Shown: positions 1-64,000 of the stretch, one piece after another
Position numbering within the stretch: position 1 is the stretch's first letter
Layout: the number at the start of each line of letters is the position of its first letter
Source of the DNA: Gillisia mitskevichiae
GTDB taxonomy: Bacteria; Bacteroidota; Bacteroidia; Flavobacteriales; Flavobacteriaceae
NCBI RefSeq assembly: GCF_003634585.1
Contig: NZ_RBLG01000001.1
Location: 1,178,001-1,242,000 of the forward strand
Length of the DNA stretch: 64,000 nucleotides
Direction: 5' to 3'
Notes under the pieces: generated by a model
Database searches by the model: none
What the model was told of the DNA's origin: nothing
The model's input: the letters and a program-made list of their open reading frames with translations, nothing else
Made by a program: the position numbers and the translations under genes

Positions 1-450
1 TTTCCTTTACTCATTAAAAATATTGGTCTTACGCCTCAAATAGAACATATTCTCTCTTGGTTTCGCTGGGTTTTGTTGGGAATAATTTTGGTGCTAACTC
101 TAAGTATGGTCTATAAGTTCGCTCCCAGTCGGCGAAGTCCTAGATTGCGCTGGGTAAGTTGGGGAGCATTGTTGGGATCCTTAGTGTGGCTGGCAGGATC
201 TATGTTGTTTTCCTGGTACGTGAGCAATTTTGGTAGTTATGATGATCTTTACGGAAGTTTTGCTGCAGTAGCTATTCTAATGTTATGGTTGTTTTTAACC
301 GCATTTATAGTTCTAATGGGTGCCGAAATAAATTCTGAAATGGAACATCAAACTAGATATGATACTACTATCGGGCAAGAAAGACCTATGGGAGAGCGGA
401 ATGCTCATCATGCAGATCGTTGTGCCGTGAAGGATTTAGATGATTGCTAA
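1..450 (+). CDS. YihY/BrkB-family inner membrane protein, C-terminal part
   Basis: The reading frame is open from the first base of the window, so this is the C-terminal ~149 residues of a longer protein. Three hydrophobic stretches are visible. The last contains a run resembling the YihY/BrkB C-terminal membrane segment (LYGSFAAVAILMLWLFLTA followed by FIVLMGAEINSE), in which a small-residue helix ends in GAE-(I/L)-N-(S/A)-E. This is typical of the family formerly called ribonuclease BN. The tail after residue ~110 is polar and cytoplasmic-looking. Members are polytopic inner membrane proteins whose transport or structural role is not well established. An internal TTG at 73 is not a credible start, because the upstream codons read like the same membrane protein. 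Family assignment is fairly secure; function is not known. Confidence 0.8.
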   Translation, partial: FPLLIKNIGLTPQIEHILSWFRWVLLGIILVLTLSMVYKFAPSRRSPRLRWVSWGALLGSLVWLAGSMLFSWYVSNFGSYDDLYGSFAAVAILMLWLFLTAFIVLMGAEINSEMEHQTRYDTTIGQERPMGERNAHHADRCAVKDLDDC

Positions 451-557
451 TATTTATGGTTAGAAAATTAAAATCTCTTAGAGATTTCGGTAGTTATTTT
501 TACCTGTTTCCTTATTTTTAGAGAATATATATTATAGTATTTTAGAAACACATACGC

Positions 558-1382
558 ATGAAACAATACCACGATCTTGTAAAACATGTCCTTGAAAATG
601 GGACTCAGAAAGGAGATAGAACTGGAACGGGAACAAAAAGTGTATTTGGTCATCAAATGCGCTTCGATCTAAGTGAAGGTTTCCCCATGGTTACAACCAA
701 GAAACTGCACTTAAAATCGATAATTTATGAACTCTTATGGTTTTTAAAAGGAGATACTAATATTGAATATCTTCAGGAAAATGGGGTGCGCATTTGGAAT
801 GATTGGGCCGATGAGAATGGAGATCTTGGACCTGTGTATGGACATCAATGGAGGAACTGGAATAGTGAAGATATAGACCAGATAAAAGAATTAATAGAGA
901 CTTTAAAAAACAATCCAAATAGTAGAAGAATGTTGGTTTCTGCTTGGAACCCTTCGGTATTACCGGATACCTCAAAATCCTTTTCAGAGAATGTGGCTAA
1001 TGGGAAAGCAGCTTTACCACCTTGTCATGCATTTTTTCAGTTTTATGTTGCAGATGGGAAATTGTCTTGTCAGCTTTATCAACGTAGCGCCGATATTTTT
1101 CTTGGGGTTCCATTTAATATCGCATCCTATGCTTTGTTTACCATGATGGTGGCTCAGGTTTGCGGATACGAAGCCGGAGATTTTATTCATACCTTTGGTG
1201 ATGCTCATATCTATAACAATCATATCGAGCAATTGGAGCTTCAGTTAAGCAGGGATCTAAGAGCCTTGCCTCAAATTAAGATCAATCCCGAAGTGAAAGA
1301 TATTTTTGATTTCAAGTTTGAAGATTTCAGCCTTGAAAATTACGATCCGCATCCACATATAAAAGGAAAGGTCGCTGTTTAA
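558..1382 (+). CDS. thyA: Thymidylate synthase ThyA
   Basis: Makes dTMP from dUMP using 5,10-methylenetetrahydrofolate, producing dihydrofolate. The 274-residue protein is close to the usual length of about 264. The phosphate-binding loop RTGTGT is at residues 21-26, and the catalytic cysteine lies in [12 protein letters not shown] (about C156). The dUMP-binding block [18 protein letters not shown] is at about 175-192, and HIYNNHIEQ follows near 220. A short insertion of about ten residues sits at 137-150, before the catalytic loop. The ATG at 558 follows about 100 nt of AT-rich non-coding DNA. The dihydrofolate it produces is recycled by FolA, encoded 5 kb downstream, though the two genes are not in one operon. 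Confidence 0.98.
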
Positions 1383-1435
1383 CTCTCTTTGAAGAATTAA
1401 TTCCGAAGTTTTCCTTTATTAAAAACACCTTACTT

Positions 1436-1852
1436 ATGAAAAATATATTTTTTATTGCCGCTTTATTTGTTCTTACCACTAATGTTCAGGCACAAGAAGG
1501 AGTATCTGTAAAGGGAAACACGATCACTATGAAAGAGATTGGACCGGTTTGGCCTGGCTGTGAAAAAAGTGAACTTTCTGAAGATGATTGCTTTAATAAA
1601 CAACTCGCCAAGCACATTAAATCTAATTTTAAATATCCAAAAGATGCTAACGGAAAGATAGTTAGAGGCAGATCTGTGATCACCTTTTATATAGATGAAA
1701 AAGGTGAAGTTTGTAAAGTTTCTGCGGAAGGACCTCAAAAGTTAGTCAATCAAGAGGCTGTCCGTATCACCGAACTATTTCCTGTAATGAAGCCAGGACA
1801 TCGAGGTGGTAAAAAGATAGAAGTTAAATATAAAATGCCGTTTAATTTTTAA
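1436..1852 (+). CDS. Exported TonB C-terminal-like domain protein
   Basis: A 138-residue protein with a clear Sec signal peptide (hydrophobic residues 4-16, then VQAQ, cleavage expected about residue 20). The mature part resembles the TonB C-terminal fold: a GRSVITFYIDEKGEV strand pair around 80-95, then a stretch with NQEAVRITELFPVMKPG and a final strand ending in MPFNF. Free-standing periplasmic proteins of this type are common in Flavobacteriaceae, often as energy-transducer-like proteins that lack the N-terminal anchor helix. Here there is a cleavable signal rather than an anchor, so classical coupling to ExbBD is unlikely. It may be a soluble periplasmic binding module. It stands alone between thyA and the ergothioneine genes. 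Confidence 0.7.
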   Translation: MKNIFFIAALFVLTTNVQAQEGVSVKGNTITMKEIGPVWPGCEKSELSEDDCFNKQLAKHIKSNFKYPKDANGKIVRGRSVITFYIDEKGEVCKVSAEGPQKLVNQEAVRITELFPVMKPGHRGGKKIEVKYKMPFNF

Positions 1853-1903
1853 TAAAATAAACTCGTTATCAGGTATTTGACTTTAACTTCTCATTAACTA
1901 GCG

Positions 1904-1938
1904 TTGATTTCACTCATTCCTAAAAAATTGTAACTTTG
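1904..1938 (+). promoter_or_regulatory. Candidate promoter of egtB-egtD
   Basis: A TAACTTTG box at 1931-1938 matches the Bacteroidetes -7 element TANNTTTG and lies 29 nt before the egtB ATG. The nearest upstream TTG (1904-1906) gives a 24-nt spacer, slightly longer than the usual range, so the -33 assignment is weak. Confidence 0.4.
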
Positions 1939-1967
1939 GATGGTAGCCTTATGTTACCACCTATCTT

Positions 1968-3134
1968 ATGATCTCAAAAGAAAAATTATTTCAACTTTTT
2001 ACTGAAACCAGAGCTCAAACCGAAATTATTTGTGCTCCCTTAGAAATTGAAGATTACGTAGTGCAGCCAGTGGTGGATGTATCTCCTCCAAAATGGCATT
2101 TAGGACATACAACTTGGTTTTTTGAAGAATTTGTTCTGAAGAAATTTCAGGAAAACTATACATTATTTGATGAAAACTCGGCCTTCGTTTTTAATAGTTA
2201 TTACGAAAGTGTGGGAGAAAAAGTGGTAAGAACAGATAGAGGAAATCTTTCGAGACCAACAGTAGCATGGATATATGAATATCGTTCTTATGTTACTAAA
2301 GCTATATTAGATCTGTTTGATGATTCTCCAAGTTTTTCAGAAGAACTCTTAAACGTATTGGAGATTGGTTGCCATCACGAGAAACAACATCAGGAATTAT
2401 TGTTAACAGATATTAAATATATTCTTGGTAACAATCCATTATTACCTATTTATCAGAAAAATTTCGAAGAAAACCCTATTCAAGTTTTTCCTCAGAAATG
2501 GGAAGCTGTTGCAGAGGGGATTTATGAAATTGGGCATAAGGGAGATTCTTTCTTTTATGATAATGAAATAGGTAGGCACAAAGTATATTTAAATCCATTT
2601 GAGATCTCCAATAAATTAATCACCAATGGAGAATACCTAGAATTCATCCAAAATGGCGGGTACAAAGATGTTTTATTATGGCATGCTGAAGCCTGGGATT
2701 GGATAAATTCTGAAAACATCACTGCTCCCTTTTATTGGCACAATGTTGCTGGGAATTGGAAACAATATACCTTAAGCGGATTACAAGATTTAAACCTCGA
2801 AGCTCCACTAAGCCATATTTCATATTTTGAAGCCTTTGCATTTGCACAATGGAAAGGAATGCGATTGCCTACAGAATTTGAATGGGAGGTATCGCAGGAT
2901 AAATTTAAATGGGGAAGCCGTTGGGAATGGACAGAGAGTTCTTATGATGCTTATCCTAATTACAAAAAGGCAGAGGGCGCATTAGGTGAGTATAATGGCA
3001 AATTCATGGTGAATCAAAAAGTACTTCGAGGAGGATCTGTTGCTACTTCTGCAAATCACACCCGAGCTACTTATAGAAATTTTTTTCAACCGCATTTGAG
3101 ATGGCAATTTACCGGTGTAAGATTGGCCAAATAA
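1968..3134 (+). CDS. egtB: Ergothioneine biosynthesis protein EgtB (iron-dependent sulfoxide synthase)
   Basis: Non-haem iron enzyme that joins trimethylated histidine (hercynine) to a thiol with oxygen to form a sulfoxide. The N-terminal DinB-like helical domain (about 1-170) carries the iron ligands: WHLGHTTWFFEEF at 43-55 and the H-x3-H-x-E motif HEKQHQE at 137-143. The C-terminal half (about 185-388) is a formylglycine-generating-enzyme/sulfatase-modifying-factor fold with RLPTEFEWE, WEWTESSYDAYP and VLRGGSVAT. At 388 residues there is no fused methyltransferase, which argues against OvoA. EgtD follows after 16 nt. No EgtA (gamma-Glu-Cys ligase) or EgtC (amidohydrolase) gene is nearby, so cysteine itself may be the sulfur donor, but this is inference from context. 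Confidence 0.93.
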   Translation: MISKEKLFQLFTETRAQTEIICAPLEIEDYVVQPVVDVSPPKWHLGHTTWFFEEFVLKKFQENYTLFDENSAFVFNSYYESVGEKVVRTDRGNLSRPTVAWIYEYRSYVTKAILDLFDDSPSFSEELLNVLEIGCHHEKQHQELLLTDIKYILGNNPLLPIYQKNFEENPIQVFPQKWEAVAEGIYEIGHKGDSFFYDNEIGRHKVYLNPFEISNKLITNGEYLEFIQNGGYKDVLLWHAEAWDWINSENITAPFYWHNVAGNWKQYTLSGLQDLNLEAPLSHISYFEAFAFAQWKGMRLPTEFEWEVSQDKFKWGSRWEWTESSYDAYPNYKKAEGALGEYNGKFMVNQKVLRGGSVATSANHTRATYRNFFQPHLRWQFTGVRLAK

Positions 3135-3150
3135 TTCGACTTTTTAGTAC

Positions 3151-4119
3151 ATGGAAAATAATACGAAAATAAAATTCGCTTCTGCCTTTGAAGAAGATGT
3201 CTATACTGGTTTAACCAGTTATCCTAAGCACTTATCTTCTAAATATTTTTACGATAAAAAAGGAGATAAGTTATTTCAGGATATTATGAATTTACCTGAA
3301 TATTATCTTACTAATTGTGAGTATAATATTTTAGCAAACAATACTAAGCAGATCTCAGATGCTTTTGCAGGTGACGATGGTTTTGATCTAATAGAACTTG
3401 GAGCAGGGGATGGGAAGAAAACGAAATTAGTATTAAGATACCTTATAGATAATAAGATAGACTTCGATTATTTACCTGTAGACATCAGCCAAAATGCTTT
3501 AGATGATTTAGAGGGATCGCTTAAAGAAGAGTTACCATCACTATCTGTTAAACCTCAGCAAGGAACCTATTTTAAAACCTTAGAGCGATTATCTGATTAT
3601 AATTCTAGAAAAAAAGTGATCTTGGTTCTAGGCTCTAATATTGGAAATCTTCTTCATGAAGATGCAATAGATTTCTTGAGACAAATCCAAGAAGCTATGA
3701 GTCCAGATGATATGCTTTTTATGGGCTTCGATCAAAAGAAAAATCCACAAACAATTTTAGATGCTTATAACGATCCAACTGGAGTGACAGAAGCTTTCAA
3801 TAAGAATGTTTTAGAAAGGATCAATACCGAAATGGATGCCGATTTTGATCTTGATTCCTTTTTTCATTGGGAGACTTACAATCCTGAAACCGGAACTGCA
3901 AAGAGCTTTTTGATAAGTAATAAAAAACAAGAAGTTAATATTAAGAACTTAGATCTTACTATACATTTTGAGACTTGGGAGAGCATTCATACCGAGATCT
4001 CTCAGAAATACGATGATATGATCGTAGAGTGGCTCGCCAGCCAAGCAGATCTAAAGGTTACGGATTCTTTTACAGATGAAAAGAATTTTTACAAGAACTA
4101 TATTTTCAGAAAAAAGTAA
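3151..4119 (+). CDS. egtD: L-histidine N-alpha-methyltransferase EgtD
   Basis: SAM-dependent enzyme that trimethylates the alpha-amino group of histidine to give hercynine, the first step of ergothioneine synthesis. The 322-residue length is normal for the family. The N-terminal region has SKYFYDKKGDKLFQDIMNLP and PEYYLTNCEY, both typical of EgtD. The SAM-binding loop LIELGAGDGKKT is at about 81-92, and the VLGSNIGNLLHEDA stretch (about 166-180) is also characteristic. It is co-oriented with EgtB and 16 nt downstream of it, with a DUF427 gene 34 nt further on, so the three are probably one transcript. SAM supply links it to MetK elsewhere in the window. I see no missing key motif. Confidence 0.95.
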   Translation: MENNTKIKFASAFEEDVYTGLTSYPKHLSSKYFYDKKGDKLFQDIMNLPEYYLTNCEYNILANNTKQISDAFAGDDGFDLIELGAGDGKKTKLVLRYLIDNKIDFDYLPVDISQNALDDLEGSLKEELPSLSVKPQQGTYFKTLERLSDYNSRKKVILVLGSNIGNLLHEDAIDFLRQIQEAMSPDDMLFMGFDQKKNPQTILDAYNDPTGVTEAFNKNVLERINTEMDADFDLDSFFHWETYNPETGTAKSFLISNKKQEVNIKNLDLTIHFETWESIHTEISQKYDDMIVEWLASQADLKVTDSFTDEKNFYKNYIFRKK

Positions 4120-4153
4120 ATATTTAGAATAACAAATAATAAATATCAGAGAT

Positions 4154-4435
4154 ATGAAAGCTATTTGGAACAACACTATAATTGCAGAAAGCAACGATAC
4201 AAAAGTGGTGGAAAACAATCATTATTTCCCACAAGAATCAATAAAGTCTGAATATTTTAAACCAAGCGATACTACTTCCAGATGTCCTTGGAAAGGCGAA
4301 GCATCTTATTATAATGTGGAAGTAGATGGAGAGATCAATAAAGATTCTGCTTGGTATTATCCGCAAACCAGTCATGCTGCAAAACCAATAAAAAATTATG
4401 TGGCTTTCTGGAAAGAGATCAAGGTTGTAGAATAA
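4154..4435 (+). CDS. DUF427 domain protein
   Basis: A 93-residue protein that is almost entirely one DUF427 domain. Recognisable parts are the start KAIWNNTIIAES, the YFP motif (HYFPQES), CPWKGEASYYNV, and the end-of-domain pattern with AWYYP and NYVAFWKE. Function is not established for the family; members are small soluble cytoplasmic proteins. It ends exactly where the stop codon of the convergent PLP-enzyme gene begins (4435/4436), with no intergenic base. Its position after egtD suggests co-transcription with the ergothioneine genes, but a role in that pathway is only a guess. An overlapping frame at 4351-4545 is a shadow. Confidence 0.85.
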   Translation: MKAIWNNTIIAESNDTKVVENNHYFPQESIKSEYFKPSDTTSRCPWKGEASYYNVEVDGEINKDSAWYYPQTSHAAKPIKNYVAFWKEIKVVE

Positions 4436-5524
4436 TTATTTTTGAAAATATTCTTTTAGCGCAGTTACTAAAAGATCGATCTCTTCTTCGGTGTTATAAT
4501 AGTGAAAACTTACCCGAACTCCAGGTTCCTTCAGAGAGCATATAATATTTTTATCGTTTAAGAATTGTAGGAGTTTAGCATCTCCTCCTATATTAAAGAT
4601 AGAAGAATGTTGCGCCCTATTTACAACAGCATCTTCTAGTAAACCGAGTTTTTTAAATTCTTCTTTAGCCTTTTGGGATAAAAGTTTTATACGTTCTTCA
4701 ATAAGCGATATTCCAACTGAGTTTATGAGTTTTATAGCAGCCATTATGCTTCCAAAATTCAAGCTGTCTTGGTGTCCTGGCTCAAATTTTCCGAGGAAAT
4801 TTCCTTCGTGCGCCTTATATTTTCCTTGTAGGGAGTTAAATCCGCAGCTTTTGGGGTCTATTTTTTTAGGCACATCTTCTTGAAATAGCATAACAGCATT
4901 TCCATAACCTGCATTCATCCATTTATAACAACTAGCAATTACAACGTCTATTTTTGATGCATCAAAGTCGAATTTTTCTGTACCCAAAAATTGAGTTCCA
5001 TCTGCCACGAAAAGAGTGTCTGGAAATTTTTCTTTCATCTCCTTCAGAAAAGAAATACTTAGCTTAATCCCATTTTCATATTGAACAATGCTAAAACAAA
5101 AGAGATCTGGCTTATTTTCTGAAAGTGCCTCTTCTATATTTTGTTCTAATTTATCATCGATCTTAGCGTAGCACACATCGAATTCTCTAGAATTCACTGC
5201 CCAATTTATAGAAGGATAATCTTCCTTAAGAAGAAGAATTCTACTTGAACTATTTATACCGCTTAGAAGAGTATTGAATCCGCTTGAAAAATTGTGAATT
5301 AACCCAACTCTATTTGGGGCGCAACTAAAAAAATCTCCCGCCGTCTCACGTACCTTTTCTAGAACCTCTCCATGTTTATCTCTGAAAATGCTTCCGGCAA
5401 TGAGAAGGTCCAAGTCATGATCTTGCCGATATTCAAATACCTTTTCAGACATTAATCCGCAGGATGCAGTATTTAAATAAACATATTGGCGTAAGGCAGG
5501 AAAGGCTTTTCTTAAATTCTTCAT
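4436..5524 (-). CDS. Class V aminotransferase-fold PLP enzyme, candidate EgtE-type C-S lyase
   Basis: A 362-residue fold-type I PLP enzyme of the cysteine-desulfurase/kynureninase class. It begins like family members that recognise the N-terminus (YVYLNTASCGLMS at 14-26). The cofactor aspartate is in FVADGTQFLG (about 172-181) and the Schiff-base lysine in VIASCYKWMNAGYGNAV (about 195-211), followed by a C-terminal small domain. In actinobacteria and some other phyla EgtE, a PLP C-S lyase, converts hercynylcysteine sulfoxide to ergothioneine. This gene faces egtB-egtD convergently with zero spacing, so the assignment rests on fold and proximity. It could instead be a selenocysteine lyase/isopenicillin epimerase-like enzyme of unrelated function. 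Confidence 0.7.
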   Translation of the reverse strand: MKNLRKAFPALRQYVYLNTASCGLMSEKVFEYRQDHDLDLLIAGSIFRDKHGEVLEKVRETAGDFFSCAPNRVGLIHNFSSGFNTLLSGINSSSRILLLKEDYPSINWAVNSREFDVCYAKIDDKLEQNIEEALSENKPDLFCFSIVQYENGIKLSISFLKEMKEKFPDTLFVADGTQFLGTEKFDFDASKIDVVIASCYKWMNAGYGNAVMLFQEDVPKKIDPKSCGFNSLQGKYKAHEGNFLGKFEPGHQDSLNFGSIMAAIKLINSVGISLIEERIKLLSQKAKEEFKKLGLLEDAVVNRAQHSSIFNIGGDAKLLQFLNDKNIICSLKEPGVRVSFHYYNTEEEIDLLVTALKEYFQK

Positions 5525-5586
5525 AAGCGTTTTAACATTAGAACAAAAAATCTGTAAATTTGGTAGACACTAAAGTACCTTTTATT

Positions 5587-6045
5587 ATGTTTTCTAAAAA
5601 GAAAAACGCATCCAAACTAGATGCAGATCAACGACAATTATATGAAAATGCTCGAGCAAGAGCTCTTCAGAAAAAAAGATTGTTTCAGCATTTTGTAATC
5701 TTTTTAGTAGGTGCTGTTCTATTGATAGTTCTAAATGTAGTTATTGGCTATCAAGAAGATTTTATGCCATTAGGATACAATTGGTTCGTTTGGGCAATTT
5801 TAGCATGGTCCTTCTTCTTTTTTATTCATGTTATAAATGTTTGGGTTACCAGCAGTTTTATGGGAAAAGAATGGGAACAAAAGCAATTAGAAAAATTAGT
5901 GGCAAAACAAAAAGAGCGTATTGCTGAACTTCAGCAAAAAGTAGATCGGGATTATCCATTGCCAAAGAATCCTGAAAATACTGTTATTTTAGATAAAACC
6001 GAGCCTAAAATTATAGATCCAACTACACCAGATAAAAACTATTAG
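5587..6045 (+). CDS. 2TM-domain membrane protein
   Basis: I place the start at ATG 5587 (152 residues). The frame extends upstream to a TTG at 5560, but a TAAATTTG promoter-like box (5555-5562) overlaps that codon. The protein has a basic N-terminus, then two hydrophobic helices (about 37-55 and 67-92) separated by YQEDFMPLGYNW, a pattern of the Bacteroidetes 2TM domain, found alone or on sensor kinases. A charged, coiled-coil-like segment follows (GKEWEQKQLEKLVAKQKERI) with a proline-rich tail. Function is unknown. It is 4 nt upstream of folA and very likely co-transcribed with it. Confidence 0.75.
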   Translation: MFSKKKNASKLDADQRQLYENARARALQKKRLFQHFVIFLVGAVLLIVLNVVIGYQEDFMPLGYNWFVWAILAWSFFFFIHVINVWVTSSFMGKEWEQKQLEKLVAKQKERIAELQQKVDRDYPLPKNPENTVILDKTEPKIIDPTTPDKNY

Positions 6046-6049
6046 AACG

Positions 6050-6532
6050 ATGCTAACAATTATTGCAGCTGCAGGAGAAAATAACGAACTTGGTAAGGAT
6101 AATGGTTTGGTATGGCATCTGCCAGATGATTTTAGACGATTTAAAAAGCTCACAACTGGGCATCATATAATAATGGGCCGAAAAACCTTTGATACTTTCC
6201 CCCAGCCTTTACCTGATAGAACACATGTGGTTATTACCAGAAAAGATAATTTCAAAAAAGAGGGAATTGTTACAGTGCATTCTCTTGAACGTGCAGTGGA
6301 ATTTAGTAAAGGGGATCCACAAGCCTTTATTATTGGAGGAGGTGAAATATACAACTTAGCAATGGATGTTGCAGATAAGATAGAACTAACAAGGGTTCAT
6401 GGGACTTTTGAGGCTGATACTTACTTTCCAGAGATCGATGAAAAGAATTGGCTTCTTGAAAAGGAAGAATTTCACGAAAAAGATGAAAAGCATAAATTTT
6501 CTTTTACTTATCTAACTTATGTGAGGAGATAA
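6050..6532 (+). CDS. folA: Dihydrofolate reductase
   Basis: Reduces dihydrofolate to tetrahydrofolate with NADPH. The 160-residue protein shows the standard layout: the N-terminal strand and Met20-type loop (IIAAAGENNELGKDNGLVWHL), the active-site acidic residue in LPDDFRRFKKLT (about residue 27), and GRKTFDTFPQPLP (about 44-56). The NADPH-binding RTHVVITRK and the FIIGGGEIY block are at about 58-66 and 94-102. A typical TYFPEID turn occurs near the end. The ATG begins 4 nt after the 2TM gene stop, suggesting translational coupling. Together with ThyA it closes the thymidylate cycle. It appears complete. Confidence 0.97.
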   Translation: MLTIIAAAGENNELGKDNGLVWHLPDDFRRFKKLTTGHHIIMGRKTFDTFPQPLPDRTHVVITRKDNFKKEGIVTVHSLERAVEFSKGDPQAFIIGGGEIYNLAMDVADKIELTRVHGTFEADTYFPEIDEKNWLLEKEEFHEKDEKHKFSFTYLTYVRR

Positions 6533-6713
6533 TTACAAATTATTCTTCTTCTATTATTGCTTTATGGGAAATGAATAGCTACATATGCTAATGTAATTCT
6601 TGATATATTATTCATTTTCACAATTCTTAACAAAATCGTATTAAGAATTGGCTTTTCCTTAATTCATTAACTTTCATTTGCTTGGTATCTTGCAAAGAAA
6701 AAAAGGAGAAAAG

Positions 6714-7214
6714 ATGAGTACAGAAAATTTAAATAATACCGAAGCATTAAAGAAAATGAGAAAATTGGTGGAGGACATCGATTTTTGTATGATGCTTACA
6801 GACTTGGATTCTAAGCCAATAAGCGCCATTCCAATGTCTACTAAAAAAGTTGATGAAGCTGGGAATATTTGGTTTTTAAGCGGAAAAAATAGCGATCATA
6901 ATTCCAATATTTCTAAGCATTCCAAAACTCAACTTATTTATAGTGATAATTCAGATATGGAATTTGTTAGTGTTTATGGCTCAGCAACCATACATTCAGA
7001 TAAAGAAATTATACATGAGCTTTACAGCAAAAGTGATGATGCTTGGTTCGAGGATAAAAACGACCCGAACATCACTGCAATAAAATTCACGCCAAGTGAG
7101 GCCTATTATTGGGATACCAAGCAAAATAAATATATTGCTTTACTAAAAAAAGGTATGGCAACCATTACTGGAGATAAAGTAGATGTAGGAGAAAAAGGGA
7201 AATTGAATCTTTAA
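6714..7214 (+). CDS. General stress protein 26-like FMN-binding split-barrel protein
   Basis: I use ATG 6714, which follows an AAAAGGAGAA stretch that would be a good ribosome-binding site; the frame can extend 36 nt upstream but without a good signal. The 166-residue product is a pyridoxamine-5'-phosphate-oxidase-like split beta-barrel. It shows DIDFCMMLTDLDSKPISAIPMS, the NIWFLSGKNSDHNSNI stretch that usually contacts FMN, then VSVYGSATIHSDKEI and EAYYWDTKQNKYIALLK. These match the general stress protein 26 (Xac2369-like) group. Members bind FMN or FAD; physiological substrates are mostly unknown. The gene is monocistronic and followed by a strong terminator at 7231-7274. Confidence 0.8.
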   Translation: MSTENLNNTEALKKMRKLVEDIDFCMMLTDLDSKPISAIPMSTKKVDEAGNIWFLSGKNSDHNSNISKHSKTQLIYSDNSDMEFVSVYGSATIHSDKEIIHELYSKSDDAWFEDKNDPNITAIKFTPSEAYYWDTKQNKYIALLKKGMATITGDKVDVGEKGKLNL

Positions 7215-7230
7215 TTCAGGAGATTATTTA

Positions 7231-7274
7231 AAAAAAAAAGACCTCTAACATATATGTTTGAGGTCTTTTTTTTT
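7231..7274 (+). terminator. Intrinsic terminator
   Basis: AAAAAGACCTC and GAGGTCTTTTT form a perfect stem around a self-complementary ACATATATGT core, followed by T9-10. A and T runs on both sides would allow it to act on either strand. Confidence 0.9.
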
Positions 7275-7305
7275 ATTTCTATTTTAGCCCTATTAAAATG
7301 AAAAT

Positions 7306-8187
7306 ATGAAAGCATATATATTTCCCGGTCAGGGAGCGCAGTTTACAGGAATGGGTTTAGATCTTTATGAGAAATATCCAGAAGCTCAAGAACTTTTTGA
7401 AAGGGCAAATAAAATTTTAGGTTTTTCCATTACCGATATCATGTTTCAGGGTACTGCTGAAGATTTAAAGCAAACTAAAGTTACGCAACCTGCAATATTT
7501 TTGCATTCGGTGATCATGAGCAAGATGATGGGAAATTCATTTAAACCAGATATGGTTGCAGGACATTCTCTTGGGGAAATATCTGCTTTGGTAGCCAATG
7601 AAACCTTAGAATTTGAAGCAGCTTTAAAATTAGTCTATAAGCGTGCATTAGCAATGCAAAAAGCATGTGAAATAGAGCCTTCTACTATGGCAGCTGTTTT
7701 AGGAATGGAAGATGAGCTAGTGGAAGCTATTTGTGCAGAAATTGAAGGTACGGTAGTTGCTGCTAATTACAATTGTCCGGGACAGTTAGTAATATCTGGA
7801 GATTTAGCTGCAGTAGAAAAAACTTGCGAAGTTTTAAAAGAGAGAGGAGCAAAGCGTGCACTCATACTTCCTGTAGGTGGAGCCTTCCATTCTCCATTGA
7901 TGGAACCTGCAAGAAAAGAATTAGCAGAGGCTATAGAAGCAACTACTTTTAATACTCCAAGCTGCCCAATTTATCAGAATGTTAGTACGTTCGCTGTAAC
8001 AGATCCAGAGGAGATCAAGAAGAATTTAGTTTTCCAATTAACAGCTCCAGTAAAATGGACGCATTCTGTTAAAAATATGATAGCCGATGGCGCAACAGAA
8101 TTTATTGAAGTAGGTCCTGGTAAAGTGTTACAAGGATTAGTGAAGAAAATTGACCGAAGTGCAGAAGTGAGTTCTGCAATTATATAA
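7306..8187 (+). CDS. fabD: Malonyl-CoA:ACP transacylase FabD
   Basis: Transfers malonyl groups from CoA to acyl carrier protein for fatty-acid synthesis in the cytoplasm. The 293-residue protein opens with the family motif IFPGQGAQFTGMG. It carries the nucleophile elbow GHSLGEISAL (serine at about 88), the VISGD strand, the catalytic histidine in VGGAFHSPLM (about 198) and the C-terminal EVGPGKVLQGLVKK. An arginine of the active site is in the KLVYKRALAMQ region. There is no neighbouring fab gene here; it stands alone after a terminator and 54 nt before a large exported-protein gene. Complete and ordinary. Confidence 0.96.
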   Translation: MKAYIFPGQGAQFTGMGLDLYEKYPEAQELFERANKILGFSITDIMFQGTAEDLKQTKVTQPAIFLHSVIMSKMMGNSFKPDMVAGHSLGEISALVANETLEFEAALKLVYKRALAMQKACEIEPSTMAAVLGMEDELVEAICAEIEGTVVAANYNCPGQLVISGDLAAVEKTCEVLKERGAKRALILPVGGAFHSPLMEPARKELAEAIEATTFNTPSCPIYQNVSTFAVTDPEEIKKNLVFQLTAPVKWTHSVKNMIADGATEFIEVGPGKVLQGLVKKIDRSAEVSSAII

Positions 8188-8241
8188 ACATAACCTAACC
8201 CCCTTTTAGGCCCTACTCTAGAAAATAATTTAATTTTAAAA

Positions 8242-10608
8242 ATGAAAAACATTTTATTAATTATTATCTCTTGCCTATCACTTTTAAATGTATCTGCCCA
8301 ATATAAACCAACCACTCTTAGCGATCTAGAAGATAGTTATACCAATTATTTTAAACTGAATAGGGAATTAGTTTTTGTTCACTTAAACAAAACTTCAGTA
8401 ATTAAAAAGGAGAGTTTATGGCTTTCTGCATATGTATATAATGCAGCATTAAATTGTCCGAATAGTGAAACTGTGAATCTTAATCTGGATATATTTACTG
8501 AATCTGGAAATTTTATAGAATCTAAAACAGTATTAATAGCAGGGGGGAAAGGTTCCACTTTTATCAACCTTAATAAAGATATCTATCCGGCTGGAAAATA
8601 TTTGATTAAGGCTTCCACTAAATTTATGAAGAATTTTCAGGAAGATCTTTCTTTTGTGCAATCCTTTGAAATTTTAGGAGCTAGCTCTGAAAGTTTGGAG
8701 AAAAAGGAAAAAAGCTATGATCTTCAACTTTTACCAGAAGGAGGACATATTCTTGCTGAGGTTTGGAATAACATCGGTGTGAAATTAATAGACTCTAATG
8801 GAAATTCTGTTATTTTTTCCGAAGGAAAATTATTAGATCAAGATAGTAATGTTATCAGCACTTTTAAATCTAATCAATTTGGCCTATCTAAATTTAATTT
8901 CCTTCCTATAGATCAACAAGATTACCAGGTGGAAATCACGACTGTTGATGGAGAAAAATTAAAAGCTACACTGCCCAAGGCAGATCTAAAAGGTTTAAAT
9001 ATTGTAGGTAATAATTTGAAGGATCAATTTATCTTTAAGATAAATACAAATAACTCTTCAAAAGATCTTGTAAAAAATAAAATGTTCTATGCTGCCATCC
9101 ATAAGGATGGGAATATCAAGGATTTTGCATTTCAGTTTCCTCAAGACAAATTGGAAGTGAGTTTAAAGATGAGCAAAGATTCTCTTTATTCAGGAATTAA
9201 TACCCTTACTATTTTCGATGAAAATTTTAATCCGCTTTTAGAAAGATTATTTTTTAATAATGAAGATCTTAAAAGAGTTAGAGTAAATGCCCAAGTAAGT
9301 GGTCCAATTATGGATTCGGTTAAGATAAATTTAAAATCGGTAGGTGTTATTAAAAATAACTCCTTGAGTATATCTGTATTACCAGGCAATTCTAAGGCAT
9401 ACGATCCAAAGCACAATATTCTTTCTGCTTTTTACATAAAACCTTATATAAATGGAGATATAGATAATGGAGATTATTATTTTTCTGATGCAAATCCTCG
9501 AAAATTAGAATATGATCTAGACCTTTTATTACTAACACAAGGTTGGAGTAAATTTGAATGGTCTTCAATATATAATAAAACTCCAAAACAATTGGTTTTA
9601 CCAGAAAGTGGATTTACTATTAATGGTAAAATAAATGGTCGTAATGAAAAGAAAGAAAATACCGTATTTATAAAATCTGAAGAAACTGGCTTGTTCGAGA
9701 TCGTAAATGTGAGGGAAGATGACACATTTATTCTTAAGAATATTTATGTTCAGGATAGCTCTGCACTTTCATACGGTTTAATGAATAGCAGGAATAGCAA
9801 GATCTCTAAACCATCTATAAGCGCTAATATATCTCCAGATAAATCTTCTTCTAAATTAAATGTGAGATATACATTTAAAGATTCAAAAAAAGTTGTTGAG
9901 CAGGAAATGAATTTCGATAATTTTATTGTGGATACGGAAAGTCTTGATACTATAATATTAGTGGGGGAAAACAAAAAGGCCGATAAATACTTAAATGATC
10001 TTAGAGTAATAAAGCCAGAGGTCACCATTACAGAAGAAATTGCGAGTAGATTCCTTTTTATAACAGATTATATTGCTGCCCACGGTTTTAAAGTAATACA
10101 AGGTGGTTATGGCTCATTAGTAATAGCAAATAGAAGCCCATCCTCTTTATTGTCGGATGAAGATCCTATCCCTCAAATTTATTTTAACGGAATGAGATTA
10201 GGAACCGATACTTCTCCTTTAGTTTATCTTAAAACTTCTGAAGTAGAATCTATTATTATTAGCACTTCTGGAGTGGGTTACGGAATGACCGGTAATAATG
10301 GAGTAATCGAAATTACTACTCGTAAAGGTGGAGGTGCTATCTCCTCAAGAGAAACTATATTGGAAATTATAACTACCAACGGTTTTACCGTAAATAAAGA
10401 ATTTTATGCTCCAAAATACACTTCCTATACAAATGAAGCATTTAAAGATTATGGGGTGATAGATTGGATCTCTGATCTCAGCCTTGAGAAAAATGGTACA
10501 GCTACTTTTAAGTTCATGAATACATTACAGTCTCAAGTTTCCTTGTTTATTGAAGGAATCAGTGTAGACGGAAATTTAATTTCTGAAGAAATAAAGATCA
10601 AGATATAG
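8242..10608 (+). CDS. Exported PEGG/MG2-like protein with TonB-receptor plug-like C-terminal region, copy 1
   Basis: A 788-residue exported protein (signal peptide about 1-19, ending VSAQ). The N-terminal part (about 25-150) has the pattern RELVFVHLNKTSVIKKESLWLSA, like the macroglobulin-type MG2 domains of Bacteroidetes surface proteins. A LQLLPEGGH motif at about 160 opens a second beta domain. Near the C-terminus (about 640-705), IYFNGMRLG followed by SEVESIIISTSGVGYG and GVIEITTRKGG resembles the plug domain of TonB-dependent receptors, but no beta-barrel follows. Function unknown. The next gene is a clear paralogue, separated by a terminator and 192 nt. A cell-surface or periplasmic role is likely from the signal peptide only. 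Confidence 0.75.
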   Translation: MKNILLIIISCLSLLNVSAQYKPTTLSDLEDSYTNYFKLNRELVFVHLNKTSVIKKESLWLSAYVYNAALNCPNSETVNLNLDIFTESGNFIESKTVLIAGGKGSTFINLNKDIYPAGKYLIKASTKFMKNFQEDLSFVQSFEILGASSESLEKKEKSYDLQLLPEGGHILAEVWNNIGVKLIDSNGNSVIFSEGKLLDQDSNVISTFKSNQFGLSKFNFLPIDQQDYQVEITTVDGEKLKATLPKADLKGLNIVGNNLKDQFIFKINTNNSSKDLVKNKMFYAAIHKDGNIKDFAFQFPQDKLEVSLKMSKDSLYSGINTLTIFDENFNPLLERLFFNNEDLKRVRVNAQVSGPIMDSVKINLKSVGVIKNNSLSISVLPGNSKAYDPKHNILSAFYIKPYINGDIDNGDYYFSDANPRKLEYDLDLLLLTQGWSKFEWSSIYNKTPKQLVLPESGFTINGKINGRNEKKENTVFIKSEETGLFEIVNVREDDTFILKNIYVQDSSALSYGLMNSRNSKISKPSISANISPDKSSSKLNVRYTFKDSKKVVEQEMNFDNFIVDTESLDTIILVGENKKADKYLNDLRVIKPEVTITEEIASRFLFITDYIAAHGFKVIQGGYGSLVIANRSPSSLLSDEDPIPQIYFNGMRLGTDTSPLVYLKTSEVESIIISTSGVGYGMTGNNGVIEITTRKGGGAISSRETILEIITTNGFTVNKEFYAPKYTSYTNEAFKDYGVIDWISDLSLEKNGTATFKFMNTLQSQVSLFIEGISVDGNLISEEIKIKI

Positions 10609-10624
10609 TTATCCTTAAGTTCAC

Positions 10625-10666
10625 AAACAGAAAAAGCTCTAAATAATTTTAGGGCTTTTTCTGTTT
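10625..10666 (+). terminator. Intrinsic terminator after copy 1
   Basis: A long stem pairs AAACAGAAAAAGCTCTAAA with TTTAGGGCTTTTTCTGTTT (one G-T pair), 4-nt loop. It separates transcription of the two paralogues. Confidence 0.85.
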
Positions 10667-10800
10667 AAATTTGTAAAATTCATATTATTTTAAGTAGTTA
10701 AATATCGAAAAATTAGAGAATAGGCATGAATGTTGTTAATATTTTAAAAGACCTAATCTGCATTTCGAGTCCCTACTATCGAGATTAAAATCATACAATT

Positions 10801-13164
10801 ATGAAAAAAAATACTTTAGTAGCAATTTCTTTATTGCTAAATTTCAATCTTTTTGCTCAATTTAAACCAACTGCAATAACTGATCTTGAAGAAAGTTATA
10901 CGAACTATTTCAAGCTTAATCGGGAATTGGTATTTCTTCATTTAAATAAAACAGAGGTAATTAAAAGTGAGAATTTATGGCTCTCTGCATATGTGTATAA
11001 TGCTACTTTAAATTCTCCCAACCAGCAAACTGTTAATCTTAATTTAGAAATTTTTGATGACGCTGGGGATTTTATTGAATCTAAAACTGTATTAATTGCT
11101 GGGGGTAAGGGTGGTGGCTATCTTGATCTTAATAAAGATATTTATCCTGAAGGTAAATATTTTATAAAGGCCTCTACCCAATATATGAAGAATTTTAAGG
11201 AAGACCTTTCATTCGTACAATCCTTTGAAATTCTTGGTTCTAGTATTAAAAACGATAATGTAAAGGAAAAAAGCTTTGATCTTCAGCTTCTACCGGAAGG
11301 TGGGCATTTACTTACAGATGTTTGGAACACTATTGGTGTGAAATTGATTGATTCTAATGGAAATTCAGTGGTTTTTACTGAGGCTAAATTATTAGATTCA
11401 GAAATGAAGCTTATTAGTACTTTTAATTCCAATCAGTTTGGATTATCTAAATTCACTTTTCTACCTAGATCGAAGGGAGATTATCGTGTTGAGGTTTCCA
11501 CAATAGATGGAGAAAAAGTGAGTGCAGCTTTACCAAAAGCAGAACAGAGAGGATTTAATATTATTGCTAATAATTTAGATGAGCAATTTATCTTCAAGGT
11601 AAACACCAATAAGGAATCTAAAGATCTTGTAGAGGATAAAGTGTTTTACGCCGCTATACATAAAGATGGAAACATAAAAGATTTTACATTTCAATTTCCT
11701 AAAAACAAGTTAGAAGCGAGTTTAAAAATAAGTAAGGATTCTCTTTATTCTGGAATTAATACGATTACTATCTTCGATGAAGATTTTAATCCATTATTAG
11801 AAAGATTGTTTTTTAATGATAAAAATCTTAGAAGAATTCGAGTAAATGCACAAGTAAATGGAGTTGCTTCAGATTCTGTTAGAATTAATTTAAATTCTGA
11901 AGGTCTTATTAAAAATAACTCCTTAAGTATATCAGTTTTACCAGGTACTACAAAAGCCTATAATCCAAAGCATAATATTCTCTCTGCCTTTTATTTGAAA
12001 CCATATATAAATGGAGATTTAGTTAATGGCGAATACTATTTTTCCGATACAAGCTCTCGAAAACTGCAATATGATTTGGATTTATTGTTGATAACCCAAG
12101 GTTGGAGTAAATTTAATTGGACTTCTATTTATAATGATCCTCCTAAAGAATTGATGATAGCAGAAAGGGGTTTTACAATTGAAGGTGAAATAAGTGGTCG
12201 AAACGATAAGAAGGAAAATACGATGTTTGTAAAGTCTGAAGAAACTGGATTATTTGAGGTTGTAGAAGTGAATGATGATGATTCATTTATACTCAAGAAT
12301 ATTTATATACTGGATAGTACAGCACTTTCTTATGGCTTAATTAACGATAGAAAGGGTAGAATTACAAAGCCTTCCATCTATGCGAATATTACTCCAAACA
12401 AAACACAATCCAGTTTAGAGCTTGAAAATAAATATAAATATTTAAATACAACTATTGAGACCAGGTCTAACTTTAATGAATTCATCATTGATGCTCAAGT
12501 CTTGGACACCGTTAATTTAAAAGGTTACATACTAGAATTTGAGGTGCCAAGAGAGGCTGTTAGGGCTAATGATATATATGTTGAAGTGACGGATAAAGTA
12601 TATCAACGATATATGTATGTTACAGATTATATCTCGCAACATGGTTTTATGGTATATTATAATGATTTCGGGGAGCTTTTTATTAAAAATAAAATCCCAT
12701 TTTCTATGGATGCAGAATTAAATACACCCTTAATTTATTGGAATGGTTTTCCTAATGGATCACCTAGGCAATTAGAATACTTAATGATGGAGGATCTTGA
12801 GAGTATTACTATAAGTAAACTTGGAATAGGATATGGAATGCGTGCTGGGGGTGGAGTGATTAAAATAGTAACAAGAACTAAAAATCGGGTAGTAAATTCT
12901 CATGAAACTATAAGTGAAATAATTACATCCAATGGATTTGCGAAAGAAAAGAAATTTTACGCTCCAAAATATTCTTCATATTCCAATGAAACCTATAGTG
13001 ACTTCGGAGTGATAGATTGGATTTCGGATTTAAGTATTGAGCAAAACGGGAATGTTAGTTTCAAAATTTCTAATACTAACCAATCTCAAATATCACTATT
13101 TATAGAAGGTATTACTGTAGATGGGAATTTGATTTCTGAAAATATTAAAATTCAAACACGATAA
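10801..13164 (+). CDS. Exported PEGG/MG2-like protein with TonB-receptor plug-like C-terminal region, copy 2
   Basis: A 787-residue paralogue of the preceding gene. Similarity is very high over residues ~20-540 (for example SYTNYFKLNRELVF, the LQLLPEGGH motif, SLYSGINT, LLERLFFN). It falls sharply in the ~545-690 segment that leads into and includes the plug-like region, then rises again at the end (KFYAPKY, GVIDWISDLS, SLFIEGI.VDGNLISE). The signal peptide is about 1-19 (ending LFAQ). The plug-like part reads IYWNGFPNG, then MEDLESITISKLGIGYGM and GGVIKIVTR. It has its own upstream region of 135 nt after the copy 1 terminator and its own terminator, so it may be expressed separately. Function unknown. 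Confidence 0.75.
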   Translation: MKKNTLVAISLLLNFNLFAQFKPTAITDLEESYTNYFKLNRELVFLHLNKTEVIKSENLWLSAYVYNATLNSPNQQTVNLNLEIFDDAGDFIESKTVLIAGGKGGGYLDLNKDIYPEGKYFIKASTQYMKNFKEDLSFVQSFEILGSSIKNDNVKEKSFDLQLLPEGGHLLTDVWNTIGVKLIDSNGNSVVFTEAKLLDSEMKLISTFNSNQFGLSKFTFLPRSKGDYRVEVSTIDGEKVSAALPKAEQRGFNIIANNLDEQFIFKVNTNKESKDLVEDKVFYAAIHKDGNIKDFTFQFPKNKLEASLKISKDSLYSGINTITIFDEDFNPLLERLFFNDKNLRRIRVNAQVNGVASDSVRINLNSEGLIKNNSLSISVLPGTTKAYNPKHNILSAFYLKPYINGDLVNGEYYFSDTSSRKLQYDLDLLLITQGWSKFNWTSIYNDPPKELMIAERGFTIEGEISGRNDKKENTMFVKSEETGLFEVVEVNDDDSFILKNIYILDSTALSYGLINDRKGRITKPSIYANITPNKTQSSLELENKYKYLNTTIETRSNFNEFIIDAQVLDTVNLKGYILEFEVPREAVRANDIYVEVTDKVYQRYMYVTDYISQHGFMVYYNDFGELFIKNKIPFSMDAELNTPLIYWNGFPNGSPRQLEYLMMEDLESITISKLGIGYGMRAGGGVIKIVTRTKNRVVNSHETISEIITSNGFAKEKKFYAPKYSSYSNETYSDFGVIDWISDLSIEQNGNVSFKISNTNQSQISLFIEGITVDGNLISENIKIQTR

Positions 13165-13183
13165 ACGTTTAAATCTACCCACA

Positions 13184-13220
13184 AAAAAATCCCTCAACAT
13201 ATTATGCTGAGGGATTTTTT
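13184..13220. terminator. Bidirectional intrinsic terminator
   Basis: AAAAAATCCCTCA pairs perfectly with TGAGGGATTTTTT around a short AT-rich loop. It lies between convergent genes and is flanked by A and T tracts, so it can serve both. Confidence 0.9.
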
Positions 13221-13236
13221 ATTCTATTATAAAAAT

Positions 13237-14520
13237 TTAAAGACTTTTATAAACTTTTCCTTCTTTCATTACAAAGCTCACGTCTTCTAATATCTTAATG
13301 TTTTTAGTTGGATCTTCTTTTACTGCAATAATATCTGCATAAAAACCTGCAGCGAGTTGTCCCGATTCGGTTTTCATATTTAAAATTTGTGCTGGAGTAA
13401 TGGTTGCACTTTGTATGGCAGCCATAGCTGGCATTCCCGCTTCTACCATAAAGCCAAATTCTTTGGCATTTTGTCCATGAGGATAAACACCTGCATCTGT
13501 GCCAAAGGCAATTCCAACACCTCTCTTATATGCGTTACTGAATGTATTCTGAATTTTCGGTCCTATCTCTAAGGCTTTTGGAACAATGATCGCTGGATAA
13601 TATCCTTCAATTTTGGCTTTTTCCGAAACTTCTTTTCCTGCTGTAATGGTTGGGACTAAATAGGCATTATATTCTTTCATTAAATCCATGGTTTGTTCAC
13701 TCATTAAAGTCCCGTGCTCTATAGTCTTTACACCACCTTTCACTGCGCGCTGCATTCCCTCATCCCCATGGGCATGTGCTGCTACATGAAATCCATAATC
13801 TTTTGCAGTTTCTGTGATCGCCTTTATTTCTTCAATAGAAAACTGAGGATTAGAACTGGATTTGGCAACACTAAGTACGCCACCGGTAGCAGTGATCTTT
13901 ATTAGATCTGCTCCATTTTTATAACGTTGTCTTACCGCTTTCTTAGCATCTTCAACCCCATTAACCACTCCTTCTTTTGGCCCTGGATCTCCCATTAATT
14001 CTCGGTTAAAACCATTAGTAGGATCTGCATGACCGCCAGTTGTAGCTAGGGATTTGCCCGCGGTAAAGATTCTTGGACCTATAACTTTTCTTTTATTTAT
14101 AGCATTTCTTAAAGCTATATTCACGCCGCTCCCACCAAGGTCTCTTACTGTTGTAAACCCAGCCATGAGCGTTGCTTTTGCGAAGCTTAAGGAATTAAAA
14201 GATATGTCTGCATCGTTTAAAGTAAATGGTTCCAAATATGCTCCAGGGTTAGATTCGCTTTCCATATGCACATGCATATCTGTAAATCCAGGTAGCACAG
14301 TCATTTCTCTTAGATCTATTAAACTATCATCTTCATTTTTTGGCTGAATATATCCATCTTCCACACTTTTAATTCTTTCTCCAGAAACGATAATTGTTTT
14401 CTCAGTAAGAATTTTTCCATTTTTCGTGTCTACTATTTTTCCGCTTTGAATATAAATATCCTGAGCATTTATAGTTGAAGCAAATATAATTCCGTAAACT
14501 ACCGATAATAATTTCTTCAT
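13237..14520 (-). CDS. Secreted amidohydrolase (imidazolonepropionase/Xaa-Pro dipeptidase-like)
   Basis: A 427-residue metal-dependent hydrolase with a signal peptide (1-19, ending INAQ). It follows the amidohydrolase superfamily layout: the HxH metal site in GFTDMHVHME (about 76-85), the likely carboxylated lysine in ADLIKITATGGV, HAHGDEGMQRA and IEHGTLM for the second metal, and the catalytic aspartate in AFGTDAGVYPHG. The composite beta domain at both ends includes MKEGKVY. Close relatives are annotated as prolidase-like or imidazolonepropionase-like enzymes; true substrates are unknown and could be peptides or other amides. It sits 9 nt downstream of the DegT aminotransferase gene on the same strand, so the two may share a transcript. 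Confidence 0.85.
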   Translation of the reverse strand: MKKLLSVVYGIIFASTINAQDIYIQSGKIVDTKNGKILTEKTIIVSGERIKSVEDGYIQPKNEDDSLIDLREMTVLPGFTDMHVHMESESNPGAYLEPFTLNDADISFNSLSFAKATLMAGFTTVRDLGGSGVNIALRNAINKRKVIGPRIFTAGKSLATTGGHADPTNGFNRELMGDPGPKEGVVNGVEDAKKAVRQRYKNGADLIKITATGGVLSVAKSSSNPQFSIEEIKAITETAKDYGFHVAAHAHGDEGMQRAVKGGVKTIEHGTLMSEQTMDLMKEYNAYLVPTITAGKEVSEKAKIEGYYPAIIVPKALEIGPKIQNTFSNAYKRGVGIAFGTDAGVYPHGQNAKEFGFMVEAGMPAMAAIQSATITPAQILNMKTESGQLAAGFYADIIAVKEDPTKNIKILEDVSFVMKEGKVYKSL

Positions 14521-14529
14521 AGATTCATT

Positions 14530-15663
14530 TTAATTATTTACAAATTCAATAATAGTTTTAGTAATATGATCTATTTGATCTACGTCCAACTCTGTGTGCA
14601 TAGGCAAGGAGATCACTTCTTTTATTAATTGATTTGTCACTGGGAAATCTGCTTCGTTATATCTGGAATCCTTATAGGCCTTTTGATTGTGTAAAGGAAT
14701 TGGATAATATACTCCACAAGGGATTCCTTGTTCATTTAAATGTTTTACCAACTCATCACGTTTTCCATTGGTGATCTTTAAAGTGTATTGATGAAAAACA
14801 TGGGTGTCGCAATCTCCAGCTCTATGAGGAACAATAATGTTTTCTGCGTTACCAAATGCATCATCATACCTAAAAGCAGCTGCTTTTCTTGCCTCGTTAT
14901 AGATATCTAATTTTGGTAATTTCGCTCTAAGTACTGCTGCCTGAAAACTATCTAATCTAGAATTCACTCCTACTACATCGTGATGATAGCGTTCGTACAT
15001 TCCGTGATTTACAACTCCTCGTAAAGTATGTGCTAGATCGTCATCATTTGTAAAAATTGCTCCTCCGTCTCCATAGCATCCTAAATTCTTCGATGGAAAA
15101 AACGAAGTAGAACCTACATGACCAATAGTTCCTGTTTTGAAGGTTTTTCCTTCTTTAGAATGGAAATCGGCTCCAATGGCTTGGGCGTTATCTTCGATCA
15201 CAAATAAGTTATGAGCTGCTGCAATCTCCATAATAGCATCCATATCGGCGGTTTGGCCAAATAAGTGGACGGGAACAATCGCTTTGGTTCTTGGAGTAAT
15301 CGCTTTTTTAATCGCTTCCGGATCTATATTAAAGGTTTTTGGATCTACATCTACTAATACTGGAGTTAATTGTAATAATGCAATAACTTCTACAGTCGCT
15401 GCAAAGGTGAAATCTGCAGTAATTACTTCATCTCCGGGTTTTAAACCCAATCCCATCATCGCTATTTGCAGTGCATCTGTTCCATTTGCACAAGGAATTA
15501 CATGCTTTACACCTAAATATTGTTCTAATTCTTTTTGGAAATTTTGAACTTCAGGACCATTAATAAATGCTGAAGTGTTCATTATTTCTTGAAGAGAGTT
15601 GTTAATTTGATCTTTTATGGAGTCATATTGACCTTGAAGGTCAACCATTTGTATCTTTTTCAT
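14530..15663 (-). CDS. DegT/DnrJ/EryC1/StrS family sugar aminotransferase
   Basis: A 377-residue PLP enzyme of the sugar aminotransferase family, which transfers an amino group from glutamate to keto-sugars used in lipopolysaccharide, capsule or glycan synthesis. Seen: VDLQGQYDSIKDQINNS at the start, CANGTDALQIAMMGLGLKPGDEV, the cofactor aspartate in VIEDNAQAIGADF, the Schiff-base lysine in FFPSKNLGCYGDGGA (about 190), and HVFHQYTLKI. The C-terminal GVYYPIPLHNQKAY is typical of WbpE/WecE-like members. It is divergent from the Kdo transferase gene 98 nt away. That raises the possibility of an amino-sugar or amino-Kdo modification of lipid A core, but the substrate cannot be read from sequence. 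Confidence 0.88.
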   Translation of the reverse strand: MKKIQMVDLQGQYDSIKDQINNSLQEIMNTSAFINGPEVQNFQKELEQYLGVKHVIPCANGTDALQIAMMGLGLKPGDEVITADFTFAATVEVIALLQLTPVLVDVDPKTFNIDPEAIKKAITPRTKAIVPVHLFGQTADMDAIMEIAAAHNLFVIEDNAQAIGADFHSKEGKTFKTGTIGHVGSTSFFPSKNLGCYGDGGAIFTNDDDLAHTLRGVVNHGMYERYHHDVVGVNSRLDSFQAAVLRAKLPKLDIYNEARKAAAFRYDDAFGNAENIIVPHRAGDCDTHVFHQYTLKITNGKRDELVKHLNEQGIPCGVYYPIPLHNQKAYKDSRYNEADFPVTNQLIKEVISLPMHTELDVDQIDHITKTIIEFVNN

Positions 15664-15760
15664 CTAATTTTTATTGAAGTGCTACGAAAATACAAAATAT
15701 AGCTCCTACCACCAATGCAATTTTTAGGAAAGAGGTATTTTAGCAATCAAATTAAAAGGC

Positions 15761-17017
15761 TTGCAAACACTTTATAACATACTAATATGGTTGGTTGAAA
15801 AACTGATCCCTATCTCAAAATTTTTCAGCCCTAAAATGAAATTATTTGTGGAGGGAAGGAAAAACACCTTTTCATTATTAAGATCTCAGATCCATAAGGA
15901 AGATCGGGTTATCTGGTTTCATATGGCTTCCTTAGGGGAATATGAACAAGGAGTTCCTGTAATGAAGAGAGTTAAGGAACTATTTCCTAAGCATAAAATT
16001 CTAGTGAGTTTCTACTCACCTTCTGGTTATGAAATCAAGAAAAATTCACCTCTAGCAGATCTAGTTATTTATCTCCCTTTGGATACAGCTAAGAATGCGA
16101 AATTATTTTTAGATTATGTACATCCAGAACTTACAATTTTCGTGAAATATGAGTTCTGGCCAAATATTTTAAATGAACTAAATAGAAGAAATATTCAAAC
16201 TGTTTTGATATCTGGAGGATTTAGAGAAGATCAACTATTTTTTAAAATGAATAATAATTGGTTTAGAAAACCTTTAGAAGCTTTCGATTATTTCTTTGTT
16301 CAGAATGAAAAATCTAAATTACTGCTTAATTCTATTGGATTCTACAATGTTAAGGTAAGCGGAGATACAAGATTTGATAGGGTTGCCAATCAGCTTCAGC
16401 AAAACAACAAATTAGAATTTATTGAGGAGTTTATAGATGGTGAATTGTGTATTGTTGCTGGTAGTACCTGGACTGAAGATGAATCTTTTCTAAAAGAATT
16501 TATAGTGCAAAATAAGTTGAATGTGAAGATCATTATTGCCCCACATTCCATAGACCGTGATCGCATTAGGAGTTTTCAAAAAGCGATCTCAAGTCCCTCA
16601 ATCCTTTATTCAGAAAAAGATGGTAAACAATTATCTGATTATGATATTATGATTATAGATACTATAGGTTTATTAACAAAGATCTATAGTTATGCAGATA
16701 TAGCTTATGTGGGTGGCGCTGTTGGAACCACTGGACTTCATAATATTTTAGAACCAGCGACATTTGGAATTCCTATCATTACAGGACCGAATCTAGATAA
16801 ATTCCCAGAAGCTGTTAAGTTGAAAGCGGTTAAGGGTTTATATTCGGTGAATTCAAAATTTGAGCTTATTAATATTTTTGAGAAGCTGATAAGAGATTCG
16901 GAGTTTAGGCATAAAACGGGCAATATATCTAAGCAATATATTGAGCATAATGTAGGAGCGACGAAATTGATAAGTGCTTATTTAGAAAATAATTATGTTA
17001 AAATGGAGGAAAATTAA
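15761..17017 (+). CDS. waaA: 3-deoxy-D-manno-octulosonic acid (Kdo) transferase
   Basis: Attaches Kdo from CMP-Kdo to lipid A precursor at the inner face of the cytoplasmic membrane. 418 residues, with an N-terminal hydrophobic anchor (LYNILIWLVEKLIP), KLFVEGRKNTFSLLR, and VIWFHMASLGEYEQGVPVM containing the conserved glutamate (ASLGE). The middle has FVKYEFWPNIL. The C-terminal GT-B half has VAGSTWTEDE, GGAVGTTGLHNILEPATFGIP and PEAVKLK. The first codon in the chosen frame is TTG at 15761; no ATG is available near the conserved N-terminus, so the exact start is uncertain (an ATT at 15737 follows GGAAAGAGGT). Family assignment is firm. Confidence 0.93.
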   Translation: MQTLYNILIWLVEKLIPISKFFSPKMKLFVEGRKNTFSLLRSQIHKEDRVIWFHMASLGEYEQGVPVMKRVKELFPKHKILVSFYSPSGYEIKKNSPLADLVIYLPLDTAKNAKLFLDYVHPELTIFVKYEFWPNILNELNRRNIQTVLISGGFREDQLFFKMNNNWFRKPLEAFDYFFVQNEKSKLLLNSIGFYNVKVSGDTRFDRVANQLQQNNKLEFIEEFIDGELCIVAGSTWTEDESFLKEFIVQNKLNVKIIIAPHSIDRDRIRSFQKAISSPSILYSEKDGKQLSDYDIMIIDTIGLLTKIYSYADIAYVGGAVGTTGLHNILEPATFGIPIITGPNLDKFPEAVKLKAVKGLYSVNSKFELINIFEKLIRDSEFRHKTGNISKQYIEHNVGATKLISAYLENNYVKMEEN

Positions 17018-17123
17018 CTTTGTTTACTGAATTTTTTAAGCTTTTTATTAAAATATTCTAAAAATATAATTGCCACATTCAATTAAATAGTAATTTCGAA
17101 GATTAAATTATAATACAAAATAT

Positions 17124-17360
17124 ATGAAACGAGTAATTTATTTGACAGCTTTAATTTTAACAGGTGCTACATCGCTTATTTCATGTAGAGACACTGCTGA
17201 AAAAGAAACGGTTGTAGTAAAAGAAGTTAGAGTTGAAACCGAAAAAGCTGAGCCTGTAGAGGAACGCAAAGGAATATTAGAAAGAACAGCCCAAGAGGTA
17301 GATAAGGAAGTTAATAAAGAAGTGGATAAGAGAATTGATGAAATTGGTGATGACAATTAA
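17124..17360 (+). CDS. Small charged lipoprotein (SCRDT type), 78 residues
   Basis: A 78-residue protein with a lipoprotein signal: basic start, hydrophobic stretch and lipobox LISC with lipidated cysteine at about 21, followed by RDTAEKE. The mature part is extremely charged (VVVKEVRVETEKAEP, then a helix with repeated EV-DK: VDKEVNKEVDKRIDE), so it is probably an extended or helical envelope peptide. No recognised domain. It is the first of three consecutive small lipoprotein genes that share the lipobox followed by SCR(D/E). It likely has its own promoter, since 106 nt of AT-rich DNA precedes it. Confidence 0.7.
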   Translation: MKRVIYLTALILTGATSLISCRDTAEKETVVVKEVRVETEKAEPVEERKGILERTAQEVDKEVNKEVDKRIDEIGDDN

Positions 17361-17456
17361 AGAAATCAATTTTAGTGAAATTTAGGATTTTATCCTTTTT
17401 TATATATATTTATATAGATAATTACTTGACAAACCAATAACTATAAAATTAAACTT

Positions 17457-17738
17457 ATGAGAAAATCAATTTTAGTATTAGCAACAGCATTTACGCTAAC
17501 CGCTTTTTTTACCTCTTGTAGAGATACAAAGAAAGAAAGTGATGATATGGAAATGAGTGATGACATGGACGACATGGATGATGTTAATGATGATATGGAT
17601 GATGTAGGTAACGACTTGGAAGACGCAGCTAATGATACTGGTGATGCTATTGAAAATGCAGCCAATGAAACAGGAGATGCAGTAAAAAAAGCAGCTAACG
17701 AAGTTGAAGCTGAGGTTGAAGGAACAGATGATATGTAG
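17457..17738 (+). CDS. Small acidic lipoprotein (SCRDT type), 93 residues
   Basis: A 93-residue lipoprotein: MRKSILVLATAFTLTAFFTSC then RDTKKES, with the lipidated cysteine at 21. The mature chain is rich in Asp and Met (SDDMEMSDDMDDMDD) and then alternates AAND/AANE and GDA units: EDAANDTGDAIENAANETGD. This gives an imperfect repeat that would form an acidic amphipathic helix. Such chains could bind cations, but that is conjecture. It resembles entericidin-like or YtxH-like small envelope proteins only in general style. It is the second of the three-gene array and is the one whose tail most resembles the 40-residue third member. Confidence 0.7.
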   Translation: MRKSILVLATAFTLTAFFTSCRDTKKESDDMEMSDDMDDMDDVNDDMDDVGNDLEDAANDTGDAIENAANETGDAVKKAANEVEAEVEGTDDM

Positions 17739-17835
17739 TTTTTAGCTATAACAGCTATAAATATCATTTTAAAAATTTAGCAACAATCTGATTAGAGATA
17801 GTCAGGTATTTACAACAACCACTAAACCTTAAATT

Positions 17836-17958
17836 ATGAAAAAAATCATTTTTTTACTAGCTTTAACTTTTACTTCTAGTATCGTGTTAACCTCTTGCCG
17901 AGAAGAAAAATCTGGTGTTGAGAAAGTAGCTGATGATGTTGAAGATGCTGTAGATTAG
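17836..17958 (+). CDS. Very small lipoprotein (SCREE type), 40 residues
   Basis: Only 40 codons, but it has every mark of a gene. The ATG at 17836 is followed by a lipoprotein signal (KKIIFLLALTFTSS, lipobox LTSC with cysteine at 21), then REEKSGVEKVADDVEDAVD and TAG at 17956. The cysteine is at the same residue number as in the two upstream genes, and the SCR(D/E) pattern and D/E/A/V-rich tail are shared. The length resembles entericidin-type bacteriolytic lipoproteins, though I do not claim that function. A strong terminator starts 28 nt after the stop. Probably a real gene easily missed by length cut-offs. Confidence 0.7.
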   Translation: MKKIIFLLALTFTSSIVLTSCREEKSGVEKVADDVEDAVD

Positions 17959-17985
17959 CATTAAAAAAATCAACTAATATATTTT

Positions 17986-18017
17986 AAAATCCATCTCTAA
18001 CCAAGATGGATTTTTTT
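17986..18017. terminator. Bidirectional intrinsic terminator
   Basis: AAAATCCATCT pairs with AGATGGATTTT around CTAACCA, followed by a T7 tract. It serves the small lipoprotein gene and, on the other strand, the convergent repressor gene whose stop codon touches its edge. Confidence 0.85.
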
Positions 18018-18783
18018 AGTGCTTAAAAGTTTTAAATTCACTCTTTAATTCTTCCATCGATTCTTGTAATTGCCTAAGAAGACCACTTTCTGAGGTGGCA
18101 TCTATGCTAAATGTAAGTTTGCTGTTCACTTGCCACAATTCTTGAATATCACTTATTTTAACTTCTACAGGTGCATATTCTTCATTTATTGAAATAAGTA
18201 CAACTTTAAAAGGGTCGTCTAGTTTTTTAATCTTTTTCACAAGAACTGAATCATAAAGAACTACTACATATATCTTATTACTACTAATTTCTGTTATGGA
18301 TGGAATGCCTTTTCCTAAAACCCATTCTCCAGGTCTTAAGTTTGGCATCATACTATCTCCTTCTACTTGAAAACCTCTATAGGAAGCATTTCTATATTCG
18401 GGTAAAGGAATATCAAAAGCAGGTAATTGTTGGTACCACTCTACATCCTGAACGTTATGAGGATAACCGGCAGCAGCCTTTTGATTAACTAAAATTATAT
18501 TTTCTTCCTCGCCACTGTTAACGGTGATCACTTTTGGACTAACATCCCCTTTGTTTATTTGTAAGAATTTTTGTGCACTATCACCAAATAACCATAAAGG
18601 ATTCACTCCAAATTGACTTAGTAATTCAGCAACCACTTTTCCTGAAAGTTTAGTGCGCCCGCGCTCAATATCGGCAGTGGAATTTTTAATCCCTAAGAGT
18701 TCTGCAAATTCACTTTGAGTGTAATTATGATCGTCGCGAATTTCTTTAAAACGTTTTATTTCAAGTGTTATATCTGTACCCAT
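18016..18783 (-). CDS. HTH (XRE)-S24 peptidase-like transcriptional repressor
   Basis: I start at ATG 18783 (255 residues), just before the HTH; the frame extends 24 codons upstream without homology. The N-terminal helix-turn-helix (about 7-65) reads RFKEIRDDHNYTQSEFAELLGIKNSTADIERGRTKLS. The C-terminal S24/LexA-like domain has the serine in VEGDSMMPNLRPGEWVLG and the lysine in VLYDSVLVKKIKK, plus an Ala-Gly pair in KAAAGYPHN where LexA/CI proteins cut themselves. This suggests a repressor inactivated by self-cleavage, as in phage CI, UmuD and LexA. A TATATTTG box lies directly upstream of the ATG. No phage genes are nearby; similar proteins are ordinary chromosomal regulators in Flavobacteriia. 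Targets unknown. Confidence 0.82.
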   Translation of the reverse strand: MGTDITLEIKRFKEIRDDHNYTQSEFAELLGIKNSTADIERGRTKLSGKVVAELLSQFGVNPLWLFGDSAQKFLQINKGDVSPKVITVNSGEEENIILVNQKAAAGYPHNVQDVEWYQQLPAFDIPLPEYRNASYRGFQVEGDSMMPNLRPGEWVLGKGIPSITEISSNKIYVVVLYDSVLVKKIKKLDDPFKVVLISINEEYAPVEVKISDIQELWQVNSKLTFSIDATSESGLLRQLQESMEELKSEFKTFKH

Positions 18784-18900
18784 AACCAAATATAACATTT
18801 TTTGGAATAAATCCATTTTGATATTGGAATATTTCCTAAACAAAAAACTCTCCATGATATTTTCATAGAGAGCTTTTTACAAAATAAAACTTTTTATTTA

Positions 18901-19386
18901 TTACACCTTCGCTTTTTTATTTAGACGCTTTTCTGCAAGATCATCTAATTTCTGGTCTGCCGAGTATTCTTCGTCCAATGTTTTCTGAAGCTTTTTTGCA
19001 ATGCTGTCATGGCCTAATTCTTTCGCAAAACGAACTGCAGTTCCATAACCAGAGATCTCGTAATGTTCTACACGTTGAGCTTCGGCAATTAACCCAGCAT
19101 CTTTAACTTCTGGATCTGCCTTTTCATCAATCATAGATTGAGCCTCCTTAATCAAACCTTCCATTGCCTTACATTTTTCTCCTGTAGGTTTAATAGAAAG
19201 TTCTTTGCAGATCTCTTCAATGCGTTGTTTATGAGTTTTCGTTTCCTCCAAATGACCTTCAAAAGCTTTTTTTAATTGTGAATCGTGAGAAGCTTTTACC
19301 ATTTTTGGTAAGGCAGTAATTAATTGATCTTCTGCGCTGTATAGATCTTTCAACTGATGTTCAAATAATTCTTCTAGATTTTTCAT
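18901..19386 (-). CDS. DUF892 ferritin-like protein (YciE/YciF type)
   Basis: A 161-residue all-helical protein of the DUF892 family (YciE/YciF). It starts with the signature LEELFEHQLKDLYSAEDQLITALPKMVKAS. It continues with FEGHLEETKTHKQRIEEI, whose Glu and His residues match the ferritin-like di-metal ligand pattern, then RVEHYEISGYGTA with another Glu-x2-His. The C-terminus is basic (KRLNKKAKV). Family members form four-helix bundles and are induced by stress in enterobacteria; enzyme activity has not been established. It lies upstream of the HTH-S24 repressor gene in the same direction, with 117 nt between, so co-transcription is possible. No terminator is evident between them. Confidence 0.88.
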   Translation of the reverse strand: MKNLEELFEHQLKDLYSAEDQLITALPKMVKASHDSQLKKAFEGHLEETKTHKQRIEEICKELSIKPTGEKCKAMEGLIKEAQSMIDEKADPEVKDAGLIAEAQRVEHYEISGYGTAVRFAKELGHDSIAKKLQKTLDEEYSADQKLDDLAEKRLNKKAKV

Positions 19387-19661
19387 AATAATATATTTTA
19401 ATGGTTATAGAAACTAATTTAAAAAGTAAGGGATTGTCTTTTAGTTAAATACTTGATAATTAAAATCTAATTTTAGTGAACAAAGTGTTAAGTTATAAAG
19501 ATGAGAGAGTAGTTATAATGAAGATTATATGTGTTGCGATATTTAACCCAAATCTCCATAGATGCTCTTAAAGTTTAACTAAAATCTTCTACAATTACAT
19601 TACAAATATTTGAATATTGGTAAATTACCTTTCTATTAAGATCTAGAACTAAATTGAAGGA

Positions 19662-20696
19662 ATGCTTAGAAGAATAAAAAGATTATTTAGTAATAAGAAA
19701 ATTGAAAATGTTTTAATTACACCCTATAGAAGCTACGGTACTAGGAACCATCTTTATCTTTTGGGAAGAGCCTTAGATGATATTCCTCTGGAAATTGTAC
19801 AAGATCATTCTTTTTTTAATACCCTTAAAACTACCTATAAACAATTTGATAGCTTTGAAATTCCTCACGCGAAAATAGAATTAAATATTCCAGATTTTCT
19901 AGACCTTAAAACTGAAGCAGATAGTGAGGGCTATTTTCTTTTTGAACAAACTTTCGAAAAAGATCTATCAACAATAGCCAATGAAGAAGGTTGGGTGACA
20001 GTTAATTTATTATTTAGAAAAAGCGAAGATTCCACACCTTCAGAAGAAAGGAAGCATTTCCAAGGGGAAGTATTAATTCCAGATATTAAAGCTGAATATG
20101 GTATTATTAGCGATATAGATGATACTATTATTCATACTGGAGTTACCTCATTTTTAAAATGGAGGCTGGTTAAAAATTCTTTACTTACCAATGCATATAA
20201 AAGGATTCCATTTAAAGGTGCTGCAGAATTCTATAAGAAACTTCACCTAGGAAGAAATGCAGACAATAAGAATCCGGTTTTTTATATTAGTAATAGTCCG
20301 TGGAATTTATATCAATATTTAAAGCTATTCATGGATTATAATAAATTTCCGAAGGGACCAATGTTGCTTCGAAATTTCCGTACCCCTTTCGATAGGTCTA
20401 TTAAGCCGGAGAAACCTCATAAACAAAAAGAGATTATCAATATTTTAAATACGTATCCGGAACTTAAGTTCATTTTAATTGGTGATAGCGGGGAGCATGA
20501 CGCTTCCATTTATACAGATATTGCTGCACAGTATCCTAATAGAATTTTAGCAATCTATTTAAGAAGTGTAAATCATAAACGACAAATGAACAGGGTAAAG
20601 AGTATTGTAACAGAATTTGAAACCACACCTATATTGATGGTAGATAATTCTATAGATGCAGAGGAACACGCCCGGGAAATGGGGTTTATTAAGTAG
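19662..20696 (+). CDS. App1-like phosphatidate phosphatase (DUF2183)
   Basis: A 344-residue cytosolic-looking protein of the App1/DUF2183 family. The C-terminal catalytic region is a HAD-type phosphatase: the DxDxT nucleophile motif in GIISDIDDTIIHTGVTSFLKW (aspartates at about 152-154), YISNSPWNLYQYL (motif II serine) and ILIGDSGEHDASIY (acidic motif). Yeast App1 dephosphorylates phosphatidic acid; bacterial homologues are little studied. The N-terminal ~140 residues, including VTVNLLFRK and EERKHFQGEVL, form the usual beta-rich accessory domain. The ATG at 19662 follows GAAGGA. It ends before a bidirectional terminator. There is no membrane segment, so it would act on membrane lipid peripherally. 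Confidence 0.85.
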   Translation: MLRRIKRLFSNKKIENVLITPYRSYGTRNHLYLLGRALDDIPLEIVQDHSFFNTLKTTYKQFDSFEIPHAKIELNIPDFLDLKTEADSEGYFLFEQTFEKDLSTIANEEGWVTVNLLFRKSEDSTPSEERKHFQGEVLIPDIKAEYGIISDIDDTIIHTGVTSFLKWRLVKNSLLTNAYKRIPFKGAAEFYKKLHLGRNADNKNPVFYISNSPWNLYQYLKLFMDYNKFPKGPMLLRNFRTPFDRSIKPEKPHKQKEIINILNTYPELKFILIGDSGEHDASIYTDIAAQYPNRILAIYLRSVNHKRQMNRVKSIVTEFETTPILMVDNSIDAEEHAREMGFIK

Positions 20697-20702
20697 AAAA
20701 AT

Positions 20703-20735
20703 AAATCCCCACTATTCTTTTTATAGCGGGGATTT
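20703..20735. terminator. Bidirectional intrinsic terminator
   Basis: AAATCCCC pairs with GGGGATTT, with inner CTAT/ATAG pairing. It lies between convergent genes. Confidence 0.75.
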
Positions 20736-20745
20736 AGATATAATT

Positions 20746-21399
20746 TTAGTGGGTGGATTGCTGTTCTACAGGAGCCTTTCTAGGCATTGTTCTAAATATC
20801 ACATCCCAAAGTGGGGAGGATACTCCAAAAGCCTTATCTGGCTCTCTATAGTGATGAATACTATGATGATGCCATAAGATCTTCAAAAAGTTATTAGGGA
20901 CTTTAAATGCATGTACAGAATAGTGAACACCTAAATATGCAGTATATCCCATCAAGAATCCAGCAAGGAATCCAAAGGCATAATCTCCCATAACACTTCT
21001 ATAGATCACAAAGAAAATGGTGGCCAAGATCAAACTTAAAACTGGGGGCATAGCCAATCTATCCTTATCCTTCGGAAAATCGTGATGTACACCATGCATG
21101 GTATAAACAAATTTTTCTCTTTTAGGATTAGTAACTGGCAAATGGTATAAATACCTATGCATTAAGTATTCTATAAATGTAAAAAAGAACAATCCGCCTA
21201 AGAAAAGCAAGATCATACTTGGTACTTCAAAGCCTTTTTCTACGATCCCAAAATATATTAGAATGGCAGAGATCACAGTAAAAATAATTAAAGGTGCAGC
21301 AATGTGGGTGTGCGTAAGCTTTTCTAAAATAGGATTTTTAAAAAGTTTGGCAGAGCCCTTGTGTTTCGGTCTTTTATGTTTGGTAGCCTCCATTGTCAT
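20746..21399 (-). CDS. Fatty acid hydroxylase / sterol desaturase family membrane protein
   Basis: A 217-residue integral membrane protein (start taken at ATG 21399, in preference to a TTG one codon upstream). It carries the three-part histidine signature of the fatty acid hydroxylase superfamily: HRYLYH, HGVHHDFPKDKDRLAMPP, and HHHSIHHYREPDKAFGV near the C-terminus, which bind a di-iron centre. Several hydrophobic helices lie between (about 34-55, 62-80, 125-160). The HHDFP...RLAMPP segment is most like fatty acid 2-hydroxylases, so a plausible role is hydroxylation of fatty acyl chains in membrane lipids. The gene starts 7 nt after the deoxynucleoside kinase stop and is probably co-transcribed with it. 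Confidence 0.85.
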   Translation of the reverse strand: MTMEATKHKRPKHKGSAKLFKNPILEKLTHTHIAAPLIIFTVISAILIYFGIVEKGFEVPSMILLFLGGLFFFTFIEYLMHRYLYHLPVTNPKREKFVYTMHGVHHDFPKDKDRLAMPPVLSLILATIFFVIYRSVMGDYAFGFLAGFLMGYTAYLGVHYSVHAFKVPNNFLKILWHHHSIHHYREPDKAFGVSSPLWDVIFRTMPRKAPVEQQSTH

Positions 21400-21405
21400 C
21401 AAAAA

Positions 21406-22020
21406 TTAAAATAACCCGTGTAGTTGAGCGTCAATCTTGCTAATGATATCTCCCAGATCCTCCGGATTGTCTACAAAATTTATATTATCTACATCTATAA
21501 CGAGCAAGTTCCCTTTATCATATGTATGAACCCAAGCTTCGTAACGTTCATTCAGTCTACTAAGATAATCAATAGATATAGAATTTTCATATTCTCGCCC
21601 GCGTTTATGTATCTGTGAAACCAAATTTGGAATGCTGCTTCTTAGATATATTAGAAGATCAGGGCCTTCCACCACACTTTCCATTAGATCGAAAAGTGAT
21701 CTGTAATTTTCGAAATCTCTATTTGGCATTAAACCCATGGCATGAAGATTAGGCGCAAAAATATGAGCATCTTCATAAATGGTTCTATCCTGAATAATCT
21801 TTTGTCCACTTTCCCTAATCTGTAGTATTTGTCTAAACCTACTATTTAGAAAATATATTTGAAGATTAAAAGACCAACGTTCCATTTTATTGTAAAAATC
21901 TTCGAGATAAGGGTTTTCTAAAACATCTTCATATTGTGGTTCCCATTTATAATGTTTTGCTAATAACTTTGTGAGGGTGGTTTTCCCAGATCCTATATTT
22001 CCTGCAATGGCTACGTGCAT
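21406..22020 (-). CDS. Deoxynucleoside kinase (deoxyadenosine/deoxyguanosine kinase type)
   Basis: A 204-residue kinase of the dNK family that phosphorylates salvaged deoxynucleosides. It begins with a P-loop (IAGNIGSGKTTLTKLLAKHY, about 4-23). The substrate residues EDVLENPYLEDFY and the ERS/DR-type motif IIQDRTIYEDAHIFA (about 85-99) follow, then LIYLRSSIPNLVSQIHKRGREYE, which includes the basic lid. The short C-terminal strand LLVIDVDNINFVDN is typical. The length matches bacterial dAK/dGK enzymes; base preference cannot be decided by eye. It is the first gene of a two-gene unit with the fatty acid hydroxylase. About 217 nt of non-coding AT-rich DNA lies upstream, towards the divergent DUF302 gene. 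Confidence 0.9.
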   Translation of the reverse strand: MHVAIAGNIGSGKTTLTKLLAKHYKWEPQYEDVLENPYLEDFYNKMERWSFNLQIYFLNSRFRQILQIRESGQKIIQDRTIYEDAHIFAPNLHAMGLMPNRDFENYRSLFDLMESVVEGPDLLIYLRSSIPNLVSQIHKRGREYENSISIDYLSRLNERYEAWVHTYDKGNLLVIDVDNINFVDNPEDLGDIISKIDAQLHGLF

Positions 22021-22237
22021 ATATTATTATTTGTTGCTATTTATTTTTGAGGCTGATGAAAGTAATTTAAAGCTGGTAAAGATACAAGTTTTAGGATAAA
22101 TATTGCTGATTCTCTAATTCTAACAAAGCATTCAATCGACATTATATTTCAACATTTTTAACATAGAGGGTTAAAGATTTATAAAGATGAAGCTACAAAA
22201 AAGCTTTTGAGCTATATTAATCGAAAATATATTAAAA

Positions 22238-23158
22238 ATGATCAAATTTATATCGCTATTTAGTTTCCTGTTTATTTTAAATTCATGCAATGATGACGAT
22301 CCAGGAGATGTTGTTCTTTCTTCTGAAGAAATTAATATCACTGGTACAAAATATTCTGAAAGCAAAAATAATTTTACTAACACCTATGCCATTTTTATAG
22401 ATTCTCTGAATGCCAATAATGCTATTTCTATTGTTGCAGAAGTAGATCATGCAGCAAATGCCAGAACTACAGGTCGTGTTGTTAATCCAACGAAAATCGT
22501 ATTTTTTGGAAATCCTTTGCTTGGAACTCCTTTAATGCAAAAAAATCAACTCGCGGGTTTGGATTTACCACAAAAAGTATTGTTTTTTCAAAATTCAGAT
22601 AATACGGTTTATGCAATTTTCAATAGTGTTTCTTATTTGGAAACCAGACATGGTCTTCAGGGTGTTAACACTTTACCGCAGATTTCAACGGCTTTAGGGA
22701 ATTTAACAAAAGCAGCTACTTCTTCAGAAATTAAACGCGCTACAGATTTATCCGTAGAATTTAAAGAAGGGATTATTACAGTTAAAAGTACTCAGGATTT
22801 TGAATCTACTTACAGCGCTTTAGAAAATGCGATTGCCTCAAATGAAAATTTAAGTATTGTTGCACAATTAGACCATCAATTAAATGCAGCTAGTGTAGGT
22901 TTAGAGTTAAGGCCAACCAAGATCATTATTTTCGGAAATCCAAATTTAGGGTCTCCATTAATGCAAAATAAACAATCTATAGGTTTAGACCTACCTCAGA
23001 AAATATTGGTTTGGGAATCTGAAGACGGAACCGTGAATATATCTTATAATGATCCATATTATCTTGCTTCCAGACATTTGATTGAAGAGAATGACGAAGT
23101 ATTAGAGCAAATTTCTACAGCATTATCCAATTTGGCAGAAATCGCTACTGGGAATTAA
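22238..23158 (+). CDS. Lipoprotein with two DUF302 domains
   Basis: A 306-residue lipoprotein (signal 1-16, lipobox ILNSC then NDDDPG). It contains two DUF302 units in tandem, about 50-160 and 185-305. Both have the hallmarks: a starting helix with NAISIVAEVDHAANA / NLSIVAQLDHQLNA, then the strand block PTKIVFFGNP / PTKIIIFGNP, PLMQ..Q..GLDLPQK(V/I)L, and YLETRH / YLASRH. DUF302 proteins form small dimer-like folds of unknown role and are often single-domain; the internal duplication would give an intramolecular dimer. The AraC gene downstream is convergent. Function unknown; envelope location is inferred from the lipobox. Confidence 0.85.
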   Translation: MIKFISLFSFLFILNSCNDDDPGDVVLSSEEINITGTKYSESKNNFTNTYAIFIDSLNANNAISIVAEVDHAANARTTGRVVNPTKIVFFGNPLLGTPLMQKNQLAGLDLPQKVLFFQNSDNTVYAIFNSVSYLETRHGLQGVNTLPQISTALGNLTKAATSSEIKRATDLSVEFKEGIITVKSTQDFESTYSALENAIASNENLSIVAQLDHQLNAASVGLELRPTKIIIFGNPNLGSPLMQNKQSIGLDLPQKILVWESEDGTVNISYNDPYYLASRHLIEENDEVLEQISTALSNLAEIATGN

Positions 23159-23185
23159 AAGATTTAAATTAATCTGGAAATTTTA

Positions 23186-24094
23186 TTAAGAATTAAATAA
23201 ACTGCGATATTGGTTCGGGGTGATCTTTTCCAGTCTTTTAAATTGTCGGTTGAAATAACTAATATTATTAAACCCAGATTTAAATGCGATATCTGCAAAT
23301 TTATAGTTGGTATTTTGTATGAGTCGTTTTGCAAATTTAATGCGTTCAGCATTTAAATAATCTATTGGCGATTCACCTAAGGTGTTTTTAAAGGTTCTAT
23401 AAAAGTTAGAAGTGCTCATACAAGCTTTACTAGCAAGTTTATCTACAGAAATGTTTTCGGTAAGATGATCTCTCATGTATTTTACGATAAATGCCATTCT
23501 ATTATTATCGAAAAGCGTGGTATTATCCACCAACATCAATTTGGCCTTAGTTTGCAGTAATCGTATAATTAACTCTTTTACCATAAGATCTACCAAAACA
23601 TCTTTAGCTTTATTTCCACTTAAAAAGGTTTGAAAGATCCTGTTCAAAACTAATTGAACTTGTTCGTTATTATTTAAATGTATGGAGTTGGTGTCGAAAT
23701 TATGTGCGTCGTTTTCAAATTCTATTCGGGTGTTTTCATTGAATAGTTCAACTGTTTCTTTTATTTTATCGGGATCTATTCCTAAGGCCAAACAGTGGGT
23801 TGGTTTTTCTATTGTTGCTAATGGGAAATCGATAAGCATTTTTTCATTGGCAGGCAAAACAACCGATTCTCCTGGATAAAATTCAAAGGGATCTTTATTC
23901 TTAAGATGCATTACTTTTTTTCCGGTAAGCATACTCGCAATAATTGGAAATCCAAATTGCAGATCTACTTTTTCAGCAGCTTGTTGAGTTTCGAATACAT
24001 TAAGTTCTGCATGATCTGCACTATAAATAGTTCTATTTTCTATAAAAGTATTTAGTTTTCTGGAACTCTTGTATTTTAACAAATTTGTATTCAA
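23186..24094 (-). CDS. AraC-family transcriptional regulator (likely aldehyde dehydrogenase regulator)
   Basis: A 302-residue regulator with an AraC-type N-terminal sensor domain (about 1-190; VDLQFGFPIIASMLTGKKVMHL, FYPGESVVLPANEKM) and two helix-turn-helices at the end. The latter show DKLASKACMSTSNFYRTFKNTLGESPIDYLNAERI and FADIAFKSGFNNISYFNRQFKRLEKITPNQYR. It is divergent from the aldehyde dehydrogenase gene, 114 nt apart, a classic arrangement for a local regulator. The only start codon after the upstream in-frame stop that retains the N-terminus is TTG at 24094 (two codons after TAG), so a TTG start is likely. An effector such as an aldehyde or alcohol is plausible but not shown. Confidence 0.88.
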   Translation of the reverse strand: MNTNLLKYKSSRKLNTFIENRTIYSADHAELNVFETQQAAEKVDLQFGFPIIASMLTGKKVMHLKNKDPFEFYPGESVVLPANEKMLIDFPLATIEKPTHCLALGIDPDKIKETVELFNENTRIEFENDAHNFDTNSIHLNNNEQVQLVLNRIFQTFLSGNKAKDVLVDLMVKELIIRLLQTKAKLMLVDNTTLFDNNRMAFIVKYMRDHLTENISVDKLASKACMSTSNFYRTFKNTLGESPIDYLNAERIKFAKRLIQNTNYKFADIAFKSGFNNISYFNRQFKRLEKITPNQYRSLFNS

Positions 24095-24208
24095 GGTATT
24101 CTAAAATTATGAAATTGATAGAAATGTAATAGTCTTAAGTAGAAAAGTTCAATTTTTTATAAGTTTAAATATAGAAATTTATAATCAATAAATTTTAATA
24201 AAGACACT

Positions 24209-25708
24209 ATGAATTATTCAAAACCAAAGTTCAAAGAAAAATACGGCAACTTTATAAATGGAAAATTTGAAGCTCCAGATGATGGGGAGTATTTCGAAAA
24301 CCACTCTCCAATAGATAATAAATTATTAGCCAAATATCCTCGTTCTAAAGAAAGCGATGTGAAAAAAGCCATTGAAGCTGCTAATAATGCTAAAGATGCT
24401 TGGGGAAAAACCTCGGTTGCGGAGAGGTCTACAATCTTAAATAAGATAGCAGATGTTATTGAAGCAAATTTAAATGAATTTGCACAGATGGAAACTGCAG
24501 ATAACGGTAAAGCGATAAGAGAAACGGTGAATGCAGATGTGCCACTTGCGGTAGATCACTTTAGATATTTTGCATCGGTTATTAGAGCTGAAGAAGGATC
24601 GGCATCAGAACTTAATGAGAACACGGTTTCTTTAATAATAAGAGAACCTCTAGGAGTTGTGGCACAAATAATTCCCTGGAATTTTCCACTTTTAATGCTT
24701 GCCTGGAAGGTTGCTCCCGCATTAGCATCAGGAAATTGTGTGGTTTTAAAACCTGCAGAACAAACTCCTGCATCTGCAACTTTTCTTGCTGAAAAAATAG
24801 GTGATCTTTTACCTCCCGGTGTGTTTAATGTGATCCATGGTTTTGGTCCGGAAGCTGGAAAACCTTTAGCTTCCAGTGGTAAAGTAGATAAAGTGGCTTT
24901 TACAGGAGAAACTACTACAGGTCAGTTAATTATGCAATATGCTTCAAAGAATTTGAATCCGGTTACTATGGAATTGGGAGGAAAATCTCCAAATGTCTTT
25001 TTTAGCAGTATCATGGATCATGATGATGATTTTCTTGATAAATGTATAGAAGGTGCTGTTCTATTTGCCTTCAATCAAGGGGAGGTTTGTACTGCTCCAT
25101 CGAGATTATTAATTCAGGAAGACATTTATGATGCGTTTATTGAAAAAGTGATCGCCAGAACTGAAGCTATAAAAATGGGAGATCCATTCGATATGAACAC
25201 CATGATGGGAGCTCAGGCTTCTAATGATCAGCATGAAAAGATTTTATCTTATATTGAAATAGGAAAAGAAGAAGGTGCAGAAGTATTAACAGGTGGTGGA
25301 GCTAAAAAATTAGATGGAGACCTTTCTAATGGATTCTATATACAGCCAACTATTTTAAAGGGACATAATAAAATGCGCGTTTTTCAGGAAGAGATCTTTG
25401 GGCCTGTGGTTGCAGTTTGTACCTTTAAAGATGAAGCCGAAGCCATTGAAATTGCCAACGACACCTTATACGGATTAGGAGCTGGAGTTTGGACCAGAGA
25501 TGCGCATCAACTTTATCAAATCCCTCGTGCTATCAAAGCTGGTAGAGTATGGGTGAATTGTTATCATGATTATCCAGCACATGCGCCCTTTGGAGGTTAT
25601 AAAAAATCTGGTTTTGGTCGTGAGAATCATTTAATGATGCTTAATCATTACAGACAAACCAAAAACATGTTGATCTCTTATGATAAAAAGAAACTAGGTT
25701 TCTTTTAG
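24209..25708 (+). CDS. NAD(P)-dependent aldehyde dehydrogenase (AldB/ExaC-like)
   Basis: A 499-residue class 3-type aldehyde dehydrogenase, oxidising aldehydes to acids. Seen: the start with [20 protein letters not shown], the cofactor-binding [19 protein letters not shown] (about 152-170) and [13 protein letters not shown]. Then come FTGETTTGQ, the catalytic glutamate in MELGGKSPN (about 255), the catalytic cysteine in [14 protein letters not shown] (about 300), [10 protein letters not shown], and [26 protein letters not shown] at the end. The pattern matches the AldB/ExaC acetaldehyde dehydrogenases. It is followed 13 nt later by a DUF779 gene, a known partner of this enzyme type, and preceded divergently by an AraC regulator. 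Confidence 0.93.
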
Positions 25709-25721
25709 AAAATTGACAACT

Positions 25722-26090
25722 ATGGAATTTAAAAGGGTGGAAATAACAGAGGAAGCTGCAGAGATAGTAGAAAAACTGAAGCAACAACACGGGGAAGTGA
25801 TCTTTCACCAAAGTGGTGGATGTTGTGACGGATCCTCTCCAATGCTATTACCTAAAGAAGATTTCTATATAGACGATAATGATATTTTCTTAGGAGAAGT
25901 TTCTGGGGTTCCATTTTATATGAGCCATGATCAGTTTGAATATTGGAAACATACACATCTCACTGTAGATCTCACCAATGGGCGAGGAGCAAGTTTTTCT
26001 CTGGAGATCCCTTTAGGCAAACGTTTTATTATTAGATCTCGCTTGCTTAAGGAAGAAGAAATATCCTACCTCAACAAGAAGGAAGGATGA
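25722..26090 (+). CDS. DUF779 protein, companion of aldehyde dehydrogenase
   Basis: A 122-residue soluble protein (start at ATG 25722; the frame includes a TTG three codons earlier). It shows the DUF779 core: VEITEEAAEIVEKLKQQHGEV, the cysteine-containing loop HQSGGCCDGSSPMLLP (about 31-46), VPFYMSHDQFEYWKHTHL, and GRGASFSLEIPLGKRFIIRSRLL. DUF779 genes are regularly found directly after ExaC/AldB-type aldehyde dehydrogenases; the biochemical role is not established. The double cysteine suggests a metal or redox role, as inference. It ends just before a terminator shared with the convergent DUF6122 gene. Confidence 0.88.
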   Translation: MEFKRVEITEEAAEIVEKLKQQHGEVIFHQSGGCCDGSSPMLLPKEDFYIDDNDIFLGEVSGVPFYMSHDQFEYWKHTHLTVDLTNGRGASFSLEIPLGKRFIIRSRLLKEEEISYLNKKEG

Positions 26091-26094
26091 AAAG

Positions 26095-26125
26095 AAACCC
26101 TATAGCGAAAGTTGTAGGGTTTTTT
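26095..26125. terminator. Intrinsic terminator
   Basis: AAACCCTA pairs with TAGGGTTT around a 12-nt loop, followed by T6. It lies between convergent genes and touches the stop codon of the minus-strand gene. Confidence 0.75.
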
Positions 26126-26504
26126 AATTTTTGAAAAATTGAATCCAATTGTAAAACTCAGACTTTAAATAGCAGTCGTTACATTCTGAAAACATCCATA
26201 GACAATCAATAAAATCAGTGATCATATGAAAGAATAAGCCAATAAAGATCAATTTTAAGACTCTATTCTTAATTAAGAACATCCCAGCAAAGTAAATGAA
26301 TATCGGAATTCCAGAGTGTAAAGGATGGTAGCCAATTCCACATCTATTTGGATCGAATAATGGTGTGGCAAAAATATGATCTATATCTACCAACATGGTG
26401 AGAGCTAGAATCAACCAGTTTTGATTCCAATTTTTCTTATCATACAAATATGCAATAATCCCTATAGCGAGAAAATGAAGTGAATAATGAACTACAGATT
26501 GCAA
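26124..26504 (-). CDS. DUF6122-like integral membrane protein
   Basis: A 126-residue polytopic membrane protein with three or four hydrophobic helices. Near the middle it has LVDIDHIFATPLFDPNRCGIGYHPLHSG, a metal-ligand-like D-x-D-H plus H pattern. Near the end it has FHMITDFIDCLWMFS followed by a CNDC pair. The style matches the Bacteroidetes DUF6122 family, distantly like the YdjM-type membrane-bound metal-dependent hydrolases (DxDH and HxxxD repeats). No enzyme activity is known. It is 21 nt from the upstream DUF202 gene stop and on the same strand, so it likely shares its transcript. Confidence 0.7.
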   Translation of the reverse strand: MQSVVHYSLHFLAIGIIAYLYDKKNWNQNWLILALTMLVDIDHIFATPLFDPNRCGIGYHPLHSGIPIFIYFAGMFLIKNRVLKLIFIGLFFHMITDFIDCLWMFSECNDCYLKSEFYNWIQFFKN

Positions 26505-26525
26505 TATCAGTTAAATTAATTATGG

Positions 26526-26867
26526 TTATAGATCGGGTTCAAACTCTTCATTTTTAGAATTATCCTTATCATCGGGCTGTAATAATTTCCGAAGTTTTCT
26601 GTTAAGATGAATATACCGGTAGATACCAATAGATATGAATACAATGCAAATGAATAAAGATAAATACCCTAGCCATTGAACATGCTCATATTCCTTGATC
26701 TGTAAAATTGCTAATCCTCCAATAAAAAGATATAATGAAGAACGAATGTAAGAGAGCAGTGTTCGCTCGTTTGCTAATTTCGTTCTCTCCAAAGCCAAAT
26801 GCTCCCGAATGAGTTTTTCATCGATCATTCGGCTTTTAAATGGATTGTATAATTTAACTCTTCTCAT
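26526..26867 (-). CDS. DUF202 (YidH-like) membrane protein
   Basis: A 113-residue protein with the DUF202 signature: HLALERTKLANERTLLSYIRSSLYLFIGGLAIL (about 24-56), in which the conserved LANERT-x-L-x(2)-R segment precedes the first membrane helix. A second helix (WLGYLSLFICIVFISIGIYRYI) follows, and the tail is charged (DDKDNSKNEEFEPDL). Family members are small inner membrane proteins without a proven function. It lies between the large amidohydrolase gene (stop of that gene is 17 nt upstream in genome order) and DUF6122, all on the minus strand, so this could be a three-gene unit led by the amidohydrolase. Confidence 0.88.
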   Translation of the reverse strand: MRRVKLYNPFKSRMIDEKLIREHLALERTKLANERTLLSYIRSSLYLFIGGLAILQIKEYEHVQWLGYLSLFICIVFISIGIYRYIHLNRKLRKLLQPDDKDNSKNEEFEPDL

Positions 26868-26883
26868 TTATTATAGAAAACTT

Positions 26884-29800
26884 TTAGTTGTGAGTAGCTT
26901 GGCAAGTACAACCTGGAGCAGTAAAACTTTGGGTGCTCTCGTGCCATGGAAACGCCTGATTGTAATTATTGTTCTCCCAATAAAAATCACTTCGTTCCTT
27001 CGGATTATTTCCAATTTCATTCATGGTTGCAGATTCAAATAAACGTCCGTTAACCATAGTAAATTCTACTGTATTAGAATTATTGATATCTTCCAATGGA
27101 TTTTTGCCCAAAACTATAAGATCTGCCAGTTTTCCAACTTTCAAAGATCCAATTTCGCTACCCATTCCAAGGTATTCGGCTCCATTAATTGTTGCCGCTC
27201 TTAAAGCTTCCATATTAGTCATTCCGCCCATTTGTAATAACCACAATTCCCAATGTGCTCCAAGTCCTTGTAACTGTCCGTGTGCACCTAGGTTAACCTT
27301 TACTCCTTTATCGCTCAATGCTTTTGCAGTTTCCGAAACTAGGATAGGCCCATTGTCATACTCTTCTTGTGGAAGCATCTCTCTGCGGCGAGATCTGGAA
27401 TCTACAATGAAACGCGGGGTGAAGGTCAATAACTTTTCATTCTCCCAAACATTCGATTTTTCGTACCAGTAAAACTCTCCATTAATTCCTCCGTAATTCA
27501 CGATTAGAGTAGGAGTATAGCCTGTGTTGCTATTTCCCCATAGAGTTAATACATCTTTATAAACCGGAGCCACAGGAATATTATGTTCAATTCCTGTATG
27601 GCCATCTATGATCATACTCATATTATGGAAAAAAGTACTTCCTCCTTCAGGAACCACATTTAGATCTAATTCTTTGGCAGCTTGCATCACTTGCTGGCGT
27701 TGCTCTCTTCTAGGCTGATTGTAACTCTTTATAGAATTTGCACCAAAGGCTTTCGTTCTTCTTAGGGCAGAGCGCGCATCCTCCAAACTGTTGATGTCTG
27801 CTTTAAAATCGCCATCGGCACCATAAATTATTATTCCTGTAGAAAATAATCTTGGTCCCACCATTTCTCCACTTTTAATCATTTCTGCCATTCCAAAAAC
27901 CGTTTCGCTTAAAGCAGACGGATCATGAGAAGTGGTTACTCCAAAGGCAAGATTTGCATAAAGAGGCCAGTGTTTATTAGGGCTAATCCCATATCTAAAG
28001 GCTCCAATATGCGCATGAGCATCTACAATTCCTGGCATAATAGTTTTGCCGGTTAGATCGTAGATCTTAGTGTTTTTAGGAATCTCAATATCACTAGCGT
28101 TTCCAAGAGCAACTATTTTATTTTCATCTACCACAAGCGTTCCATTTTCAATTACATTGTCACCTTCCATGGTAATAATACGCACATTGGTAAATGCAAT
28201 TTTTCCTTTTGGTACATCTGTCTTTGCTTGTAAACCTATTTTTAAACCAGTCTCAGTCATTGCTGAAATTGAATCGGGGGAAGTTTCCAGGAAGGTAAAT
28301 TTTTGGTCTATCTCATTTGTGAAATATTCATCTCCCAAAGTCCAGTGAACCTTATCGCTATTGTTAGACCAGTGTAAATTGATCCCTGCATCTTTTGTGA
28401 TCTGGGTTACAGGAAATGCTTTCGATTTTCCATCAAGATCTATTGGCTTCCCTGTCATTACAAAAGGCGCCACATAGGCTTTATGTAAATTTGAAAATAC
28501 GATCCATTTATTATCCGGACTAGGAATCAAGCGATTTGCATATTTTGAAGTAAAATGCACACGTTCATCTTCTCCATTAAGATCTATACTTTTTAAACTT
28601 TTAGTAAGATTTCCGAACAGGTATCCTCCGGTTTGAAAAATGATCCTTGAATCATCTTTATTGAAAACAGGGAAATCTCCTTCTTTATTTATTTTTTCTG
28701 AATTCTTGCCATCTGCACTCATTAGATAAATTCCAGGTTCTTTCGTAAAAGTTTCGCCTAGATCTGTATTTCCAGATTCTTTTGTGAATACAATTTTACC
28801 TCCTGCTCTAGAAAAAGATGGGTTTCTGTAGATTCCTTTTTCTTGAGTTAATGCTGAAGGATTTCCACCTGAAAGTGAAACCTTTTTTATACTTCCTTTA
28901 TTTTGATCGTCCCATGTTACATAGATAACCGACTTCCCGTCTGGAGAAAAAGAAGGGTCAAATTCAAAATCGGTGTCTTTTGTTAAACGTTGAGGTTTTC
29001 CATTTGGAAGTTCCTTTTTCCAAAGAAATCCTAATCCATGAAACACTAACGTTTTTCCATTTGGTGAAGTCACCGCATTTCGTATAGCTTTTGCGGTGAA
29101 TTTTTCTGAAAACACCTTCGGACTAGAATGATGCGCTTCAGCAATTTTTATGGTGGTTTCCGCATTAAAAGGAATTTCTTTCACATCAGAAGTCTCCACA
29201 TTGATGCGTTTTATCTTTCCTTCACTCCAGATCACTACTTCTTTGTTATTCGGCATCCAACTGAATCCTGGATATACTCCAAAAATAGCCCATGCCTCTT
29301 GCTGATCTTTACTTAGATTGTCATAAACCGGTCGCTCTTCACCAGTTTTTAGATCATGTACATATAAGACTGTTTTTGTTCGAACCCTTTTTATAAAAGC
29401 CAATTTGGTTCCATCTCGGGAAATCTGAGGTCGCGCAGCTCCCCCAGAACCTCCTGTAATTACAAGGGTTTCTCCTGTTTCAAAATCATATCTTTTTATC
29501 ACATAGATCTGTTTGTTCGGATCTTTGTTATACTGAAAGTTACCACCAGGATACATATCCTCACTATAATACAAATACCTTCCATCTGGCGAAGTACTTG
29601 GTTCATTCACGTCTTGTTGATCGTTCTTTCTTTCGGTTAACTGAAGCCCTGCTGAACCTGCAATATGATATTGCCACATTTCTCCAGCTCCCAAGGAACG
29701 TCCTGAAGTAAAATGTTTTCTTGCGATAATTGAGTTTCCATCTGCGGTCCAAACTCCGTTATTTAATAATCTAAAATCTTCAGTGGTTAGCTGTTTTGCG

Positions 29801-30177
29801 TTTTCACCTTCAGCATCCATGACCCATATATTGTCTCCTCCGCCGGCATCACTGGTAAAAAGAATCTTACTTCCATCCGGACTAAATCTTGGCTGTACTT
29901 CATAAGGCATTCCAGATCTAAGAAGCTTTGCTTTTCCACCCGAAATAGGCATGCTAAATATATCTCCTAAAAGATCGAAAACTATCTTATTACCATCTGG
30001 GCTCACATCTAAATTCATCCAGGTTCCTTCATCTGTACTTAAAGGAACTTCATTGATCTTCCAATCCTTAGTGTATGGATTAGATACATCCCATTTATCT
30101 TTTTTGTCTTTTTCCTGAGAGAATAATGTAGTGGAGAGAATCACCAATGCTAGCGTGAGTAATCTTTTTTCAAACAT
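26884..30177 (-). CDS. Exported WD40-like propeller plus amidohydrolase
   Basis: A 1097-residue exported enzyme (signal 1-20, ending LFSQ). The N-terminal ~640 residues form TolB-like PD40 beta-propeller blades with repeats such as PDGNKIVFDLLG, FSPDGSKILFTSDAGG, ISRDGTKLAFIKR and FSPDGKSVIYVTW. The C-terminal third (about 665-1060) is an amidohydrolase: IMPGIVDAHAHIGAFR (HxH metal site), the lysine in FGANSIKSYNQPR, HTGIEHNIPV, and GAHGQLQGLGAHWEL, with the composite strand KVGKLADLIVLGKNPLEDI. Propeller-amidohydrolase fusions are common in Bacteroidetes and Acidobacteria and are presumed peptidases or amidases; the substrate is unknown. The cysteines near the C-terminus (APGCTCQ) are unusual. 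Confidence 0.88.
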   Translation of the reverse strand: MFEKRLLTLALVILSTTLFSQEKDKKDKWDVSNPYTKDWKINEVPLSTDEGTWMNLDVSPDGNKIVFDLLGDIFSMPISGGKAKLLRSGMPYEVQPRFSPDGSKILFTSDAGGGDNIWVMDAEGENAKQLTTEDFRLLNNGVWTADGNSIIARKHFTSGRSLGAGEMWQYHIAGSAGLQLTERKNDQQDVNEPSTSPDGRYLYYSEDMYPGGNFQYNKDPNKQIYVIKRYDFETGETLVITGGSGGAARPQISRDGTKLAFIKRVRTKTVLYVHDLKTGEERPVYDNLSKDQQEAWAIFGVYPGFSWMPNNKEVVIWSEGKIKRINVETSDVKEIPFNAETTIKIAEAHHSSPKVFSEKFTAKAIRNAVTSPNGKTLVFHGLGFLWKKELPNGKPQRLTKDTDFEFDPSFSPDGKSVIYVTWDDQNKGSIKKVSLSGGNPSALTQEKGIYRNPSFSRAGGKIVFTKESGNTDLGETFTKEPGIYLMSADGKNSEKINKEGDFPVFNKDDSRIIFQTGGYLFGNLTKSLKSIDLNGEDERVHFTSKYANRLIPSPDNKWIVFSNLHKAYVAPFVMTGKPIDLDGKSKAFPVTQITKDAGINLHWSNNSDKVHWTLGDEYFTNEIDQKFTFLETSPDSISAMTETGLKIGLQAKTDVPKGKIAFTNVRIITMEGDNVIENGTLVVDENKIVALGNASDIEIPKNTKIYDLTGKTIMPGIVDAHAHIGAFRYGISPNKHWPLYANLAFGVTTSHDPSALSETVFGMAEMIKSGEMVGPRLFSTGIIIYGADGDFKADINSLEDARSALRRTKAFGANSIKSYNQPRREQRQQVMQAAKELDLNVVPEGGSTFFHNMSMIIDGHTGIEHNIPVAPVYKDVLTLWGNSNTGYTPTLIVNYGGINGEFYWYEKSNVWENEKLLTFTPRFIVDSRSRRREMLPQEEYDNGPILVSETAKALSDKGVKVNLGAHGQLQGLGAHWELWLLQMGGMTNMEALRAATINGAEYLGMGSEIGSLKVGKLADLIVLGKNPLEDINNSNTVEFTMVNGRLFESATMNEIGNNPKERSDFYWENNNYNQAFPWHESTQSFTAPGCTCQATHN

Positions 30178-30248
30178 ATTTATGTATTTATAGGATAGCT
30201 AAAGATACCATTTCTTTTATTTTTACATAAACTTAAGATACTTAAACT

Positions 30249-30764
30249 ATGAAAGAGAAAGAGCTTCCCGAATATTGGCTTAGAGGTAAAATAGAAGGTA
30301 CTCCAGATCTTTTACAGCCCATTGTTCATTCTTTGCTGCAGTCTAAAATGGAACTGAAGAAATATATGATAGATTTTCCAGACAATTTGCTTTGGGAAAA
30401 GCCTTCAGGAAGGGCTTCAGTAGGGTTTCATTTGCAACATCTCTCAGGGCTTTTAGATAGATTGTTTACTTATGTGGAAGCTGAGAATTTAAGTGAAGGA
30501 CAACTAACCTATTTAAAAAGGGAAGGAGTTCCGGATAGTGATATTACATCGGAAAGCTTGATTGAAGAATTCGGCCACAAAATAGAACAGGTCCTCAGAA
30601 AGCTAGAATCTATACCGGTTTCCAGCTTAACGGAATTTCGAGGGGTTGGTAGAAAACAGTTGCCATCTTCTGTAATCGGACTGCTATTTCATGCTGCAGA
30701 ACATACCCAACGACATATTGGACAATTGTTGGTTACAGTAAGTGTGCTAAAATCTAAAAGTTAA
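30249..30764 (+). CDS. DinB-family protein
   Basis: A 171-residue four-helix protein of the DinB/YfiT-like superfamily. The three metal-ligand histidines are visible: one in GFHLQHLSGLLDRL (about 59-72) and two in LLFHAAEHTQRHIGQLLVT (about 143-161). Members of the superfamily often use bacillithiol, mycothiol or related thiols in transferase reactions, or are damage-induced proteins of unknown activity. The helical domain of EgtB in this window is of the same fold. It is monocistronic, divergent from the large amidohydrolase (71 nt apart) and overlaps the stop codon of the convergent Usp gene by 4 nt. Specific function not known. Confidence 0.85.
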   Translation: MKEKELPEYWLRGKIEGTPDLLQPIVHSLLQSKMELKKYMIDFPDNLLWEKPSGRASVGFHLQHLSGLLDRLFTYVEAENLSEGQLTYLKREGVPDSDITSESLIEEFGHKIEQVLRKLESIPVSSLTEFRGVGRKQLPSSVIGLLFHAAEHTQRHIGQLLVTVSVLKSKS

Positions 30765-31213
30765 TTTTCGTCTATTGGAATAGTGAGCAATGGGATATTC
30801 CCATTCTTTAATAGCTCAAGTGACACACTTTCAGATAATAAATTATGTAAGAAACTATGTTTATGGTTGCCTACTATTAGTAGATCCGCATGTAGTTTTT
30901 TAGCTTCATTTAAAACAGTTTCTACTGTAGAACCTTGTATAAGCAATGCGGCAGATTCAATTTTTTTGTCAAGGAACATGTTGGTAATGTTCTGAAGTTT
31001 TTTATGTTCATCTCGCAACTCATCCGCTCTAAAATCTCGTATATATTGAGGTCCCGGTTCATATCCTACAAAATCTGGATCTGGATCTGCAACATGAACC
31101 ACCCAGATCTTAGCTTCAAATTGCAAGGCTAATGCTTCGGCATAACTCATTAATTTTCCAACGGCATCGTTAAAATCTACCGCTACCATGATATTTTTAA
31201 ATCCTGTACTCAT
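30761..31213 (-). CDS. Universal stress protein UspA family
   Basis: A 150-residue single Usp domain. It begins with KNIMVAVDFNDAVGKLMSYAEALALQFEAKIWVVHV (strand plus helix with the usual Asp at about 13). The C-terminal part reads ADLLIVGNHKHSFLHNLLSESVSLELLKNGNIPLLTIP. The ATP-binding signature G-x2-G-x9-G-(S/T) is not intact (GNHKHS replaces GxxG), so it is more likely a non-ATP-binding Usp of the UspA kind. It starts 10 nt after the 2-hydroxyacid dehydrogenase stop and is probably transcribed with it and the acyl-CoA dehydrogenase. Role: general stress; partner unknown. Confidence 0.9.
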   Translation of the reverse strand: MSTGFKNIMVAVDFNDAVGKLMSYAEALALQFEAKIWVVHVADPDPDFVGYEPGPQYIRDFRADELRDEHKKLQNITNMFLDKKIESAALLIQGSTVETVLNEAKKLHADLLIVGNHKHSFLHNLLSESVSLELLKNGNIPLLTIPIDEN

Positions 31214-31223
31214 AGCTGTTTTT

Positions 31224-32144
31224 TTAGTATTCCTTTTTCAATTCCACCACGTTTTTTAAAGGTTCTCGGTTCTTTAAATGCATATAATTTTCCATAAGCT
31301 GATGTACGACCTTTTTAGGATCTGTAACACTTGCAATATGTGGGGTAATATGAATCTTTGGATGTTTCCAAAAAGGATGTTCTTCTGGTAAAGGTTCTGT
31401 TCTAAATACATCCAGACTTGCTCCAGAAAGATGTCCTTTGTCCAGCATTTCTAATAGATCATGTTCTACCAAATGTTCCCCACGGGCAACATTTATAATA
31501 TAAGCCCCTTTTGGTAATTTTTCAAATAATTCCTTATTTAGAATGCTATCTGTTTCTGAAGTTAATGGCAATAAACAGATTAATATACTGGTATCTTTCA
31601 GAAAATCATTCAAACCTTTTTCTCCGTGATACGTACTCACTCCATCAATGTGTTTTCTAGACTTAGACCAACCAGAAACTTTAAAACCATTACTGGACAA
31701 GTTTAAAGCCACAGCTTTTCCCAATACTCCAAGACCCATTACCCCAATATTTTCTTCATCTAAAGTATGATAGGGTAGTGGGCTCCATTTTTTTTCACTG
31801 TGGTGTATAGAGACATTTCTAATTTTATCTAATACTAAAGCTAACACGAAAGTGCTCATATCCTTAGTAAGTTGCTCATCTATAACACGAGTAATTAGTG
31901 CTCTTTTAGGAATTTCAGGATCGCTGATAATATGATCTACTCCCGCTCCAATTGATGCGATTACCTCTAAATTTGGATATCTGTTAAAAACACCTTTTGG
32001 ATGCTTCCATGTTACTACAAAGGTGATTTCCTGGGGATCATGCACTTCCGGATATACATACAACTTAACATTAGGTTGTTGTTCTCTAATTGCGTTTACC
32101 CAGACTTGTGGATCTCTTCCTGTGCATATTAATAAAACTGACAT
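31224..32144 (-). CDS. D-isomer 2-hydroxyacid dehydrogenase (glyoxylate/hydroxypyruvate reductase-like)
   Basis: A 306-residue NAD(P)-dependent dehydrogenase. The Rossmann motif is IGVMGLGVLGKAVALNLSSNGF (about 133-154) with WSKSRKH after it. The catalytic arginine region is INVARGEHLVEHDLL, the glutamate is in DVFRTEPLPEEHPFW, and the histidine is in IHITPHIASVTDP. The N-terminal half contains IASIGAGVDHI, a substrate-loop motif. The general layout resembles GhrA-type glyoxylate/hydroxypyruvate reductases; true substrate specificity cannot be fixed by eye. It is 11 nt downstream of the acyl-CoA dehydrogenase gene and 10 nt upstream of the Usp gene. Confidence 0.9.
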   Translation of the reverse strand: MSVLLICTGRDPQVWVNAIREQQPNVKLYVYPEVHDPQEITFVVTWKHPKGVFNRYPNLEVIASIGAGVDHIISDPEIPKRALITRVIDEQLTKDMSTFVLALVLDKIRNVSIHHSEKKWSPLPYHTLDEENIGVMGLGVLGKAVALNLSSNGFKVSGWSKSRKHIDGVSTYHGEKGLNDFLKDTSILICLLPLTSETDSILNKELFEKLPKGAYIINVARGEHLVEHDLLEMLDKGHLSGASLDVFRTEPLPEEHPFWKHPKIHITPHIASVTDPKKVVHQLMENYMHLKNREPLKNVVELKKEY

Positions 32145-32155
32145 TTTTTAATGTT

Positions 32156-33520
32156 TTAATTTACGAAGGCACTATAACCAGTAATGGCACGTCCTACAAT
32201 AAGTGTGTTTATTTCCTTGGTACCCTCATAGCTATAAATTGCTTCGGCATCTGCAACAAATCTTGCTACATCATATTCCAATAATATTCCATTTCCACCT
32301 AACACTTCTCGAGCTCTACTTACCACATCTCTCATCCTCATACTGCAATATACCTTAGCCAATGAAGCATGTTCATCGGTTAAAAGTTCCTGATCTTGTA
32401 ATTCAGAAAGCCTGAAAACCATAGTTTGCATGGCTGTTAAGTTGGAAAGCATCTCTACAAGATGATTCTGAATTAATTGGTAGGATGCAATAGGTCTTCC
32501 AAACTGCTCTCGTTTTTTGGTGTATTTTAATGCGCTTTCATATGCACCACGTGCACAGCCAACTGCTTGCCATGCTACTCCTGCACGTGTCATTTTTAAA
32601 ACTTTAGCTGTGTCTCTAAAGGAATCTGCCTTTTGTAATCTATCACTTTCGGGAATCTTACATTCTGTTAAAGTAATGATGGCGTTTTGAACTATTCTCA
32701 AAGCCATTTTGTCTTCCATCTTTTCAGCTTCGAAACCCGGATTTTCTTTTCTTACTATAAAACCTTTAACCTTATTAGAATCTTCATCTCTCGCCCAGAT
32801 AATAATAACATCGGCAAAAGTGGCATTCCCGATCCACTTTTTCTGTCCGTTCAAGATCCAATTCTCTCCATCGAATTTACAAGTGGTTTCCATTCCTTGT
32901 GATACTCCAGATCCTCCCTCTGGTTCTGTTAGTCCAAAAGCTCCAATTTTCTCTAACTTCTGCATTTGGGGCAACCATTCCTGTTTTTGTTCTTCACTTC
33001 CGCACAGATAAATAGATCCCATTGCAAGTCCGCTATGCACTCCAAAAAAGGTAGAAATAGAAACATCTACTCTGGCAATTTCTTGGGCAATAATTCCTTC
33101 CATTAAGAAAGGTAAATTTGGGCAGCCATATCCCTCGTAAGGAAGGCCTACAATATTTAGTTTTTTAAATTTTTCTATGATCTCAAATGGGAATGCCGCT
33201 CTATTCCAATGATCATTTACCAAAGGTTTTACTTCATCTTCCATGAAATTCCGAACCCTTAGCTGAAGCTCACGCTGTTCCGGACTCAATTTTAGATCTA
33301 GATTGTAAAAATCCCCATCTATAGGAGGCAGGTTATGTTGCCCTTTTTTCTTTTTGGTTTTCAGCATTTTCATGAGGCCTTTTAATTGGCGCTCATCTAA
33401 ATTACCCAAAGCGTCCATTGCTTCAGGAATATCTATAGTTTGACTTATTTTGGCCAGCTGATTCATATCTACCGACTTTAAGAGATTGATCGTATTTTTT
33501 ACTTTTCCGAAGAGTGACAT
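32156..33520 (-). CDS. Acyl-CoA dehydrogenase (glutaryl-CoA dehydrogenase-like) with N-terminal extension
   Basis: A 454-residue FAD flavoprotein. From about residue 75 it follows the acyl-CoA dehydrogenase fold: LSPEQRELQLRVRNFMEDEV, FGLTEPEGGSGVSQGMETT (FAD/substrate loop), WIGNATFADVIIIWARD, VGCARGAYESALKYTKKREQFG, and AREVLGGNGILLEYDVARF. The catalytic glutamate is in AIYSYEGTKEINTLIVGRAITG, which closely resembles glutaryl-CoA dehydrogenase. The first ~70 residues (SLFGKVKNTINLLKSVDMNQ, KMLKTKKKKGQHN) are an extra basic helical segment not found in the canonical enzyme. It is the promoter-proximal gene of a three-gene unit on the minus strand. Confidence 0.9.
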   Translation of the reverse strand: MSLFGKVKNTINLLKSVDMNQLAKISQTIDIPEAMDALGNLDERQLKGLMKMLKTKKKKGQHNLPPIDGDFYNLDLKLSPEQRELQLRVRNFMEDEVKPLVNDHWNRAAFPFEIIEKFKKLNIVGLPYEGYGCPNLPFLMEGIIAQEIARVDVSISTFFGVHSGLAMGSIYLCGSEEQKQEWLPQMQKLEKIGAFGLTEPEGGSGVSQGMETTCKFDGENWILNGQKKWIGNATFADVIIIWARDEDSNKVKGFIVRKENPGFEAEKMEDKMALRIVQNAIITLTECKIPESDRLQKADSFRDTAKVLKMTRAGVAWQAVGCARGAYESALKYTKKREQFGRPIASYQLIQNHLVEMLSNLTAMQTMVFRLSELQDQELLTDEHASLAKVYCSMRMRDVVSRAREVLGGNGILLEYDVARFVADAEAIYSYEGTKEINTLIVGRAITGYSAFVN

Positions 33521-33603
33521 AGGTAAGATTTTGTTGAATCTTAAAATTAGCGTTTTAATATGCTATAACTTGTTAAAGCTTTCCGAAGAATTTTTTCTGA
33601 AAT

Positions 33604-33637
33604 AAAAAAAAGGCCACTATTTCTAGTGGCCTTTTTT
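33604..33637 (-). terminator. Intrinsic terminator of metK
   Basis: AAAAAAGGCCACTA pairs perfectly with TAGTGGCCTTTTTT around a 4-nt loop. It is 25 nt beyond the metK stop codon and reads as a terminator in the metK direction. Confidence 0.88.
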
Positions 33638-33661
33638 ATAATATATTATTTAAGCTGGGAA

Positions 33662-34921
33662 TTAGTTCAGTCCAAAAGCTTCTTTTACTTGATCTACATA
33701 ATCCAGTTTTTCCCAAGTGAATAGTTCTACTTCTCTTACAATTCTTCCAGAATAAGGACTTTCAAAAATTTTGGTAATGGTTCTAGGTTCTTTTCCCATA
33801 TGCCCATAAGCCGCAGTTTCTCTATAAATAGGATTTCTAAGCTTCAATCTGCTTTCTATACTTGCAGGACGCATATCGAAGATCTCTGCTACTTTCTTAG
33901 CGATCTCGCCATTAGAAAGTTCTACATTTTTAGAGCCATATGTATCTACAGAGATAGATGTTGGTTTTACAACGCCAATTGCATAAGAAACCTGAACTAA
34001 AACTTCATCTGCAACACCCGCTGCTACTAAGTTTTTAGCGATATGTCTTGCTGCATAAGCTGCAGATCTATCTACTTTACTTGGATCTTTACCAGAAAAA
34101 GCACCACCTCCGTGAGCTCCTTTTCCACCGTAAGTATCTACAATGATCTTTCTTCCTGTTAGTCCAGAATCTCCATGTGGGCCTCCAATTACAAACTTTC
34201 CGGTTGGATTAATGTGGTAGGTGATCTCATCATTAAACAATTCCTGTACATATTGAGGAAATAATTTTATTACACGCGGAATCAAAATTTCCACCATGTC
34301 TTTCTTGATCTTGCTCAACATCGCATTGTCATCTTCATCAAACTCGTCATGTTGCGTGGAGATCACGATGGCTTCAATTCGCTGAGGTACATTCTCATCA
34401 CTATATTCAATAGTAACCTGACTTTTAGAATCTGGTCTTAAATAAGTGATCTCTTTTCCTTCTCGGCGTAATTTTGCCAATTCAATTAGGATCTTGTGAG
34501 AAATATCTAATGCCAAAGGCATGTAATTTTCGGTCTCGTTGGTTGCGTAACCAAACATCATTCCTTGATCTCCAGCACCTTGTTCCTCTTTTTCACCACG
34601 ATCTACCCCTTGGTTAATGTCCTGAGATTGTTCATGGATCAAAGAAATTACACCACAAGAATCCCCACTAAATTTGTAGGCTCCTTTGGTATAACCAATA
34701 TCGTTAATTACCTCACGGGCAATATTTTGTACATCTATATAAGTATTGCTTTTTACTTCTCCAGCAAGAACAACTTGCCCTGTAGTTACAAGAGTTTCAC
34801 AGGCAACCTTGGAATTCTCATCAAAAGCTAAAAAATTGTCTAGTAAGGTATCACTGATTTGGTCAGCTATTTTATCTGGGTGTCCTTCAGAAACACTCTC
34901 TGAAGTGAATAAATACGCCAT
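33662..34921 (-). CDS. metK: S-adenosylmethionine synthetase
   Basis: Makes SAM from methionine and ATP, homotetrameric in the cytoplasm. The 419-residue protein is a little longer than the usual ~385-400. It has the N-terminal [20 protein letters not shown], the [16 protein letters not shown] block (signature 1, about 115-130), the phosphate loop [21 protein letters not shown] and [22 protein letters not shown], and [14 protein letters not shown] near the end. The leader upstream looks like a SAM-II-type riboswitch, so expression is probably repressed by its own product. It is monocistronic with its own terminator. It neighbours the methionine synthesis operon on the other strand. Confidence 0.97.
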
Positions 34922-34952
34922 TCTTGTCTTTTTAATTAGTAAGTAAGAAAAT

Positions 34953-35036
34953 CTTTGACGGGAATTGCTAGCGAAGTTTACACTGCTTTAGCATTTTTTA
35001 AGGGTAGCAATCAGTCAAATCATTCCCTGTAATCGT
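34953..35036 (-). promoter_or_regulatory. Candidate SAM-II-like riboswitch in the metK leader
   Basis: Read on the minus strand, the leader has AGGG, then TGATTTGACTGATTGCTA, CCCT, a run of As and TGCTAAAGCAGT. This order matches the SAM-II pseudoknot: P1 (AGGG/CCCT, extended by TTA/TAA past a bulged C), loop 1 starting TGATTT and ending in TTGC-like bases, and the conserved GCTAAA. P2 would be ACTG in loop 1 pairing with CAGT at the 3' end. Downstream, TAGCAATTCCC (34960-34970) can instead pair with ATTGCTA and GGGAAT of the aptamer, a possible switching strand. Base pairing and order are seen; the class assignment is by memory of the consensus. SAM-V, a relative, is an alternative. Confidence 0.55.
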
Positions 35037-35042
35037 AAGAGG

Positions 35043-35050
35043 CAAATGTA
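35043..35050 (-). promoter_or_regulatory. metK promoter -7 box
   Basis: TACATTTG on the minus strand matches TANNTTTG. It would start transcription near 35036, right at the 5' end of the proposed aptamer. No good -33 TTG is seen. Confidence 0.5.
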
Positions 35051-35099
35051 TAAAATTAGATTGAATGTCGTCATTCTTTAACTTCTTTTTTAATAATTG

Positions 35100-35179
35100 T
35101 TGAGCGCTCCGCTTTGCCAAAAGGCTCGCGTCAGGCTTTCACGACTCGCTTCCCGATAAAAAAGTTCGGGAGAGCTCAA
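35100..35179. repeat. 80-nt palindromic intergenic element
   Basis: The 34922-35328 gap holds the metK leader, the metY leader promoter, and this locally GC-richer element. Its ends are TTGAGC and GCTCAA in inverted orientation, and inside it TCCCGA/TCGGGA forms another inverted repeat (35151-35171). A related TCCCGAT palindrome occurs at 46287. It looks like a small dispersed palindromic repeat of the kind scattered through flavobacterial genomes. Confidence 0.45.
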
Positions 35180-35276
35180 ACAATCGCTCAATCCTTAGCG
35201 CAAAGAAAATGATTTCTTCCGAAGGACTGATATTCAGTAGGTTAATTAAGTTTTTTGAAAAATAATTGAAATTAAA

Positions 35277-35309
35277 TTTGTTTTATAAAAGATTCTGTCG
35301 TTAAATTTG
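35277..35309 (+). promoter_or_regulatory. Promoter of the metY leader
   Basis: TTTG (35277-35280), a 21-nt spacer, and TAAATTTG (35302-35309) match the Bacteroidetes consensus exactly. Transcription would start near 35315, about 14 nt before the first leader-peptide ATG. Confidence 0.8.
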
Positions 35310-35328
35310 TAAAATAGATTTTAACAAG

Positions 35329-35397
35329 ATGAATCAAGTAATGTGTAATATGTGTATGATGATGTTGGGGAAACCCGCAGCGTTCACTATTGCATAA
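35329..35397 (+). CDS. Met/Cys-rich leader peptide 1 of the met operon (22 residues)
   Basis: A 22-codon ORF beginning MNQVMCNMCMMM and ending GKPAAFTIA. Six methionines and two cysteines fall in the first twelve codons, far above chance. It starts just downstream of a consensus promoter and ends 23 nt before a strong intrinsic terminator. GCAGCG near its end (35377-35382) is complementary to CGCTGC in the 5' arm of that terminator (35425-35430), and TTGCA (35390-35394) to TGCAA (35416-35420). A ribosome stalled on the Met/Cys codons would leave these free to form an antiterminator; one reaching the stop would cover them. This is the classical amino-acid attenuation layout, here probably sensing charged Met (and Cys) tRNA. 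Confidence 0.85.
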   Translation: MNQVMCNMCMMMLGKPAAFTIA

Positions 35398-35419
35398 AAC
35401 TTAACTTATAAGAATTGCA

Positions 35420-35450
35420 AAAGCCGCTGCCAACCGCAGCGGCTTTTTTT
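35420..35450 (+). terminator. Attenuator terminator 1 of the met operon
   Basis: AAGCCGCTGC pairs perfectly with GCAGCGGCTT around CAACC, followed by T7. No protein gene precedes it except the 22-codon leader, so it is an attenuator rather than an end-of-gene terminator. Confidence 0.92.
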
Positions 35451-35512
35451 GTTTATATAAGTCAAAATGGAATTTTAAAAACGCCGATTAAATTCAGCTC
35501 GATCAAAATAAA

Positions 35513-35611
35513 ATGAAAATAACTTTCTCAAATATTTCAATAATGTGCTGCAATATGCAAATGTGTATGATGTACGCAACAAGCCGTTATTGCCAAAAAT
35601 TCAGGATGTAA
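35513..35611 (+). CDS. Met/Cys-rich leader peptide 2 of the met operon (32 residues)
   Basis: A second leader ORF, 32 codons, between attenuator terminator 1 and terminator 2. Its core reads MCCNMQMCMMY (residues 11-21), and the whole chain has seven Met and four Cys, including a Met as the last residue. An internal start at codon 11 is possible. TTGCCA at 35590-35595, inside the ORF after the Met/Cys cluster, is complementary to TGGCAA (35646-35651), which includes bases of the 5' arm of terminator 2. That again gives an antiterminator that a stalled ribosome would favour. The ORF is not a copy of leader 1 beyond the shared C-N-M-x-M-C-M-M-like core. Confidence 0.78.
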   Translation: MKITFSNISIMCCNMQMCMMYATSRYCQKFRM

Positions 35612-35636
35612 ATTAGTTTTATATAATTCAATTCCT

Positions 35637-35671
35637 AAATCCCTCTGGCAAATCTGCCAGAGGGATTTTTT
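35637..35671 (+). terminator. Attenuator terminator 2 of the met operon
   Basis: AAATCCCTCTGGCA pairs perfectly (14 bp) with TGCCAGAGGGATTT around AATC, followed by a T6 run. It lies 56 nt before the metY start codon. Confidence 0.92.
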
Positions 35672-35726
35672 ATTTCAGCAAAATCAAAATCATTTAATAT
35701 CAAAATAAACCTTTAAAACAAAAATC

Positions 35727-37019
35727 ATGAGCACACAACAATTCGCAACAAACGCACTGCATGCATGTCACGATGTAACTACCAATGGAGGAACTAGAGC
35801 GGTTCCTATCTATTTAACATCTTCGTATGTTTTTAAAGATTCAGATCACGCTGCCAGACTATTCGCTTTGGCAGAACCGGGATTTATTTACACCAGACTT
35901 AACAATCCAACCAACGATATTCTCGAGCAAAGATTGGCTGCTTTGGAAGGTGGTATTGGAGCAGTGGTAACCGCATCTGGTACTGCAGCCATCAACACCA
36001 CTTTGTTAACCTTACTAAGATCTGGAGATCACATTGTAGCTTCCAATAGTCTTTATGGAGGTACCTATAATCTTCTAAATGTAACCTTGCCAAGATTTGG
36101 GATTACCACCACTTTTGTAGATCCATCCAATCCGGAAAACTTTCAAAAAGCAGCCCAAGAAAACACCAGGGTTTTCTTTATAGAATCACTTGGGAATCCA
36201 AAATTAGATGTATTAGATATCAAGGCTATTTCTAAACATGCAAAATCGCACAAAGTTCCTTTGATCGTGGATAATACGGTAGCGACTCCTTCGCTTTTAA
36301 ATCCGATCCAGTACGGGGCAGATATTGTTATTCATTCCCTTACCAAATACATCAATGGGAATGGGACTTCTCTTGGAGGTGTAATTATAGATGCCGGTAA
36401 ATTTGACTGGGCTAATGGGAAATTCCCGGAATTCACCGAGCCTTCTGCAGGTTATCATGGTCTTGTTTATCATGATGTTTTAAAGGAAGCAGCCTTTATT
36501 GCAAAAGTAAGAATAGAAGGATTGCGGGATCATGGTGCGGCATTAAGTCCTTTCAATGCTTTTCAGATCATTCAAGGCTTGGAAACTTTAGAGATCAGGA
36601 TCAAAAAACACAGTGAAAATGCGTTGGCATTGGCTAAATGGTTACAAGAACAAGAGCAGGTAAAATGGGTGAATTACCCGGGACTTAAGAGCAGTGAATA
36701 TTATGAACTTGCACAGCAATATTTACCTAAGGGGCAAAGCGGTGTGGTGACCTTTGGAGTAGAAGGAGGTTTTGATGCTGCAAAGGTGATTGCCGATGAA
36801 ACTACTATTTTCTCCTTGCTTGCAAATATTGGGGATACCAAATCCTTAATAATTCATCCCGCCAGTACAACTCATCAACAATTAAGTGATGAACAACAGG
36901 AATCTACCGGAGTTACCAAAGATCTAATAAGGCTTTCTGTAGGATTGGAGGATCTGGAAGATCTTAAATCCGATCTTAAACAGGCATTTTCCAAGATCGG
37001 TAAAAAGGTTTTAAAATAA
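35727..37019 (+). CDS. metY: O-acetylhomoserine sulfhydrylase MetY
   Basis: PLP enzyme that makes homocysteine from O-acetylhomoserine and sulfide. The 430-residue length is that of MetY rather than the ~390 of cystathionine synthases. Seen: HACHDVTTNGGTRAVPIYLTSSYVFKDSDHAARLFAL, YTRLNNPTNDILEQRLAALEGG, the Schiff-base lysine in DIVIHSLTKYINGNGTSLGGVI (about 210), and the C-terminal LANIGDTKSLIIHPASTTHQQL with the substrate arginine region IRLSVGLED. It is the first structural gene after two Met/Cys-codon attenuators. The metX gene follows after 165 nt. Sulfide would come from the sulfate assimilation operon downstream. Confidence 0.95.
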   Translation: MSTQQFATNALHACHDVTTNGGTRAVPIYLTSSYVFKDSDHAARLFALAEPGFIYTRLNNPTNDILEQRLAALEGGIGAVVTASGTAAINTTLLTLLRSGDHIVASNSLYGGTYNLLNVTLPRFGITTTFVDPSNPENFQKAAQENTRVFFIESLGNPKLDVLDIKAISKHAKSHKVPLIVDNTVATPSLLNPIQYGADIVIHSLTKYINGNGTSLGGVIIDAGKFDWANGKFPEFTEPSAGYHGLVYHDVLKEAAFIAKVRIEGLRDHGAALSPFNAFQIIQGLETLEIRIKKHSENALALAKWLQEQEQVKWVNYPGLKSSEYYELAQQYLPKGQSGVVTFGVEGGFDAAKVIADETTIFSLLANIGDTKSLIIHPASTTHQQLSDEQQESTGVTKDLIRLSVGLEDLEDLKSDLKQAFSKIGKKVLK

Positions 37020-37029
37020 TTTGTTTGTG

Positions 37030-37088
37030 GATGAAGACAATCGGAATTACCAAATCCTCATGCGAAATTTCCGATTGCTCTTTTCATC
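37030..37088 (+). other. Long imperfect hairpin downstream of metY
   Basis: GATGAA and CAATCGGAA on the left pair with TTCCGATTG and TTCATC on the right, across a 22-nt loop. No T tract follows. Placed between metY and metX, it could protect the 3' end of a processed metY message or dampen read-through. The rest of the gap to 37184 has a GCCTG/CAGGC GC-rich repeat. Confidence 0.5.
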
Positions 37089-37184
37089 CCTCCTAGGGTT
37101 TAACCCGCCTGATTGATTCGGGCAGGCCCGCCTTACCAGGTTCCCCGAGCTTTGTGGTTTTATTAATTTTAAATATAGGTAGAA

Positions 37185-38198
37185 ATGCTTCAAAAGATAA
37201 ACATCTCCAATTTTAAGAACAGTGCAGGAACTATTCAGGAGCTCCAGTTGACCTATCAAACCTTTGGTAGGGAAATAGGGACTGCACCAATAGTTATGGT
37301 GAATCATGCACTCACGGGAAATTCAGAAGTAACAGGGAAAAATGGTTGGTGGCAAGAAATAATTGGGCTTGATAAAAGCATCGATCTTCAAGAGTATACC
37401 GTTCTGGCATTTAATAATCCCGGGAATGGGTTTGATGGTGTGGAGTCTCATTTATTATTAAATTATAAAGATTTCACACTTAGGGACATTGCTAAAATTT
37501 ATTCTGAAGCCTTAAAACAATTAGGTATCTCCAAAATATATGCAGGAATTGGTGGCTCTATTGGGGGAGCTTTGTTATGGGAACAGGCAGTTTTAGATCC
37601 AGATCTCTTTGAACATTTAATTCCAATAGCAACAGATTATAAAGCTACGCCGTGGGTAAAGGCACAATGTAAGGTGCAGGAACAGATCTTAAATAATTCT
37701 GTAAATCCCGTGGCAGATGCCAGAATGCATGCAATGACTATATATAGAAGTCCGGAATCTTTTATTTCTAAATTCACCTCTAACCAAAACAATACAAATG
37801 GCACTGGAAATATTGAAGACTGGCTAGAGCACCATGGTAAACAACTGGAAAATAGATATCAATTGGCAGCTTACAAATTAATGAACCATTTGCTTTCAAC
37901 TTCAGATATAAGCTTGGGGAGTGGAGATCATTTAAATGCGGCATCAAAAATTAGCGGCGACATTCATATAATCACAATTAATTCTGATGGGTTATTTACA
38001 GCCAATGAGAATTGGGATACTTATGTAAACTTGTCCCTCATCAAAGAAAATATAAGTATTCATGAAATTAGATCCATACATGGACATGATGCATTTTTAA
38101 TAGAAACATCTCAAGTAGCATCCTTTTTAAATCCAATATTCAACCATAGTAATAAACAAAATGAAAACAATAAACATAGTGCTTTTCGGAGTCGGTAA
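37185..38198 (+). CDS. metX: Homoserine O-acetyltransferase MetX-like alpha/beta hydrolase
   Basis: A 337-residue alpha/beta-hydrolase-fold enzyme that would acylate homoserine for the MetY reaction. Seen: LQLTYQTFGREIGTAPIVMVNHALTG (about 20-44), the oxyanion NNPGNGFDG stretch, the nucleophile elbow in AGIGGSIGGALLWEQA (serine about 125), DYKATPWVKAQ, and the catalytic histidine in IHGHDAFLIE near the C-terminus. The lid domain is present but shorter than in many MetX proteins of ~370 residues. Its end overlaps the homoserine dehydrogenase gene by 38 nt, so the two are tightly coupled. The substrate (acetyl rather than succinyl) is inferred from the MetX family and the partner MetY. Confidence 0.88.
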   Translation: MLQKINISNFKNSAGTIQELQLTYQTFGREIGTAPIVMVNHALTGNSEVTGKNGWWQEIIGLDKSIDLQEYTVLAFNNPGNGFDGVESHLLLNYKDFTLRDIAKIYSEALKQLGISKIYAGIGGSIGGALLWEQAVLDPDLFEHLIPIATDYKATPWVKAQCKVQEQILNNSVNPVADARMHAMTIYRSPESFISKFTSNQNNTNGTGNIEDWLEHHGKQLENRYQLAAYKLMNHLLSTSDISLGSGDHLNAASKISGDIHIITINSDGLFTANENWDTYVNLSLIKENISIHEIRSIHGHDAFLIETSQVASFLNPIFNHSNKQNENNKHSAFRSR

Positions 38199-39240
38199 TG
38201 TAGGGAGTTCCTTAATAAATCAGATATTGGAGAGTCGATCCAAAATTTTTAATTCTTCTCAGATAGATATCAAACTTGCGGTTATAGTGAATTCTAAAAT
38301 CGCTTTTTATAACAAGGATGACATCAATAACTCATGGGAGGCAGATTTTAAATCTTATGGGTATCCCTATAAATTATCGCAAATTATAAATCATGTTAAA
38401 AAAGAGAAACTCACCAATTTAATCGCTGTAGATGCTACGGCAAGTGAGAAGTTTGTAAAGAATTATAAGGAATTAATAAGAAATGGATTTAATATAGTTG
38501 CCGCCAATAAAACCGCTAATTCATTATCAGATAAATTTTATAAAGATTTAAGACTAGAATTAAAAAAGCACGACAAACAATTTTTATATGAAACCAATGT
38601 GGGGGCTGGATTACCTGTAATTAAAACCGTACAAGATCTTCACTTAGCGGGAGAAGAGATAACTAAAATAAGAGGGATCTTCTCGGGCTCTTTAAGTTAT
38701 ATTTTTAATTCATTTTCCAGTAATAATAGAACCTTTTCTGAAGTTTTAGACGAAGCAAGAAATAAAGGGCTTACAGAGCCAGATCCAAGAATAGATCTCT
38801 CAGGAAAAGATGTTGGCAGAAAATTATTGATCCTTGCCAGAGAGATTAATATCATAAAAGAACTTACGGAAGTTAAGATAGAAAATCTGGTTCCAAATCA
38901 TTTAAATGGAAAGAGTTCCATTTCTCATTTTAACGAAAATCAACAAGAACTGAATTTAAATTTTGAAGAACGTAGATCAAATTTAAAGGCAGATGAGGTT
39001 TTAAGGCATATTGGAGAGTTAGGTGTAGCTAGCGGACAATTAGAGGTAAAGTTGGTAACAGAAAAAAGAAACTCTCCCTTTGGAAGCTTACAGGAAGCTG
39101 ATGCTTCCTTCGAAATTTATACTAAAAACTATGGAAATAGGCCCATTGTTATTCAAGGTGCCGGTGCTGGAGCAAGGGTGACTTCAAGAGGAGTGTTGTC
39201 CGATCTTTTAAAGATCTCAGAAAAACTTGAATGCATATAA
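38161..39240 (+). CDS. hom: Homoserine dehydrogenase, copy 1
   Basis: A 359-residue NAD(P)H-dependent enzyme that reduces aspartate semialdehyde to homoserine. It matches the homoserine dehydrogenase half of bifunctional ThrA-type proteins: VLFGVGNVGSSLINQILESR (cofactor loop), DATASEKFVKNYKELI, VAANKTANSL, ETNVGAGLPVIKTVQDL, GIFSGSLSYIFNSF and EPDPRIDLSGKDVGRKLLILARE. There is no aspartokinase or ACT domain, so feedback control must be elsewhere. The gene overlaps metX by 38 nt and is followed 10 nt later by the second Cys/Met PLP enzyme. A close paralogue lies 1.7 kb downstream. Confidence 0.95.
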   Translation: MKTINIVLFGVGNVGSSLINQILESRSKIFNSSQIDIKLAVIVNSKIAFYNKDDINNSWEADFKSYGYPYKLSQIINHVKKEKLTNLIAVDATASEKFVKNYKELIRNGFNIVAANKTANSLSDKFYKDLRLELKKHDKQFLYETNVGAGLPVIKTVQDLHLAGEEITKIRGIFSGSLSYIFNSFSSNNRTFSEVLDEARNKGLTEPDPRIDLSGKDVGRKLLILAREINIIKELTEVKIENLVPNHLNGKSSISHFNENQQELNLNFEERRSNLKADEVLRHIGELGVASGQLEVKLVTEKRNSPFGSLQEADASFEIYTKNYGNRPIVIQGAGAGARVTSRGVLSDLLKISEKLECI

Positions 39241-39250
39241 TAAAATAAAA

Positions 39251-40432
39251 ATGGACAATACACATATAGAAACTACAGCTATCAGGACACAGGCAGAGAG
39301 AACTCAAAATTTAGAGCATTCGGTTCCTTTGTATTTAACATCGAGCTATGTTTTCGAAGATTCAGAAGATATGCGCGCATCTTTTGCTGAGGAAAAAGAT
39401 CGAAATATTTATAGTAGATATTCAAATCCAAATACCTCAGAGTTTATAGATAAAATGGTGTTAATGGAAAAAGCAGAGGCTGGATTTGCTTTTGCTTCTG
39501 GAATGGCAGCTGTGTTTTCCAGTTTGGCTGCATTATTAAATAGCGGAGATCATATAGTAGCTTCCAGATCTTTATTTGGATCTACTCACGGCTTGTTTTC
39601 TCAGTATTTTCCTAAATGGAATATTTCACATAGTTATTTTAATATAGATGAACTGGATACTATTGAAAGTTTAATAAAACCAGAAACTAAAATTTTATTT
39701 GCGGAATCCCCAACAAACCCCGGGGTAGATGTTTTGGATCTGGAAAAACTGGGTAAGATTGCTAAAAAGCACCATCTTATTTTGATCATTGATAATTGCT
39801 TCGCAACACCTTACCTTCAAAACCCGATAGATTTTGGGGCAGATCTGGTTATTCACTCTGCAACAAAATTAATAGATGGTCAGGGTAGAGTTCTGGGTGG
39901 GATAACCGTGGGGAGAGCAGATCTTATTAGAGAAATATACTTATTTTCAAGAAATACCGGACCCTCAATGTCTCCATTTAACGCATGGGTATTATCCAAA
40001 AGTTTAGAAACCTTGCCGGTGCGTCTGGAAAAGCATTGTGAAAACGCACTTAAAGTCGCAAAGTTCTTAGAAAATCATGCTGCAATTTCGAAGGTAAAAT
40101 ATCCATTTTTAAAATCTCATCCCCAATATAAAATTGCCAAAAAGCAAATGAAACTAGGTGGAAATGTGATTGCTTTTGAAATCAAAAAAGGAATTGATGC
40201 CGGAAGAAATTTTATAGATTCAATAAAATTATGCTCAATATCTGCAAATTTAGGAGACACCAGAAGTATAATAACTCACCCCGCATCTACCACGCATAGT
40301 AAACTCTCTAAATCGGATAGACTGGAGTCGGGGATTACAGACGGACTAATAAGAATCTCTGTAGGTTTAGAGCATGTAGATGATGTTATTAAGGATCTAA
40401 ACCAAGCTTTAGAATCTGGAATAAATAATTAA
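39251..40432 (+). CDS. Cys/Met-metabolism PLP enzyme (O-succinylhomoserine sulfhydrylase / cystathionine gamma-synthase type)
   Basis: I start at ATG 39251, 10 nt after the previous stop; an upstream TTG in frame is not needed. The 393-residue protein is a second member of the Cys/Met PLP family. It has TTAIRTQAERTQNLEHSVPLYLTSSYVF, YSRYSNPNTSEFIDKM, AGFAFASGMAAVFSS, the cofactor lysine in LVIHSATKLIDGQGRVLGG (about 200), and LGDTRSIITHPASTTHSKL. Length and details fit MetZ/MetB-type enzymes acting on acyl-homoserine with sulfide or cysteine. It shares an operon with MetX and homoserine dehydrogenase, so it may be a second, differently tuned route from acyl-homoserine; which sulfur donor it uses is not decidable by eye. 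Confidence 0.88.
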   Translation: MDNTHIETTAIRTQAERTQNLEHSVPLYLTSSYVFEDSEDMRASFAEEKDRNIYSRYSNPNTSEFIDKMVLMEKAEAGFAFASGMAAVFSSLAALLNSGDHIVASRSLFGSTHGLFSQYFPKWNISHSYFNIDELDTIESLIKPETKILFAESPTNPGVDVLDLEKLGKIAKKHHLILIIDNCFATPYLQNPIDFGADLVIHSATKLIDGQGRVLGGITVGRADLIREIYLFSRNTGPSMSPFNAWVLSKSLETLPVRLEKHCENALKVAKFLENHAAISKVKYPFLKSHPQYKIAKKQMKLGGNVIAFEIKKGIDAGRNFIDSIKLCSISANLGDTRSIITHPASTTHSKLSKSDRLESGITDGLIRISVGLEHVDDVIKDLNQALESGINN

Positions 40433-40472
40433 AATTGAATGAAAATTTATATGAAATCTTTTCAAATTTATC

Positions 40473-40504
40473 TTGGTTTCTAACCAATTGTGTGGTTAAC
40501 TTTG
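40473..40504 (+). promoter_or_regulatory. Promoter of the second leader, with inverted repeat
   Basis: TTG (40473-40475), 21-nt spacer, TAACTTTG (40497-40504). An inverted repeat TAACCA-N6-TGGTTA (40481-40498) lies within the spacer and overlaps the -7 box, a possible operator. Confidence 0.7.
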
Positions 40505-40521
40505 TACTTTCAAATAAGGCA

Positions 40522-40590
40522 ATGGATAAAGTGATTCGTAATATGTATAAATTAATGTGGGAGCTACCTACAGCAGCTGCATTTGCGTAA
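40522..40590 (+). CDS. Diverged leader peptide 1' ahead of the second homoserine dehydrogenase (22 residues)
   Basis: A 22-codon ORF of the same length and register as met leader 1: MDKVIRNMYKLMW against MNQVMCNMCMMML, then proline at 16 in both. Nearly all extra Met/Cys codons have changed (M5 to I, C6 to R, C9 to Y, M10 to K, M11 to L), leaving Met at 1, 8 and 12. A consensus promoter precedes it and a terminator with an identical GCCGCTGC-CAACC-GCAGCGGC core follows. It keeps GCAGC near its end, able to pair with the terminator 5' arm. Either a re-tuned or a decaying attenuator; whether it is translated is unproven. Confidence 0.6.
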   Translation: MDKVIRNMYKLMWELPTAAAFA

Positions 40591-40612
40591 AACTTAGAAT
40601 ATAAGAATTACC

Positions 40613-40642
40613 AAAGCCGCTGCCAACCGCAGCGGCTTTTTT
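40613..40642 (+). terminator. Attenuator terminator 1' (conserved copy)
   Basis: AAAGCCGCTGC pairs with GCAGCGGCTTT around CAACC, T6. Stem and loop match the copy at 35420-35450, including the CAACC loop. Confidence 0.9.
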
Positions 40643-40666
40643 GTTACAATAAATTGAAATTAGAGA

Positions 40667-40774
40667 ATGGAACTTAAATTGGAAATAAGTAAACCAAATA
40701 TCATGTGGATTAGTAAGCATTATAATTTTTATATGCATACGAATCGCACCTCTTTCAATTATCAGAAATTTTAG
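40667..40774 (+). pseudogene. Degenerate copy of met leader peptide 2
   Basis: A 35-codon ORF at the place corresponding to leader 2. Its end (MHTNRTSFNYQKF) aligns with MYATSRYCQKF of leader 2, and the flanking DNA (ATAATTCAATTC, then CCCTCTGG) is shared. It has kept only three Met and no Cys, and the terminator after it is damaged. Probably a relic of duplication. Confidence 0.5.
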
Positions 40775-40801
40775 ATTTTATATTAGTTATAATTCAATTC
40801 T

Positions 40802-40837
40802 AAATATCCCTCTGGTAATTTTTCCAAAGGGATATTT
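40802..40837 (+). terminator. Degenerate attenuator terminator 2'
   Basis: AAATATCCCT pairs with AGGGATATTT and TGG with CCA, but one mismatch interrupts the stem and only TTTACTTT follows instead of a T6 tract. Likely weak or dead as a terminator. The 40433-40943 gap contains nothing else that I recognise. Confidence 0.5.
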
Positions 40838-40943
40838 ACTTTCTAAAACTTAAGTTAAAATATAAAGTTTGATAGAAAGTTTTAAAATTAAAGTCACACT
40901 TGGCTGAGTTTTTGAAAACAGCCAAAACCTAGTACATGGAATT

Positions 40944-42020
40944 ATGAAAAAGATTCATATTATACTCTTCGGAGTCGGGAATGTTGGAAGCACCTTGATA
41001 AATCAGATCTTGGATGCGAGAGAACAACTTAAAAAACAAAGCAAAATAGAAATCAATGTGCCAGTAGTGGTAAATTCTACTTCGGCCTTCTATGAAGAGA
41101 AGTGTGTGCGACCATCTTGGAGAACCGATTTTAAATATTTTGGTGTTCCATATACGGTAGATACGGTTTTAAAATATATCAAAAAAGAAGCTTATAAGAA
41201 TGTGATCATTGTAGATGCTACAGCAAGTAAAGAGTTTGTGCAAAATTATTCTACGTTTATAAAAAACGGATATGATATTGTAGCTTCTAATAAATCGGCC
41301 AATACATTATCTACAATTTTCTATAACAATTTGAGAAAGCAACTAAGGAAAAATAAAACTGAGTTTTTATATGAAACTAATGTAGGCGCAGGCTTACCAA
41401 TAATACAAACGCTGCAAAGGTTATATGCTTCTGGAGAAAAAGTAACTAAGGTAAGTGGTGTTTTTTCAGGATCCTTAAGTTATATTTTCAATCAATTTTC
41501 GCAACAAAATAAAATGTTCGATTCTTTATTGGCGGAGGCTGGAATAAAAGGACTTACAGAAAGAGATCCTAGAATAGACCTTTCAGGAAAAGATGTAGCA
41601 GAAAAGTTGTTAGTTTTAGCAAGGGAGTTACATATGAAGAAAGAACTTGTAGATGTAAAGATCGAAAGTTTAGTGCCTAAGCATTTAAATGGACGAAGTT
41701 CTGTTTCACATTTTAAAGATAACCTAAGTGATCTCAATTTGGATTTTGATGAATTGAAGGATGAATTAAAGCCAGATGAGGTCTTAAGACATATTGGCGA
41801 GTTAGATGTGATCTCTGGGAAACTAGAAGTAAAATTAGTAAAAGTAAAAACCAATACCTCTTTTGGAAGTCTGAAAAATGCAGAAGCTTCTTTTGAGATC
41901 TATACAGAATCTAATGGGCAATTTCCTATAGTAATTCAAGGGGCTGCCGCTGGAACAGGTGTAGCTGCAAGAGGAATTCTCGCAGATTTAACCAAGTTAG
42001 CAGAGAAATATAAAAAGTAA
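40944..42020 (+). CDS. Homoserine dehydrogenase, copy 2
   Basis: A 358-residue paralogue of the gene at 38161, collinear over its whole length. It shares ILFGVGNVGSTLINQILDAR, DATASKEFVQNYSTFI, ETNVGAGLPIIQTLQRL, GVFSGSLSYIFNQF and RDPRIDLSGKDVAEKLLVLARE; catalytic and cofactor motifs look intact, so both copies should work. It is not in the metX operon but alone, behind a diverged double leader derived from the met operon leader. This copy may therefore provide homoserine (also needed for threonine) when the met operon is off. A clear terminator follows. Confidence 0.94.
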   Translation: MKKIHIILFGVGNVGSTLINQILDAREQLKKQSKIEINVPVVVNSTSAFYEEKCVRPSWRTDFKYFGVPYTVDTVLKYIKKEAYKNVIIVDATASKEFVQNYSTFIKNGYDIVASNKSANTLSTIFYNNLRKQLRKNKTEFLYETNVGAGLPIIQTLQRLYASGEKVTKVSGVFSGSLSYIFNQFSQQNKMFDSLLAEAGIKGLTERDPRIDLSGKDVAEKLLVLARELHMKKELVDVKIESLVPKHLNGRSSVSHFKDNLSDLNLDFDELKDELKPDEVLRHIGELDVISGKLEVKLVKVKTNTSFGSLKNAEASFEIYTESNGQFPIVIQGAAAGTGVAARGILADLTKLAEKYKK

Positions 42021-42045
42021 TTTAATTTTATGTTGAAAGACATTT

Positions 42046-42086
42046 AGCCTCCTGAATCAAAATTTGTTTTGATCCAGGAGGCTTTT
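42046..42086 (+). terminator. Intrinsic terminator after homoserine dehydrogenase copy 2
   Basis: AGCCTCCTGAATCAAAA pairs with TTTTGATCCAGGAGGCT (one A-C mismatch) around TTTG, then TTTAGTTTT. Confidence 0.88.
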
Positions 42087-42146
42087 AGTTTTAAGCTTAA
42101 AATCTTGAAATAAGAACTAGATAAATTATTTATCTATATTCGCTAA

Positions 42147-42554
42147 ATGCTTTCAAAAAAGACGAAATACGGTATTAAAGCGCTTGCATTCTTAGCTAAA
42201 CAGCCAGATAAAAACCCTGTACAAACTTCAGAAATTGCAAGTAATGAAAATATATCCTCAAAATTCCTTGAAAGTATTTTGTTGGACCTTCGGAAATCTG
42301 GATTTTTAGGTTCCAAAAAGGGCAAAGGAGGAGGTTATTACTTAATTAAAAAACCAGAGGAAATTCTCATGACCTCAGTAATTAGAGTGCTTGAAGGTCC
42401 AATTGCAATGGTTCCATGTGTGAGTTTAAATTATTATGAAAAATGTATAGACTGTCCAGATGAGGATACATGCTCTGTACATAAGTTGATGATCCAAGTA
42501 AGAGATAGCACCTTGAATGTATTAGGTAATAATACCTTGGCAGATCTCTCCTGA
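42147..42554 (+). CDS. Rrf2-family transcriptional regulator
   Basis: A 135-residue Rrf2 protein: winged helix-turn-helix start MLSKKTKYGIKALAFLAK, IASNENISSKFLESILLDLRKSGFLGSKKGKGGGYYL (recognition helix and wing), and TSVIRVLEGPIAMVPCVS. After that come cysteines C-x(8)-C-x2-C-x(6)-C in VPCVSLNYYEKCIDCPDEDTCS, in the region where IscR and NsrR carry an iron-sulfur cluster, though with different spacing. Related CymR-type members control cysteine and sulfate genes. It lies 149 nt upstream of the sulfate assimilation operon, whose promoter carries an inverted repeat, so a role in sulfur control is a reasonable inference. A GATAAAT-T-ATTTATC palindrome lies just before its own start. Confidence 0.88.
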   Translation: MLSKKTKYGIKALAFLAKQPDKNPVQTSEIASNENISSKFLESILLDLRKSGFLGSKKGKGGGYYLIKKPEEILMTSVIRVLEGPIAMVPCVSLNYYEKCIDCPDEDTCSVHKLMIQVRDSTLNVLGNNTLADLS

Positions 42555-42624
42555 GGTAAAAATTAATTTTTTTTATTGTTTCTAGTTGAATAAAAGAGCT
42601 GAAACTTAATTTTAGATTCTTTAA

Positions 42625-42655
42625 TTGCTCAATTATAAAAGGAATCCTATTTTTG
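42625..42655 (+). promoter_or_regulatory. Promoter of the sulfate assimilation operon
   Basis: TTG (42625-42627), 20-nt spacer, TATTTTTG (42648-42655): an exact Bacteroidetes-type promoter, predicting transcription start near 42661. Confidence 0.75.
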
Positions 42656-42657
42656 CA

Positions 42658-42680
42658 TAACCTATTAATCCTATAGGTTA
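42658..42680 (+). promoter_or_regulatory. Candidate operator (perfect inverted repeat)
   Basis: TAACCTAT, 7-nt spacer, ATAGGTTA. It overlaps the predicted start of transcription, where a bound repressor would block the promoter. The Rrf2 protein encoded just upstream is the obvious candidate. Confidence 0.55.
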
Positions 42681-42703
42681 ATAGAATTTTATATAATATC
42701 CAT

Positions 42704-42955
42704 ATGTTTTTAAATCCGAACAAGGGAAAAGCCAGTTATGTATCAGATCAATTATCTGAGAAACCATTGCGAAGCATAGCAAAAACTATAAGCTGGAGAT
42801 TCATTGGTACTTTAGATACAATAGTCATTTCAAGGATCTTGACCGGAAAGGTGGAAACGGCATTGGCAATTGGATCTGTAGAATTGGTAACAAAGATGAT
42901 CCTCTATTTTGGTCATGAACGCATTTGGAATTCCATCAATTTTGGAAAGGAATAA
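42704..42955 (+). CDS. DUF2061 membrane protein in the cys operon
   Basis: An 83-residue protein with the DUF2061 core: KPLRSIAKTISWRFIGTLDTIVISRILTGKVETALAIGSVELVTKMILYFGHERIW (about 21-76). It has two short hydrophobic helices, so it is probably a small inner membrane protein. The family has no demonstrated function, but it recurs beside sulfate-activation genes and is sometimes joined to them. Here it is the first gene of the operon and ends 2 nt before cysH. That placement suggests a role tied to sulfate uptake or assimilation, as inference. Confidence 0.85.
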   Translation: MFLNPNKGKASYVSDQLSEKPLRSIAKTISWRFIGTLDTIVISRILTGKVETALAIGSVELVTKMILYFGHERIWNSINFGKE

Positions 42956-42957
42956 TT

Positions 42958-43587
42958 ATGAAGAAATACTCAGAAGAAGAAATACTAGCCCTTAATAAAA
43001 GGTTTAAAGAAGGAACACCTTCAGAAATAATTAATTGGGCATTTCAAGATGCAGAAAGACCAGTAGTGACCACAAATTTTAGACCCTATGAAGCTGCGAT
43101 TCTACAAGCTAGTGTAGCTGTAGCTCCAGAGATCAAAATCGTATGGTGCGATACCGGATATAATACCCAGCAAACCTATAGGCATGCCGAAGACTTGATC
43201 ACTCAACTTAAATTGAATATCAAATTATACACTCCTTTGCAAACTGCAGCACATCGCGATGTGTTGTTTGGAGGTATTCCACAGGTGGAGGATAGCAGAC
43301 ATCAAGAATTTACTGAGCAGGTAAAATTAGAACCCTTTATGAGAGCAATGGGAGAGCTAAAACCAGATGTTTGGTTTACTAATTTAAGAAAAGGGCAAAC
43401 TGCTTTTAGGGACAGTATAGATATTCTGAGTTATAGTAAAGACGGCATTTTAAAAGTGAGCCCATTTTATCATTGGACTGACGAGGAATTGGATGCCTAT
43501 CTAAAAGAACATCAGTTACCTAATGAATTTAAATATTTTGACCCTACAAAGGTCCTTTCCAATAGAGAGTGCGGACTACATTCATAA
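42958..43587 (+). CDS. cysH: Phosphoadenylyl/adenylyl-sulfate reductase CysH
   Basis: A 209-residue reductase giving sulfite from activated sulfate (start ATG 42958, 2 nt after the DUF2061 stop). Seen: the PP-loop-like fold with IVWCDTGYNTQQTYRHAEDL, WFTNLRKGQTAFRDSIDIL, KVSPFYHWTDEELDAYLKEHQLP, and the C-terminal redox motif ECGLHS, with the catalytic cysteine three residues from the end of the chain. The CC...CxxC cysteines that bind the 4Fe-4S cluster in APS reductases are absent. It thus looks like the PAPS-using type, yet no APS kinase (CysC) is encoded here and CysN has no kinase extension. The first substrate-binding loop (TTNFRPYEAAIL) is also unusual. Confidence 0.88.
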   Translation: MKKYSEEEILALNKRFKEGTPSEIINWAFQDAERPVVTTNFRPYEAAILQASVAVAPEIKIVWCDTGYNTQQTYRHAEDLITQLKLNIKLYTPLQTAAHRDVLFGGIPQVEDSRHQEFTEQVKLEPFMRAMGELKPDVWFTNLRKGQTAFRDSIDILSYSKDGILKVSPFYHWTDEELDAYLKEHQLPNEFKYFDPTKVLSNRECGLHS

Positions 43588-43597
43588 AAAGCAGAAA

Positions 43598-44497
43598 ATG
43601 AACAGTATTTTAAAACAAAACCCCTTAGAAAGTGAAGCTATCTATATTTTTAGAGAAGTGGTAACTCAGTTTGAAAATCCTGTGTTGCTATTTTCTGGAG
43701 GTAAAGATTCTATAACTCTGGTAAGGCTGGCAGAAAAAGCCTTTTATCCAGCTAAGATCCCATTCCCTTTATTGCATATAGATACAGGCCATAACTTTCC
43801 TGAAACCATAGCGTTTAGAGATAAGCTGGTTAAAGAAATGGGACTTGATCTCATTGTAAGAAATGTACAGGATGATATAGATAACGGAAAATCTGTTGAG
43901 GAAACTGGGAAATATTCCAGTAGAAATAGTTTGCAAACAAACACGCTTTTAGAGGCGATCGAAGAGTTTAAGTTTGATGCCTGTATTGGTGGAGCCCGAA
44001 GAGATGAGGAAAAAGCCAGAGCCAAAGAACGCATATTCTCTGTGAGAAATGATTTTGGAGAGTGGGATGAAAAAAATCAACGCCCCGAGGTTTTCGATAT
44101 GCTTAATGGTAGGATCGAAATTGGACAGAATGTTCGTGTTTTTCCTATTTCTAACTGGACAGAGTTGGACGTGTGGAATTACATAGATCGGGAGAAAATC
44201 GAAATTCCATCAATTTATTTTTCACACGAACGCGAGATATTTGAACGGGATGGGTTAATCTGGACGGCCTCAGAACATGTTTTTAAAGACGAATCAGAAG
44301 AGGTGGAGACCAAAAATGTAAGATTTAGAACAGTAGGAGATGTAACCTGCACTGCTGCTGTAGAATCTCATGCCAAAACTATAGAAGAAATCGTCTATGA
44401 GATCATCCATTCAACTATTTCTGAACGTGGCGCCAGAATAGATGATAAAAGATCTGAAGCGGCTATGGAAACAAGAAAACAGCAAGGTTACTTTTAA
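43598..44497 (+). CDS. cysD: Sulfate adenylyltransferase subunit 2 CysD
   Basis: Small catalytic subunit of ATP sulfurylase, making APS from sulfate and ATP with GTP hydrolysis by CysN. 299 residues from ATG 43598 (the open frame extends 25 codons into cysH). It shows the PP-loop PVLLFSGGKDSITLVRLAEKA, FPLLHIDTGHNFPETIAFRD, ACIGGARRDEEKARAKERIFSVR and VRVFPISNWTELDVWNYIDREKIEIPSIYFSHERE, all standard. Ten nt separate it from cysH, and its stop codon abuts the cysN start. Complete. Confidence 0.97.
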   Translation: MNSILKQNPLESEAIYIFREVVTQFENPVLLFSGGKDSITLVRLAEKAFYPAKIPFPLLHIDTGHNFPETIAFRDKLVKEMGLDLIVRNVQDDIDNGKSVEETGKYSSRNSLQTNTLLEAIEEFKFDACIGGARRDEEKARAKERIFSVRNDFGEWDEKNQRPEVFDMLNGRIEIGQNVRVFPISNWTELDVWNYIDREKIEIPSIYFSHEREIFERDGLIWTASEHVFKDESEEVETKNVRFRTVGDVTCTAAVESHAKTIEEIVYEIIHSTISERGARIDDKRSEAAMETRKQQGYF

Positions 44498-45763
44498 ATG
44501 ATAAATAATAAAATGGAAGTTCTTAAAATTGCAACAGCAGGAAGTGTAGATGATGGTAAGAGTACGCTAATAGGAAGGCTCTTGTATGACACTAAATCTT
44601 TAACCTCAGATAAATTGGAGGCTATTGAAAAAAGTAGTCGAAAGAAAGGTTTAGATTACCTTGATTTTTCTTTAGCTACAGATGGTTTAGTAGCAGAGCG
44701 AGAACAAGGGATCACTATAGATGTTGCGCACATCTACTTTTCCACGCAGAGAAAGAGTTACATAATTGCAGATACTCCGGGTCATGTGGAATACACACGA
44801 AATATGGTAACAGGAGCTTCCACATCTCAGGTTTCAATTATTTTGATCGATGCCAGAAAAGGGGTGATCGAGCAAACTCAGCGGCACTTTTTTATAAATA
44901 ATCTTTTGAGATTAAAAGAAGTTGTGGTAGCTGTAAATAAAATGGATCTGGTGAACTATTCTGAAGATGTTTTCAACGAAATAGTATCAGACTTTAAAAA
45001 GATCCAAAAGGAAAGTGAATACAATGATCAAAAAGTAACTTTTATTCCTGTTAGTGCCTTGTGGGGTGAAAATATAGCAGATGTGTCTTCGAATATGGGA
45101 TGGTATCAAGGTAATACGATATTAGATTATCTTGAAAATATTAAAGCTGAAGATTTTCAGAAAAAGACCCAAAGCAGATTCCCGGTTCAAACCGTTATTA
45201 GACCCAAGACAGAAGATCATAGAGATTTTAGAGCTTATGCTGGTAAGTTGAGTGGAGGAAATCTAAAAGTGGGAGAATCTATTACTGTTTTACCTAGTTT
45301 AACTAGCAGTAAGGTTAAAGAGATATATTTTTTTGATAAGGAATATGCGGAGGCAAGTTCAGGGAGTTCTATAACAATTACTTTAGAGGATGATATAAAC
45401 ATTACCCGGGGAGATACTTTGGTAAAATCAGATGAAATCCCAAAGTGTTCAAAAACTTTAATATCAACCATTTGTTGGATGGATTCTAAATCCATGCTAC
45501 CTAGTGCCAAGTATTTACTTCAACATAATACCAATAGAATTCTCACCAAAATAGATCATATTGAAAGCATAAGTTTAGGAAATTATGATACAGGTGAAAT
45601 AAATTCGAATTTACAGTTAAACCAAATTGGGCAGGTATCCATGAAGTTAAGTAAGCTTATTTATGCAGATACTTACGAGAATAATCCTGAGAATGGAAGA
45701 TTCATTTTGATAGATCCCATTACAAATACAACGGCAGGAGTAGGTTTTATAGATTCTTTATAA
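44498..45763 (+). CDS. cysN: Sulfate adenylyltransferase subunit 1 CysN (GTPase)
   Basis: Regulatory GTPase subunit of ATP sulfurylase, related to elongation factor Tu. 421 residues, starting at the ATG that directly follows the cysD stop (a second ATG at 44513 is also possible). G motifs are clear: GSVDDGKSTLIGRLLYDT (G1), GITIDVAHIYF (G2), ADTPGHVEYTRNMVTGAS (G3), AVNKMDLVNYS (G4) and VSALWGENI (G5), then two beta-barrel domains. It ends at the EF-Tu-like domain with no CysC (APS kinase) fusion, unlike the CysNC proteins of many bacteria. Last gene of the operon. Confidence 0.97.
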   Translation: MINNKMEVLKIATAGSVDDGKSTLIGRLLYDTKSLTSDKLEAIEKSSRKKGLDYLDFSLATDGLVAEREQGITIDVAHIYFSTQRKSYIIADTPGHVEYTRNMVTGASTSQVSIILIDARKGVIEQTQRHFFINNLLRLKEVVVAVNKMDLVNYSEDVFNEIVSDFKKIQKESEYNDQKVTFIPVSALWGENIADVSSNMGWYQGNTILDYLENIKAEDFQKKTQSRFPVQTVIRPKTEDHRDFRAYAGKLSGGNLKVGESITVLPSLTSSKVKEIYFFDKEYAEASSGSSITITLEDDINITRGDTLVKSDEIPKCSKTLISTICWMDSKSMLPSAKYLLQHNTNRILTKIDHIESISLGNYDTGEINSNLQLNQIGQVSMKLSKLIYADTYENNPENGRFILIDPITNTTAGVGFIDSL

Positions 45764-45784
45764 ATCTAATCTCAAACAAAATTG

Positions 45785-45818
45785 TTGCTCGATATTCATT
45801 TTGGATTTATTAAATTTG
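45785..45818 (+). promoter_or_regulatory. Candidate promoter of the OsmC gene
   Basis: TTG (45785-45787), 23-nt spacer, TAAATTTG (45811-45818), 18 nt before the ATG. Confidence 0.6.
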
Positions 45819-45836
45819 ACCAAATTCTGAAATAAA

Positions 45837-46259
45837 ATGAAGATCCATTTAAAACGTTTGAATACCAACTATCTTTTTGAAACCAAAAATGAACGTGGAG
45901 ATGTTGTGCTTTTAGATAACAAATCTGAAGAAGAACCAAAAGGCTCCAGCCCAATGGATCTTATTTTGAGAGGAATTGCGGGATGTAGCAGCATAGATGT
46001 TGTAATGATATTAAAGAAGCAGCAGCATGAACTGGAAGATTTACAAGTAGAGGTAGAAGGTTTTCGCGAAGATGGTGCTATACCAAATGTCTTTAAGAAG
46101 ATCAATTTAAATTTTATTTTAAAAGGAGATGTACCCGCTGCCAAAGTTGTAAGAGCTGTGAAATTGTCTATGGAGAAATATTGTTCGGTTTCAAAGATGT
46201 TAGAAAAAGCTGCGACTATTACTTATACTATCACCTTAAATGATGAAGAAATTAATTGA
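45837..46259 (+). CDS. OsmC/YhfA-like family protein
   Basis: A 140-residue protein of the OsmC family. It has the two redox cysteines in IAGCSSIDVVMILKKQQHELEDLQVEVEG (helix, first Cys about 45) and KLSMEKYCSVSKMLEKAATITYTI (second Cys about 115), with SPMDLILRGIAGCSS typical of the YhfA-like branch. OsmC and Ohr reduce organic peroxides; the YhfA branch is less well defined. It follows cysN with 73 nt between and appears to have its own promoter. A thiol-based role would suit a sulfur island, but that is only suggestive. Confidence 0.88.
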   Translation: MKIHLKRLNTNYLFETKNERGDVVLLDNKSEEEPKGSSPMDLILRGIAGCSSIDVVMILKKQQHELEDLQVEVEGFREDGAIPNVFKKINLNFILKGDVPAAKVVRAVKLSMEKYCSVSKMLEKAATITYTITLNDEEIN

Positions 46260-46286
46260 GATTAATGCCTATAGCGGGATTTCCTG

Positions 46287-46304
46287 TCCCGATAACTATC
46301 GGGA
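46287..46304. repeat. TCCCGAT palindrome
   Basis: TCCCGAT-AACT-ATCGGGA, a perfect inverted repeat in the 46260-46595 gap, related to the TCCCGA/TCGGGA element at 35151. It may act as a transcription terminator for the OsmC gene or be a dispersed repeat. The rest of the gap holds the SAM-I riboswitch and its promoter. Confidence 0.5.
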
Positions 46305-46381
46305 TGCTTTGAATTTTTAAAAGTATTTTCCAATTCATGTTTTGGGCAAGCCCACGAAATTATTGATTTAATAAATAGCAC

Positions 46382-46411
46382 TTGGAAATGCGCAAACTAA
46401 GCGTATATTTA
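46382..46411 (+). promoter_or_regulatory. Candidate promoter of the metH leader
   Basis: TTG (46382-46384), 19-nt spacer, TATATTTA (46404-46411; one mismatch to TANNTTTG). It lies about 33 nt before the riboswitch. Confidence 0.5.
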
Positions 46412-46443
46412 CAAGACTTAAGTTCTTATTTTTATTTAAAAAC

Positions 46444-46545
46444 GTTATCAAGAAAGGTGGAGGGATAAGACCCTATGAGACCTTGGCAACCCTCCTTTTG
46501 GAGAAGGTGCTACATTCTACTGCATTTTATTCGCAGATAGATAAC
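46444..46545 (+). promoter_or_regulatory. SAM-I (S-box) riboswitch
   Basis: P1 is GTTATC (46444-46449) with GATAAC (46540-46545). Between them are AAGAAAGGTGGAGGGA, the CCCTATGAGACC segment, TTGGCAACC, AAGGTGCTACATTCTAC and a CTGC...GCAG P4 hairpin, in the order of the S-box consensus. It precedes metH-metH-metF by 50 nt. No strong terminator follows (only AAAAGAATTCTTTT and a T6 run), so the expression platform is unclear and may act on translation. Confidence 0.92.
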
Positions 46546-46595
46546 AAAAAGAATTCTTTTCACTCCTCTTTTTTGATACATATATACTTCATAAT

Positions 46596-47615
46596 ATGTC
46601 AAAATTAGAAGAGATCCTTTCCAAAAAAATATTAATCCTCGATGGTGCAATGGGCACCATGCTTCAAGAATATAAATTCTCTGAAGAAGATTTCCGTGGC
46701 TCTCGTTTTGCCGATTGGCCAAGATCCCTGAAGGGCAATAATGATCTTTTATCGCTTACACAGCCTCATGCAATCGAGGAGATCCATAGGAAATATTTTC
46801 TAGCGGGTGCAGATATTGTAGAGACCAATACCTTTTCTGGAACTACTATTGCCATGGCAGATTATGGAATGGAGGAACTGGTTTATGAGCTTAATTTTGA
46901 ATCGGCAAGGATCGCAAAAAAGGTGGCAGTAGAACTTACTTTAGAAGAGCCATCTAAACCGAGGTTTGTAGCTGGTGCAATTGGACCTACCAACAAAACA
47001 GCCAGCATGTCCCCGGAAGTGAACGATCCCGGATATAGAGCCATTTCCTTTGAACAATTATTAGTTGCCTACAAACTTCAGGCTCGTGCTTTAATAGAAG
47101 GCGGCGTAGATGTTTTATTGGTGGAGACTGTATTTGATACCCTAAATGCAAAAGCTGCTTTATATGCAATAGATGAATTAAAAGAGGAACTCCATTCCGA
47201 AATTCCTGTTATGATAAGCGGAACAATAACAGATGCTTCCGGGAGAACACTCTCCGGTCAAACTGCGGAAGCTTTTCTAATCTCAATTTCACACATGAAT
47301 TTGCTGAGTGTTGGTTTCAACTGTGCCCTTGGCGCAAGTCAACTTACTCCTCATTTAGAGGTACTGGCCCGTAAAAGCGAATTTGGAATTTCTGCTTATC
47401 CAAACGCAGGATTACCAAATGCCTTTGGAGAGTATGATGAAACTCCGAAGATAATGGCAGAGCAAATTCAAGAATATCTGGAGAAAGGTTTGGTGAATAT
47501 CTTGGGTGGATGTTGCGGAACAACTCCCGCGCACATAAAAGCTATTTCTGAAATATCCAAGGAATACAAACCCAGATCGCTTAAAAAAATATTGAAACCT
47601 GAAACATTCCTATAA
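46596..47615 (+). CDS. metH: Methionine synthase, homocysteine-binding module (MetH part 1)
   Basis: A 339-residue protein equal to the N-terminal homocysteine S-methyltransferase domain of cobalamin-dependent methionine synthase. Seen: [66 protein letters not shown], the zinc ligands in [10 protein letters not shown] (Cys about 247) and [15 protein letters not shown] (Cys-Cys about 309-310). The remaining modules are encoded by the next gene, which starts 1 nt after this stop. So the enzyme is split at the domain boundary rather than frameshifted, a layout seen in other Bacteroidetes. It is regulated by the SAM-I riboswitch upstream. Confidence 0.94.
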
Positions 47616-47616
47616 A

Positions 47617-50304
47617 ATGACAGCATTTAGAGCATTAAAACTTGCGGGTTTAGAGCCGCTTATAATAACACCGGAAAGCAATTTCGTGAATGTTGGCGAG
47701 CGTACCAATATGTCTGGTTCCAAAAAATTCCTACGATTAATTAAGGAGGAAAAATATGAAGAAGCTATTAGTATTGCCAGAGAACAGGTAGAGGAAGGAG
47801 CGCAAATCATAGATGTAAATATGGATGACGGGCTGGTAGATGGAAAAGCAGCTATGGTAAAGTTCTTAAACTTGATCGTTGCCGAGCCAGATATCGCCAG
47901 AGTTCCCATAATGATAGATAGTTCTAAATGGGAGATCATAGAAGCTGGATTAAGAGTTGTTCAGGGGAAATGTGTGGTAAATTCCATTAGCTTAAAAGAG
48001 GGTGAAGTAGTATTTATCGATCAGGCAAAAAAAGTAAAACGTTATGGCGCCGCTGTAATTATTATGGCTTTTGATGAAAATGGTCAAGCCGATTCTTATG
48101 AACGAAGAATAGAAATAGCAAAGCGTTCCTATGAGCTTCTTACCCAAAAAGTGGGTTTCCCTGCAGAGGATATTATATTCGATCTTAATATATTTCCGGT
48201 GGCTACAGGAATGGACGAACATCGAAGAAATGCGATAGATTTTATTGAAGCAACACGTTGGGTGAAATCTAATCTCCCACATGCAAGTATAAGTGGAGGA
48301 GTGAGCAATGTTTCCTTTTCCTTTAGAGGGAATAATCCGGTGCGGGAAGCGATGCATTCGGTGTTCCTATATCACGCTATAAAGGCCGGGATGAATATTG
48401 GAATAGTTAATCCGGCAATGTTAGAGGTGTATGATAATATCCCAAAGGATCTTTTAGAACATGTAGAAGATGTTATTCTGGATAGGAGAGATGATGCTAC
48501 AGATCGACTTTTAACTTTTGCTGAAACAGTTACCGGCTCTGTTCGTGAAAACAAGATAGATCTCTCTTGGAGAGAAAAACCTTTGCAGGAAAGAATTACA
48601 CATGCATTAGTACGAGGTGTCGATGCATATATTTTAGAGGATGTGGAAATTGCCCGTTTAGCATCTTCCAGGCCTATTGAGGTGATAGAAGTCTATTTAA
48701 TGACCGGGATGAATGTAGTGGGAGATCTTTTTGGAAGCGGGAAAATGTTCTTGCCACAAGTTGTTAAATCGGCTAGGGTAATGAAAAAAGCGGTAGCCTA
48801 TTTACTGCCTTATATTGAAGCAGCTAAAGATGGGTCTACAGGAAAAGGAGCAAAAGGTAAGATCTTAATGGCTACCGTAAAGGGAGATGTGCACGACATT
48901 GGGAAGAATATCGTAGGTGTAGTGCTGGGTTGTAATAATTACGAAATCATAGATCTTGGCGTCATGGTGGCTCCGGAAAAGATCATTGAGGTAGCAAAGT
49001 CAGAAAATGTGGACGCTATTGGCCTAAGCGGACTTATAACCCCTTCCTTAGATGAAATGGTGTTTTTGGCAAAAGAAATGCAACGTCAAAATTTTAGGGT
49101 TCCCTTACTTATAGGTGGGGCTACCACTTCTAAAGCGCATACTGCTGTGAAGATAGATCCTCATTATCACAATGCTGTAATTCATGTGAATGATGCTTCT
49201 CGTGCAGTGAATGTGGTGAATGATCTTCTGAAAAAAGAAACATCGAAACAATATTTTAAAGACATAAAATCAGATTATGAGGTCTTTAGAACCAATTTTC
49301 TGAAGCGTAGTAAAGTGAAAGATTTTCTACCTCTAGAGCATGCTCGTGAAAATAAATTCAAGATCAACTGGAAAACTTCAGAAGTTGTAAAGCCCAATAA
49401 ACTGGGTGTTCAGGTAATTGAAGATCTGGATCTAGAAAAATTAGTTCCTTTTATAGATTGGACGCCATTCTTTAGAAGTTGGGAACTGCATGGTAAATAT
49501 CCGGCGATCTTTACCGATGAGGTAGTGGGTGAGCAAGCCTCTATTTTATTTAAAGAAGCGCAGCAACTTTTAAAGAAGATCTTAAAAGAGAAATTACTGA
49601 AGGCGAAAGCGGTGTTTGGATTATTTCCAGCAAATTCAGTACAAGACGATGATATAGAGATAATCACTTCTGAAGGGAATGAAGAAGAAAAGAAGGTTTT
49701 TAGAACCTTAAGGCAACAACTCAAAAAGTATGAAGGCAAGCCAAATTTTGCTTTGGCAGATTTTATAGCCCCTAAGGATTCTGGGATTCAGGATTATATT
49801 GGTTCTTTTTGTGTAAGTACTGGCTTTGGAACTCAGGAACTTGCTACCAAATTTGAAGCCGAGCTCGATGATTACAATTCGATCATGGTGAAAGCTTTGG
49901 CCGATAGATTAGCAGAAGCCTTTGCAGAGTATCTTCATAAAAAGGTGCGAACAGAAGATTGGGGATATGCGGCTAATGAAGAGCTTTCTAATGAAGATCT
50001 TATAAAAGAAAGTTACAAGGGGATTCGTCCTGCTCCCGGATATCCAGCCTGCCCGGATCATTTAGAAAAACTCACTATTTGGGAAGTCTTGAAGGTGGAA
50101 GAAAATATCGGCGTTAAACTAACAGATAGCTTAGCTATGTGGCCTGCAGCGAGTGTAAGTGGATATTACTTTGGGAATCCCGAAGCTAAATACTTCGGAC
50201 TTGGAAAGATCAAATTAGATCAGGTACAAGATTTTGCGAAACGAAAAGATATTTCTGTTGAAAAAGCAGAAAAATGGTTGAATCCTTCAATTTCAGATCA
50301 ATAA
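47617..50304 (+). CDS. metH: Methionine synthase, folate-, B12- and activation modules (MetH part 2)
   Basis: An 895-residue protein holding the remaining three modules of cobalamin-dependent methionine synthase. The pterin-binding barrel (about 15-310) starts with [20 protein letters not shown]. The cobalamin cap and B12 domain (about 320-560) have [20 protein letters not shown] (D-x-H-x-x-G, the cobalt-ligand histidine) and [14 protein letters not shown]. The SAM-dependent reactivation domain (about 580-895) has [16 protein letters not shown] and [26 protein letters not shown]. It joins homocysteine bound by part 1 with the methyl group from methyltetrahydrofolate, supplied by MetF encoded 8 nt downstream. 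Confidence 0.95.
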
Positions 50305-50311
50305 TACATAG

Positions 50312-51268
50312 ATGAAAATAACAGAACATATAGCTGCCGCTAAAGGCAAAACGCTTTTTTCTTTTGAAATATTACCGCCGCTAAAAGGGCAGAATATTCA
50401 ATCTATATTCGATGGAATAGATCCCTTAATGGAATTTAAACCTCCGTTTATAGATGTGACTTATCATAGGGAAGAGTATGTATACATAGAACAACCCAAC
50501 GGGTTTTTAGAGAAAAAAGTAGTTCGAAAACGGCCAGGAACGGTGGGAATTTGTGCCGCAATTCAGAATAAATATGGAATAGATGCAGTGCCGCATATCC
50601 TGTGTGGGGGTTTTACCAAAGAAGATACTGAGAACTTTTTGATCGATCTGGATTTTTTAGGAATCAACAATGTAATGGCACTTCGTGGGGATGCTGTTAA
50701 AAGTGAAACCTATTTTAAGCCGGAGCCCAAGGGTAATTGTTTCGCATCAGATCTGGTGTCTCAAATCCAAGAAATGAACCAAGGACAATATTTAGATTCA
50801 CCATTAGAAAAAAACCATGCTACCAATTTTTGCGTAGGTGTTGCTGGATACCCAGAAAAGCATATGGAAGCACCAAGTTTAGATAATGATATAGAAAGGT
50901 TAAAAGCGAAAGTTGCTGCTGGAGCAGAATATGTGGTTACTCAGATGTTTTACGATAATTCAAAATTCTTTGAGTTTGTATCAAAATGCAGAAAAAGCGG
51001 AATTACTATCCCAATAATTCCTGGACTTAAACCCCTTGCTACTAAAAAACAACTCACCAATATTCCACATAGATTTCATGTGGATTTACCTGAAGAACTT
51101 ATAAGATCGGTTAATAATTGTAAGACAGATTTGGAAGTTCGCGAAGTTGGTGTAGAATGGTGCACTGCCCAGAGCAAAGAACTTATAAGTTCTGGCGTCG
51201 AGGTGTTGCATTATTATTCTATGGGGAAAAGCACCAATATTCATAAAATCGCTTCTTCGGTTTTTTAA
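50312..51268 (+). CDS. metF: Methylenetetrahydrofolate reductase MetF
   Basis: FAD enzyme that reduces 5,10-methylene- to 5-methyltetrahydrofolate for methionine synthase. The 318-residue protein has the catalytic glutamate in LFSFEILPPLKGQNIQS (about 15-31), IDVTYHREEY, the FAD-site aspartate in VMALRGDA and ASDLVSQIQEM, FCVGVAGYPEKHMEAPSLDNDIERLKAKVAAGAEYVVTQMFYDNSKFFEF, IPIIPGLKP and VLHYYSMGKSTNIHKI. It is the last gene of the riboswitch-controlled unit, 8 nt after metH part 2. Complete. Confidence 0.96.
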   Translation: MKITEHIAAAKGKTLFSFEILPPLKGQNIQSIFDGIDPLMEFKPPFIDVTYHREEYVYIEQPNGFLEKKVVRKRPGTVGICAAIQNKYGIDAVPHILCGGFTKEDTENFLIDLDFLGINNVMALRGDAVKSETYFKPEPKGNCFASDLVSQIQEMNQGQYLDSPLEKNHATNFCVGVAGYPEKHMEAPSLDNDIERLKAKVAAGAEYVVTQMFYDNSKFFEFVSKCRKSGITIPIIPGLKPLATKKQLTNIPHRFHVDLPEELIRSVNNCKTDLEVREVGVEWCTAQSKELISSGVEVLHYYSMGKSTNIHKIASSVF

Positions 51269-51292
51269 ATTAATAGATTAGATTTGCCCCCT

Positions 51293-52396
51293 ATGAAAAA
51301 ATGCTTGCTTGTCCTACTTTTAATTTTTTCTACCACTTCTTACGCTCAAGAGGAGATTAAAAAGTATTATTCCTTAGATGCGAATTACTTCTATGGCTCT
51401 ATCATTGAACATAACCCAGATATTGCTCACTTAATAACTGGTCATCCAACCGGTGTAATTTTAAGTTTCAACAGGAAAACCTATGGATTAGAGGCTTGGG
51501 AGCGCAGATATAATTTTCCGGATTTTGGATATTCTTTTTCATATCAGGATATGAAAAATCAATATTTGGGAGAGAATTATGGCTTATATGCTCATTTTAA
51601 TTTTTACTTCCTCAAGAGAAATTTGATGTTTAGAATTGGGCAGGGGATGGCATATGCTACAAATCCTTATAATGCAGAATCTAATTATATTAATAATGCC
51701 TACGGGTCCAGATTGTTGAGTTCTACTTATCTCATGGGTAACTTCCATAGGCAAAATATTTATAAAGGATTTGGAGTACAGGCAGGAATTTCAGTAATTC
51801 ATTATTCTAATGCCGATTTTAAATCTCCAAATAACAGTACCAACACCTTTACTTTTAATGTTGGATTAAACTATCATTTGGATTATGAAAATATGCCCGA
51901 TTATGTGGAGAAGGATCCCAAAGAGAAAAAATATACAGAACCAGTTCATTATAATTTCGTGCTTAGAAGTGGAGTAAATACAACCGGAGTAATTGGTTCT
52001 AAACAGTATCCTTTTTTAACACTGACTGGATTTGCAGATAAGGTGATCAATAAAAAGAGCACCTTGCAAGCAGGAGCAGAGGTGTTCTTTTCTAAGGCTT
52101 TAGAGGAATTTATTTATTTCCAGTCGGTTGCTTTTCCGCAGGGTATAACCGAAGGAGACGAGGATGCAAAAAGAGTTGGGGTTTTTATAGGTCATCAATT
52201 AACTTTCAATAAAATGTCCTTGGTTACACAAGTGGGGTATTATGCTTATTATCCATATAATAATTATGTGGAGCGGGTTTATAACAGGCTTGGTTTAAGA
52301 AGAGAAATAAGTGATCATTGGTGGGCATCGGCAACGGTAAGATCTCATGCCGCAAATGCCGAAGCAGTAGAATTTTCAATAGGATATAGATTGTAG
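51293..52396 (+). CDS. Outer membrane acyloxyacyl hydrolase / PagL-like lipid A deacylase
   Basis: A 367-residue exported protein (start ATG 51293; signal peptide to about residue 19, ending SYAQ). Many alternating aromatic and polar residues suggest an outer membrane beta-barrel. In the first half it has ISVIHYSNADFKSPNNSTN (about 166-184), which matches the PagL catalytic motif with His-x-Ser-Asn. PagL-type enzymes remove an acyl chain from lipid A, altering innate immune recognition and membrane properties. The C-terminal half (about 205-367) reads as further barrel strands, making it longer than PagL itself (~170), as in the Bacteroidetes acyloxyacyl hydrolase family. It ends 2 nt before the GIN lipoprotein gene. 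Confidence 0.8.
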   Translation: MKKCLLVLLLIFSTTSYAQEEIKKYYSLDANYFYGSIIEHNPDIAHLITGHPTGVILSFNRKTYGLEAWERRYNFPDFGYSFSYQDMKNQYLGENYGLYAHFNFYFLKRNLMFRIGQGMAYATNPYNAESNYINNAYGSRLLSSTYLMGNFHRQNIYKGFGVQAGISVIHYSNADFKSPNNSTNTFTFNVGLNYHLDYENMPDYVEKDPKEKKYTEPVHYNFVLRSGVNTTGVIGSKQYPFLTLTGFADKVINKKSTLQAGAEVFFSKALEEFIYFQSVAFPQGITEGDEDAKRVGVFIGHQLTFNKMSLVTQVGYYAYYPYNNYVERVYNRLGLRREISDHWWASATVRSHAANAEAVEFSIGYRL

Positions 52397-52398
52397 AT

Positions 52399-53151
52399 AT
52401 GAAAAAGTTAGTTTTTTTAATACTCTCTACTTTTTTATTAAGTAGTTGTGATGCTGAAGATGCTCCAGGATGTTTCAAAAAAGCGGGAGACATTGTTCAG
52501 GATGAGGTTTCTGTGGATACCTTCAACGAGATAATTGTTTACGAACAAGTGAAGCTCTATATTCAGCAGGGCCCAGTTCGAAAAGTGGTGATAGAAACCG
52601 GAGAAAATTTAAGAAAAGATGTTTCTGTTGAGGTTATAGATAATAGATTAAGCATAAGAAATGGGAATTCTTGCAATTTGGTGAGAGACTACGAGCTTAC
52701 CAAAGTATATGTAACCATACCAGATCTTACCTGGCTACAAAACAGCAGCGGAAGCGCTATAGAAACTATTGGAACTCTTAAACTGGATGAGCTTTGGTTG
52801 CGCTCAGTAAATCAAGAGAATGATCTTTCAATTCATACAGATGGAGATTTTATATTAGAATTGGATGTGGAAAATTTAAGGATCACTAACGATAATGTTT
52901 CCAATTACTTTCTTAGCGGGAAAGCAGAGAATTTTGATGTGTTCTTTGCGGCGGGGGATAGTAGATTGGATGCTTCTAATTTAATTGTTCAGAAGTATGA
53001 GATCTTTCATAGGGGTACTAATAAAATGATCGTATTTCCAGTAGAATCTATTAAAGGGGAATTGCGTAGCAGTGGAAATGTGAAAGCTAAAAATAGACCT
53101 CCTGTGGTAGATGTAGAGGAATACTATACAGGCCGACTTATTTTTGAATAG
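52399..53151 (+). CDS. Lipoprotein with GIN/DUF2807-type head domain
   Basis: A 250-residue lipoprotein (signal 1-15, lipobox LLSSC then DAEDAPG). The mature part fits the DUF2807 putative auto-transporter adhesin head (GIN) family: VSVDTFNEIIVYEQVKLYIQQGP, VIDNRLSIRNGNSC, then repeated short strands such as LKLDELWLRSVN, LELDVENLRITND and LDASNLIVQKYEIFHRG, as in a right-handed beta-helix, ending VEEYYTGRL. Family function unknown. It is 2 nt after the PagL-like gene, so co-transcribed. It overlaps gldA convergently by 14 nt. One cysteine in APGCF and one in NSCNL may form a disulfide. Confidence 0.78.
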   Translation: MKKLVFLILSTFLLSSCDAEDAPGCFKKAGDIVQDEVSVDTFNEIIVYEQVKLYIQQGPVRKVVIETGENLRKDVSVEVIDNRLSIRNGNSCNLVRDYELTKVYVTIPDLTWLQNSSGSAIETIGTLKLDELWLRSVNQENDLSIHTDGDFILELDVENLRITNDNVSNYFLSGKAENFDVFFAAGDSRLDASNLIVQKYEIFHRGTNKMIVFPVESIKGELRSSGNVKAKNRPPVVDVEEYYTGRLIFE

Positions 53152-54037
53152 TTAATTCTGAAAATAAAGTTTCTAAATTTTTAGATTTTCTGTTTAACTG
53201 AAGGGTTTTTAGTCCGTTATTATGAGCAAAATCGAAAACTGCCGGACGCATGTCTTTATCAGTTTCGAATTTAAGTTCGTAATGAAATCCGCCAATATTC
53301 TTTGCAGACACCAAATTTGGCAGTGCTTTTAAAGCAACTTCCTCTATTCTGTAATCGAATTCTACTTGAATAATTTGTTCTTTTTCTTCCCGTAGGTCCT
53401 TCATTTTCTTATCGGCCACTATTACTCCTTTGTCTATAATGATCACCCGATCGCAAATTGCTTCTACTTCTTGCATAATATGAGTAGAAAGAAAAACTGT
53501 TTTTTCCTTACCTACTTCTAAGATCAAATTTCTAATATCTGTAAGCTGATTTGGGTCTAGTCCTGTAGTAGGTTCATCCAAAATAAGCACTTCTGGATCA
53601 TGTAAAAGTGCTGCTGCAAGTCCAACTCGTTGGCGATATCCTTTAGAAAGCTGCTCTATTTTTTTGTTCGCTTCAGGCAAAAGTCCAGTCATTTTAATTA
53701 CTTCTTCAATCCTGGATTTACTGGATTTGTATATAGAAGCATTAAAAGCTAAATATTCCCTCACATACATTTCTGTATATAAAGGATTATGTTCTGGTAA
53801 GTAACCAATAGCTCGCTGCACTGCTTTTAGATCTTCAGAAAGCAAAATATTATTCACGCTCGCCACACCTTCTGAAGGAGAAAGAAAGCCGGTTAAAATT
53901 TTCATTAGTGTAGATTTTCCTGCTCCATTAGGGCCTAAAAATCCTACAATTTCACCTCTTTCGATGCTAAATGAAACCTTATCTAAGGCTTTTTGTTCTC
54001 CGTAATATTTAGATATTTCTTTAACAGAAATGGACAT
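53138..54037 (-). CDS. gldA: Gliding motility ABC transporter ATP-binding protein GldA
   Basis: A 299-residue ATPase. Walker A is GFLGPNGAGKSTLMKIL (about 33-49), Q-loop AIGYLPEHNPLY, signature LSKGYRQRVGLAAALLHDPEVLILDEPTTGLDP with Walker B, and switch histidine FLSTHIMQEVEAICDRVIII. The C-terminal ~80 residues (EEKEQIIQVEFDYRI to ETLFSELTIQK) follow the GldA tail. In Flavobacterium johnsoniae GldA works with membrane partners GldF and GldG and is needed for gliding. No gldFG is visible in this window, so partners must be elsewhere; a general ABC role is the alternative. It stands alone, divergent from the Phe/Tyr operon leader. Confidence 0.88.
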   Translation of the reverse strand: MSISVKEISKYYGEQKALDKVSFSIERGEIVGFLGPNGAGKSTLMKILTGFLSPSEGVASVNNILLSEDLKAVQRAIGYLPEHNPLYTEMYVREYLAFNASIYKSSKSRIEEVIKMTGLLPEANKKIEQLSKGYRQRVGLAAALLHDPEVLILDEPTTGLDPNQLTDIRNLILEVGKEKTVFLSTHIMQEVEAICDRVIIIDKGVIVADKKMKDLREEKEQIIQVEFDYRIEEVALKALPNLVSAKNIGGFHYELKFETDKDMRPAVFDFAHNNGLKTLQLNRKSKNLETLFSELTIQK

Positions 54038-54170
54038 AGCTAAGCTTTTTTCAAAAGTATGGATAAATTTATTTTAAAAGGGTTTTCACTAAAACGTTAT
54101 CGTGAAAAAATATAAAAAAGTATAGGTGATATTAAATTAAATACTACATTAGCGATAGTTAAAAAGAACA

Positions 54171-54248
54171 ATGAAGAATATAATTACTTGGACTGCATTC
54201 TATTATTTTTATTTCTATTACGGAGATAAGATCGGGAGCGTCATGTAA
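54171..54248 (+). CDS. Phe/Tyr-rich leader peptide of the aromatic operon (25 residues)
   Basis: A 25-codon ORF starting MKNIITWTAFYYFYFYYG. Eight consecutive codons encode Phe or Tyr (three Phe, five Tyr, 54198-54221), and one Trp is just before. It lies 73 nt before pheA and ends 23 nt before a strong terminator. ATCGGGA (54231-54237), in the ORF just after the aromatic run, can pair (one G-U) with TCCTGAT (54275-54281) of the terminator 5' arm, giving an antiterminator. This parallels the E. coli pheL leader in logic, with Tyr added as fits an operon making both amino acids. The mixed Phe/Tyr run would respond to lack of either. Confidence 0.88.
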   Translation: MKNIITWTAFYYFYFYYGDKIGSVM

Positions 54249-54271
54249 TTAAAATTATAAATTATATAAAG

Positions 54272-54309
54272 AGGTCCTGATTTATTAAAAATCAGGACCT
54301 TTTTTTTTT
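54272..54309 (+). terminator. Attenuator terminator of the Phe/Tyr operon
   Basis: AGGTCCTGATTT pairs with AAATCAGGACCT around a 5-nt loop, followed by T9. It sits 13 nt before the pheA ATG with only the leader ORF upstream. Confidence 0.93.
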
Positions 54310-54321
54310 GAAAATTTTTAA

Positions 54322-55146
54322 ATGGAAAAAATAATAGGAATTCAAGGAGTTCAAGGTTCTTTTCATCATTTGGTGGCTCAAGAATACTTTGGAACAAATG
54401 TGAAGGTACAGGAATGTATGTCTTTTCATGAGTTAGTGAATTCCCTTGTTGCTGGGGAATCTCAGGAAATTGTGATGGCCATAGAGAATTCTATTGTTGG
54501 TTCCATTTTGCCCAACTATGCACTTATAGATGAGCATAATCTTAGCGTAGTAGGTGAACATTATATTCCTATAAATATGAATTTAATGGCAGTGCCGGGA
54601 CAAGATATCTCTAATATTAAAAAGGTGTTTTCGCATCCTATGGCCTTACTTCAGTGTAAAGAATTTTTTAAAAAATATCCTCATATAAAATTGATTGAGG
54701 ATACAGATACAGCCGAAGTAGCCCGAAGAATTTCAGAAAAACGATCTATGGGAATTGGAGCCGTAGCTAGTACAATGGCAGCCGAATTATTTGGATTAGA
54801 GATTCTTGCTGAAGGCATTCATACTAAAAAAAGTAATGCTACAAGATTCTTAATTGTAAGCAATATTAAAAAAGAGCCTAATGGAATACAGATGGATAAG
54901 GCTTCCTTGAAATTTGAATTAGAAAGCCGAAGAGGAAGTCTAGTATCTGTCTTAAATATTATACGGGATTATAATTTGGATATGACTAAAATACAGTCTA
55001 TGCCCATAATTGAAACTCCTTGGAAATATTCATTTTTCGTAGATGTTATCTTCGAGGATCACTTAGAATTCCAAAAAGCGATGGAAATCGTAGAAGTGAT
55101 GACAGAGCATTTAAAAATATTAGGCACCTACAAAAATAAATTATAA
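54322..55146 (+). CDS. pheA: Prephenate dehydratase
   Basis: A 274-residue enzyme converting prephenate to phenylpyruvate. The catalytic part has IGIQGVQGSFHHLVAQEYF (about 5-23), AIENSIVGSILPNYALI, the two-part motif KVFSHPMALLQCKEFF and the TRF loop SNATRFLIVS. The C-terminal ACT domain (about 190-274) shows SLKFELESRRGSLVSVLNIIRDYNLDMTKIQSMPI, likely for Phe feedback. It is a stand-alone dehydratase without chorismate mutase; that activity is fused to the DAHP synthase three genes later. First structural gene after the Phe/Tyr attenuator. Its stop overlaps the next start (TAATG). Confidence 0.95.
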   Translation: MEKIIGIQGVQGSFHHLVAQEYFGTNVKVQECMSFHELVNSLVAGESQEIVMAIENSIVGSILPNYALIDEHNLSVVGEHYIPINMNLMAVPGQDISNIKKVFSHPMALLQCKEFFKKYPHIKLIEDTDTAEVARRISEKRSMGIGAVASTMAAELFGLEILAEGIHTKKSNATRFLIVSNIKKEPNGIQMDKASLKFELESRRGSLVSVLNIIRDYNLDMTKIQSMPIIETPWKYSFFVDVIFEDHLEFQKAMEIVEVMTEHLKILGTYKNKL

Positions 55147-56288
55147 TGATCCAAGCAGAACGATTAAATGAAGTAAAGGAATACTATTTTTCTTCAAAAT
55201 TGCGGGAAGTAAGGGCTTTGGAGGCCTCTGGGAAACCCATTATTAATTTGGGGATTGGAAGCCCTGATCTTCCTCCACCTGTAGAAGTTATAGAAGGTTT
55301 AAATGATGCCTTGGCAAAAACGGCAGCACATCAATACCAGCCTTACAAAGGAACCTCAGATTTTAGAAGTGCAATAAAAGAATTTTATAGTACACATTAC
55401 TCTGTGAGCCTTGATGCAGAAAAAGAAATTCTTCCTCTTATGGGGAGTAAAGAAGGGATCTTACATATTTCTATGGCTTTTCTAAATGAAGGAGATCAGG
55501 TTTTAATTCCAAATCCGGGATATCCTACCTATTCTTCTGTTACCAAATTAGTTGGAGCAGAACCTGTTTTTTATGATCTGAATGAAAAAGGCAATTGGTT
55601 ACCAGATCTGGAGAGTTTAGAGAAGTTGGATCTTAGTAAAGTGAAAGTGATGTGGGTAAACTATCCGCATATGCCAACAGGAGCTTCAGCAACTAAAAAG
55701 GTGTTTCAAGATCTTGTGGCATTTGCTAAGAAACATCATATCCTCATCGTTAACGATAATCCTTACAGCTTCATTCTTAACGATCATCCTATTAGTATTT
55801 TGGAAGCAGAAGGAGCTAAGGAGGTAGCATTGGAATTGAATTCGCTTAGTAAAAGTTTTAACATGGCGGGATGGCGAATAGGAATGGTATGTGGAAATGA
55901 AGATAATTTAAATTCCGTTTTAAAGGTGAAGTCCAATATGGATAGTGGAATGTTCTTCCCTTTACAAGCTGGAGCAGCAATAGCATTGCGTTTACCCAAA
56001 GAATGGTTTAACGAATTGAATGTTATTTATAGAACACGAAAAGAATTGGTATTGGAGCTAGCTTCAAAATTGAACTGTATTCCAGAAAAGGACCAAACCG
56101 GGATGTTTGTTTGGGCAAAGGTGCCATTAGACACTACCTCGGAATTATTTGTAGATCATTTATTACATACCTATGATCTGTTTGCAACTCCTGGTTTCAT
56201 TTTTGGCGATCAGGGAGAAGGTTATATACGATTCTCACTTTGTACTACAGAGGAGAAAATTAAGGAAGCAATTAATAGAATTAAATAA
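55146..56288 (+). CDS. Aromatic-operon aminotransferase (class I/II PLP)
   Basis: A 380-residue class I aminotransferase likely doing the final transamination to Phe and Tyr. Seen: LGIGSPDLPPPVEVIEGL, YQPYKGTSDFRSAIKEFY, VLIPNPGYPTYSSVTKL, the cofactor residues in VNYPHMPTGA and VNDNPYSFIL, the lysine in ELNSLSKSFNMAGWRIGMVCGN (about 232), and YIRFSLC with the substrate arginine near the C-terminus. The start codon overlaps the pheA stop by one base and its own stop overlaps the tyrA start (TAATG), implying translational coupling along the operon. Substrate assignment is by context; the enzyme class is clear. Confidence 0.92.
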   Translation: MIQAERLNEVKEYYFSSKLREVRALEASGKPIINLGIGSPDLPPPVEVIEGLNDALAKTAAHQYQPYKGTSDFRSAIKEFYSTHYSVSLDAEKEILPLMGSKEGILHISMAFLNEGDQVLIPNPGYPTYSSVTKLVGAEPVFYDLNEKGNWLPDLESLEKLDLSKVKVMWVNYPHMPTGASATKKVFQDLVAFAKKHHILIVNDNPYSFILNDHPISILEAEGAKEVALELNSLSKSFNMAGWRIGMVCGNEDNLNSVLKVKSNMDSGMFFPLQAGAAIALRLPKEWFNELNVIYRTRKELVLELASKLNCIPEKDQTGMFVWAKVPLDTTSELFVDHLLHTYDLFATPGFIFGDQGEGYIRFSLCTTEEKIKEAINRIK

Positions 56289-57136
56289 TGAGAGTACATA
56301 TAATAGGTGTAGGCCTCATAGGCGGATCTTTCGCGGTGGATATTAGAAATGTATTTTCTGAAGTGCAGTTGGTTGGTGTAGATAATAATCCAGATCATCT
56401 TCAACAAGCACTATCCTTGGGAATCATTGATGAGATTGAGGAAATAAACGATGTTAGATCCTCAGATCTGGTAATTGTGGCTGTGCCGGTAGATGTAAGT
56501 ATTCCGCTTATAAAACAAGTTTTGGATTTAGTAGAAGACCAAACCTTGGTAATCGATACCGGTTCTACTAAAGGAAAGCTGTGCGAGGCTTTAAGCACAC
56601 ATCCAAATCGGCGTAATTTTTTGGCAGCTCATCCAATCTCTGGAACAGAGTTTTCCGGACCTCAAGCAGCAGTAAAGGATCTCTATAGGAATAAGACGAA
56701 TATTATTTGTGAGGTAGAAAAAACCGCATTTAAGCTTCAGGAAAGAGCATTAGAGCTTTTCCAAAAATTAGGAATGAGAATATGTTATATGGACCCAAAA
56801 TCTCATGACAGGCATATCGCATATGTTTCACATTTATCGCATATAAGTTCTTTTATGCTTGGTAAAACAGTATTGGAAAAGGAAAAAGACGAACGCAATA
56901 TTTTTGATCTTGCCGGTAGTGGTTTTGCTTCTACTGTTAGACTCGCCAAAAGTTCTCCTGCCATGTGGTCTCCAATTTTTGAGCAAAACAAAGAAAATGT
57001 TGTGGAGATCTTAAAGGAATATATTCAGAATCTCAACATGTTTAAAGACTTACTGGAGAATAACGATTTTGAAGGAGTCTTTAACGAAATGGAAAAAACA
57101 AATCATATCAAATCTATATTAAACGGAATTATTTAA
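56288..57136 (+). CDS. tyrA: Prephenate dehydrogenase
   Basis: A 282-residue NAD-dependent enzyme producing 4-hydroxyphenylpyruvate for tyrosine. It has the Rossmann motif VHIIGVGLIGGSFAVDIRNVF (about 3-23), VIVAVPVDVSIPLIKQVLDLV, VIDTGSTKGKLCEAL and FLAAHPISGTEFSGPQAA with the catalytic histidine. DRHIAYVSHLSHISSFMLGKTVL and LAGSGFASTVRLAKSSPAMW follow, where prephenate-binding residues lie. No chorismate mutase or ACT domain is attached. The ATG overlaps the aminotransferase stop, and the DAHP synthase gene follows 27 nt later. Confidence 0.95.
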   Translation: MRVHIIGVGLIGGSFAVDIRNVFSEVQLVGVDNNPDHLQQALSLGIIDEIEEINDVRSSDLVIVAVPVDVSIPLIKQVLDLVEDQTLVIDTGSTKGKLCEALSTHPNRRNFLAAHPISGTEFSGPQAAVKDLYRNKTNIICEVEKTAFKLQERALELFQKLGMRICYMDPKSHDRHIAYVSHLSHISSFMLGKTVLEKEKDERNIFDLAGSGFASTVRLAKSSPAMWSPIFEQNKENVVEILKEYIQNLNMFKDLLENNDFEGVFNEMEKTNHIKSILNGII

Positions 57137-57163
57137 AAAGAATTAATTAAACAATAGGTAACA

Positions 57164-58246
57164 ATGGAAAATAAAAAAGAACTAAGAACATGGTTAGATA
57201 AATTTAACCTTGATCATCCACTTGTAATAGCAGGACCTTGTAGTGCTGAAACTGAAGATCAACTTGTGGGAATTGCAAAACAATTAAAGGATAGCGATGT
57301 TAGCGTATTACGAGCCGGTTTATGGAAACCAAGAACCCGCCCGGGAAATTTTGAAGGCGTAGGCGCATTAGGTTTAAAATGGATGCAAACCGCAAAAGAA
57401 GAAACAGGATTGCTAACAACTACAGAGGTAGCGAATGCAAATCATGTGGAATTAGCCTTAAAACACGATGTGGATATTTTATGGATTGGAGCCAGAACTA
57501 CTGTTTCTCCTTTTATCGTTCAGGAAATTGCAGAAGCCTTAAGAGGAACAGATAAAACTGTTTTGATAAAGAATCCTGTGAATCCAGATCTTTCATTATG
57601 GTTGGGAGCTGTGGAGCGATTTTATACTGCGGATGTTAAAAATTTAGGAGTGATACACCGTGGATTTTCTGCTTATGAAAAAACCAAATACAGAAATAAT
57701 CCAGAATGGCAAATTCCAATAGATCTCCAAAACAGATTTCCGGACCTACCACTTATTTTAGACCCTTCTCATATTGCAGGAAGACGTGATATTATTTTTG
57801 ACCTTTGCCAAACAGCTTTAGATCTTAACTATGACGGTTTGATGGTAGAAACTCATCATGATCCAGATAATGCTTGGAGTGATGCAGCGCAACAAATTAC
57901 ACCAGCTACCTTAATCCAAGTGATGAAAGATCTTAAGATTAGAAAAGAGATCTCTGAAAGTGAAGAATTTGTGAGCAGCTTGAAGAATTTACGTGCAAAA
58001 ATTGATATTGCAGATCATCAATTATTAGAGATCCTTTCAAAAAGAATGAAAATAGCAGATGAAATAGGTGTAATTAAAAAAACACAAAACGTTGCTATTC
58101 TTCAAACATCTAGATGGAATGAGATCTTAGGTAAAATGATCTTGGAAGGAGAGCAGCAAGGTTTAAGTGAAGAATTTGTTTTAAAAATGTTTAAGGCTAT
58201 TCATCAAGAATCTATAAATCATCAGAAAAAAGTAATTAGCGAATAA
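57164..58246 (+). CDS. Bifunctional DAHP synthase / chorismate mutase
   Basis: A 360-residue fusion that both starts the shikimate pathway and channels chorismate to prephenate. The N-terminal DAHP synthase of the KDPG-like type (about 1-265) shows PLVIAGPCSAETEDQL, VLRAGLWKPRTRPGNFEGVG, IGARTTVSPFIVQEIAEAL, VIHRGFSAYEKTKYRN, LILDPSHIAGRRD and GLMVETHHDPDNAWSDAAQQ. The C-terminal AroQ chorismate mutase (about 270-358) reads LRAKIDIADHQLLEILSKRMKIADEIGVIKK and RWNEILGKMILEGEQQGL. Such fusions may allow Phe/Tyr-linked feedback through prephenate. It is the last gene of the attenuated operon; rsgA starts 26 nt later and could be read through. Confidence 0.95.
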   Translation: MENKKELRTWLDKFNLDHPLVIAGPCSAETEDQLVGIAKQLKDSDVSVLRAGLWKPRTRPGNFEGVGALGLKWMQTAKEETGLLTTTEVANANHVELALKHDVDILWIGARTTVSPFIVQEIAEALRGTDKTVLIKNPVNPDLSLWLGAVERFYTADVKNLGVIHRGFSAYEKTKYRNNPEWQIPIDLQNRFPDLPLILDPSHIAGRRDIIFDLCQTALDLNYDGLMVETHHDPDNAWSDAAQQITPATLIQVMKDLKIRKEISESEEFVSSLKNLRAKIDIADHQLLEILSKRMKIADEIGVIKKTQNVAILQTSRWNEILGKMILEGEQQGLSEEFVLKMFKAIHQESINHQKKVISE

Positions 58247-58271
58247 GCGTGGGATTTTGCACCTTTGTAGC

Positions 58272-59228
58272 ATGACAGGAATTGTATATAAATCTACTGG
58301 GAGTTGGTATCATGTAAAGGCTGAAAGCGGTGTTTTTTACCGCTGCAGGATAAAGGGGAAATTCCGTATGCAAGGAATTAAAAGCACCAATCCTGTAGCG
58401 GTAGGCGATAACGTACAGTTTGAACTGGAGGAAACTGGAGACGACACTTTTGGAGTAATAAATACGATAGAAGAACGGGATAATTATATAATCCGGAAAT
58501 CTGTAAATCTTTCTAAGCAAACTCATATAATTGCTGCCAATATAGATGTAGCATTCTTATTGATCACCTTAAATAATCCTCCCACCTTTACCACATTTAT
58601 TGATAGATTTCTGGTAACCGCAGAAGCATATCATATAAAAACAGTTTTACTGTTTAATAAGATAGATGTTTATAATGAAGAGGAGCTGGATGAAATTAAA
58701 TACCTGGCAGCGTTATATAGAGAAGTTGGATATGAATGTATAGGGATTTCAGCAAAGACAGGTAAGAATTTAGATAAGGTGAAAGAGATGATGATAGGTA
58801 AGACCAGTATGTTCTCTGGGCATAGTGGTACTGGAAAATCTACTCTTATTAATGCATTAGAACCAAGCTTAGATCTAAAAACTTCCATTATTAGCGCTCA
58901 GCATAAGCAGGGTCAACATACTACCACCTTTGCAGAGATGTATGATCTTAGTTTCGATGCCAGAATTATAGACACCCCCGGGATAAAGGGTTTTGGAATT
59001 GTGGAGATAGAAAAAGAGGAATTAGGAAACTATTTCCCAGAATTTTTTGCGGTGAAACAAGAATGTAAATTCAATAACTGTTTGCATAAAGATGAACCCC
59101 ATTGTGCAGTTAAAGATGGGTTGGAAGACGGGAAAATCGCTTGGTCCAGATATAAGAGTTATTTGCAGATATTAGAAGGGGAAGACGAGCAACAATATAG
59201 AACGGATGATTTCCCGGAAGAGCAATGA
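58272..59228 (+). CDS. rsgA: Ribosome small subunit GTPase RsgA
   Basis: A 318-residue GTPase that checks late maturation of the 30S subunit. Start taken at ATG 58272 (an in-frame TTG lies 15 nt upstream). The OB-fold N-terminus (GIVYKSTGSWYHVKAESGVFYRCRIKGKFR) is followed by a circularly permuted G domain: G4 LFNKIDVYNEEEL, G5 ISAKTGKNL, G1 MFSGHSGTGKSTLINAL and G3 IIDTPGIKGFGIVEI. A C-terminal zinc motif (CKFNNCLHKDEPHCAV) ends it. The dtd start codon overlaps its stop (ATGA). All key motifs intact. Confidence 0.97.
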   Translation: MTGIVYKSTGSWYHVKAESGVFYRCRIKGKFRMQGIKSTNPVAVGDNVQFELEETGDDTFGVINTIEERDNYIIRKSVNLSKQTHIIAANIDVAFLLITLNNPPTFTTFIDRFLVTAEAYHIKTVLLFNKIDVYNEEELDEIKYLAALYREVGYECIGISAKTGKNLDKVKEMMIGKTSMFSGHSGTGKSTLINALEPSLDLKTSIISAQHKQGQHTTTFAEMYDLSFDARIIDTPGIKGFGIVEIEKEELGNYFPEFFAVKQECKFNNCLHKDEPHCAVKDGLEDGKIAWSRYKSYLQILEGEDEQQYRTDDFPEEQ

Positions 59229-59677
59229 GAATAGTTTTACAAAGAGTTATAGAAGCATCGGTCACCATAAATGAAAACGTTAATGGACAAATAGGCAGCG
59301 GACTTTTAATTCTTGTGGGAATTGAAGATACAGATACCAAAGAGGATATTACCTGGCTGTGCAATAAGATCTTGAAAATGCGCATTTTTAATGATGAAGC
59401 TGGGGTGATGAATTGTTCTTTACAAGATATTGATGGTGATGTATTGGTGATTAGTCAGTTCACATTGCATGCTAGTACAAAAAAGGGGAATAGGCCAAGT
59501 TATATTAAGGCTGCTAAGCCCGATATTGCTATTCCACTTTATGAGGCTTTTCTGTTAGAACTTGAAAACCAACTTGATAAAAAGGTAGAGAGAGGTATTT
59601 TTGGAGCAGATATGAAGGTTTCTCTTATAAATGATGGTCCGGTTACTATTATCATAGATTCAAAAAGCAGAGAATAA
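59225..59677 (+). CDS. dtd: D-aminoacyl-tRNA deacylase
   Basis: A 150-residue enzyme that removes D-amino acids (and glycine) mischarged on tRNA. It starts MRIVLQRVIEASVTINE, has GLLILVGIEDTDTKEDITWLCNKILKMRIF, the SQxT motif LVISQFTLHASTKKGNRPSY (about 78-97) and the C-terminal NDGPVTIIIDSK with the cross-subunit Gly-Pro pair. Both catalytic motifs are complete. It overlaps rsgA by 4 nt (ATGA), so the two are coupled. A 52-nt AT-rich gap separates it from the DUF3857 genes. Confidence 0.97.
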   Translation: MRIVLQRVIEASVTINENVNGQIGSGLLILVGIEDTDTKEDITWLCNKILKMRIFNDEAGVMNCSLQDIDGDVLVISQFTLHASTKKGNRPSYIKAAKPDIAIPLYEAFLLELENQLDKKVERGIFGADMKVSLINDGPVTIIIDSKSRE

Positions 59678-59729
59678 TCTTTGGTGTTTTCAATTTAAAG
59701 ATTAGTTTTAACAAAATTTATTGTTAAAA

Positions 59730-61631
59730 ATGAGATTTAAAGCCCTAGTCGCCATAATTCTCTTTGTAAATTCCCCCTACATATTTTGCCAAGACGATTC
59801 TTTATCTATAACAAATATTCCACTAGAATTACTGGAAAATTCAAATTCCGTGATAAGGAATGAATCAATTTCTATTGAAATTGATGATGTAGATAAAATG
59901 ACTATTCAAACTAAAAGAATAGTAACTGTATTGAATAATTCAGGAGATGATCAAGTATCTTCATTAGAATTTTACAATAATAATTTAACTATTAAAAAGC
60001 AATCTGCAGTTGTTTACAATGCTCTGGGTAAAGAAGTCAAAAAATATAAGCAAAAAGACTTTAAGGATGTTAGTGCAGTAAGTTCTAACGATCTTTTTAC
60101 CGATAATAGGGTGAGTTATTTAGATTATACACCCACAAGTTATCCTTACACGATCTTGTATAATAGTGAAGTGGTCTCTAAAAACACTATTTTCATTCAG
60201 TCTTGGTCTCCTGTAGATAGAACCTCGCAAAGTGTTCAAGAGACTTCCTATAAGCTTACAAACCCTAAGAGCATTCCTTTGCGTATTAAGGAAACCAATA
60301 TTGATTCTTCTATCGTTAATTCCGGGGATAAGTTCAATGTGAAATATAGCGCAAGCAATATTGCTGCTCTTAAAGGTGAGCACTTAAGCCCTAGAATTTG
60401 GGATTATATACCCAAAGTAAAAATAGCATTACAGGATTTTGCATTAGCGGGTGTAAAAGGCAGTGCTAGTAATTGGCAAGATCTTGGACAATGGCAATAT
60501 GATCATTTATTAGTCAATAAGAATGAACTTTCTCCAGAGACCATTGCTGAGGTCAGGGATTTGACGATGGGTGTAAAGGAGCCAATGGAAAAAGCGAGAT
60601 TGATCTACGAATATATGCAGGCTAAAACCAGATATATAAGCATTCAGTTAGGGATTGGAGGTTGGATGCCTATGAATGCTCTTGAGGTAGATAATCTTGG
60701 TTATGGAGATTGCAAGGCATTAACAAATTATACATATTCCTTATTAGAAAGCCAAGGAATAAAATCTTATTACACGGTAGTTTACGCTGGTGAAGAGAAA
60801 CGAGATATAGATGGCGAGTTTGCATCGATGCAGGGAAATCATGTGATCTTAACTATTCCCCAAGAAAATGAGAATATTTATTTGGAATGTACCAGCCAAA
60901 CGGCCCCTTTCAATTACTTAGGCGATTTTACAGATAATAGAAATGTGTTGCTTATAAAACCATCTGGAGGGGAGATTATAAAGACTAAAAAATATGAGTT
61001 TGATGAGAATATTCAAGAAAATTCTATAGAACTTTTTTTAAACGCTAATGGCGATTTTGAAGGAGATTTCAAAAGAATATCTAAAGGCATTCAATACGGA
61101 AATACCTATGGATTGGAAAGAATAGCTTTTAAAGCTCAAAAAATATATTATAGAAAGCATTTAAGTTATTTGAAAAAGTTAGAAATAGATAGCTTAACAT
61201 TTTTAAACAGTAAAAAAGATAAAATCTTTACAGAGAAAATGGCTATTGCAGGTTCTAATTTTGGATCTGTAGCAGGAAAAAGATTATTGATTCCGCTAAG
61301 TATTGTTAATGTTGAAACTGAAGAAACTCCCAGATATTTGGATAGAAATCTGCCACTGGAGATACTTAGAGGAAAAACAATTAAAAATAAAACTGTATTA
61401 AATATTCCTGCAGAATATATAGTTGAAAGTATTCCTGAAAATATAGAGCTGCAAAATAAATTTGGAAGTTTTAAAATGGAAATCAAGGAAGAAAATAAAA
61501 AGATCATAGTGAATCAAACTTACATCCTGAAAGATGGATTATGGGAGAAAGAAGCTTATGAGGATTTCAGAAAATTTATGATCCAATTAAAAACTTTTAG
61601 TAATCAAAAAGCAGTAATTATTTCAAACTAA
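59730..61631 (+). CDS. Exported DUF3857 / transglutaminase-like protein, copy 1
   Basis: A 633-residue protein (start ATG 59730; signal peptide to about residue 20, IFCQ). It has an N-terminal DUF3857 domain (about 30-250; DDVDKMTIQTKRIVTVLN, FTDNRVSYLDYTPTSYPYTI) and a transglutaminase-like core with RLIYEYMQAKTRYISIQLGIGGWMPMNAL. The catalytic cysteine is in NLGYGDCKALTNYTYSLLES (about 328) and the histidine in MQGNHVILTI. A DUF3858-like C-terminal domain ends it. Paired genes of this kind are common in Flavobacteriia. Whether it is a cross-linking or a peptidase-like enzyme is not known. The next gene starts 11 nt later. Confidence 0.85.
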   Translation: MRFKALVAIILFVNSPYIFCQDDSLSITNIPLELLENSNSVIRNESISIEIDDVDKMTIQTKRIVTVLNNSGDDQVSSLEFYNNNLTIKKQSAVVYNALGKEVKKYKQKDFKDVSAVSSNDLFTDNRVSYLDYTPTSYPYTILYNSEVVSKNTIFIQSWSPVDRTSQSVQETSYKLTNPKSIPLRIKETNIDSSIVNSGDKFNVKYSASNIAALKGEHLSPRIWDYIPKVKIALQDFALAGVKGSASNWQDLGQWQYDHLLVNKNELSPETIAEVRDLTMGVKEPMEKARLIYEYMQAKTRYISIQLGIGGWMPMNALEVDNLGYGDCKALTNYTYSLLESQGIKSYYTVVYAGEEKRDIDGEFASMQGNHVILTIPQENENIYLECTSQTAPFNYLGDFTDNRNVLLIKPSGGEIIKTKKYEFDENIQENSIELFLNANGDFEGDFKRISKGIQYGNTYGLERIAFKAQKIYYRKHLSYLKKLEIDSLTFLNSKKDKIFTEKMAIAGSNFGSVAGKRLLIPLSIVNVETEETPRYLDRNLPLEILRGKTIKNKTVLNIPAEYIVESIPENIELQNKFGSFKMEIKEENKKIIVNQTYILKDGLWEKEAYEDFRKFMIQLKTFSNQKAVIISN

Positions 61632-61642
61632 CCAATTAAAAT

Positions 61643-63658
61643 ATGAAAAATCGTATACTACTTATCCTTTTTGTTGTCATAGTAAATACCATATATGCAC
61701 AAGATTATAAGTATGGAAAAGTATCTAAAGAAGAAGTATTAGAATTATCCCATCCAACAAATCCTGAAGCTAATGCTGCATTTTTATTTAAGAGCTCCAA
61801 TACATATTATGACTATAAAAAAGACAGAGGTTTTGTTTTAACTACAGATGTGCATGAGCGCATAAAAATCTACAACCAGGACGGTTTCGATTGGGCTACC
61901 AAGGAGATTAGTCTTTACAATTCTGGAAGCGATAAAGAAGAAGTTGTTGGGATAAGAGGAGAAACTTACAATATTGAAGAAGGCGAGTTGATCTCTCAAA
62001 AATTAAGTAAAGATGGGATTTTCGATGTTGAAGTAAATAAATATAGAAGTAAAGAGAAAATAACCATGCCTGCATTAAAAGAAGGCAGTGTGATAGAATA
62101 TAAGTATACTATAATTTCACCTTTTATATTTACTGTAGATAAGATGGAGCTTCAGAATACTATTCCAATTAAAAGATTGGAGACACAAATAATTATCCCA
62201 GAATATTTTATTTTTCAAAAGCATTCTAACCCAAAATCTCCATTAACGTTTAAAATTCAGGAATCACAAAAGAACACTTCACATACAAATACTAGTATAG
62301 AACGCAAGGGATGGAATGTAATCTCACATTCTAGAAGCACTTCTAAATTAGAATATAGAGAAAATATTTATAGAATAGAAGAAGAGAATATCCCTGCTCT
62401 TAAAAAAGAGGAATATGTAGATTATCTAAAAAACTATGCTGCATTTCTTTCATGGGAGTTATTATATACAAAGTTTCCATCGGGAGCAATTGAGAATTAT
62501 TCTGAAACTTGGGAGGATGTTGTAAATAAGATTTATAATAATTCAGAATTTGGTCAAGAACTTTCAATTACTAAATATTTTGATGATGATCTAGATGAGG
62601 TTTTAAAAGGTAAAAGCATACCTAAAGACAAGATGAACATAATTTTCCAATTTGTAAAAGATAAGGTTAAGTGGAACGATTATGTTGGATACTATTCAGA
62701 AAATGGAGTGCGAGACGCTTACAAAGAAGGGAATGGTAATATTGCAGATATTAATCTCATGCTTACATCCATGCTTAAATATGCTGGGCTAGATGCTAAT
62801 CCAATTTTAATTAGCACTAAGGATAACGGAATCCCTATTTATCCTAGCAGAACAGGATTTAACTATGTAGTTGCATCAGTAAAACTTAATAATAAAATTA
62901 TAATATTAGACGCCTCGCAAAAATATAATAATCCAGGTATGCTTTCAGAACATGCTAGGAACTGGATGGGAAGACTTGTTCGTGAAGATGGAAGCTCAGA
63001 GTGGGTAGATCTTATGGGAAAAGAGGTATCAGAATATAGAACAAATTTGAGAGTTCAAATCGAGGATGATCTTACAATTAAAGGAAAAGTCACCAATATT
63101 CTAGATGGTTATTATGCTAAAGAATTTAGAGAAGAAAAGAATAATTTAGGCGGAGAAAATTATATACAGCAATTAGAAGAGGATAAAGGAGATATTAAGA
63201 TTTCTAATATTGAAACGAAAAATAAAGAAATTTTAGATCAGGACATTAGGGAATCTTACGATTTCGATCTTAATAATGGGATTGAAAAAATTGGAAACAA
63301 CCTTTATTTAAAACCACTATTCTTTCTAACTAAAGATTCCAATCCTTTTAAATCTGATGAAAGAAATTACCCTATTTTCTTTAAATATCCTTCTATTGTC
63401 TCTAATACCGTACATGTTAAAATTCCAGATGCTTATGAAGTGGAGTCTATGCCAGAAAACCAGATTATTACAGTTAATAATGATGGAGCGGTATTTAAAC
63501 TAATTGTAGCCGCAACTGGTAAGTATTTAAAAATAGATTCCGAGTTTAAAATAAATACTGTTATATATTTGCCGGAGGAGTATGAAACTTTAAAGAATTT
63601 TTATAGCAGTATGATTGAGAAAAATTTGGAAACTATTGTACTGAAAAAAACATCATAA
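61643..63658 (+). CDS. Exported DUF3857 / transglutaminase-like protein, copy 2 (degenerate active site)
   Basis: A 671-residue exported protein (signal 1-19, IYAQ), distantly like the preceding one. The DUF3857 part includes DVHERIKIYNQDGFDWATKEISLY and TMPALKEGSVIEYKYTIISPFIF. The transglutaminase-like region around 330-420 reads QFVKDKVKWNDYVGYYSENGVRDAYKEGNGNIADINLMLTSMLKYAGLDANPILIST. At the usual catalytic Cys position (G-x-C-K/ADI) the sequence is GNGNIADINLML with no cysteine, so the active site seems lost and the protein may be a binding partner. It overlaps the MazG-like gene start (TAATG). Confidence 0.82.
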   Translation: MKNRILLILFVVIVNTIYAQDYKYGKVSKEEVLELSHPTNPEANAAFLFKSSNTYYDYKKDRGFVLTTDVHERIKIYNQDGFDWATKEISLYNSGSDKEEVVGIRGETYNIEEGELISQKLSKDGIFDVEVNKYRSKEKITMPALKEGSVIEYKYTIISPFIFTVDKMELQNTIPIKRLETQIIIPEYFIFQKHSNPKSPLTFKIQESQKNTSHTNTSIERKGWNVISHSRSTSKLEYRENIYRIEEENIPALKKEEYVDYLKNYAAFLSWELLYTKFPSGAIENYSETWEDVVNKIYNNSEFGQELSITKYFDDDLDEVLKGKSIPKDKMNIIFQFVKDKVKWNDYVGYYSENGVRDAYKEGNGNIADINLMLTSMLKYAGLDANPILISTKDNGIPIYPSRTGFNYVVASVKLNNKIIILDASQKYNNPGMLSEHARNWMGRLVREDGSSEWVDLMGKEVSEYRTNLRVQIEDDLTIKGKVTNILDGYYAKEFREEKNNLGGENYIQQLEEDKGDIKISNIETKNKEILDQDIRESYDFDLNNGIEKIGNNLYLKPLFFLTKDSNPFKSDERNYPIFFKYPSIVSNTVHVKIPDAYEVESMPENQIITVNNDGAVFKLIVAATGKYLKIDSEFKINTVIYLPEEYETLKNFYSSMIEKNLETIVLKKTS

Positions 63659-63984
63659 TGGATATACAAAATGCACAAGAGGCTGTAGATAAATGGATAC
63701 AAGATCATGGAGTTCGTTATTTTAACGAGCTTACAAATATGGCGCAACTTACAGAAGAGGTTGGGGAAGTTGCCCGTATCATCGCAAGACGATATGGAGA
63801 ACAAAGTGAGAAGGAGAGTGATAAAAATAAAGATCTTGGGGAGGAATTGGCAGATGTTATGTTTGTCGTGTTATGTTTGGCAAATCAAACAGGGATCAAT
63901 CTTCAGGATGCTTTCGATAAGAAATTGGATCTCAAGACAAAGCGGGATCATGACAGGCATCATAACAACGAAAAATTGAAATAA
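63658..63984 (+). CDS. MazG-like nucleotide pyrophosphohydrolase
   Basis: A 108-residue all-helical protein of the MazG/dUTPase-like superfamily. It has the metal-binding pattern QLTEEVGEVARIIARRYGEQ (E-x2-E) and LGEELADVMFVVLCLANQTGINL (E-x2-D), with NEL-type residues before it. Such enzymes hydrolyse non-canonical or excess nucleoside triphosphates to monophosphates. Its ATG overlaps the stop of the DUF3857 gene and its stop overlaps the next ATG (TAATG), so it sits inside a translationally coupled string. Substrate not deducible. Confidence 0.9.
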   Translation: MDIQNAQEAVDKWIQDHGVRYFNELTNMAQLTEEVGEVARIIARRYGEQSEKESDKNKDLGEELADVMFVVLCLANQTGINLQDAFDKKLDLKTKRDHDRHHNNEKLK

Positions 63985-64000
63985 TGAACTTTAAAAAAGT
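63984..64000 (+). CDS. Start of a further gene, cut by the window end
   Basis: An ATG overlaps the previous stop (TAATG) and opens a frame reading MNFKK before the window ends. The overlap is the same coupling used between the preceding genes. Too short to identify. Confidence 0.4.

Follow-up and report, generated by a model that had tools for sequence, protein, structure and literature searches.

Amino-acid leader-peptide attenuators are classically represented by the trp, his, phe, thr, leu, and ilv leaders of enterobacteria, and genes for methionine and cysteine are known above all for control via riboswitches, T-boxes, and repressors. The leader upstream of metY in the marine bacterium Gillisia mitskevichiae resembles the classical attenuators in having a short ORF with codons for the product, predicted mutually exclusive protector, antiterminator, and terminator helices, and an intrinsic terminator before the first gene. 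It differs from them in preceding metY with Met and Cys codons, in having two full units per operon, in belonging to Flavobacteriaceae, and in its Bacteroidetes-type promoter. No sequence relation to the classical leaders was found, and the Rfam models His_leader and Thr_leader scored far under their thresholds.

Two tandem leader ORFs on one transcript have been described for mgtCBR of Salmonella, where the stages sense ATP and Pro; these leaders have no intrinsic-terminator hairpins and are, in the authors' words, 'a singular example' (PMC3641672). The metY leader shares the tandem arrangement, whereas it has Met/Cys codons and perfect intrinsic terminators in both stages. Mycobacterial cys operons carry polycysteine leaderless short ORFs without a conserved intrinsic terminator, and the same comparative study of Actinobacteria reported no conserved RNA structure before methionine operons (PMC1262725). 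Canestrari 2020, as cited in PMC9031893, found that Cys codons in a short upstream ORF regulate mycobacterial sulfur genes. These mycobacterial leaders are alike in having Cys codons upstream of sulfur genes, but lack Met codons and a conserved terminator. The SAM-I riboswitch (S-box, RF00162) is likewise cis-regulatory, acts in the same pathway, and occupies the same position before metY; it binds SAM, in contrast to the ribosome stalling predicted here.

A study of Flavobacterium psychrophilum, a member of the same family, presented 'strong clues' of leader-peptide attenuation before amino-acid biosynthesis operons (PMC9723704). Its main text does not name metY or methionine, and its passages on attenuation describe no tandem; the study may nevertheless already list part of the metY leader, and the metY region of F. 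psychrophilum (locus L030) carries both units. In the open-licence literature, we found no precedent for a methionine leader-peptide attenuator. An earlier note on this DNA, made from the letters alone, had regarded a well-described Met/Cys attenuator as not known from Bacteroidetes and a tandem as unusual anywhere. Ribosome-mediated attenuation is a known kind of control, while two serial units that combine Met/Cys sensing with intrinsic terminators appear to be new. As set out below, metY is very probably controlled by two ribosome-mediated transcription attenuators in series.

Tandem leader units between metK and metY

The window, i.e., the whole 64,000-nt stretch of G. mitskevichiae DNA that was analyzed, contains two units in tandem between divergent metK and metY, each consisting of a short ORF and a terminator. 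The closest relatives of the MetY of the window are those of other Gillisia (identity up to 97%). The features are as follows.

35277..35309, + strand: promoter of the leader, Bacteroidetes type (TTTG at 35277-35280, 21 nt, TAAATTTG at 35302-35309)
35329..35397, + strand: ORF1, leader peptide 1 of 22 codons, predicted Met-weighted sensor; peptide MNQVMCNMCMMMLGKPAAFTIA, conserved across genera
35342..35350, + strand: 5' arm of the protector helix P1, unit 1 (codons 5-8; partner 35388-35396)
35377..35382, + strand: antiterminator 5' arm, unit 1 (GCAGCG, codons 17-18; partner CGCTGC 35425-35430)
35388..35396, + strand: 3' arm of P1, unit 1 (TATTGCAta); the alternative partner of its TTGCA (35390-35394) is TGCAA at 35416-35420, an extension of the antiterminator
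35419..35447, + strand: terminator 1 (12 perfect pairs followed by T7; dG -19.8, z -6.0)
35513..35611, + strand: ORF2, leader peptide 2 of 32 codons, predicted Cys+Met sensor; peptide MKITFSNISIMCCNMQMCMMYATSRYCQKFRM, Met/Cys core kept across genera with varying order and number
35590..35595, + strand: antiterminator 5' arm, unit 2 (TTGCCA; partner TGGCAA 35646-35651)
35637..35668, + strand: terminator 2 (14 perfect pairs and a T-rich tail; dG -23.8, z -7.6)
35727..37019, + strand: metY, O-acetylhomoserine sulfhydrylase, first gene of the cluster (TIGR01326, 632.9 bits; cut-off 495.1)

The two ORFs, the two perfect terminators, and metY all lie where the earlier note had placed them, and so do the complementarities GCAGCG/CGCTGC, TTGCA/TGCAA, and TTGCCA/TGGCAA. 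What it had called a consensus promoter is present and is of the Bacteroidetes type, with ORF1 beginning 19 nt past the end of the -7 element. That note mentioned neither the protector helix nor a further tandem copy of the leader at 40522-40834.

Met and Cys account for 7 of the 21 codons in ORF1 (binomial P 3e-7) and 10 of the 31 in ORF2 (P 1e-9), when the window's own frequencies of Met (1.8%) and Cys (0.55%) are taken as background. ORF2 has more Met/Cys codons (10) than any other of the window's 435 short ORFs, and ORF1 comes second (7, tied with one other). Compared with shuffled sequences, the folding of the antiterminators (z -2.3 and -2.7 for units 1 and 2, respectively) was less extreme than that of the terminators. 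A short ORF enriched in Met/Cys codons and a predicted intrinsic terminator between the ORF and the first gene, as would be expected of a ribosome-mediated attenuator, are thus seen in the sequence. A small extra hairpin (TGGA..TCCG) right after the Met run was also spotted by eye.

Distribution of the leader in Flavobacteriaceae

The distribution was assessed in 80 metY loci picked on MetY similarity alone. The leader, as one or both units, was present in 43 of them, from Gillisia, Salegentibacter, Salinimicrobium, Christiangramia, and Flavobacterium including F. psychrophilum; it was absent in 36, and the remaining locus had too little upstream sequence to judge. When covariance models of the units were run on about 200 genomes of the family (one per genus), about a dozen and a half genera proved to have unit 1 before metY, and ten to have unit 2. 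Model matches occurred in 74 genomes, many of them weak and near 50 bits. One match at 51.5 bits in the genome of G. mitskevichiae itself, outside the window (G000:C2:489313), was an ordinary terminator behind a thioredoxin-reductase-like gene and was rejected. Because of this false match, matches near 50 bits were kept only when they had a Met/Cys ORF and a sulfur gene behind them. Unit 1 was not found outside the family in a 296-genome sweep of the phylum, in which the family-trained model may miss distant forms. An exact DNA pattern of the ORF1 core matched only in Gillisia among 397 genomes of the family, since Met and Cys codons swap places; profile models are therefore needed.

Loss of the second stage is possible, as some species have unit 1 only (L100, L107, and L108). 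In one Flavobacterium clade (L051 and relatives), a short Cys-rich ORF, MKIAIYNPRRCCRMC[CS], without a terminator takes the position of unit 2, some 114-63 nt upstream of metY, and is perhaps a remnant or a means of translational control. In F. psychrophilum (L030, 1160-1286), ORF1 apparently lacks its usual stop codon and extends through its own terminator; unit 2 is intact there.

Covariation of the alternative RNA helices

In unit 1, three competing helices covary: the protector P1, the antiterminator, and the terminator. P1 pairs codons 5-8 (TGYAATA) with the end of ORF1 (TATTGCA), and its covariation score of 0.217 against 0.145 in shuffles was reached by none of 500 shuffled sets; controls with slid arms scored far lower. 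Its pairs change from TGCAATA/TATTGCA to TACAATA/TATTGTA and AACAATA/TATTGTT, with a G-C to A-U exchange in 6 sequences. The antiterminator arm variants GCAGCG, GCAGAGG, GCAAGGG, and GCGAAGG each match the 5' arm of their own terminator, and terminator 1 was paired in 392 of 392 alignment cells (56 units). These changes are three-way because the arm within the ORF mimics the 3' arm of the terminator. The last codons of ORF1 also pair with the spacer before terminator 1 (TTGCA/TGCAA).

The antiterminator of unit 2 had a covariation score of 0.211 against 0.147 in shuffles (0 of 500), with TTGCC/GGCAA replaced by TTACC/GGTAA, and terminator 2 was paired in 100% of cells with changes on both sides in 6 of 10 pairs. 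Own antiterminator partners were compared with swapped ones by permutation, giving p of about 0.0009 for unit 1 and 0 of 20,000 permutations for unit 2. Since the MAFFT alignment shifts the Flavobacterium antiterminator arm by one base, the arms were compared in a hand-made register. Automatic folding gave only weak structures for unit 2 in Christiangramia and in two loci of Flavobacterium (dG -3.6 to -6.1), the fold window having cut the arm in several of these; for Christiangramia, where part of the arm had been clipped, pair counts were used.

The antiterminator arm of unit 1 is read in different frames, as SAE in L060 and PQR in L037, and that of unit 2 is read in another frame in L017 and L024. 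As judged from these frames, the arms are conserved as RNA and not as peptide. The predicted mutually exclusive antiterminator and terminator helices are backed by covariation in both units, while a protector helix that would form without translation is supported for unit 1 only. In the minimum-free-energy folds, which are equilibrium models, the terminator usually wins; antitermination must therefore be kinetic. The earlier note had argued that the 3' part of each ORF is complementary to the 5' side of its terminator and that stalling on Met/Cys codons would favour antitermination, and had named loss of the short ORFs or their Met/Cys codons in related genomes as evidence to the contrary. Both are conserved in many relatives, and the conservation and the covarying stems support this logic in both units.

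Met and Cys codons of the leader ORFs

In the set of 39 distinct ORF1 peptides with 22 codons, Met occupies codons 8, 11, and 12 in 35-38 peptides, and 34 peptides have either Met or Cys at codon 9 (split 13/21), as do 34 at codon 10 (split 16/18). A Met-Cys exchange alters all three bases, which indicates that codons 9-10 are under selection for the amino acid. Codon 6 is Cys in 33 of the 39 peptides, and where P1 changes, Tyr or Asn is found there. From these pairings, Cys6 is seen to be at least partly fixed by the RNA (TGYAATA with TATTGCA); this residue is confounded with P1, and the interchange at codons 9-10 is therefore the clearest evidence at the amino-acid level.

The units were mostly recognized via a Met/Cys threshold, which biases the following composition figures, whereas neither the covariation nor the 80-locus sample depends on that threshold alone. 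The fraction of Met and Cys was 0.28 and 0.31 in frame 0, compared with 0.11-0.12 and 0.02-0.05 in the other frames, and the mean internal residues were 4.0 Met and 2.0 Cys in unit 1 and 6.1 Met and 3.8 Cys in unit 2. Five of 50 distinct unit-1 peptides were free of Cys. Hence, unit 1 is predicted to sense mainly Met, and unit 2 to sense both Cys and Met.

The antiterminator arm starts 11-12 nt after the last Met/Cys codon in 56 of 59 unit-1 copies. PMC3641672 quotes a reach of 12-15 nt from the P site for a stalled ribosome. The spacing is about equal to this reach, and a stall would leave the antiterminator arm free.

The main rival explanation is nascent-peptide arrest, in which the Met/Cys-rich peptide itself, and not a lack of charged tRNA, would stall the ribosome, perhaps by binding metal or by responding to Met, Cys, or the redox state within the exit tunnel, with an identical RNA switch downstream. 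Arrest peptides such as TnaC control termination, and the leader peptides are Cys/Met-rich like metal-binding peptides. However, arrest peptides usually require fixed residues, whereas Met and Cys differ freely in order and number from genus to genus (MCNMCMMM, ICNMMCMM, MYNMSMMM, and CCCMAMQMM), the Cys-free unit-1 peptides lack one of the two residues altogether, and the C-terminal residues track the RNA and not the peptide. Arrest is disfavoured by this free reshuffling, and we regard it as improbable.

Mutual exclusion of the leader and the SAM-I riboswitch

In Rfam searches, every one of the 36 leaderless loci (including L012, L014, and L019) had a SAM-I riboswitch a short way upstream of metY, and none of the 38 leader-bearing metY loci searched had one; the loci are related and do not represent 74 independent events, but the exclusion of leader and SAM-I is complete. 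Elsewhere in the window, a SAM-II riboswitch (34978-35034, minus strand) belongs to the divergent metK, and a SAM-I riboswitch (46442-46547) precedes split metH. The Met/Cys leader is thus flanked by SAM-II and SAM-I, so that three sensor types occur in one sulfur cluster. Downstream, the gene order is metY, metX, homoserine dehydrogenase, an O-succinylhomoserine-sulfhydrylase-like gene, a second homoserine dehydrogenase, and an Rrf2-like regulator, followed by cysH/cysD/cysN-like genes, OsmC, the SAM-I riboswitch, split metH, and metF. Formal family assignments were made for metK, metY, metX, both homoserine dehydrogenases, the sulfhydrylase, OsmC, and a DUF2061 protein; the remaining genes were named from their translations.

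The alternation of leader and SAM-I also bears on the idea that we are dealing with ordinary terminators, which would insulate the divergent metK-metY region or mark the ends of small RNAs, with the Met-rich ORFs being incidental. Intrinsic terminators do occur between genes, and the rejected 51.5-bit match in this genome was such a one. Against this, the promoter, ORF, and terminator share the orientation of metY, and neither the three-way covariation, nor the frame-specific Met/Cys codons, nor the exclusive alternation with SAM-I would be expected of such terminators, which makes this explanation very unlikely. Least probable of all is a metabolite riboswitch, for SAM or another ligand, in a leader with untranslated ORFs: SAM-I sits at the same position in sister genera, but no Rfam family, including SAM-I, SAM-II, and T-box, reached its threshold in 35260-35730, the conserved RNA consists of helices that include coding-frame segments without an aptamer-like core, and the codon-level interchange of Met and Cys would be left unexplained.

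Single promoter and proposed mechanism

A perfect TAnnTTTG with a -33 element was found upstream of 29 of 59 unit-1 ORFs (0.15 would be expected from shuffled sequences), in almost all cases at a distance of 18-22 nt from the ATG. In contrast, perfect promoter-like sites preceded only 2 of 40 unit-2 ORFs, or 5 of 40 when one mismatch was allowed. As unit 1 has a promoter and unit 2 does not, the two units would act in series, and both are likely carried on one transcript from the single upstream promoter.

For the two attenuators in series, we propose the following mechanism, whose steps are deduced from the arrangement of the leader. Transcription would begin at the single promoter immediately ahead of ORF1. 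With ample charged Met-tRNA and Cys-tRNA, the ribosome would reach the leader stop and cover the 5' arm of the antiterminator, allowing the terminator to form. When charged Met- or Cys-tRNA is short, the ribosome would stall in the Met/Cys run; in unit 1, it would then cover the 5' arm of P1, the antiterminator arm would pair with the 5' arm of the terminator, and RNA polymerase would continue. If ORF1 were untranslated, the protector helix would form and transcription would stop. Polymerase that has passed unit 1 would face the same test at unit 2 with the Cys+Met peptide, and the two stages may cooperate and multiply the response. The genes behind metY are probably under the control of the tandem leader as well. 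A more tentative proposal, to which we give somewhat less than an even chance, is a combined gate in which Met-weighted unit 1, free of Cys codons in some genera, and Cys+Met unit 2 must both open, integrating the charging of Met-tRNA and Cys-tRNA, within a family-wide regulon (metY, metX, cysE, OsmC, and transport genes) that replaces SAM riboswitch control of metY. If the metY leader works as a doubled attenuator in alternation with SAM-I, it would represent an evolutionary swapping between SAM sensing and tRNA-charging sensing at one gene, provide a sequence-readable Met/Cys regulon for Flavobacteriaceae, and offer a natural system for asking why two serial stages persist.

Second tandem copy and leaders of other genes

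The second homoserine dehydrogenase gene of the cluster is preceded by another tandem copy of the leader, which has diverged.

40522..40590, + strand: ORF1' of a diverged unit 1, peptide MDKVIRNMYKLMWELPTAAAFA, with two internal Met codons kept
40614..40638, + strand: terminator 1', core GCCGCTGCCAACCGCAGCGGC shared with terminator 1
40667..40774, + strand: ORF2', peptide MELKLEISKPNIMWISKHYNFYMHTNRTSFNYQKF, with most of the Met/Cys core gone; matches model R2 weakly (48.3 bits)
40805..40834, + strand: terminator 2' of the second copy

This copy has relatives in several other Gillisia genomes, in which the terminators are kept, and it may represent a changed specificity or a weakened switch. 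By eye, it has its own TAnnTTTG-like promoter.

Leaders of the same family were also found before other genes. In Flavobacterium and relatives, they precede a cysE-like serine acetyltransferase gene (L145 and L146), and in Flavobacterium a single Met/Cys unit precedes a TonB-dependent receptor gene (L148, L149, L151, L154, and L155), which suggests uptake of a sulfur compound by this receptor. Others precede OsmC (L150, in tandem), metX (L121), and a Cys/Met PLP enzyme gene (L156). An EamA transporter gene (L143, minus strand) is preceded by two short Met/Cys-containing ORFs with terminators of unrelated sequence. Such Met/Cys leaders predict sulfur-related roles for the TonB receptor and the EamA protein. 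The two ORFs of L143, whose terminators lie at 2105 and 2266 of the reverse complement, possibly form a tandem leader that evolved independently.

Follow-up and report, generated by a model that had tools for sequence, protein, structure and literature searches.

The leader of a second homoserine dehydrogenase gene in Gillisia mitskevichiae is probably a re-tuned relative of the metY methionine/cysteine attenuator

In Gillisia mitskevichiae, a second stand-alone homoserine dehydrogenase gene (HSD2) is preceded by a leader which resembles that of metY and in which most of the Met and Cys control codons have been replaced. The question is whether this leader is still a regulatory switch and, if so, which signal it reads. 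The window analyzed is a stretch of 64,000 nucleotides (contig NZ_RBLG01000001.1, positions 1,178,001 to 1,242,000). It contains, in order, metK, the metY leader, metY, metX, HSD1, a metB/metZ-like gene, the HSD2 leader, HSD2 and rrf2, metK lying on the minus strand with a SAM-II riboswitch upstream. The metY assignment was above the NCBIfam cut-off, and metX and the second Cys/Met enzyme were below the equivalog cut-offs. Both homoserine dehydrogenase domains were present in HSD1 and in HSD2. A third homoserine dehydrogenase, fused to aspartate kinase (ThrA), is encoded elsewhere in the genome; ahead of thrA, an upstream ORF ending in AIYMFSITPMGYYI and a stop codon, or in a close variant, is conserved in 4/4 genomes (L050-L053) and may encode a regulatory peptide. 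The only Rfam matches at or above the gathering score in the window were SAM (46442-46547, plus strand) and SAM-II (34978-35034, minus strand). The HSD2 leader matched no Rfam family at that score, a weak Phe_leader match at 40525-40645 reaching 25.6 bits for a cut-off of 55. The SAM-I riboswitch precedes a methionine synthase gene, and one methionine gene cluster holds three kinds of RNA control.

Table 1. Features of the HSD2 leader and of its metY counterpart (positions in the window).
Feature	Position	Strand	Evidence or remark
Promoter-like TTGG...TAACTTTG of the HSD2 leader	40473..40504	+	sequence
ORF1 of the HSD2 leader, 22 codons, MDKVIRNMYKLMWELPTAAAFA and stop	40522..40590	+	in frame and of equal length in 7/7 HSD2 genomes
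Antiterminator strand GCAGC in ORF1 (Ala-Ala codons)	40573..40577	+	predicted to pair with GCUGC 40619-40623, terminator 5' arm
Intrinsic terminator 1 of the HSD2 leader	40613..40639	+	core identical to metY terminator; 7/7 genomes
ORF2 of the HSD2 leader, 35 codons, Met/Cys mostly lost, eroding	40667..40774	+	not found in G009 and G013
Hairpin 2 of the HSD2 leader	40801..40838	+	pairing of its 5' arm with ORF2 still possible (UUAUCA:UGGUAA)
Conserved TTGGCTGAGTTTTTGAAAA, within a small hairpin just upstream of HSD2	40900..40918	+	once per HSD2 genome (7/7)
HSD2, second stand-alone homoserine dehydrogenase	40944..42020	+	PF00742 and PF03447; tree
Tandem Met/Cys attenuator of metY, parental type	35329..35668	+	ORF1 35329-35397, terminator 35419-35447
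Second half of the metY leader	ORF2 35513-35611, T2 hairpin 35637-35668	+	collinear with the HSD2 leader

As listed in Table 1, the HSD2 leader is collinear with the metY leader. All five parts named in the original prediction (promoter, short ORF, terminator, second ORF and second hairpin) were found, and the two leaders form a direct repeat of 121 nt with 76% identity, in which the core of the first terminator, CAACC included, is the same. The TTGG and downstream motifs were called promoter-like by comparison with the Bacteroidetes consensus. The residues M5, C6, C9, M10 and M11 of metY ORF1 correspond, as had been stated, to I, R, Y, K and L in HSD2 ORF1. Five of the seven Met/Cys codons are replaced in this way, whereas M8 and M12 are kept in all seven HSD2 genomes.

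HSD2 was present in seven of the 16 Gillisia genomes searched. Alignment across these relatives, the check suggested with the original prediction, supported the homology of the leaders, and the ORF1 start codon was conserved in 7/7. ORF1 also keeps its 22 codons and the same stop, with no indel. Its peptide is near-fixed (V-I-[RC]-x-M-Y-x-L-M-W): V4, I5, M8, Y9, L11, M12 and W13 do not vary among the genomes, position 6 is R in five genomes and Cys in two (G007, G013), and K, T or R is found at position 10. Mean identity was 84% over ORF1 codons 2-16 versus 58% over the 60 nt after the terminator, and the mean pairwise identity of the region from -50 to the ATG was 79% (7 genomes). HSD2 synonymous sites differ by 37-75% among these genomes. 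Decay of ORF1 is ruled out by its conservation in 7/7 genomes: the codon content of the copy differs from that of metY and is conserved, not drifting, in agreement with the proposal of a re-tuned leader. In the same pairs as the synonymous comparison, ORF1 showed a pN of 0.132 and a pS of 0.282 (pN/pS ∼0.47), so the RNA is constrained in addition to the peptide, or more strongly than it, and the ratio is a weak sign of selection at the peptide level. An ORF1 nascent peptide which arrests the ribosome jointly with a small molecule such as a metabolite of the pathway, the peptide outweighing the codons, would fit a near-fixed V-I-x-x-M-Y-x-L-M-W lacking any single-residue run; it is nevertheless very improbable, since RNA pairing accounts for the conserved C-terminal Ala residues, the pN/pS signal is weak and the sequences are seven related ones only.

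Met and Cys codons were counted from codon 2 to one codon beyond the last Met. The seven HSD2 leaders contain 2-3 of them, below the range of all 36 metY-type leaders; of these, the 13 metY leaders from Gillisia have 6-7 and the other 23 have 4-7. Met at -4 from the last Met, present in 30/36 metY-type leaders, is kept in the HSD2 leaders; Met at -1, present in 34/36, is Leu in 7/7. It is only partly true that the copy retained just those Met positions which are invariant in the family, since position -1 is gone. Re-tuning to Thr, Ile or Lys was rejected: no enrichment was found, the residue at position 10 varies between K, R and T, and the control window contains at most one Thr. The conserved upstream ORF which ThrA of the threonine branch has for its own counts further against re-tuning of the HSD2 leader to Thr.

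To describe the RNA, 19 Gillisia leaders were aligned; that of G004 (one extra codon), that of G010 and the metY leader of G013 (contig end) were left out. RNAalifold predicted a hairpin within ORF1 plus the terminator. Standard pairs occupied 98.5% of the cells of the ORF1 hairpin, with 19 double-change cells versus 6.7 in shuffles, these counts being made on the alignment that predicted the hairpin, which favours it; in the control, the signal collapsed on sliding. Two of the codon replacements are compensated: C6R (TGT to CGT in codon 6) pairs with a GCA to GCG change (columns 22-72), and C9Y (TGT to TAT in codon 9) pairs with a C to T change (columns 32-63), a pair broken in the metY leader of G015. 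Most of the double changes distinguish HSD2 leaders from metY leaders, so that this covariation reflects few independent events. The codons of M8 and M12 each contribute bases to the hairpin. As Met and Trp have a single codon each and the ATGs take part in RNA pairing, sequence cannot prove sensing by the HSD2 leader.

Stalling was modelled by blocking the ORF to 16 nt from the P site, a footprint taken from E. coli, and by folding the free RNA to the terminator 5' arm. In metY leaders an antiterminator was predicted wherever the ribosome stalled at or before codon 12, and in HSD2 leaders at or before codon 13. Beyond these positions it weakens from codon to codon until little is left at codon 16, with a weak rebound (∼0.3) past codon 17 in metY leaders. 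With whole arms, stalls in Gillisia metY leaders remained competent as far as codon 12 or 13. In HSD2 leaders the limit was codon 13 or 14, so that M8 and M12 lie inside their predicted stall window, which contains these two Met codons in 7/7 leaders versus 4-7 Met and Cys codons in the metY type. For none of the 19 leaders did more than 3 of 300 shuffles match the antiterminator folding energy; the arm-pairing measure was weaker, 0 to 17 of 300 shuffles being as good. In 7/7 HSD2 leaders the own terminator arm was the best of five arm types, a type shared with the Gillisia metY leaders. The HSD2 leader thus presents four elements of an attenuator, namely a conserved ORF, a terminator, an antiterminator and a competing ORF hairpin. 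With two Met codons inside the stall window, and with all three alternative RNA structures retained, the proposed release from Met/Cys sensing is not supported.

The same folding bears on what is sensed. The one-codon shift of the antiterminator puts Trp13 fully within the stall window, and the HSD2 leader might instead sense the charging of several tRNAs together (Met, Trp, Tyr, Leu, Ile) or respond chiefly through Trp13. I5, Y9, L11, M12 and W13 are invariant in 7/7, and the stall window is one to two codons longer than that of the metY leader of the window genome. We regard this as unlikely, because W13 is found in 17/36 metY-type leaders and Y9, not exclusive to the HSD2 copy, in the metY leader of G015, so that both may be ancestral or structural; ORF1 contains no single-residue run, and homoserine is not known to have a pathway link to Trp. 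With similarly low probability, the cluster would contain a natural before-and-after pair of attenuators in which the Met/Cys signal of the parent was exchanged in the copy for a mixed or another charging signal, Trp13 having newly entered the stall window and compensating RNA changes carrying the codon changes. A Met reading of the HSD2 leader has, for its part, to face that Trp13 and Tyr9 are conserved to the same degree as the Mets, Trp13 also being within the stall window, that the -1 Met is lost in 7/7 HSD2 leaders and that the ORF1 pN/pS gives only a weak sign of selection on the peptide.

The parental type was examined in the family. At E <= 0.01 the leader model had matches in 116 of the 397 Flavobacteriaceae genomes, many weak matches being shorter than the model, and 23 loci outside Gillisia (L057-L079) with E below 1e-6 were studied. 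A Met/Cys-rich ORF was present at 23/23 and a metY-, metX- or metB/metZ-like gene nearby at 21/23, L065 and L075 showing only metK in the stretch examined. Of 22 family leaders, L074 excluded, 21 had Met or Cys as the codon at the edge of the stall window, the exception being L072. Pairing of each ORF tail with its own terminator arm summed to -183 kcal/mol versus -134 (sd 9) when arms were permuted (n=22), and 0/5000 permutations were as good (22 family leaders, L069 excluded; kinship ignored). These comparisons strongly indicate that the metY leader is a classical attenuator. The second Met/Cys-rich ORF of the tandem metY leader recurs in several other genera of Flavobacteriaceae. Among the matches listed for the 397 genomes (strict filters, stronger loci only), no HSD2-type leader was recognised outside Gillisia.

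The second half of the HSD2 leader is less well preserved. In metY leaders, ORF2 is also Met/Cys-rich and its tail can pair with an arm of the second hairpin (UUGCCA:UGGCAA). A pairing survives in 5/7 HSD2 leaders (UUAUCA:UGGUAA in the window); neither ORF2 nor the hairpin-2 arm was found in the HSD2 leader of G009 and G013. Most Met/Cys codons are gone from ORF2 of the HSD2 leaders, which shows only 67% identity. A broken T tract in the second hairpin, given as lost in the original prediction, was seen in this genome only; G003, G006, G007 and G008 retain a T run. The element just upstream of HSD2 (TTGGCNGAGTTTTTGAAAA, at most one mismatch) also persists in genomes that have lost the second attenuator, and occurs in 0/9 other Gillisia genomes. 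This erosion of ORF2, missing in 2/7, the T tract broken in this genome and the Met and Cys count under all 36 metY-type leaders would be expected of a leader heading for loss, whose structure lingers after sensing has gone and which allows a constant low HSD2 level by leak-through. Such an outcome is improbable in view of an ORF1 intact in 7/7 despite the synonymous divergence of HSD2, of the compensatory changes in the ORF hairpin and of the preserved pairing of the terminator arm.

Concerning the origin of the copy, HSD1 and HSD2 form separate clades (support 100/100 each) and the HSD2 stem branch is long. A clade of HSD1 and HSD2 only was rejected (p-AU 0.0013), and one including G015 was not (0.118). 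The HSD1/HSD2 duplication therefore predates the seven-genome clade, unless the cassette was acquired from elsewhere; a recent copying of HSD1 inside this clade is the hypothesis rejected by the first test. Furthermore, the copied leader is that of metY and not of HSD1: since it does not precede HSD1, leader and HSD1 were not copied as one contiguous unit, contrary to the segmental duplication proposed. In G006 the HSD2 cassette directly follows HSD1, without the metB-like gene.

Taken as a whole, these data lead us to favour, with some reserve, a conserved ribosome-mediated transcription attenuator derived from the metY Met/Cys attenuator, still Met-responsive but of reduced sensitivity. The HSD2 leader is probably a retuned switch and not a dead one, and re-tuning would most simply mean a less Met-sensitive, Cys-poor attenuator. 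When Met-tRNA charging is low, the ribosome would halt at Met8 or Met12 of ORF1 and leave GCAGC free to pair with the terminator 5' arm, allowing RNA polymerase read-through. Uninterrupted translation would cover GCAGC by the ribosome, so that terminator 1 forms and HSD2 is off. Because five of the seven Met/Cys codons are replaced, the leader would answer only a stronger Met shortage, and hardly Cys.

In attenuation of the trp/his/thr type, a leader ORF with control codons is combined with a mutually exclusive ORF hairpin, antiterminator and terminator. The HSD2 leader has the same exclusive structures, with a predicted stall window ending just before the antiterminator strand; unlike that type, it belongs to a Met/Cys leader in Flavobacteriaceae with two attenuators in series, and its run is thinned to two Met. 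The Salmonella mgtCBR leader likewise contains two short ORFs, each with its own attenuator, but these sense different signals, ATP and proline (PMC3641672), whereas both ORFs of the metY leader are of the Met/Cys type and the second one is being lost from the HSD2 copy. Clues of leader-peptide attenuation ahead of amino-acid operons were described in Flavobacterium psychrophilum, of the same bacterial family and mechanism class; the sections available name no met operon, duplicate leader or codon change (PMC9723704). Histidine leader peptides on the duplicated genes hisZ/hisS* of bacilli also tie an attenuator to gene duplicates, with a His codon run for both paralogues and, in the portion accessible, no description of control-codon thinning (PMC2965389). 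Neither the HSD2 leader system nor the family-wide tandem Met/Cys attenuator in Flavobacteriaceae was found described in the open-licence literature searched.

The metY and HSD2 leaders are homologous forms of the same switch, each conserved across species, and have 7 and 2 Met/Cys codons, respectively; their presence in one genome provides a natural paired test of the way in which control codons would set the sensitivity of an attenuator. The analysis also exposes a putative tandem Met/Cys attenuator throughout the family Flavobacteriaceae.

Follow-up and report, generated by a model that had tools for sequence, protein, structure and literature searches.

The RNA leader ahead of the pheA operon in Gillisia mitskevichiae is very likely a ribosome-mediated transcription attenuator, and it probably senses both phenylalanine and tyrosine, such that a shortage of either amino acid would open the operon. 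We analyzed this leader within a 64,000-nucleotide stretch of the genome (the window) and compared it with the corresponding loci of relatives across Bacteroidia. A sequence-only reading of the region had proposed a leader peptide with an attenuator, and that proposal is strongly supported by the conservation, covariation, and ribosome-footprint geometry described below. We consider attenuation very likely because of where the run of aromatic codons ends relative to the antiterminator arm, because the arm and the terminator covary, and because the leaders of trpE and hisG carry matching codon runs. The ORF, the terminator, the alternative pairing, their conservation and covariation, and the position of the end of the run relative to the arm are all computed features.

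From these features we infer that the leader is translated and that ribosome stalling governs termination in the cell, with Phe and Tyr shortage each sufficing to relieve it. RNA polymerase would start just upstream of position 54171, trailed along the leader ORF by a ribosome. With both Phe-tRNA and Tyr-tRNA charged, this ribosome would pass the aromatic codons and cover the antiterminator arm (54229 to 54237), so that the terminator forms and transcription ends short of pheA. A shortage of either charged tRNA would instead stall the ribosome on one of the interleaved Phe and Tyr codons; the free arm would then capture positions 54275 to 54283 as they emerge, pre-empting the terminator and allowing the operon to be transcribed.

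The leader peptide, described in the sequence-only reading as 25 codons with eight successive Phe/Tyr codons, is present at the place given there. It is a short translatable ORF rich in codons for the products of the operon, and it is the sole short ORF with eight of eight Phe/Tyr codons on either strand of the window. Dinucleotide shuffling of the 250 nt ahead of pheA, repeated 5000 times, never produced such an ORF. The coordinates of the leader and of the operon genes are collected in Table 1.

Table 1. Features of the pheA leader and operon in the window.
Feature	Position	Strand	Basis
Putative promoter box TACATTAG, TAnnTTnG type	54145..54152	+	conserved in close relatives
Leader peptide ORF, 25 codons, MKNIITWTAFYYFYFYYGDKIGSVM	54171..54248	+	read directly; conserved in relatives
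Trp codon 7 (TGG), possible third sensor codon	54189..54191	+	Trp recurrence and retention in relatives' leaders
Control codons 10-17, F Y Y F Y F Y Y, 8 consecutive	54198..54221	+	read directly; in the stall model, a halt at each one keeps the antiterminator free
Antiterminator 5' arm AGATCGGGA, within leader codons 20-23	54229..54237	+	pairing and stall model
Terminator 5' arm AGGTCCTGATTT	54272..54283	+	pairing, covariation
Terminator loop ATTAA	54284..54288	+	fold of leader RNA
Terminator 3' arm AAATCAGGACCT	54289..54300	+	covariation in close relatives
T9 tract, intrinsic terminator	54301..54309	+	read directly
pheA, prephenate dehydratase with ACT domain	54322..55146	+	Pfam PF00800, E 1.1e-54
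Class I/II aminotransferase	55146..56288	+	Pfam PF00155
tyrA, prephenate dehydrogenase	56288..57136	+	Pfam PF02153, PF20463
DAHP synthase fused to chorismate mutase	57164..58246	+	Pfam PF00793, PF01817

An intrinsic terminator lies between the leader ORF and the first gene. The 12-bp stem with T9 that had been read ahead of pheA was confirmed at 54272 to 54309, with pheA beginning 12 nt further on. The last 9 nt of its 5' arm (TCCTGATTT, 54275 to 54283) double as the 3' arm of the antiterminator; the pairing originally seen as ATCGGGA with TCCTGAT exists and is longer than claimed, with AGATCGGGA and TCCTGATTT forming 9 bp, two of which are G-U. The 148-nt leader RNA folds 5.1 standard deviations below its shuffles, and in the full-length folded RNA the terminator always wins (P = 1.00); the antiterminator must therefore act kinetically. 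Using our own finder, we detected a terminator in 163 of 165 picked leaders, and only L083 and L087 lacked one by the same finder. The antiterminator is individually significant (p < 0.05) in 117 of 157 loci.

We observed covariation of the two structures at different evolutionary distances. Among 15 distinct close relatives, 99.4% of terminator cells are paired and 18 cells are changed on both sides, versus a shuffle mean of 6.4 and with none of 500 shuffles as high. In the same alignment, 95.8% of antiterminator cells are paired and the variation consists only of G-C/G-U exchange; no double changes occur there, and the pairing does not exceed that of 3'-letter shuffles. Across genera, where arm and terminator sequences vary (111 distinct arm/partner pairs in 156 loci), each arm pairs with its own terminator at a mean of -11.2 kcal/mol, compared with a permuted-pair mean of -7.9 and a best of -8.5 in 2000 permutations. 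When the set was thinned to 51, no permutation out of 5000 paired as well as the own arm-terminator pairs. Thus, a mutually exclusive antiterminator that covaries with the terminator is evident across genera and not through double changes within the genus.

The position of the codon run relative to the arm was assessed with a stall model in which 13 nt downstream of the A-site codon are masked; this footprint width is assumed from general knowledge and underlies all counts from the model. The best antiterminator arm ends 13 to 22 nt past the last Phe/Tyr codon in 154 of 156 loci, compared with 306 of 1560 shuffles. The position of the stop codon, by contrast, is variable, with 5th and 95th percentiles of 5 and 30 nt. 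With the ribosome on the last Phe/Tyr codon, the antiterminator is permitted in 145 of 156 loci; one codon further on it is permitted in 47, and two codons further on in 9. Masks of 11 or 15 nt shift this edge by about one codon. In the window, the modelled switch falls between codon 17, the last Tyr, and codons 18 to 19. Under the assumed footprint, then, the final codon of the Phe/Tyr run is the last one on which a stall would keep the arm free, and a ribosome that advances would cover the arm.

Almost every Flavobacteriales locus that we examined has such a leader ahead of pheA, and so do loci in other Bacteroidia. We found pheA in 106 of 149 relatives and examined upstream regions at 98 of the relatives' loci together with 80 loci from named Flavobacteriaceae; seven loci (L099 to L105) without a tblastn match went unscanned, and L097 came without upstream sequence. 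Upstream sequence of 250 nt was available for 174 loci. Of these, 161 have a short ORF in which five or more of eight codons encode Phe or Tyr, versus 43 of 870 shuffles, and in 69 the count is seven or more, versus 0 of 870. The comparative search that the sequence-only reading had called for therefore found the aromatic-codon ORF kept in relatives, and its absence from them, which would have counted against attenuation, was not what we observed. In a class-wide draw, a prephenate dehydratase match turned up in 33 of 119 genomes, and we scanned 30 loci; a Phe/Tyr leader occurs in 16 of the 27 loci outside the family of the window. One apparent miss, G236, has its leader (L336/L354) ahead of DAHP synthase, which there lies upstream of pheA in a rearranged operon. 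Only 4 of 136 tyrA-bearing operons have no leader. The nearest named relative among the fetched loci is Gillisia hiemivivida, whose PheA is 92% identical.

Ten of the 174 loci fall below four of eight Phe/Tyr codons. Four of the ten belong to small genomes of about 600 kb, and in two others (L026 and L129) the leader lies 540 to 650 nt upstream of pheA, behind inserted repeats; the sequence inserted there between leader and pheA consists of imperfect repeats with GAGTTCGAAGAACGAAATAAAATGAACTAGTTGAACTAATCCCGC. Genomes of about 600 kb (L079, L081, L082, L083, and L086; L380 and L382) keep pheA with no clear Phe/Tyr leader, and the two that were fetched in full keep the four-gene order, as if attenuation had been lost with genome reduction. 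Two further loci are unusual. L302 (G202) has two tandem Phe/Tyr-rich leader ORFs, MLQTRFFFGYYYFYAAA and MVPTQQVFFTYGYYFFYLKKPARCCQC, 312 and 170 nt upstream of pheA, possibly a double attenuator. L017 (G004) has a leader almost identical to that of the window and a PheA that is only 60% identical, which suggests that either pheA or the leader has been exchanged by recombination.

Leaders of other amino acid operons served as controls. Within the genus, and in a few relatives outside it, a Trp run is present in the trpE leader at 16 of 16 loci scanned (of 20, the weak matches L232 to L235 being omitted), and a His run in the hisG leader at 17 of 17 loci scanned; the genome's own leaders are MKNNTVHTWWWSNLRQNVVK and MKTIQLHHHHFHYCALAR, respectively. 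As further controls, ilvD (12 of 16 loci scanned) and thrA (14 of 20) showed no consistent leader.

Two other accounts of the region would dispense with attenuation of pheA altogether. According to one, the leader binds a metabolite or protein, as a riboswitch or a target of an RNA-binding protein, and the short ORF is incidental. In its favor, the 5' region is structured and includes a terminator, and the Flavobacterium psychrophilum study in which a pheA element was reported speaks of "original cis-regulatory elements" (PMC9723704). We consider this account very improbable, given that no Rfam family reaches its gathering score at the pheA leader in the window and that the codons and their distance to the arm are conserved while arm and terminator sequences differ between genera. 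Alternatively, a plain terminator might end a short transcript or a small protein gene and have no part in the control of pheA. The terminator is indeed strong and complete by itself, but this explanation has equally little to recommend it: it leaves the antiterminator and the fixed spacing unexplained, along with the match between codon content and pathway and the relocation of the leader to the first gene of the rearranged operon in G236.

Within attenuation, the main question is whether Tyr counts as a signal. The 162 leaders with a terminator yield 144 distinct peptides; counts of peptide composition, codon exchange, and geometry omit L149, where the wrong ORF was picked, and the terminator-less L083 and L087. 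At least two Phe and at least two Tyr codons are found in 143 of the 144, which come from several taxonomic orders. Codons for two end products stand where a stall would free the arm, as in a multivalent leader. The competing reading holds that Phe shortage is the real signal and that Tyr codons are near-neutral replacements, TTY and TAY differing by one base. Its precedent is the AroR leader of Corynebacterium glutamicum, which has Phe-Tyr-Phe codons ahead of the DAHP synthase gene aroF (PMC11802643, PMC4046766); a review reports that this leader answers to Phe but does not answer to Tyr (PMC11802643). Tyr codons alone are thus no proof of a Tyr response, and this precedent is the main reason why we hold the two-amino-acid claim below certainty. 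Nearest-neighbor leaders show 27 Phe/Tyr exchanges, nearly as many as the 35 synonymous changes at these codons, and Phe is the commoner residue at each of the last three run codons (75 to 81%). Tyr codons also persist in genomes in which no tyrA was found, and one leader (L098/L393) is Phe-only. Neutral exchange, however, should not produce the mixture that we observed near the arm: 138 of 144 leaders have both residues within the last four run codons, whereas 500 column shuffles averaged 119.4 and never exceeded 128. Column shuffles ignore ancestry, a problem that thinning the leaders by edit distance lessens only in part; the excess persisted down to about 49 leaders, with a count of 45.8 versus 40.2 expected and 1.5% of shuffles as high. 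The run in the window itself closes with Y F Y Y. On balance, we find Phe dominance unlikely and favor sensing of both amino acids.

The earlier rationale for dual sensing, that the operon makes both amino acids, proved not quite decisive, since tyrA-less operons keep Tyr codons. The Tyr fraction of Phe and Tyr codons is 0.407 in 122 distinct leaders of tyrA-bearing operons and 0.373 in 15 leaders of tyrA-less operons, the latter class (15 operons) being defined by the presence of DAHP synthase-chorismate mutase; we therefore rejected the idea that Tyr codons follow tyrA (Mann-Whitney p 0.45). In G054, G027, G078, and Flavobacterium microcysteis, no prephenate dehydrogenase was found and Tyr codons are still in the leaders. 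The operons of F. microcysteis (L123) and F. humi (L162) lack tyrA and both leaders retain Tyr codons; no homologue of the TyrA of the window was found in either genome, and the PDH_N family has no match in the former and only a weak one in the latter. In three tyrA-less operons from other orders, DAHP synthase-chorismate mutase is followed by putative aroA- and aroC-like genes, so named from their N-terminal motifs. The shared DAHP synthase-chorismate mutase step is thus the better correlate of the Tyr codons, and we think that the leader may read demand on this step.

A second rule, under which leaders would lose their Tyr codons in genomes that either cannot make Tyr or derive it from Phe, did not hold across the tyrA-less genomes in a search with PF00351. 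The only Phe-only leader belongs to G112, a genome that is 83% complete, in which tyrA was not found and a canonical-size phenylalanine hydroxylase is present. G226 also has a canonical-size hydroxylase, yet its leader has three Tyr codons; in G075, hydroxylase and tyrA both fall below the cut-off, yet Tyr codons are in the leader. In the same search, G000 (contig C2, 763075-763881, L311) yielded a 611-codon frame whose match to this aromatic amino acid hydroxylase family is split, and frames of this type recur in the Flavobacterium genomes searched.

Trp may be a third input. A Trp codon occurs in 87 of 144 distinct leaders (60%), compared with about 22% expected at an assumed 1.1% Trp, usually as a single codon inside the run or shortly ahead of it, and these codons cluster 5 and 9 to 10 codons before the end of the run, where a stall would leave the antiterminator arm free according to the stall model. 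Trp is kept in 36 of 42 nearest-neighbor comparisons (86%), versus 84% for Phe and Tyr and 61 to 74% for the other residues listed; four of the six Trp changes are to Phe. A three-input sensor, opened by shortage of Phe, Tyr, or Trp, would fit DAHP synthase as the first step common to all three aromatic amino acids, but we put it forward tentatively, as a somewhat doubtful extension.

The putative promoter box is conserved in 17 of 17 aligned close relatives, with constant spacing to the leader ATG, and a TTG-N16..23-TAnnTTnG arrangement is found upstream of 103 of 157 distinct leaders, versus 15 of 785 shuffles; the promoter region of the window has no clear TTG at -33. Transcription starting a few nucleotides past the box would give the leader a very short 5' UTR. 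Between a divergent ABC-transporter gene and the leader, some 50 nt ahead of the box, lies the palindrome-like CTAAAACGTTATCGTG (54089-54104), which resembles CGAAAnCGTTnTCGTA in many close relatives and looks like an operator. Its core, AAnCGnTnTCG, lies no more than 250 nt ahead of 13 of 162 leaders, and these all come from the closest relatives. Downstream, Pfam confirmed the operon content proposed earlier, namely Phe and Tyr steps plus DAHP synthase-chorismate mutase, in four genes. The first three overlap by 1 base each and the fourth starts 27 nt further on. Elsewhere in the window are a SAM riboswitch (RF00162, 46442-46547, + strand) and a SAM-II riboswitch (RF01726, 34978-35034, - strand).

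If this interpretation holds, one RNA switch some 140 nt long responds to two aromatic amino acids at once, and perhaps to a third, and sets the expression of a whole terminal pathway plus its entry enzyme throughout a large clade. Classical attenuation in Bacteroidota would then extend from the Trp leader in Rfam to the Phe/Tyr branch. In 145 of 156 loci, the control codons stop at the last position that still frees the arm, a geometry that offers quantitative models of attenuation a clean set of natural cases. With AroR in mind, these leaders offer a direct test of when a mixed codon run answers both amino acids and when it answers one.

The closest counterpart in E. coli is pheL-pheA (Phe_leader, RF01859), which likewise has a short ORF with product codons and a choice between antiterminator and terminator ahead of prephenate dehydratase. 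The pheL peptide has no Tyr, whereas the Gillisia leader mixes Phe and Tyr. E. coli encodes tyrA and aroF on the strand opposite to pheA; in Gillisia, tyrA and the DAHP synthase gene follow pheA in tandem. RF01859 matched E. coli at 132.3 bits as a positive control, and neither the pheA leader of the window nor any of five Bacteroidia loci scanned reached its gathering threshold. The Bacteroid-trp leader (RF01692) is also a Bacteroidetes leader and is present ahead of the genome's own trpE (L219, 67.9 bits), but it has a Trp run only and serves another operon; with that trpE leader as positive control, the pheA leader of the window did not reach the RF01692 gathering threshold.

The E. coli ilv and thr leaders are multivalent and provide the classical precedent for OR logic. 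Like them, the Gillisia leader combines codons for several end products in one leader; it differs from the multivalent ilv leaders in its amino acids and its operon. Upstream ORFs of ilvB rich in Ile, Leu, and Val codons have also been reported (PMC10272879). AroR, as reported, shares mixed Phe/Tyr codons ahead of a DAHP synthase operon but has a single Tyr codon and belongs to another phylum and another operon. In F. psychrophilum, structured 5' elements have been described upstream of pheA and hisG, also in other Flavobacteriaceae genera, with clues for leader-peptide attenuation at amino acid operons (PMC9723704); for the pheA element, the main text of that paper gives no peptide, codons, or mechanism. 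For Flavobacteriaceae, a structured element upstream of pheA is thus already published. The Phe/Tyr specificity is absent from the papers searched, none of which describes such a leader at pheA for any member of Bacteroidota. In kind, the Gillisia leader would be a case of classical ribosome-mediated attenuation, in a variant where a run for two amino acids is conserved in front of an operon that combines Phe, Tyr, and DAHP synthase genes.
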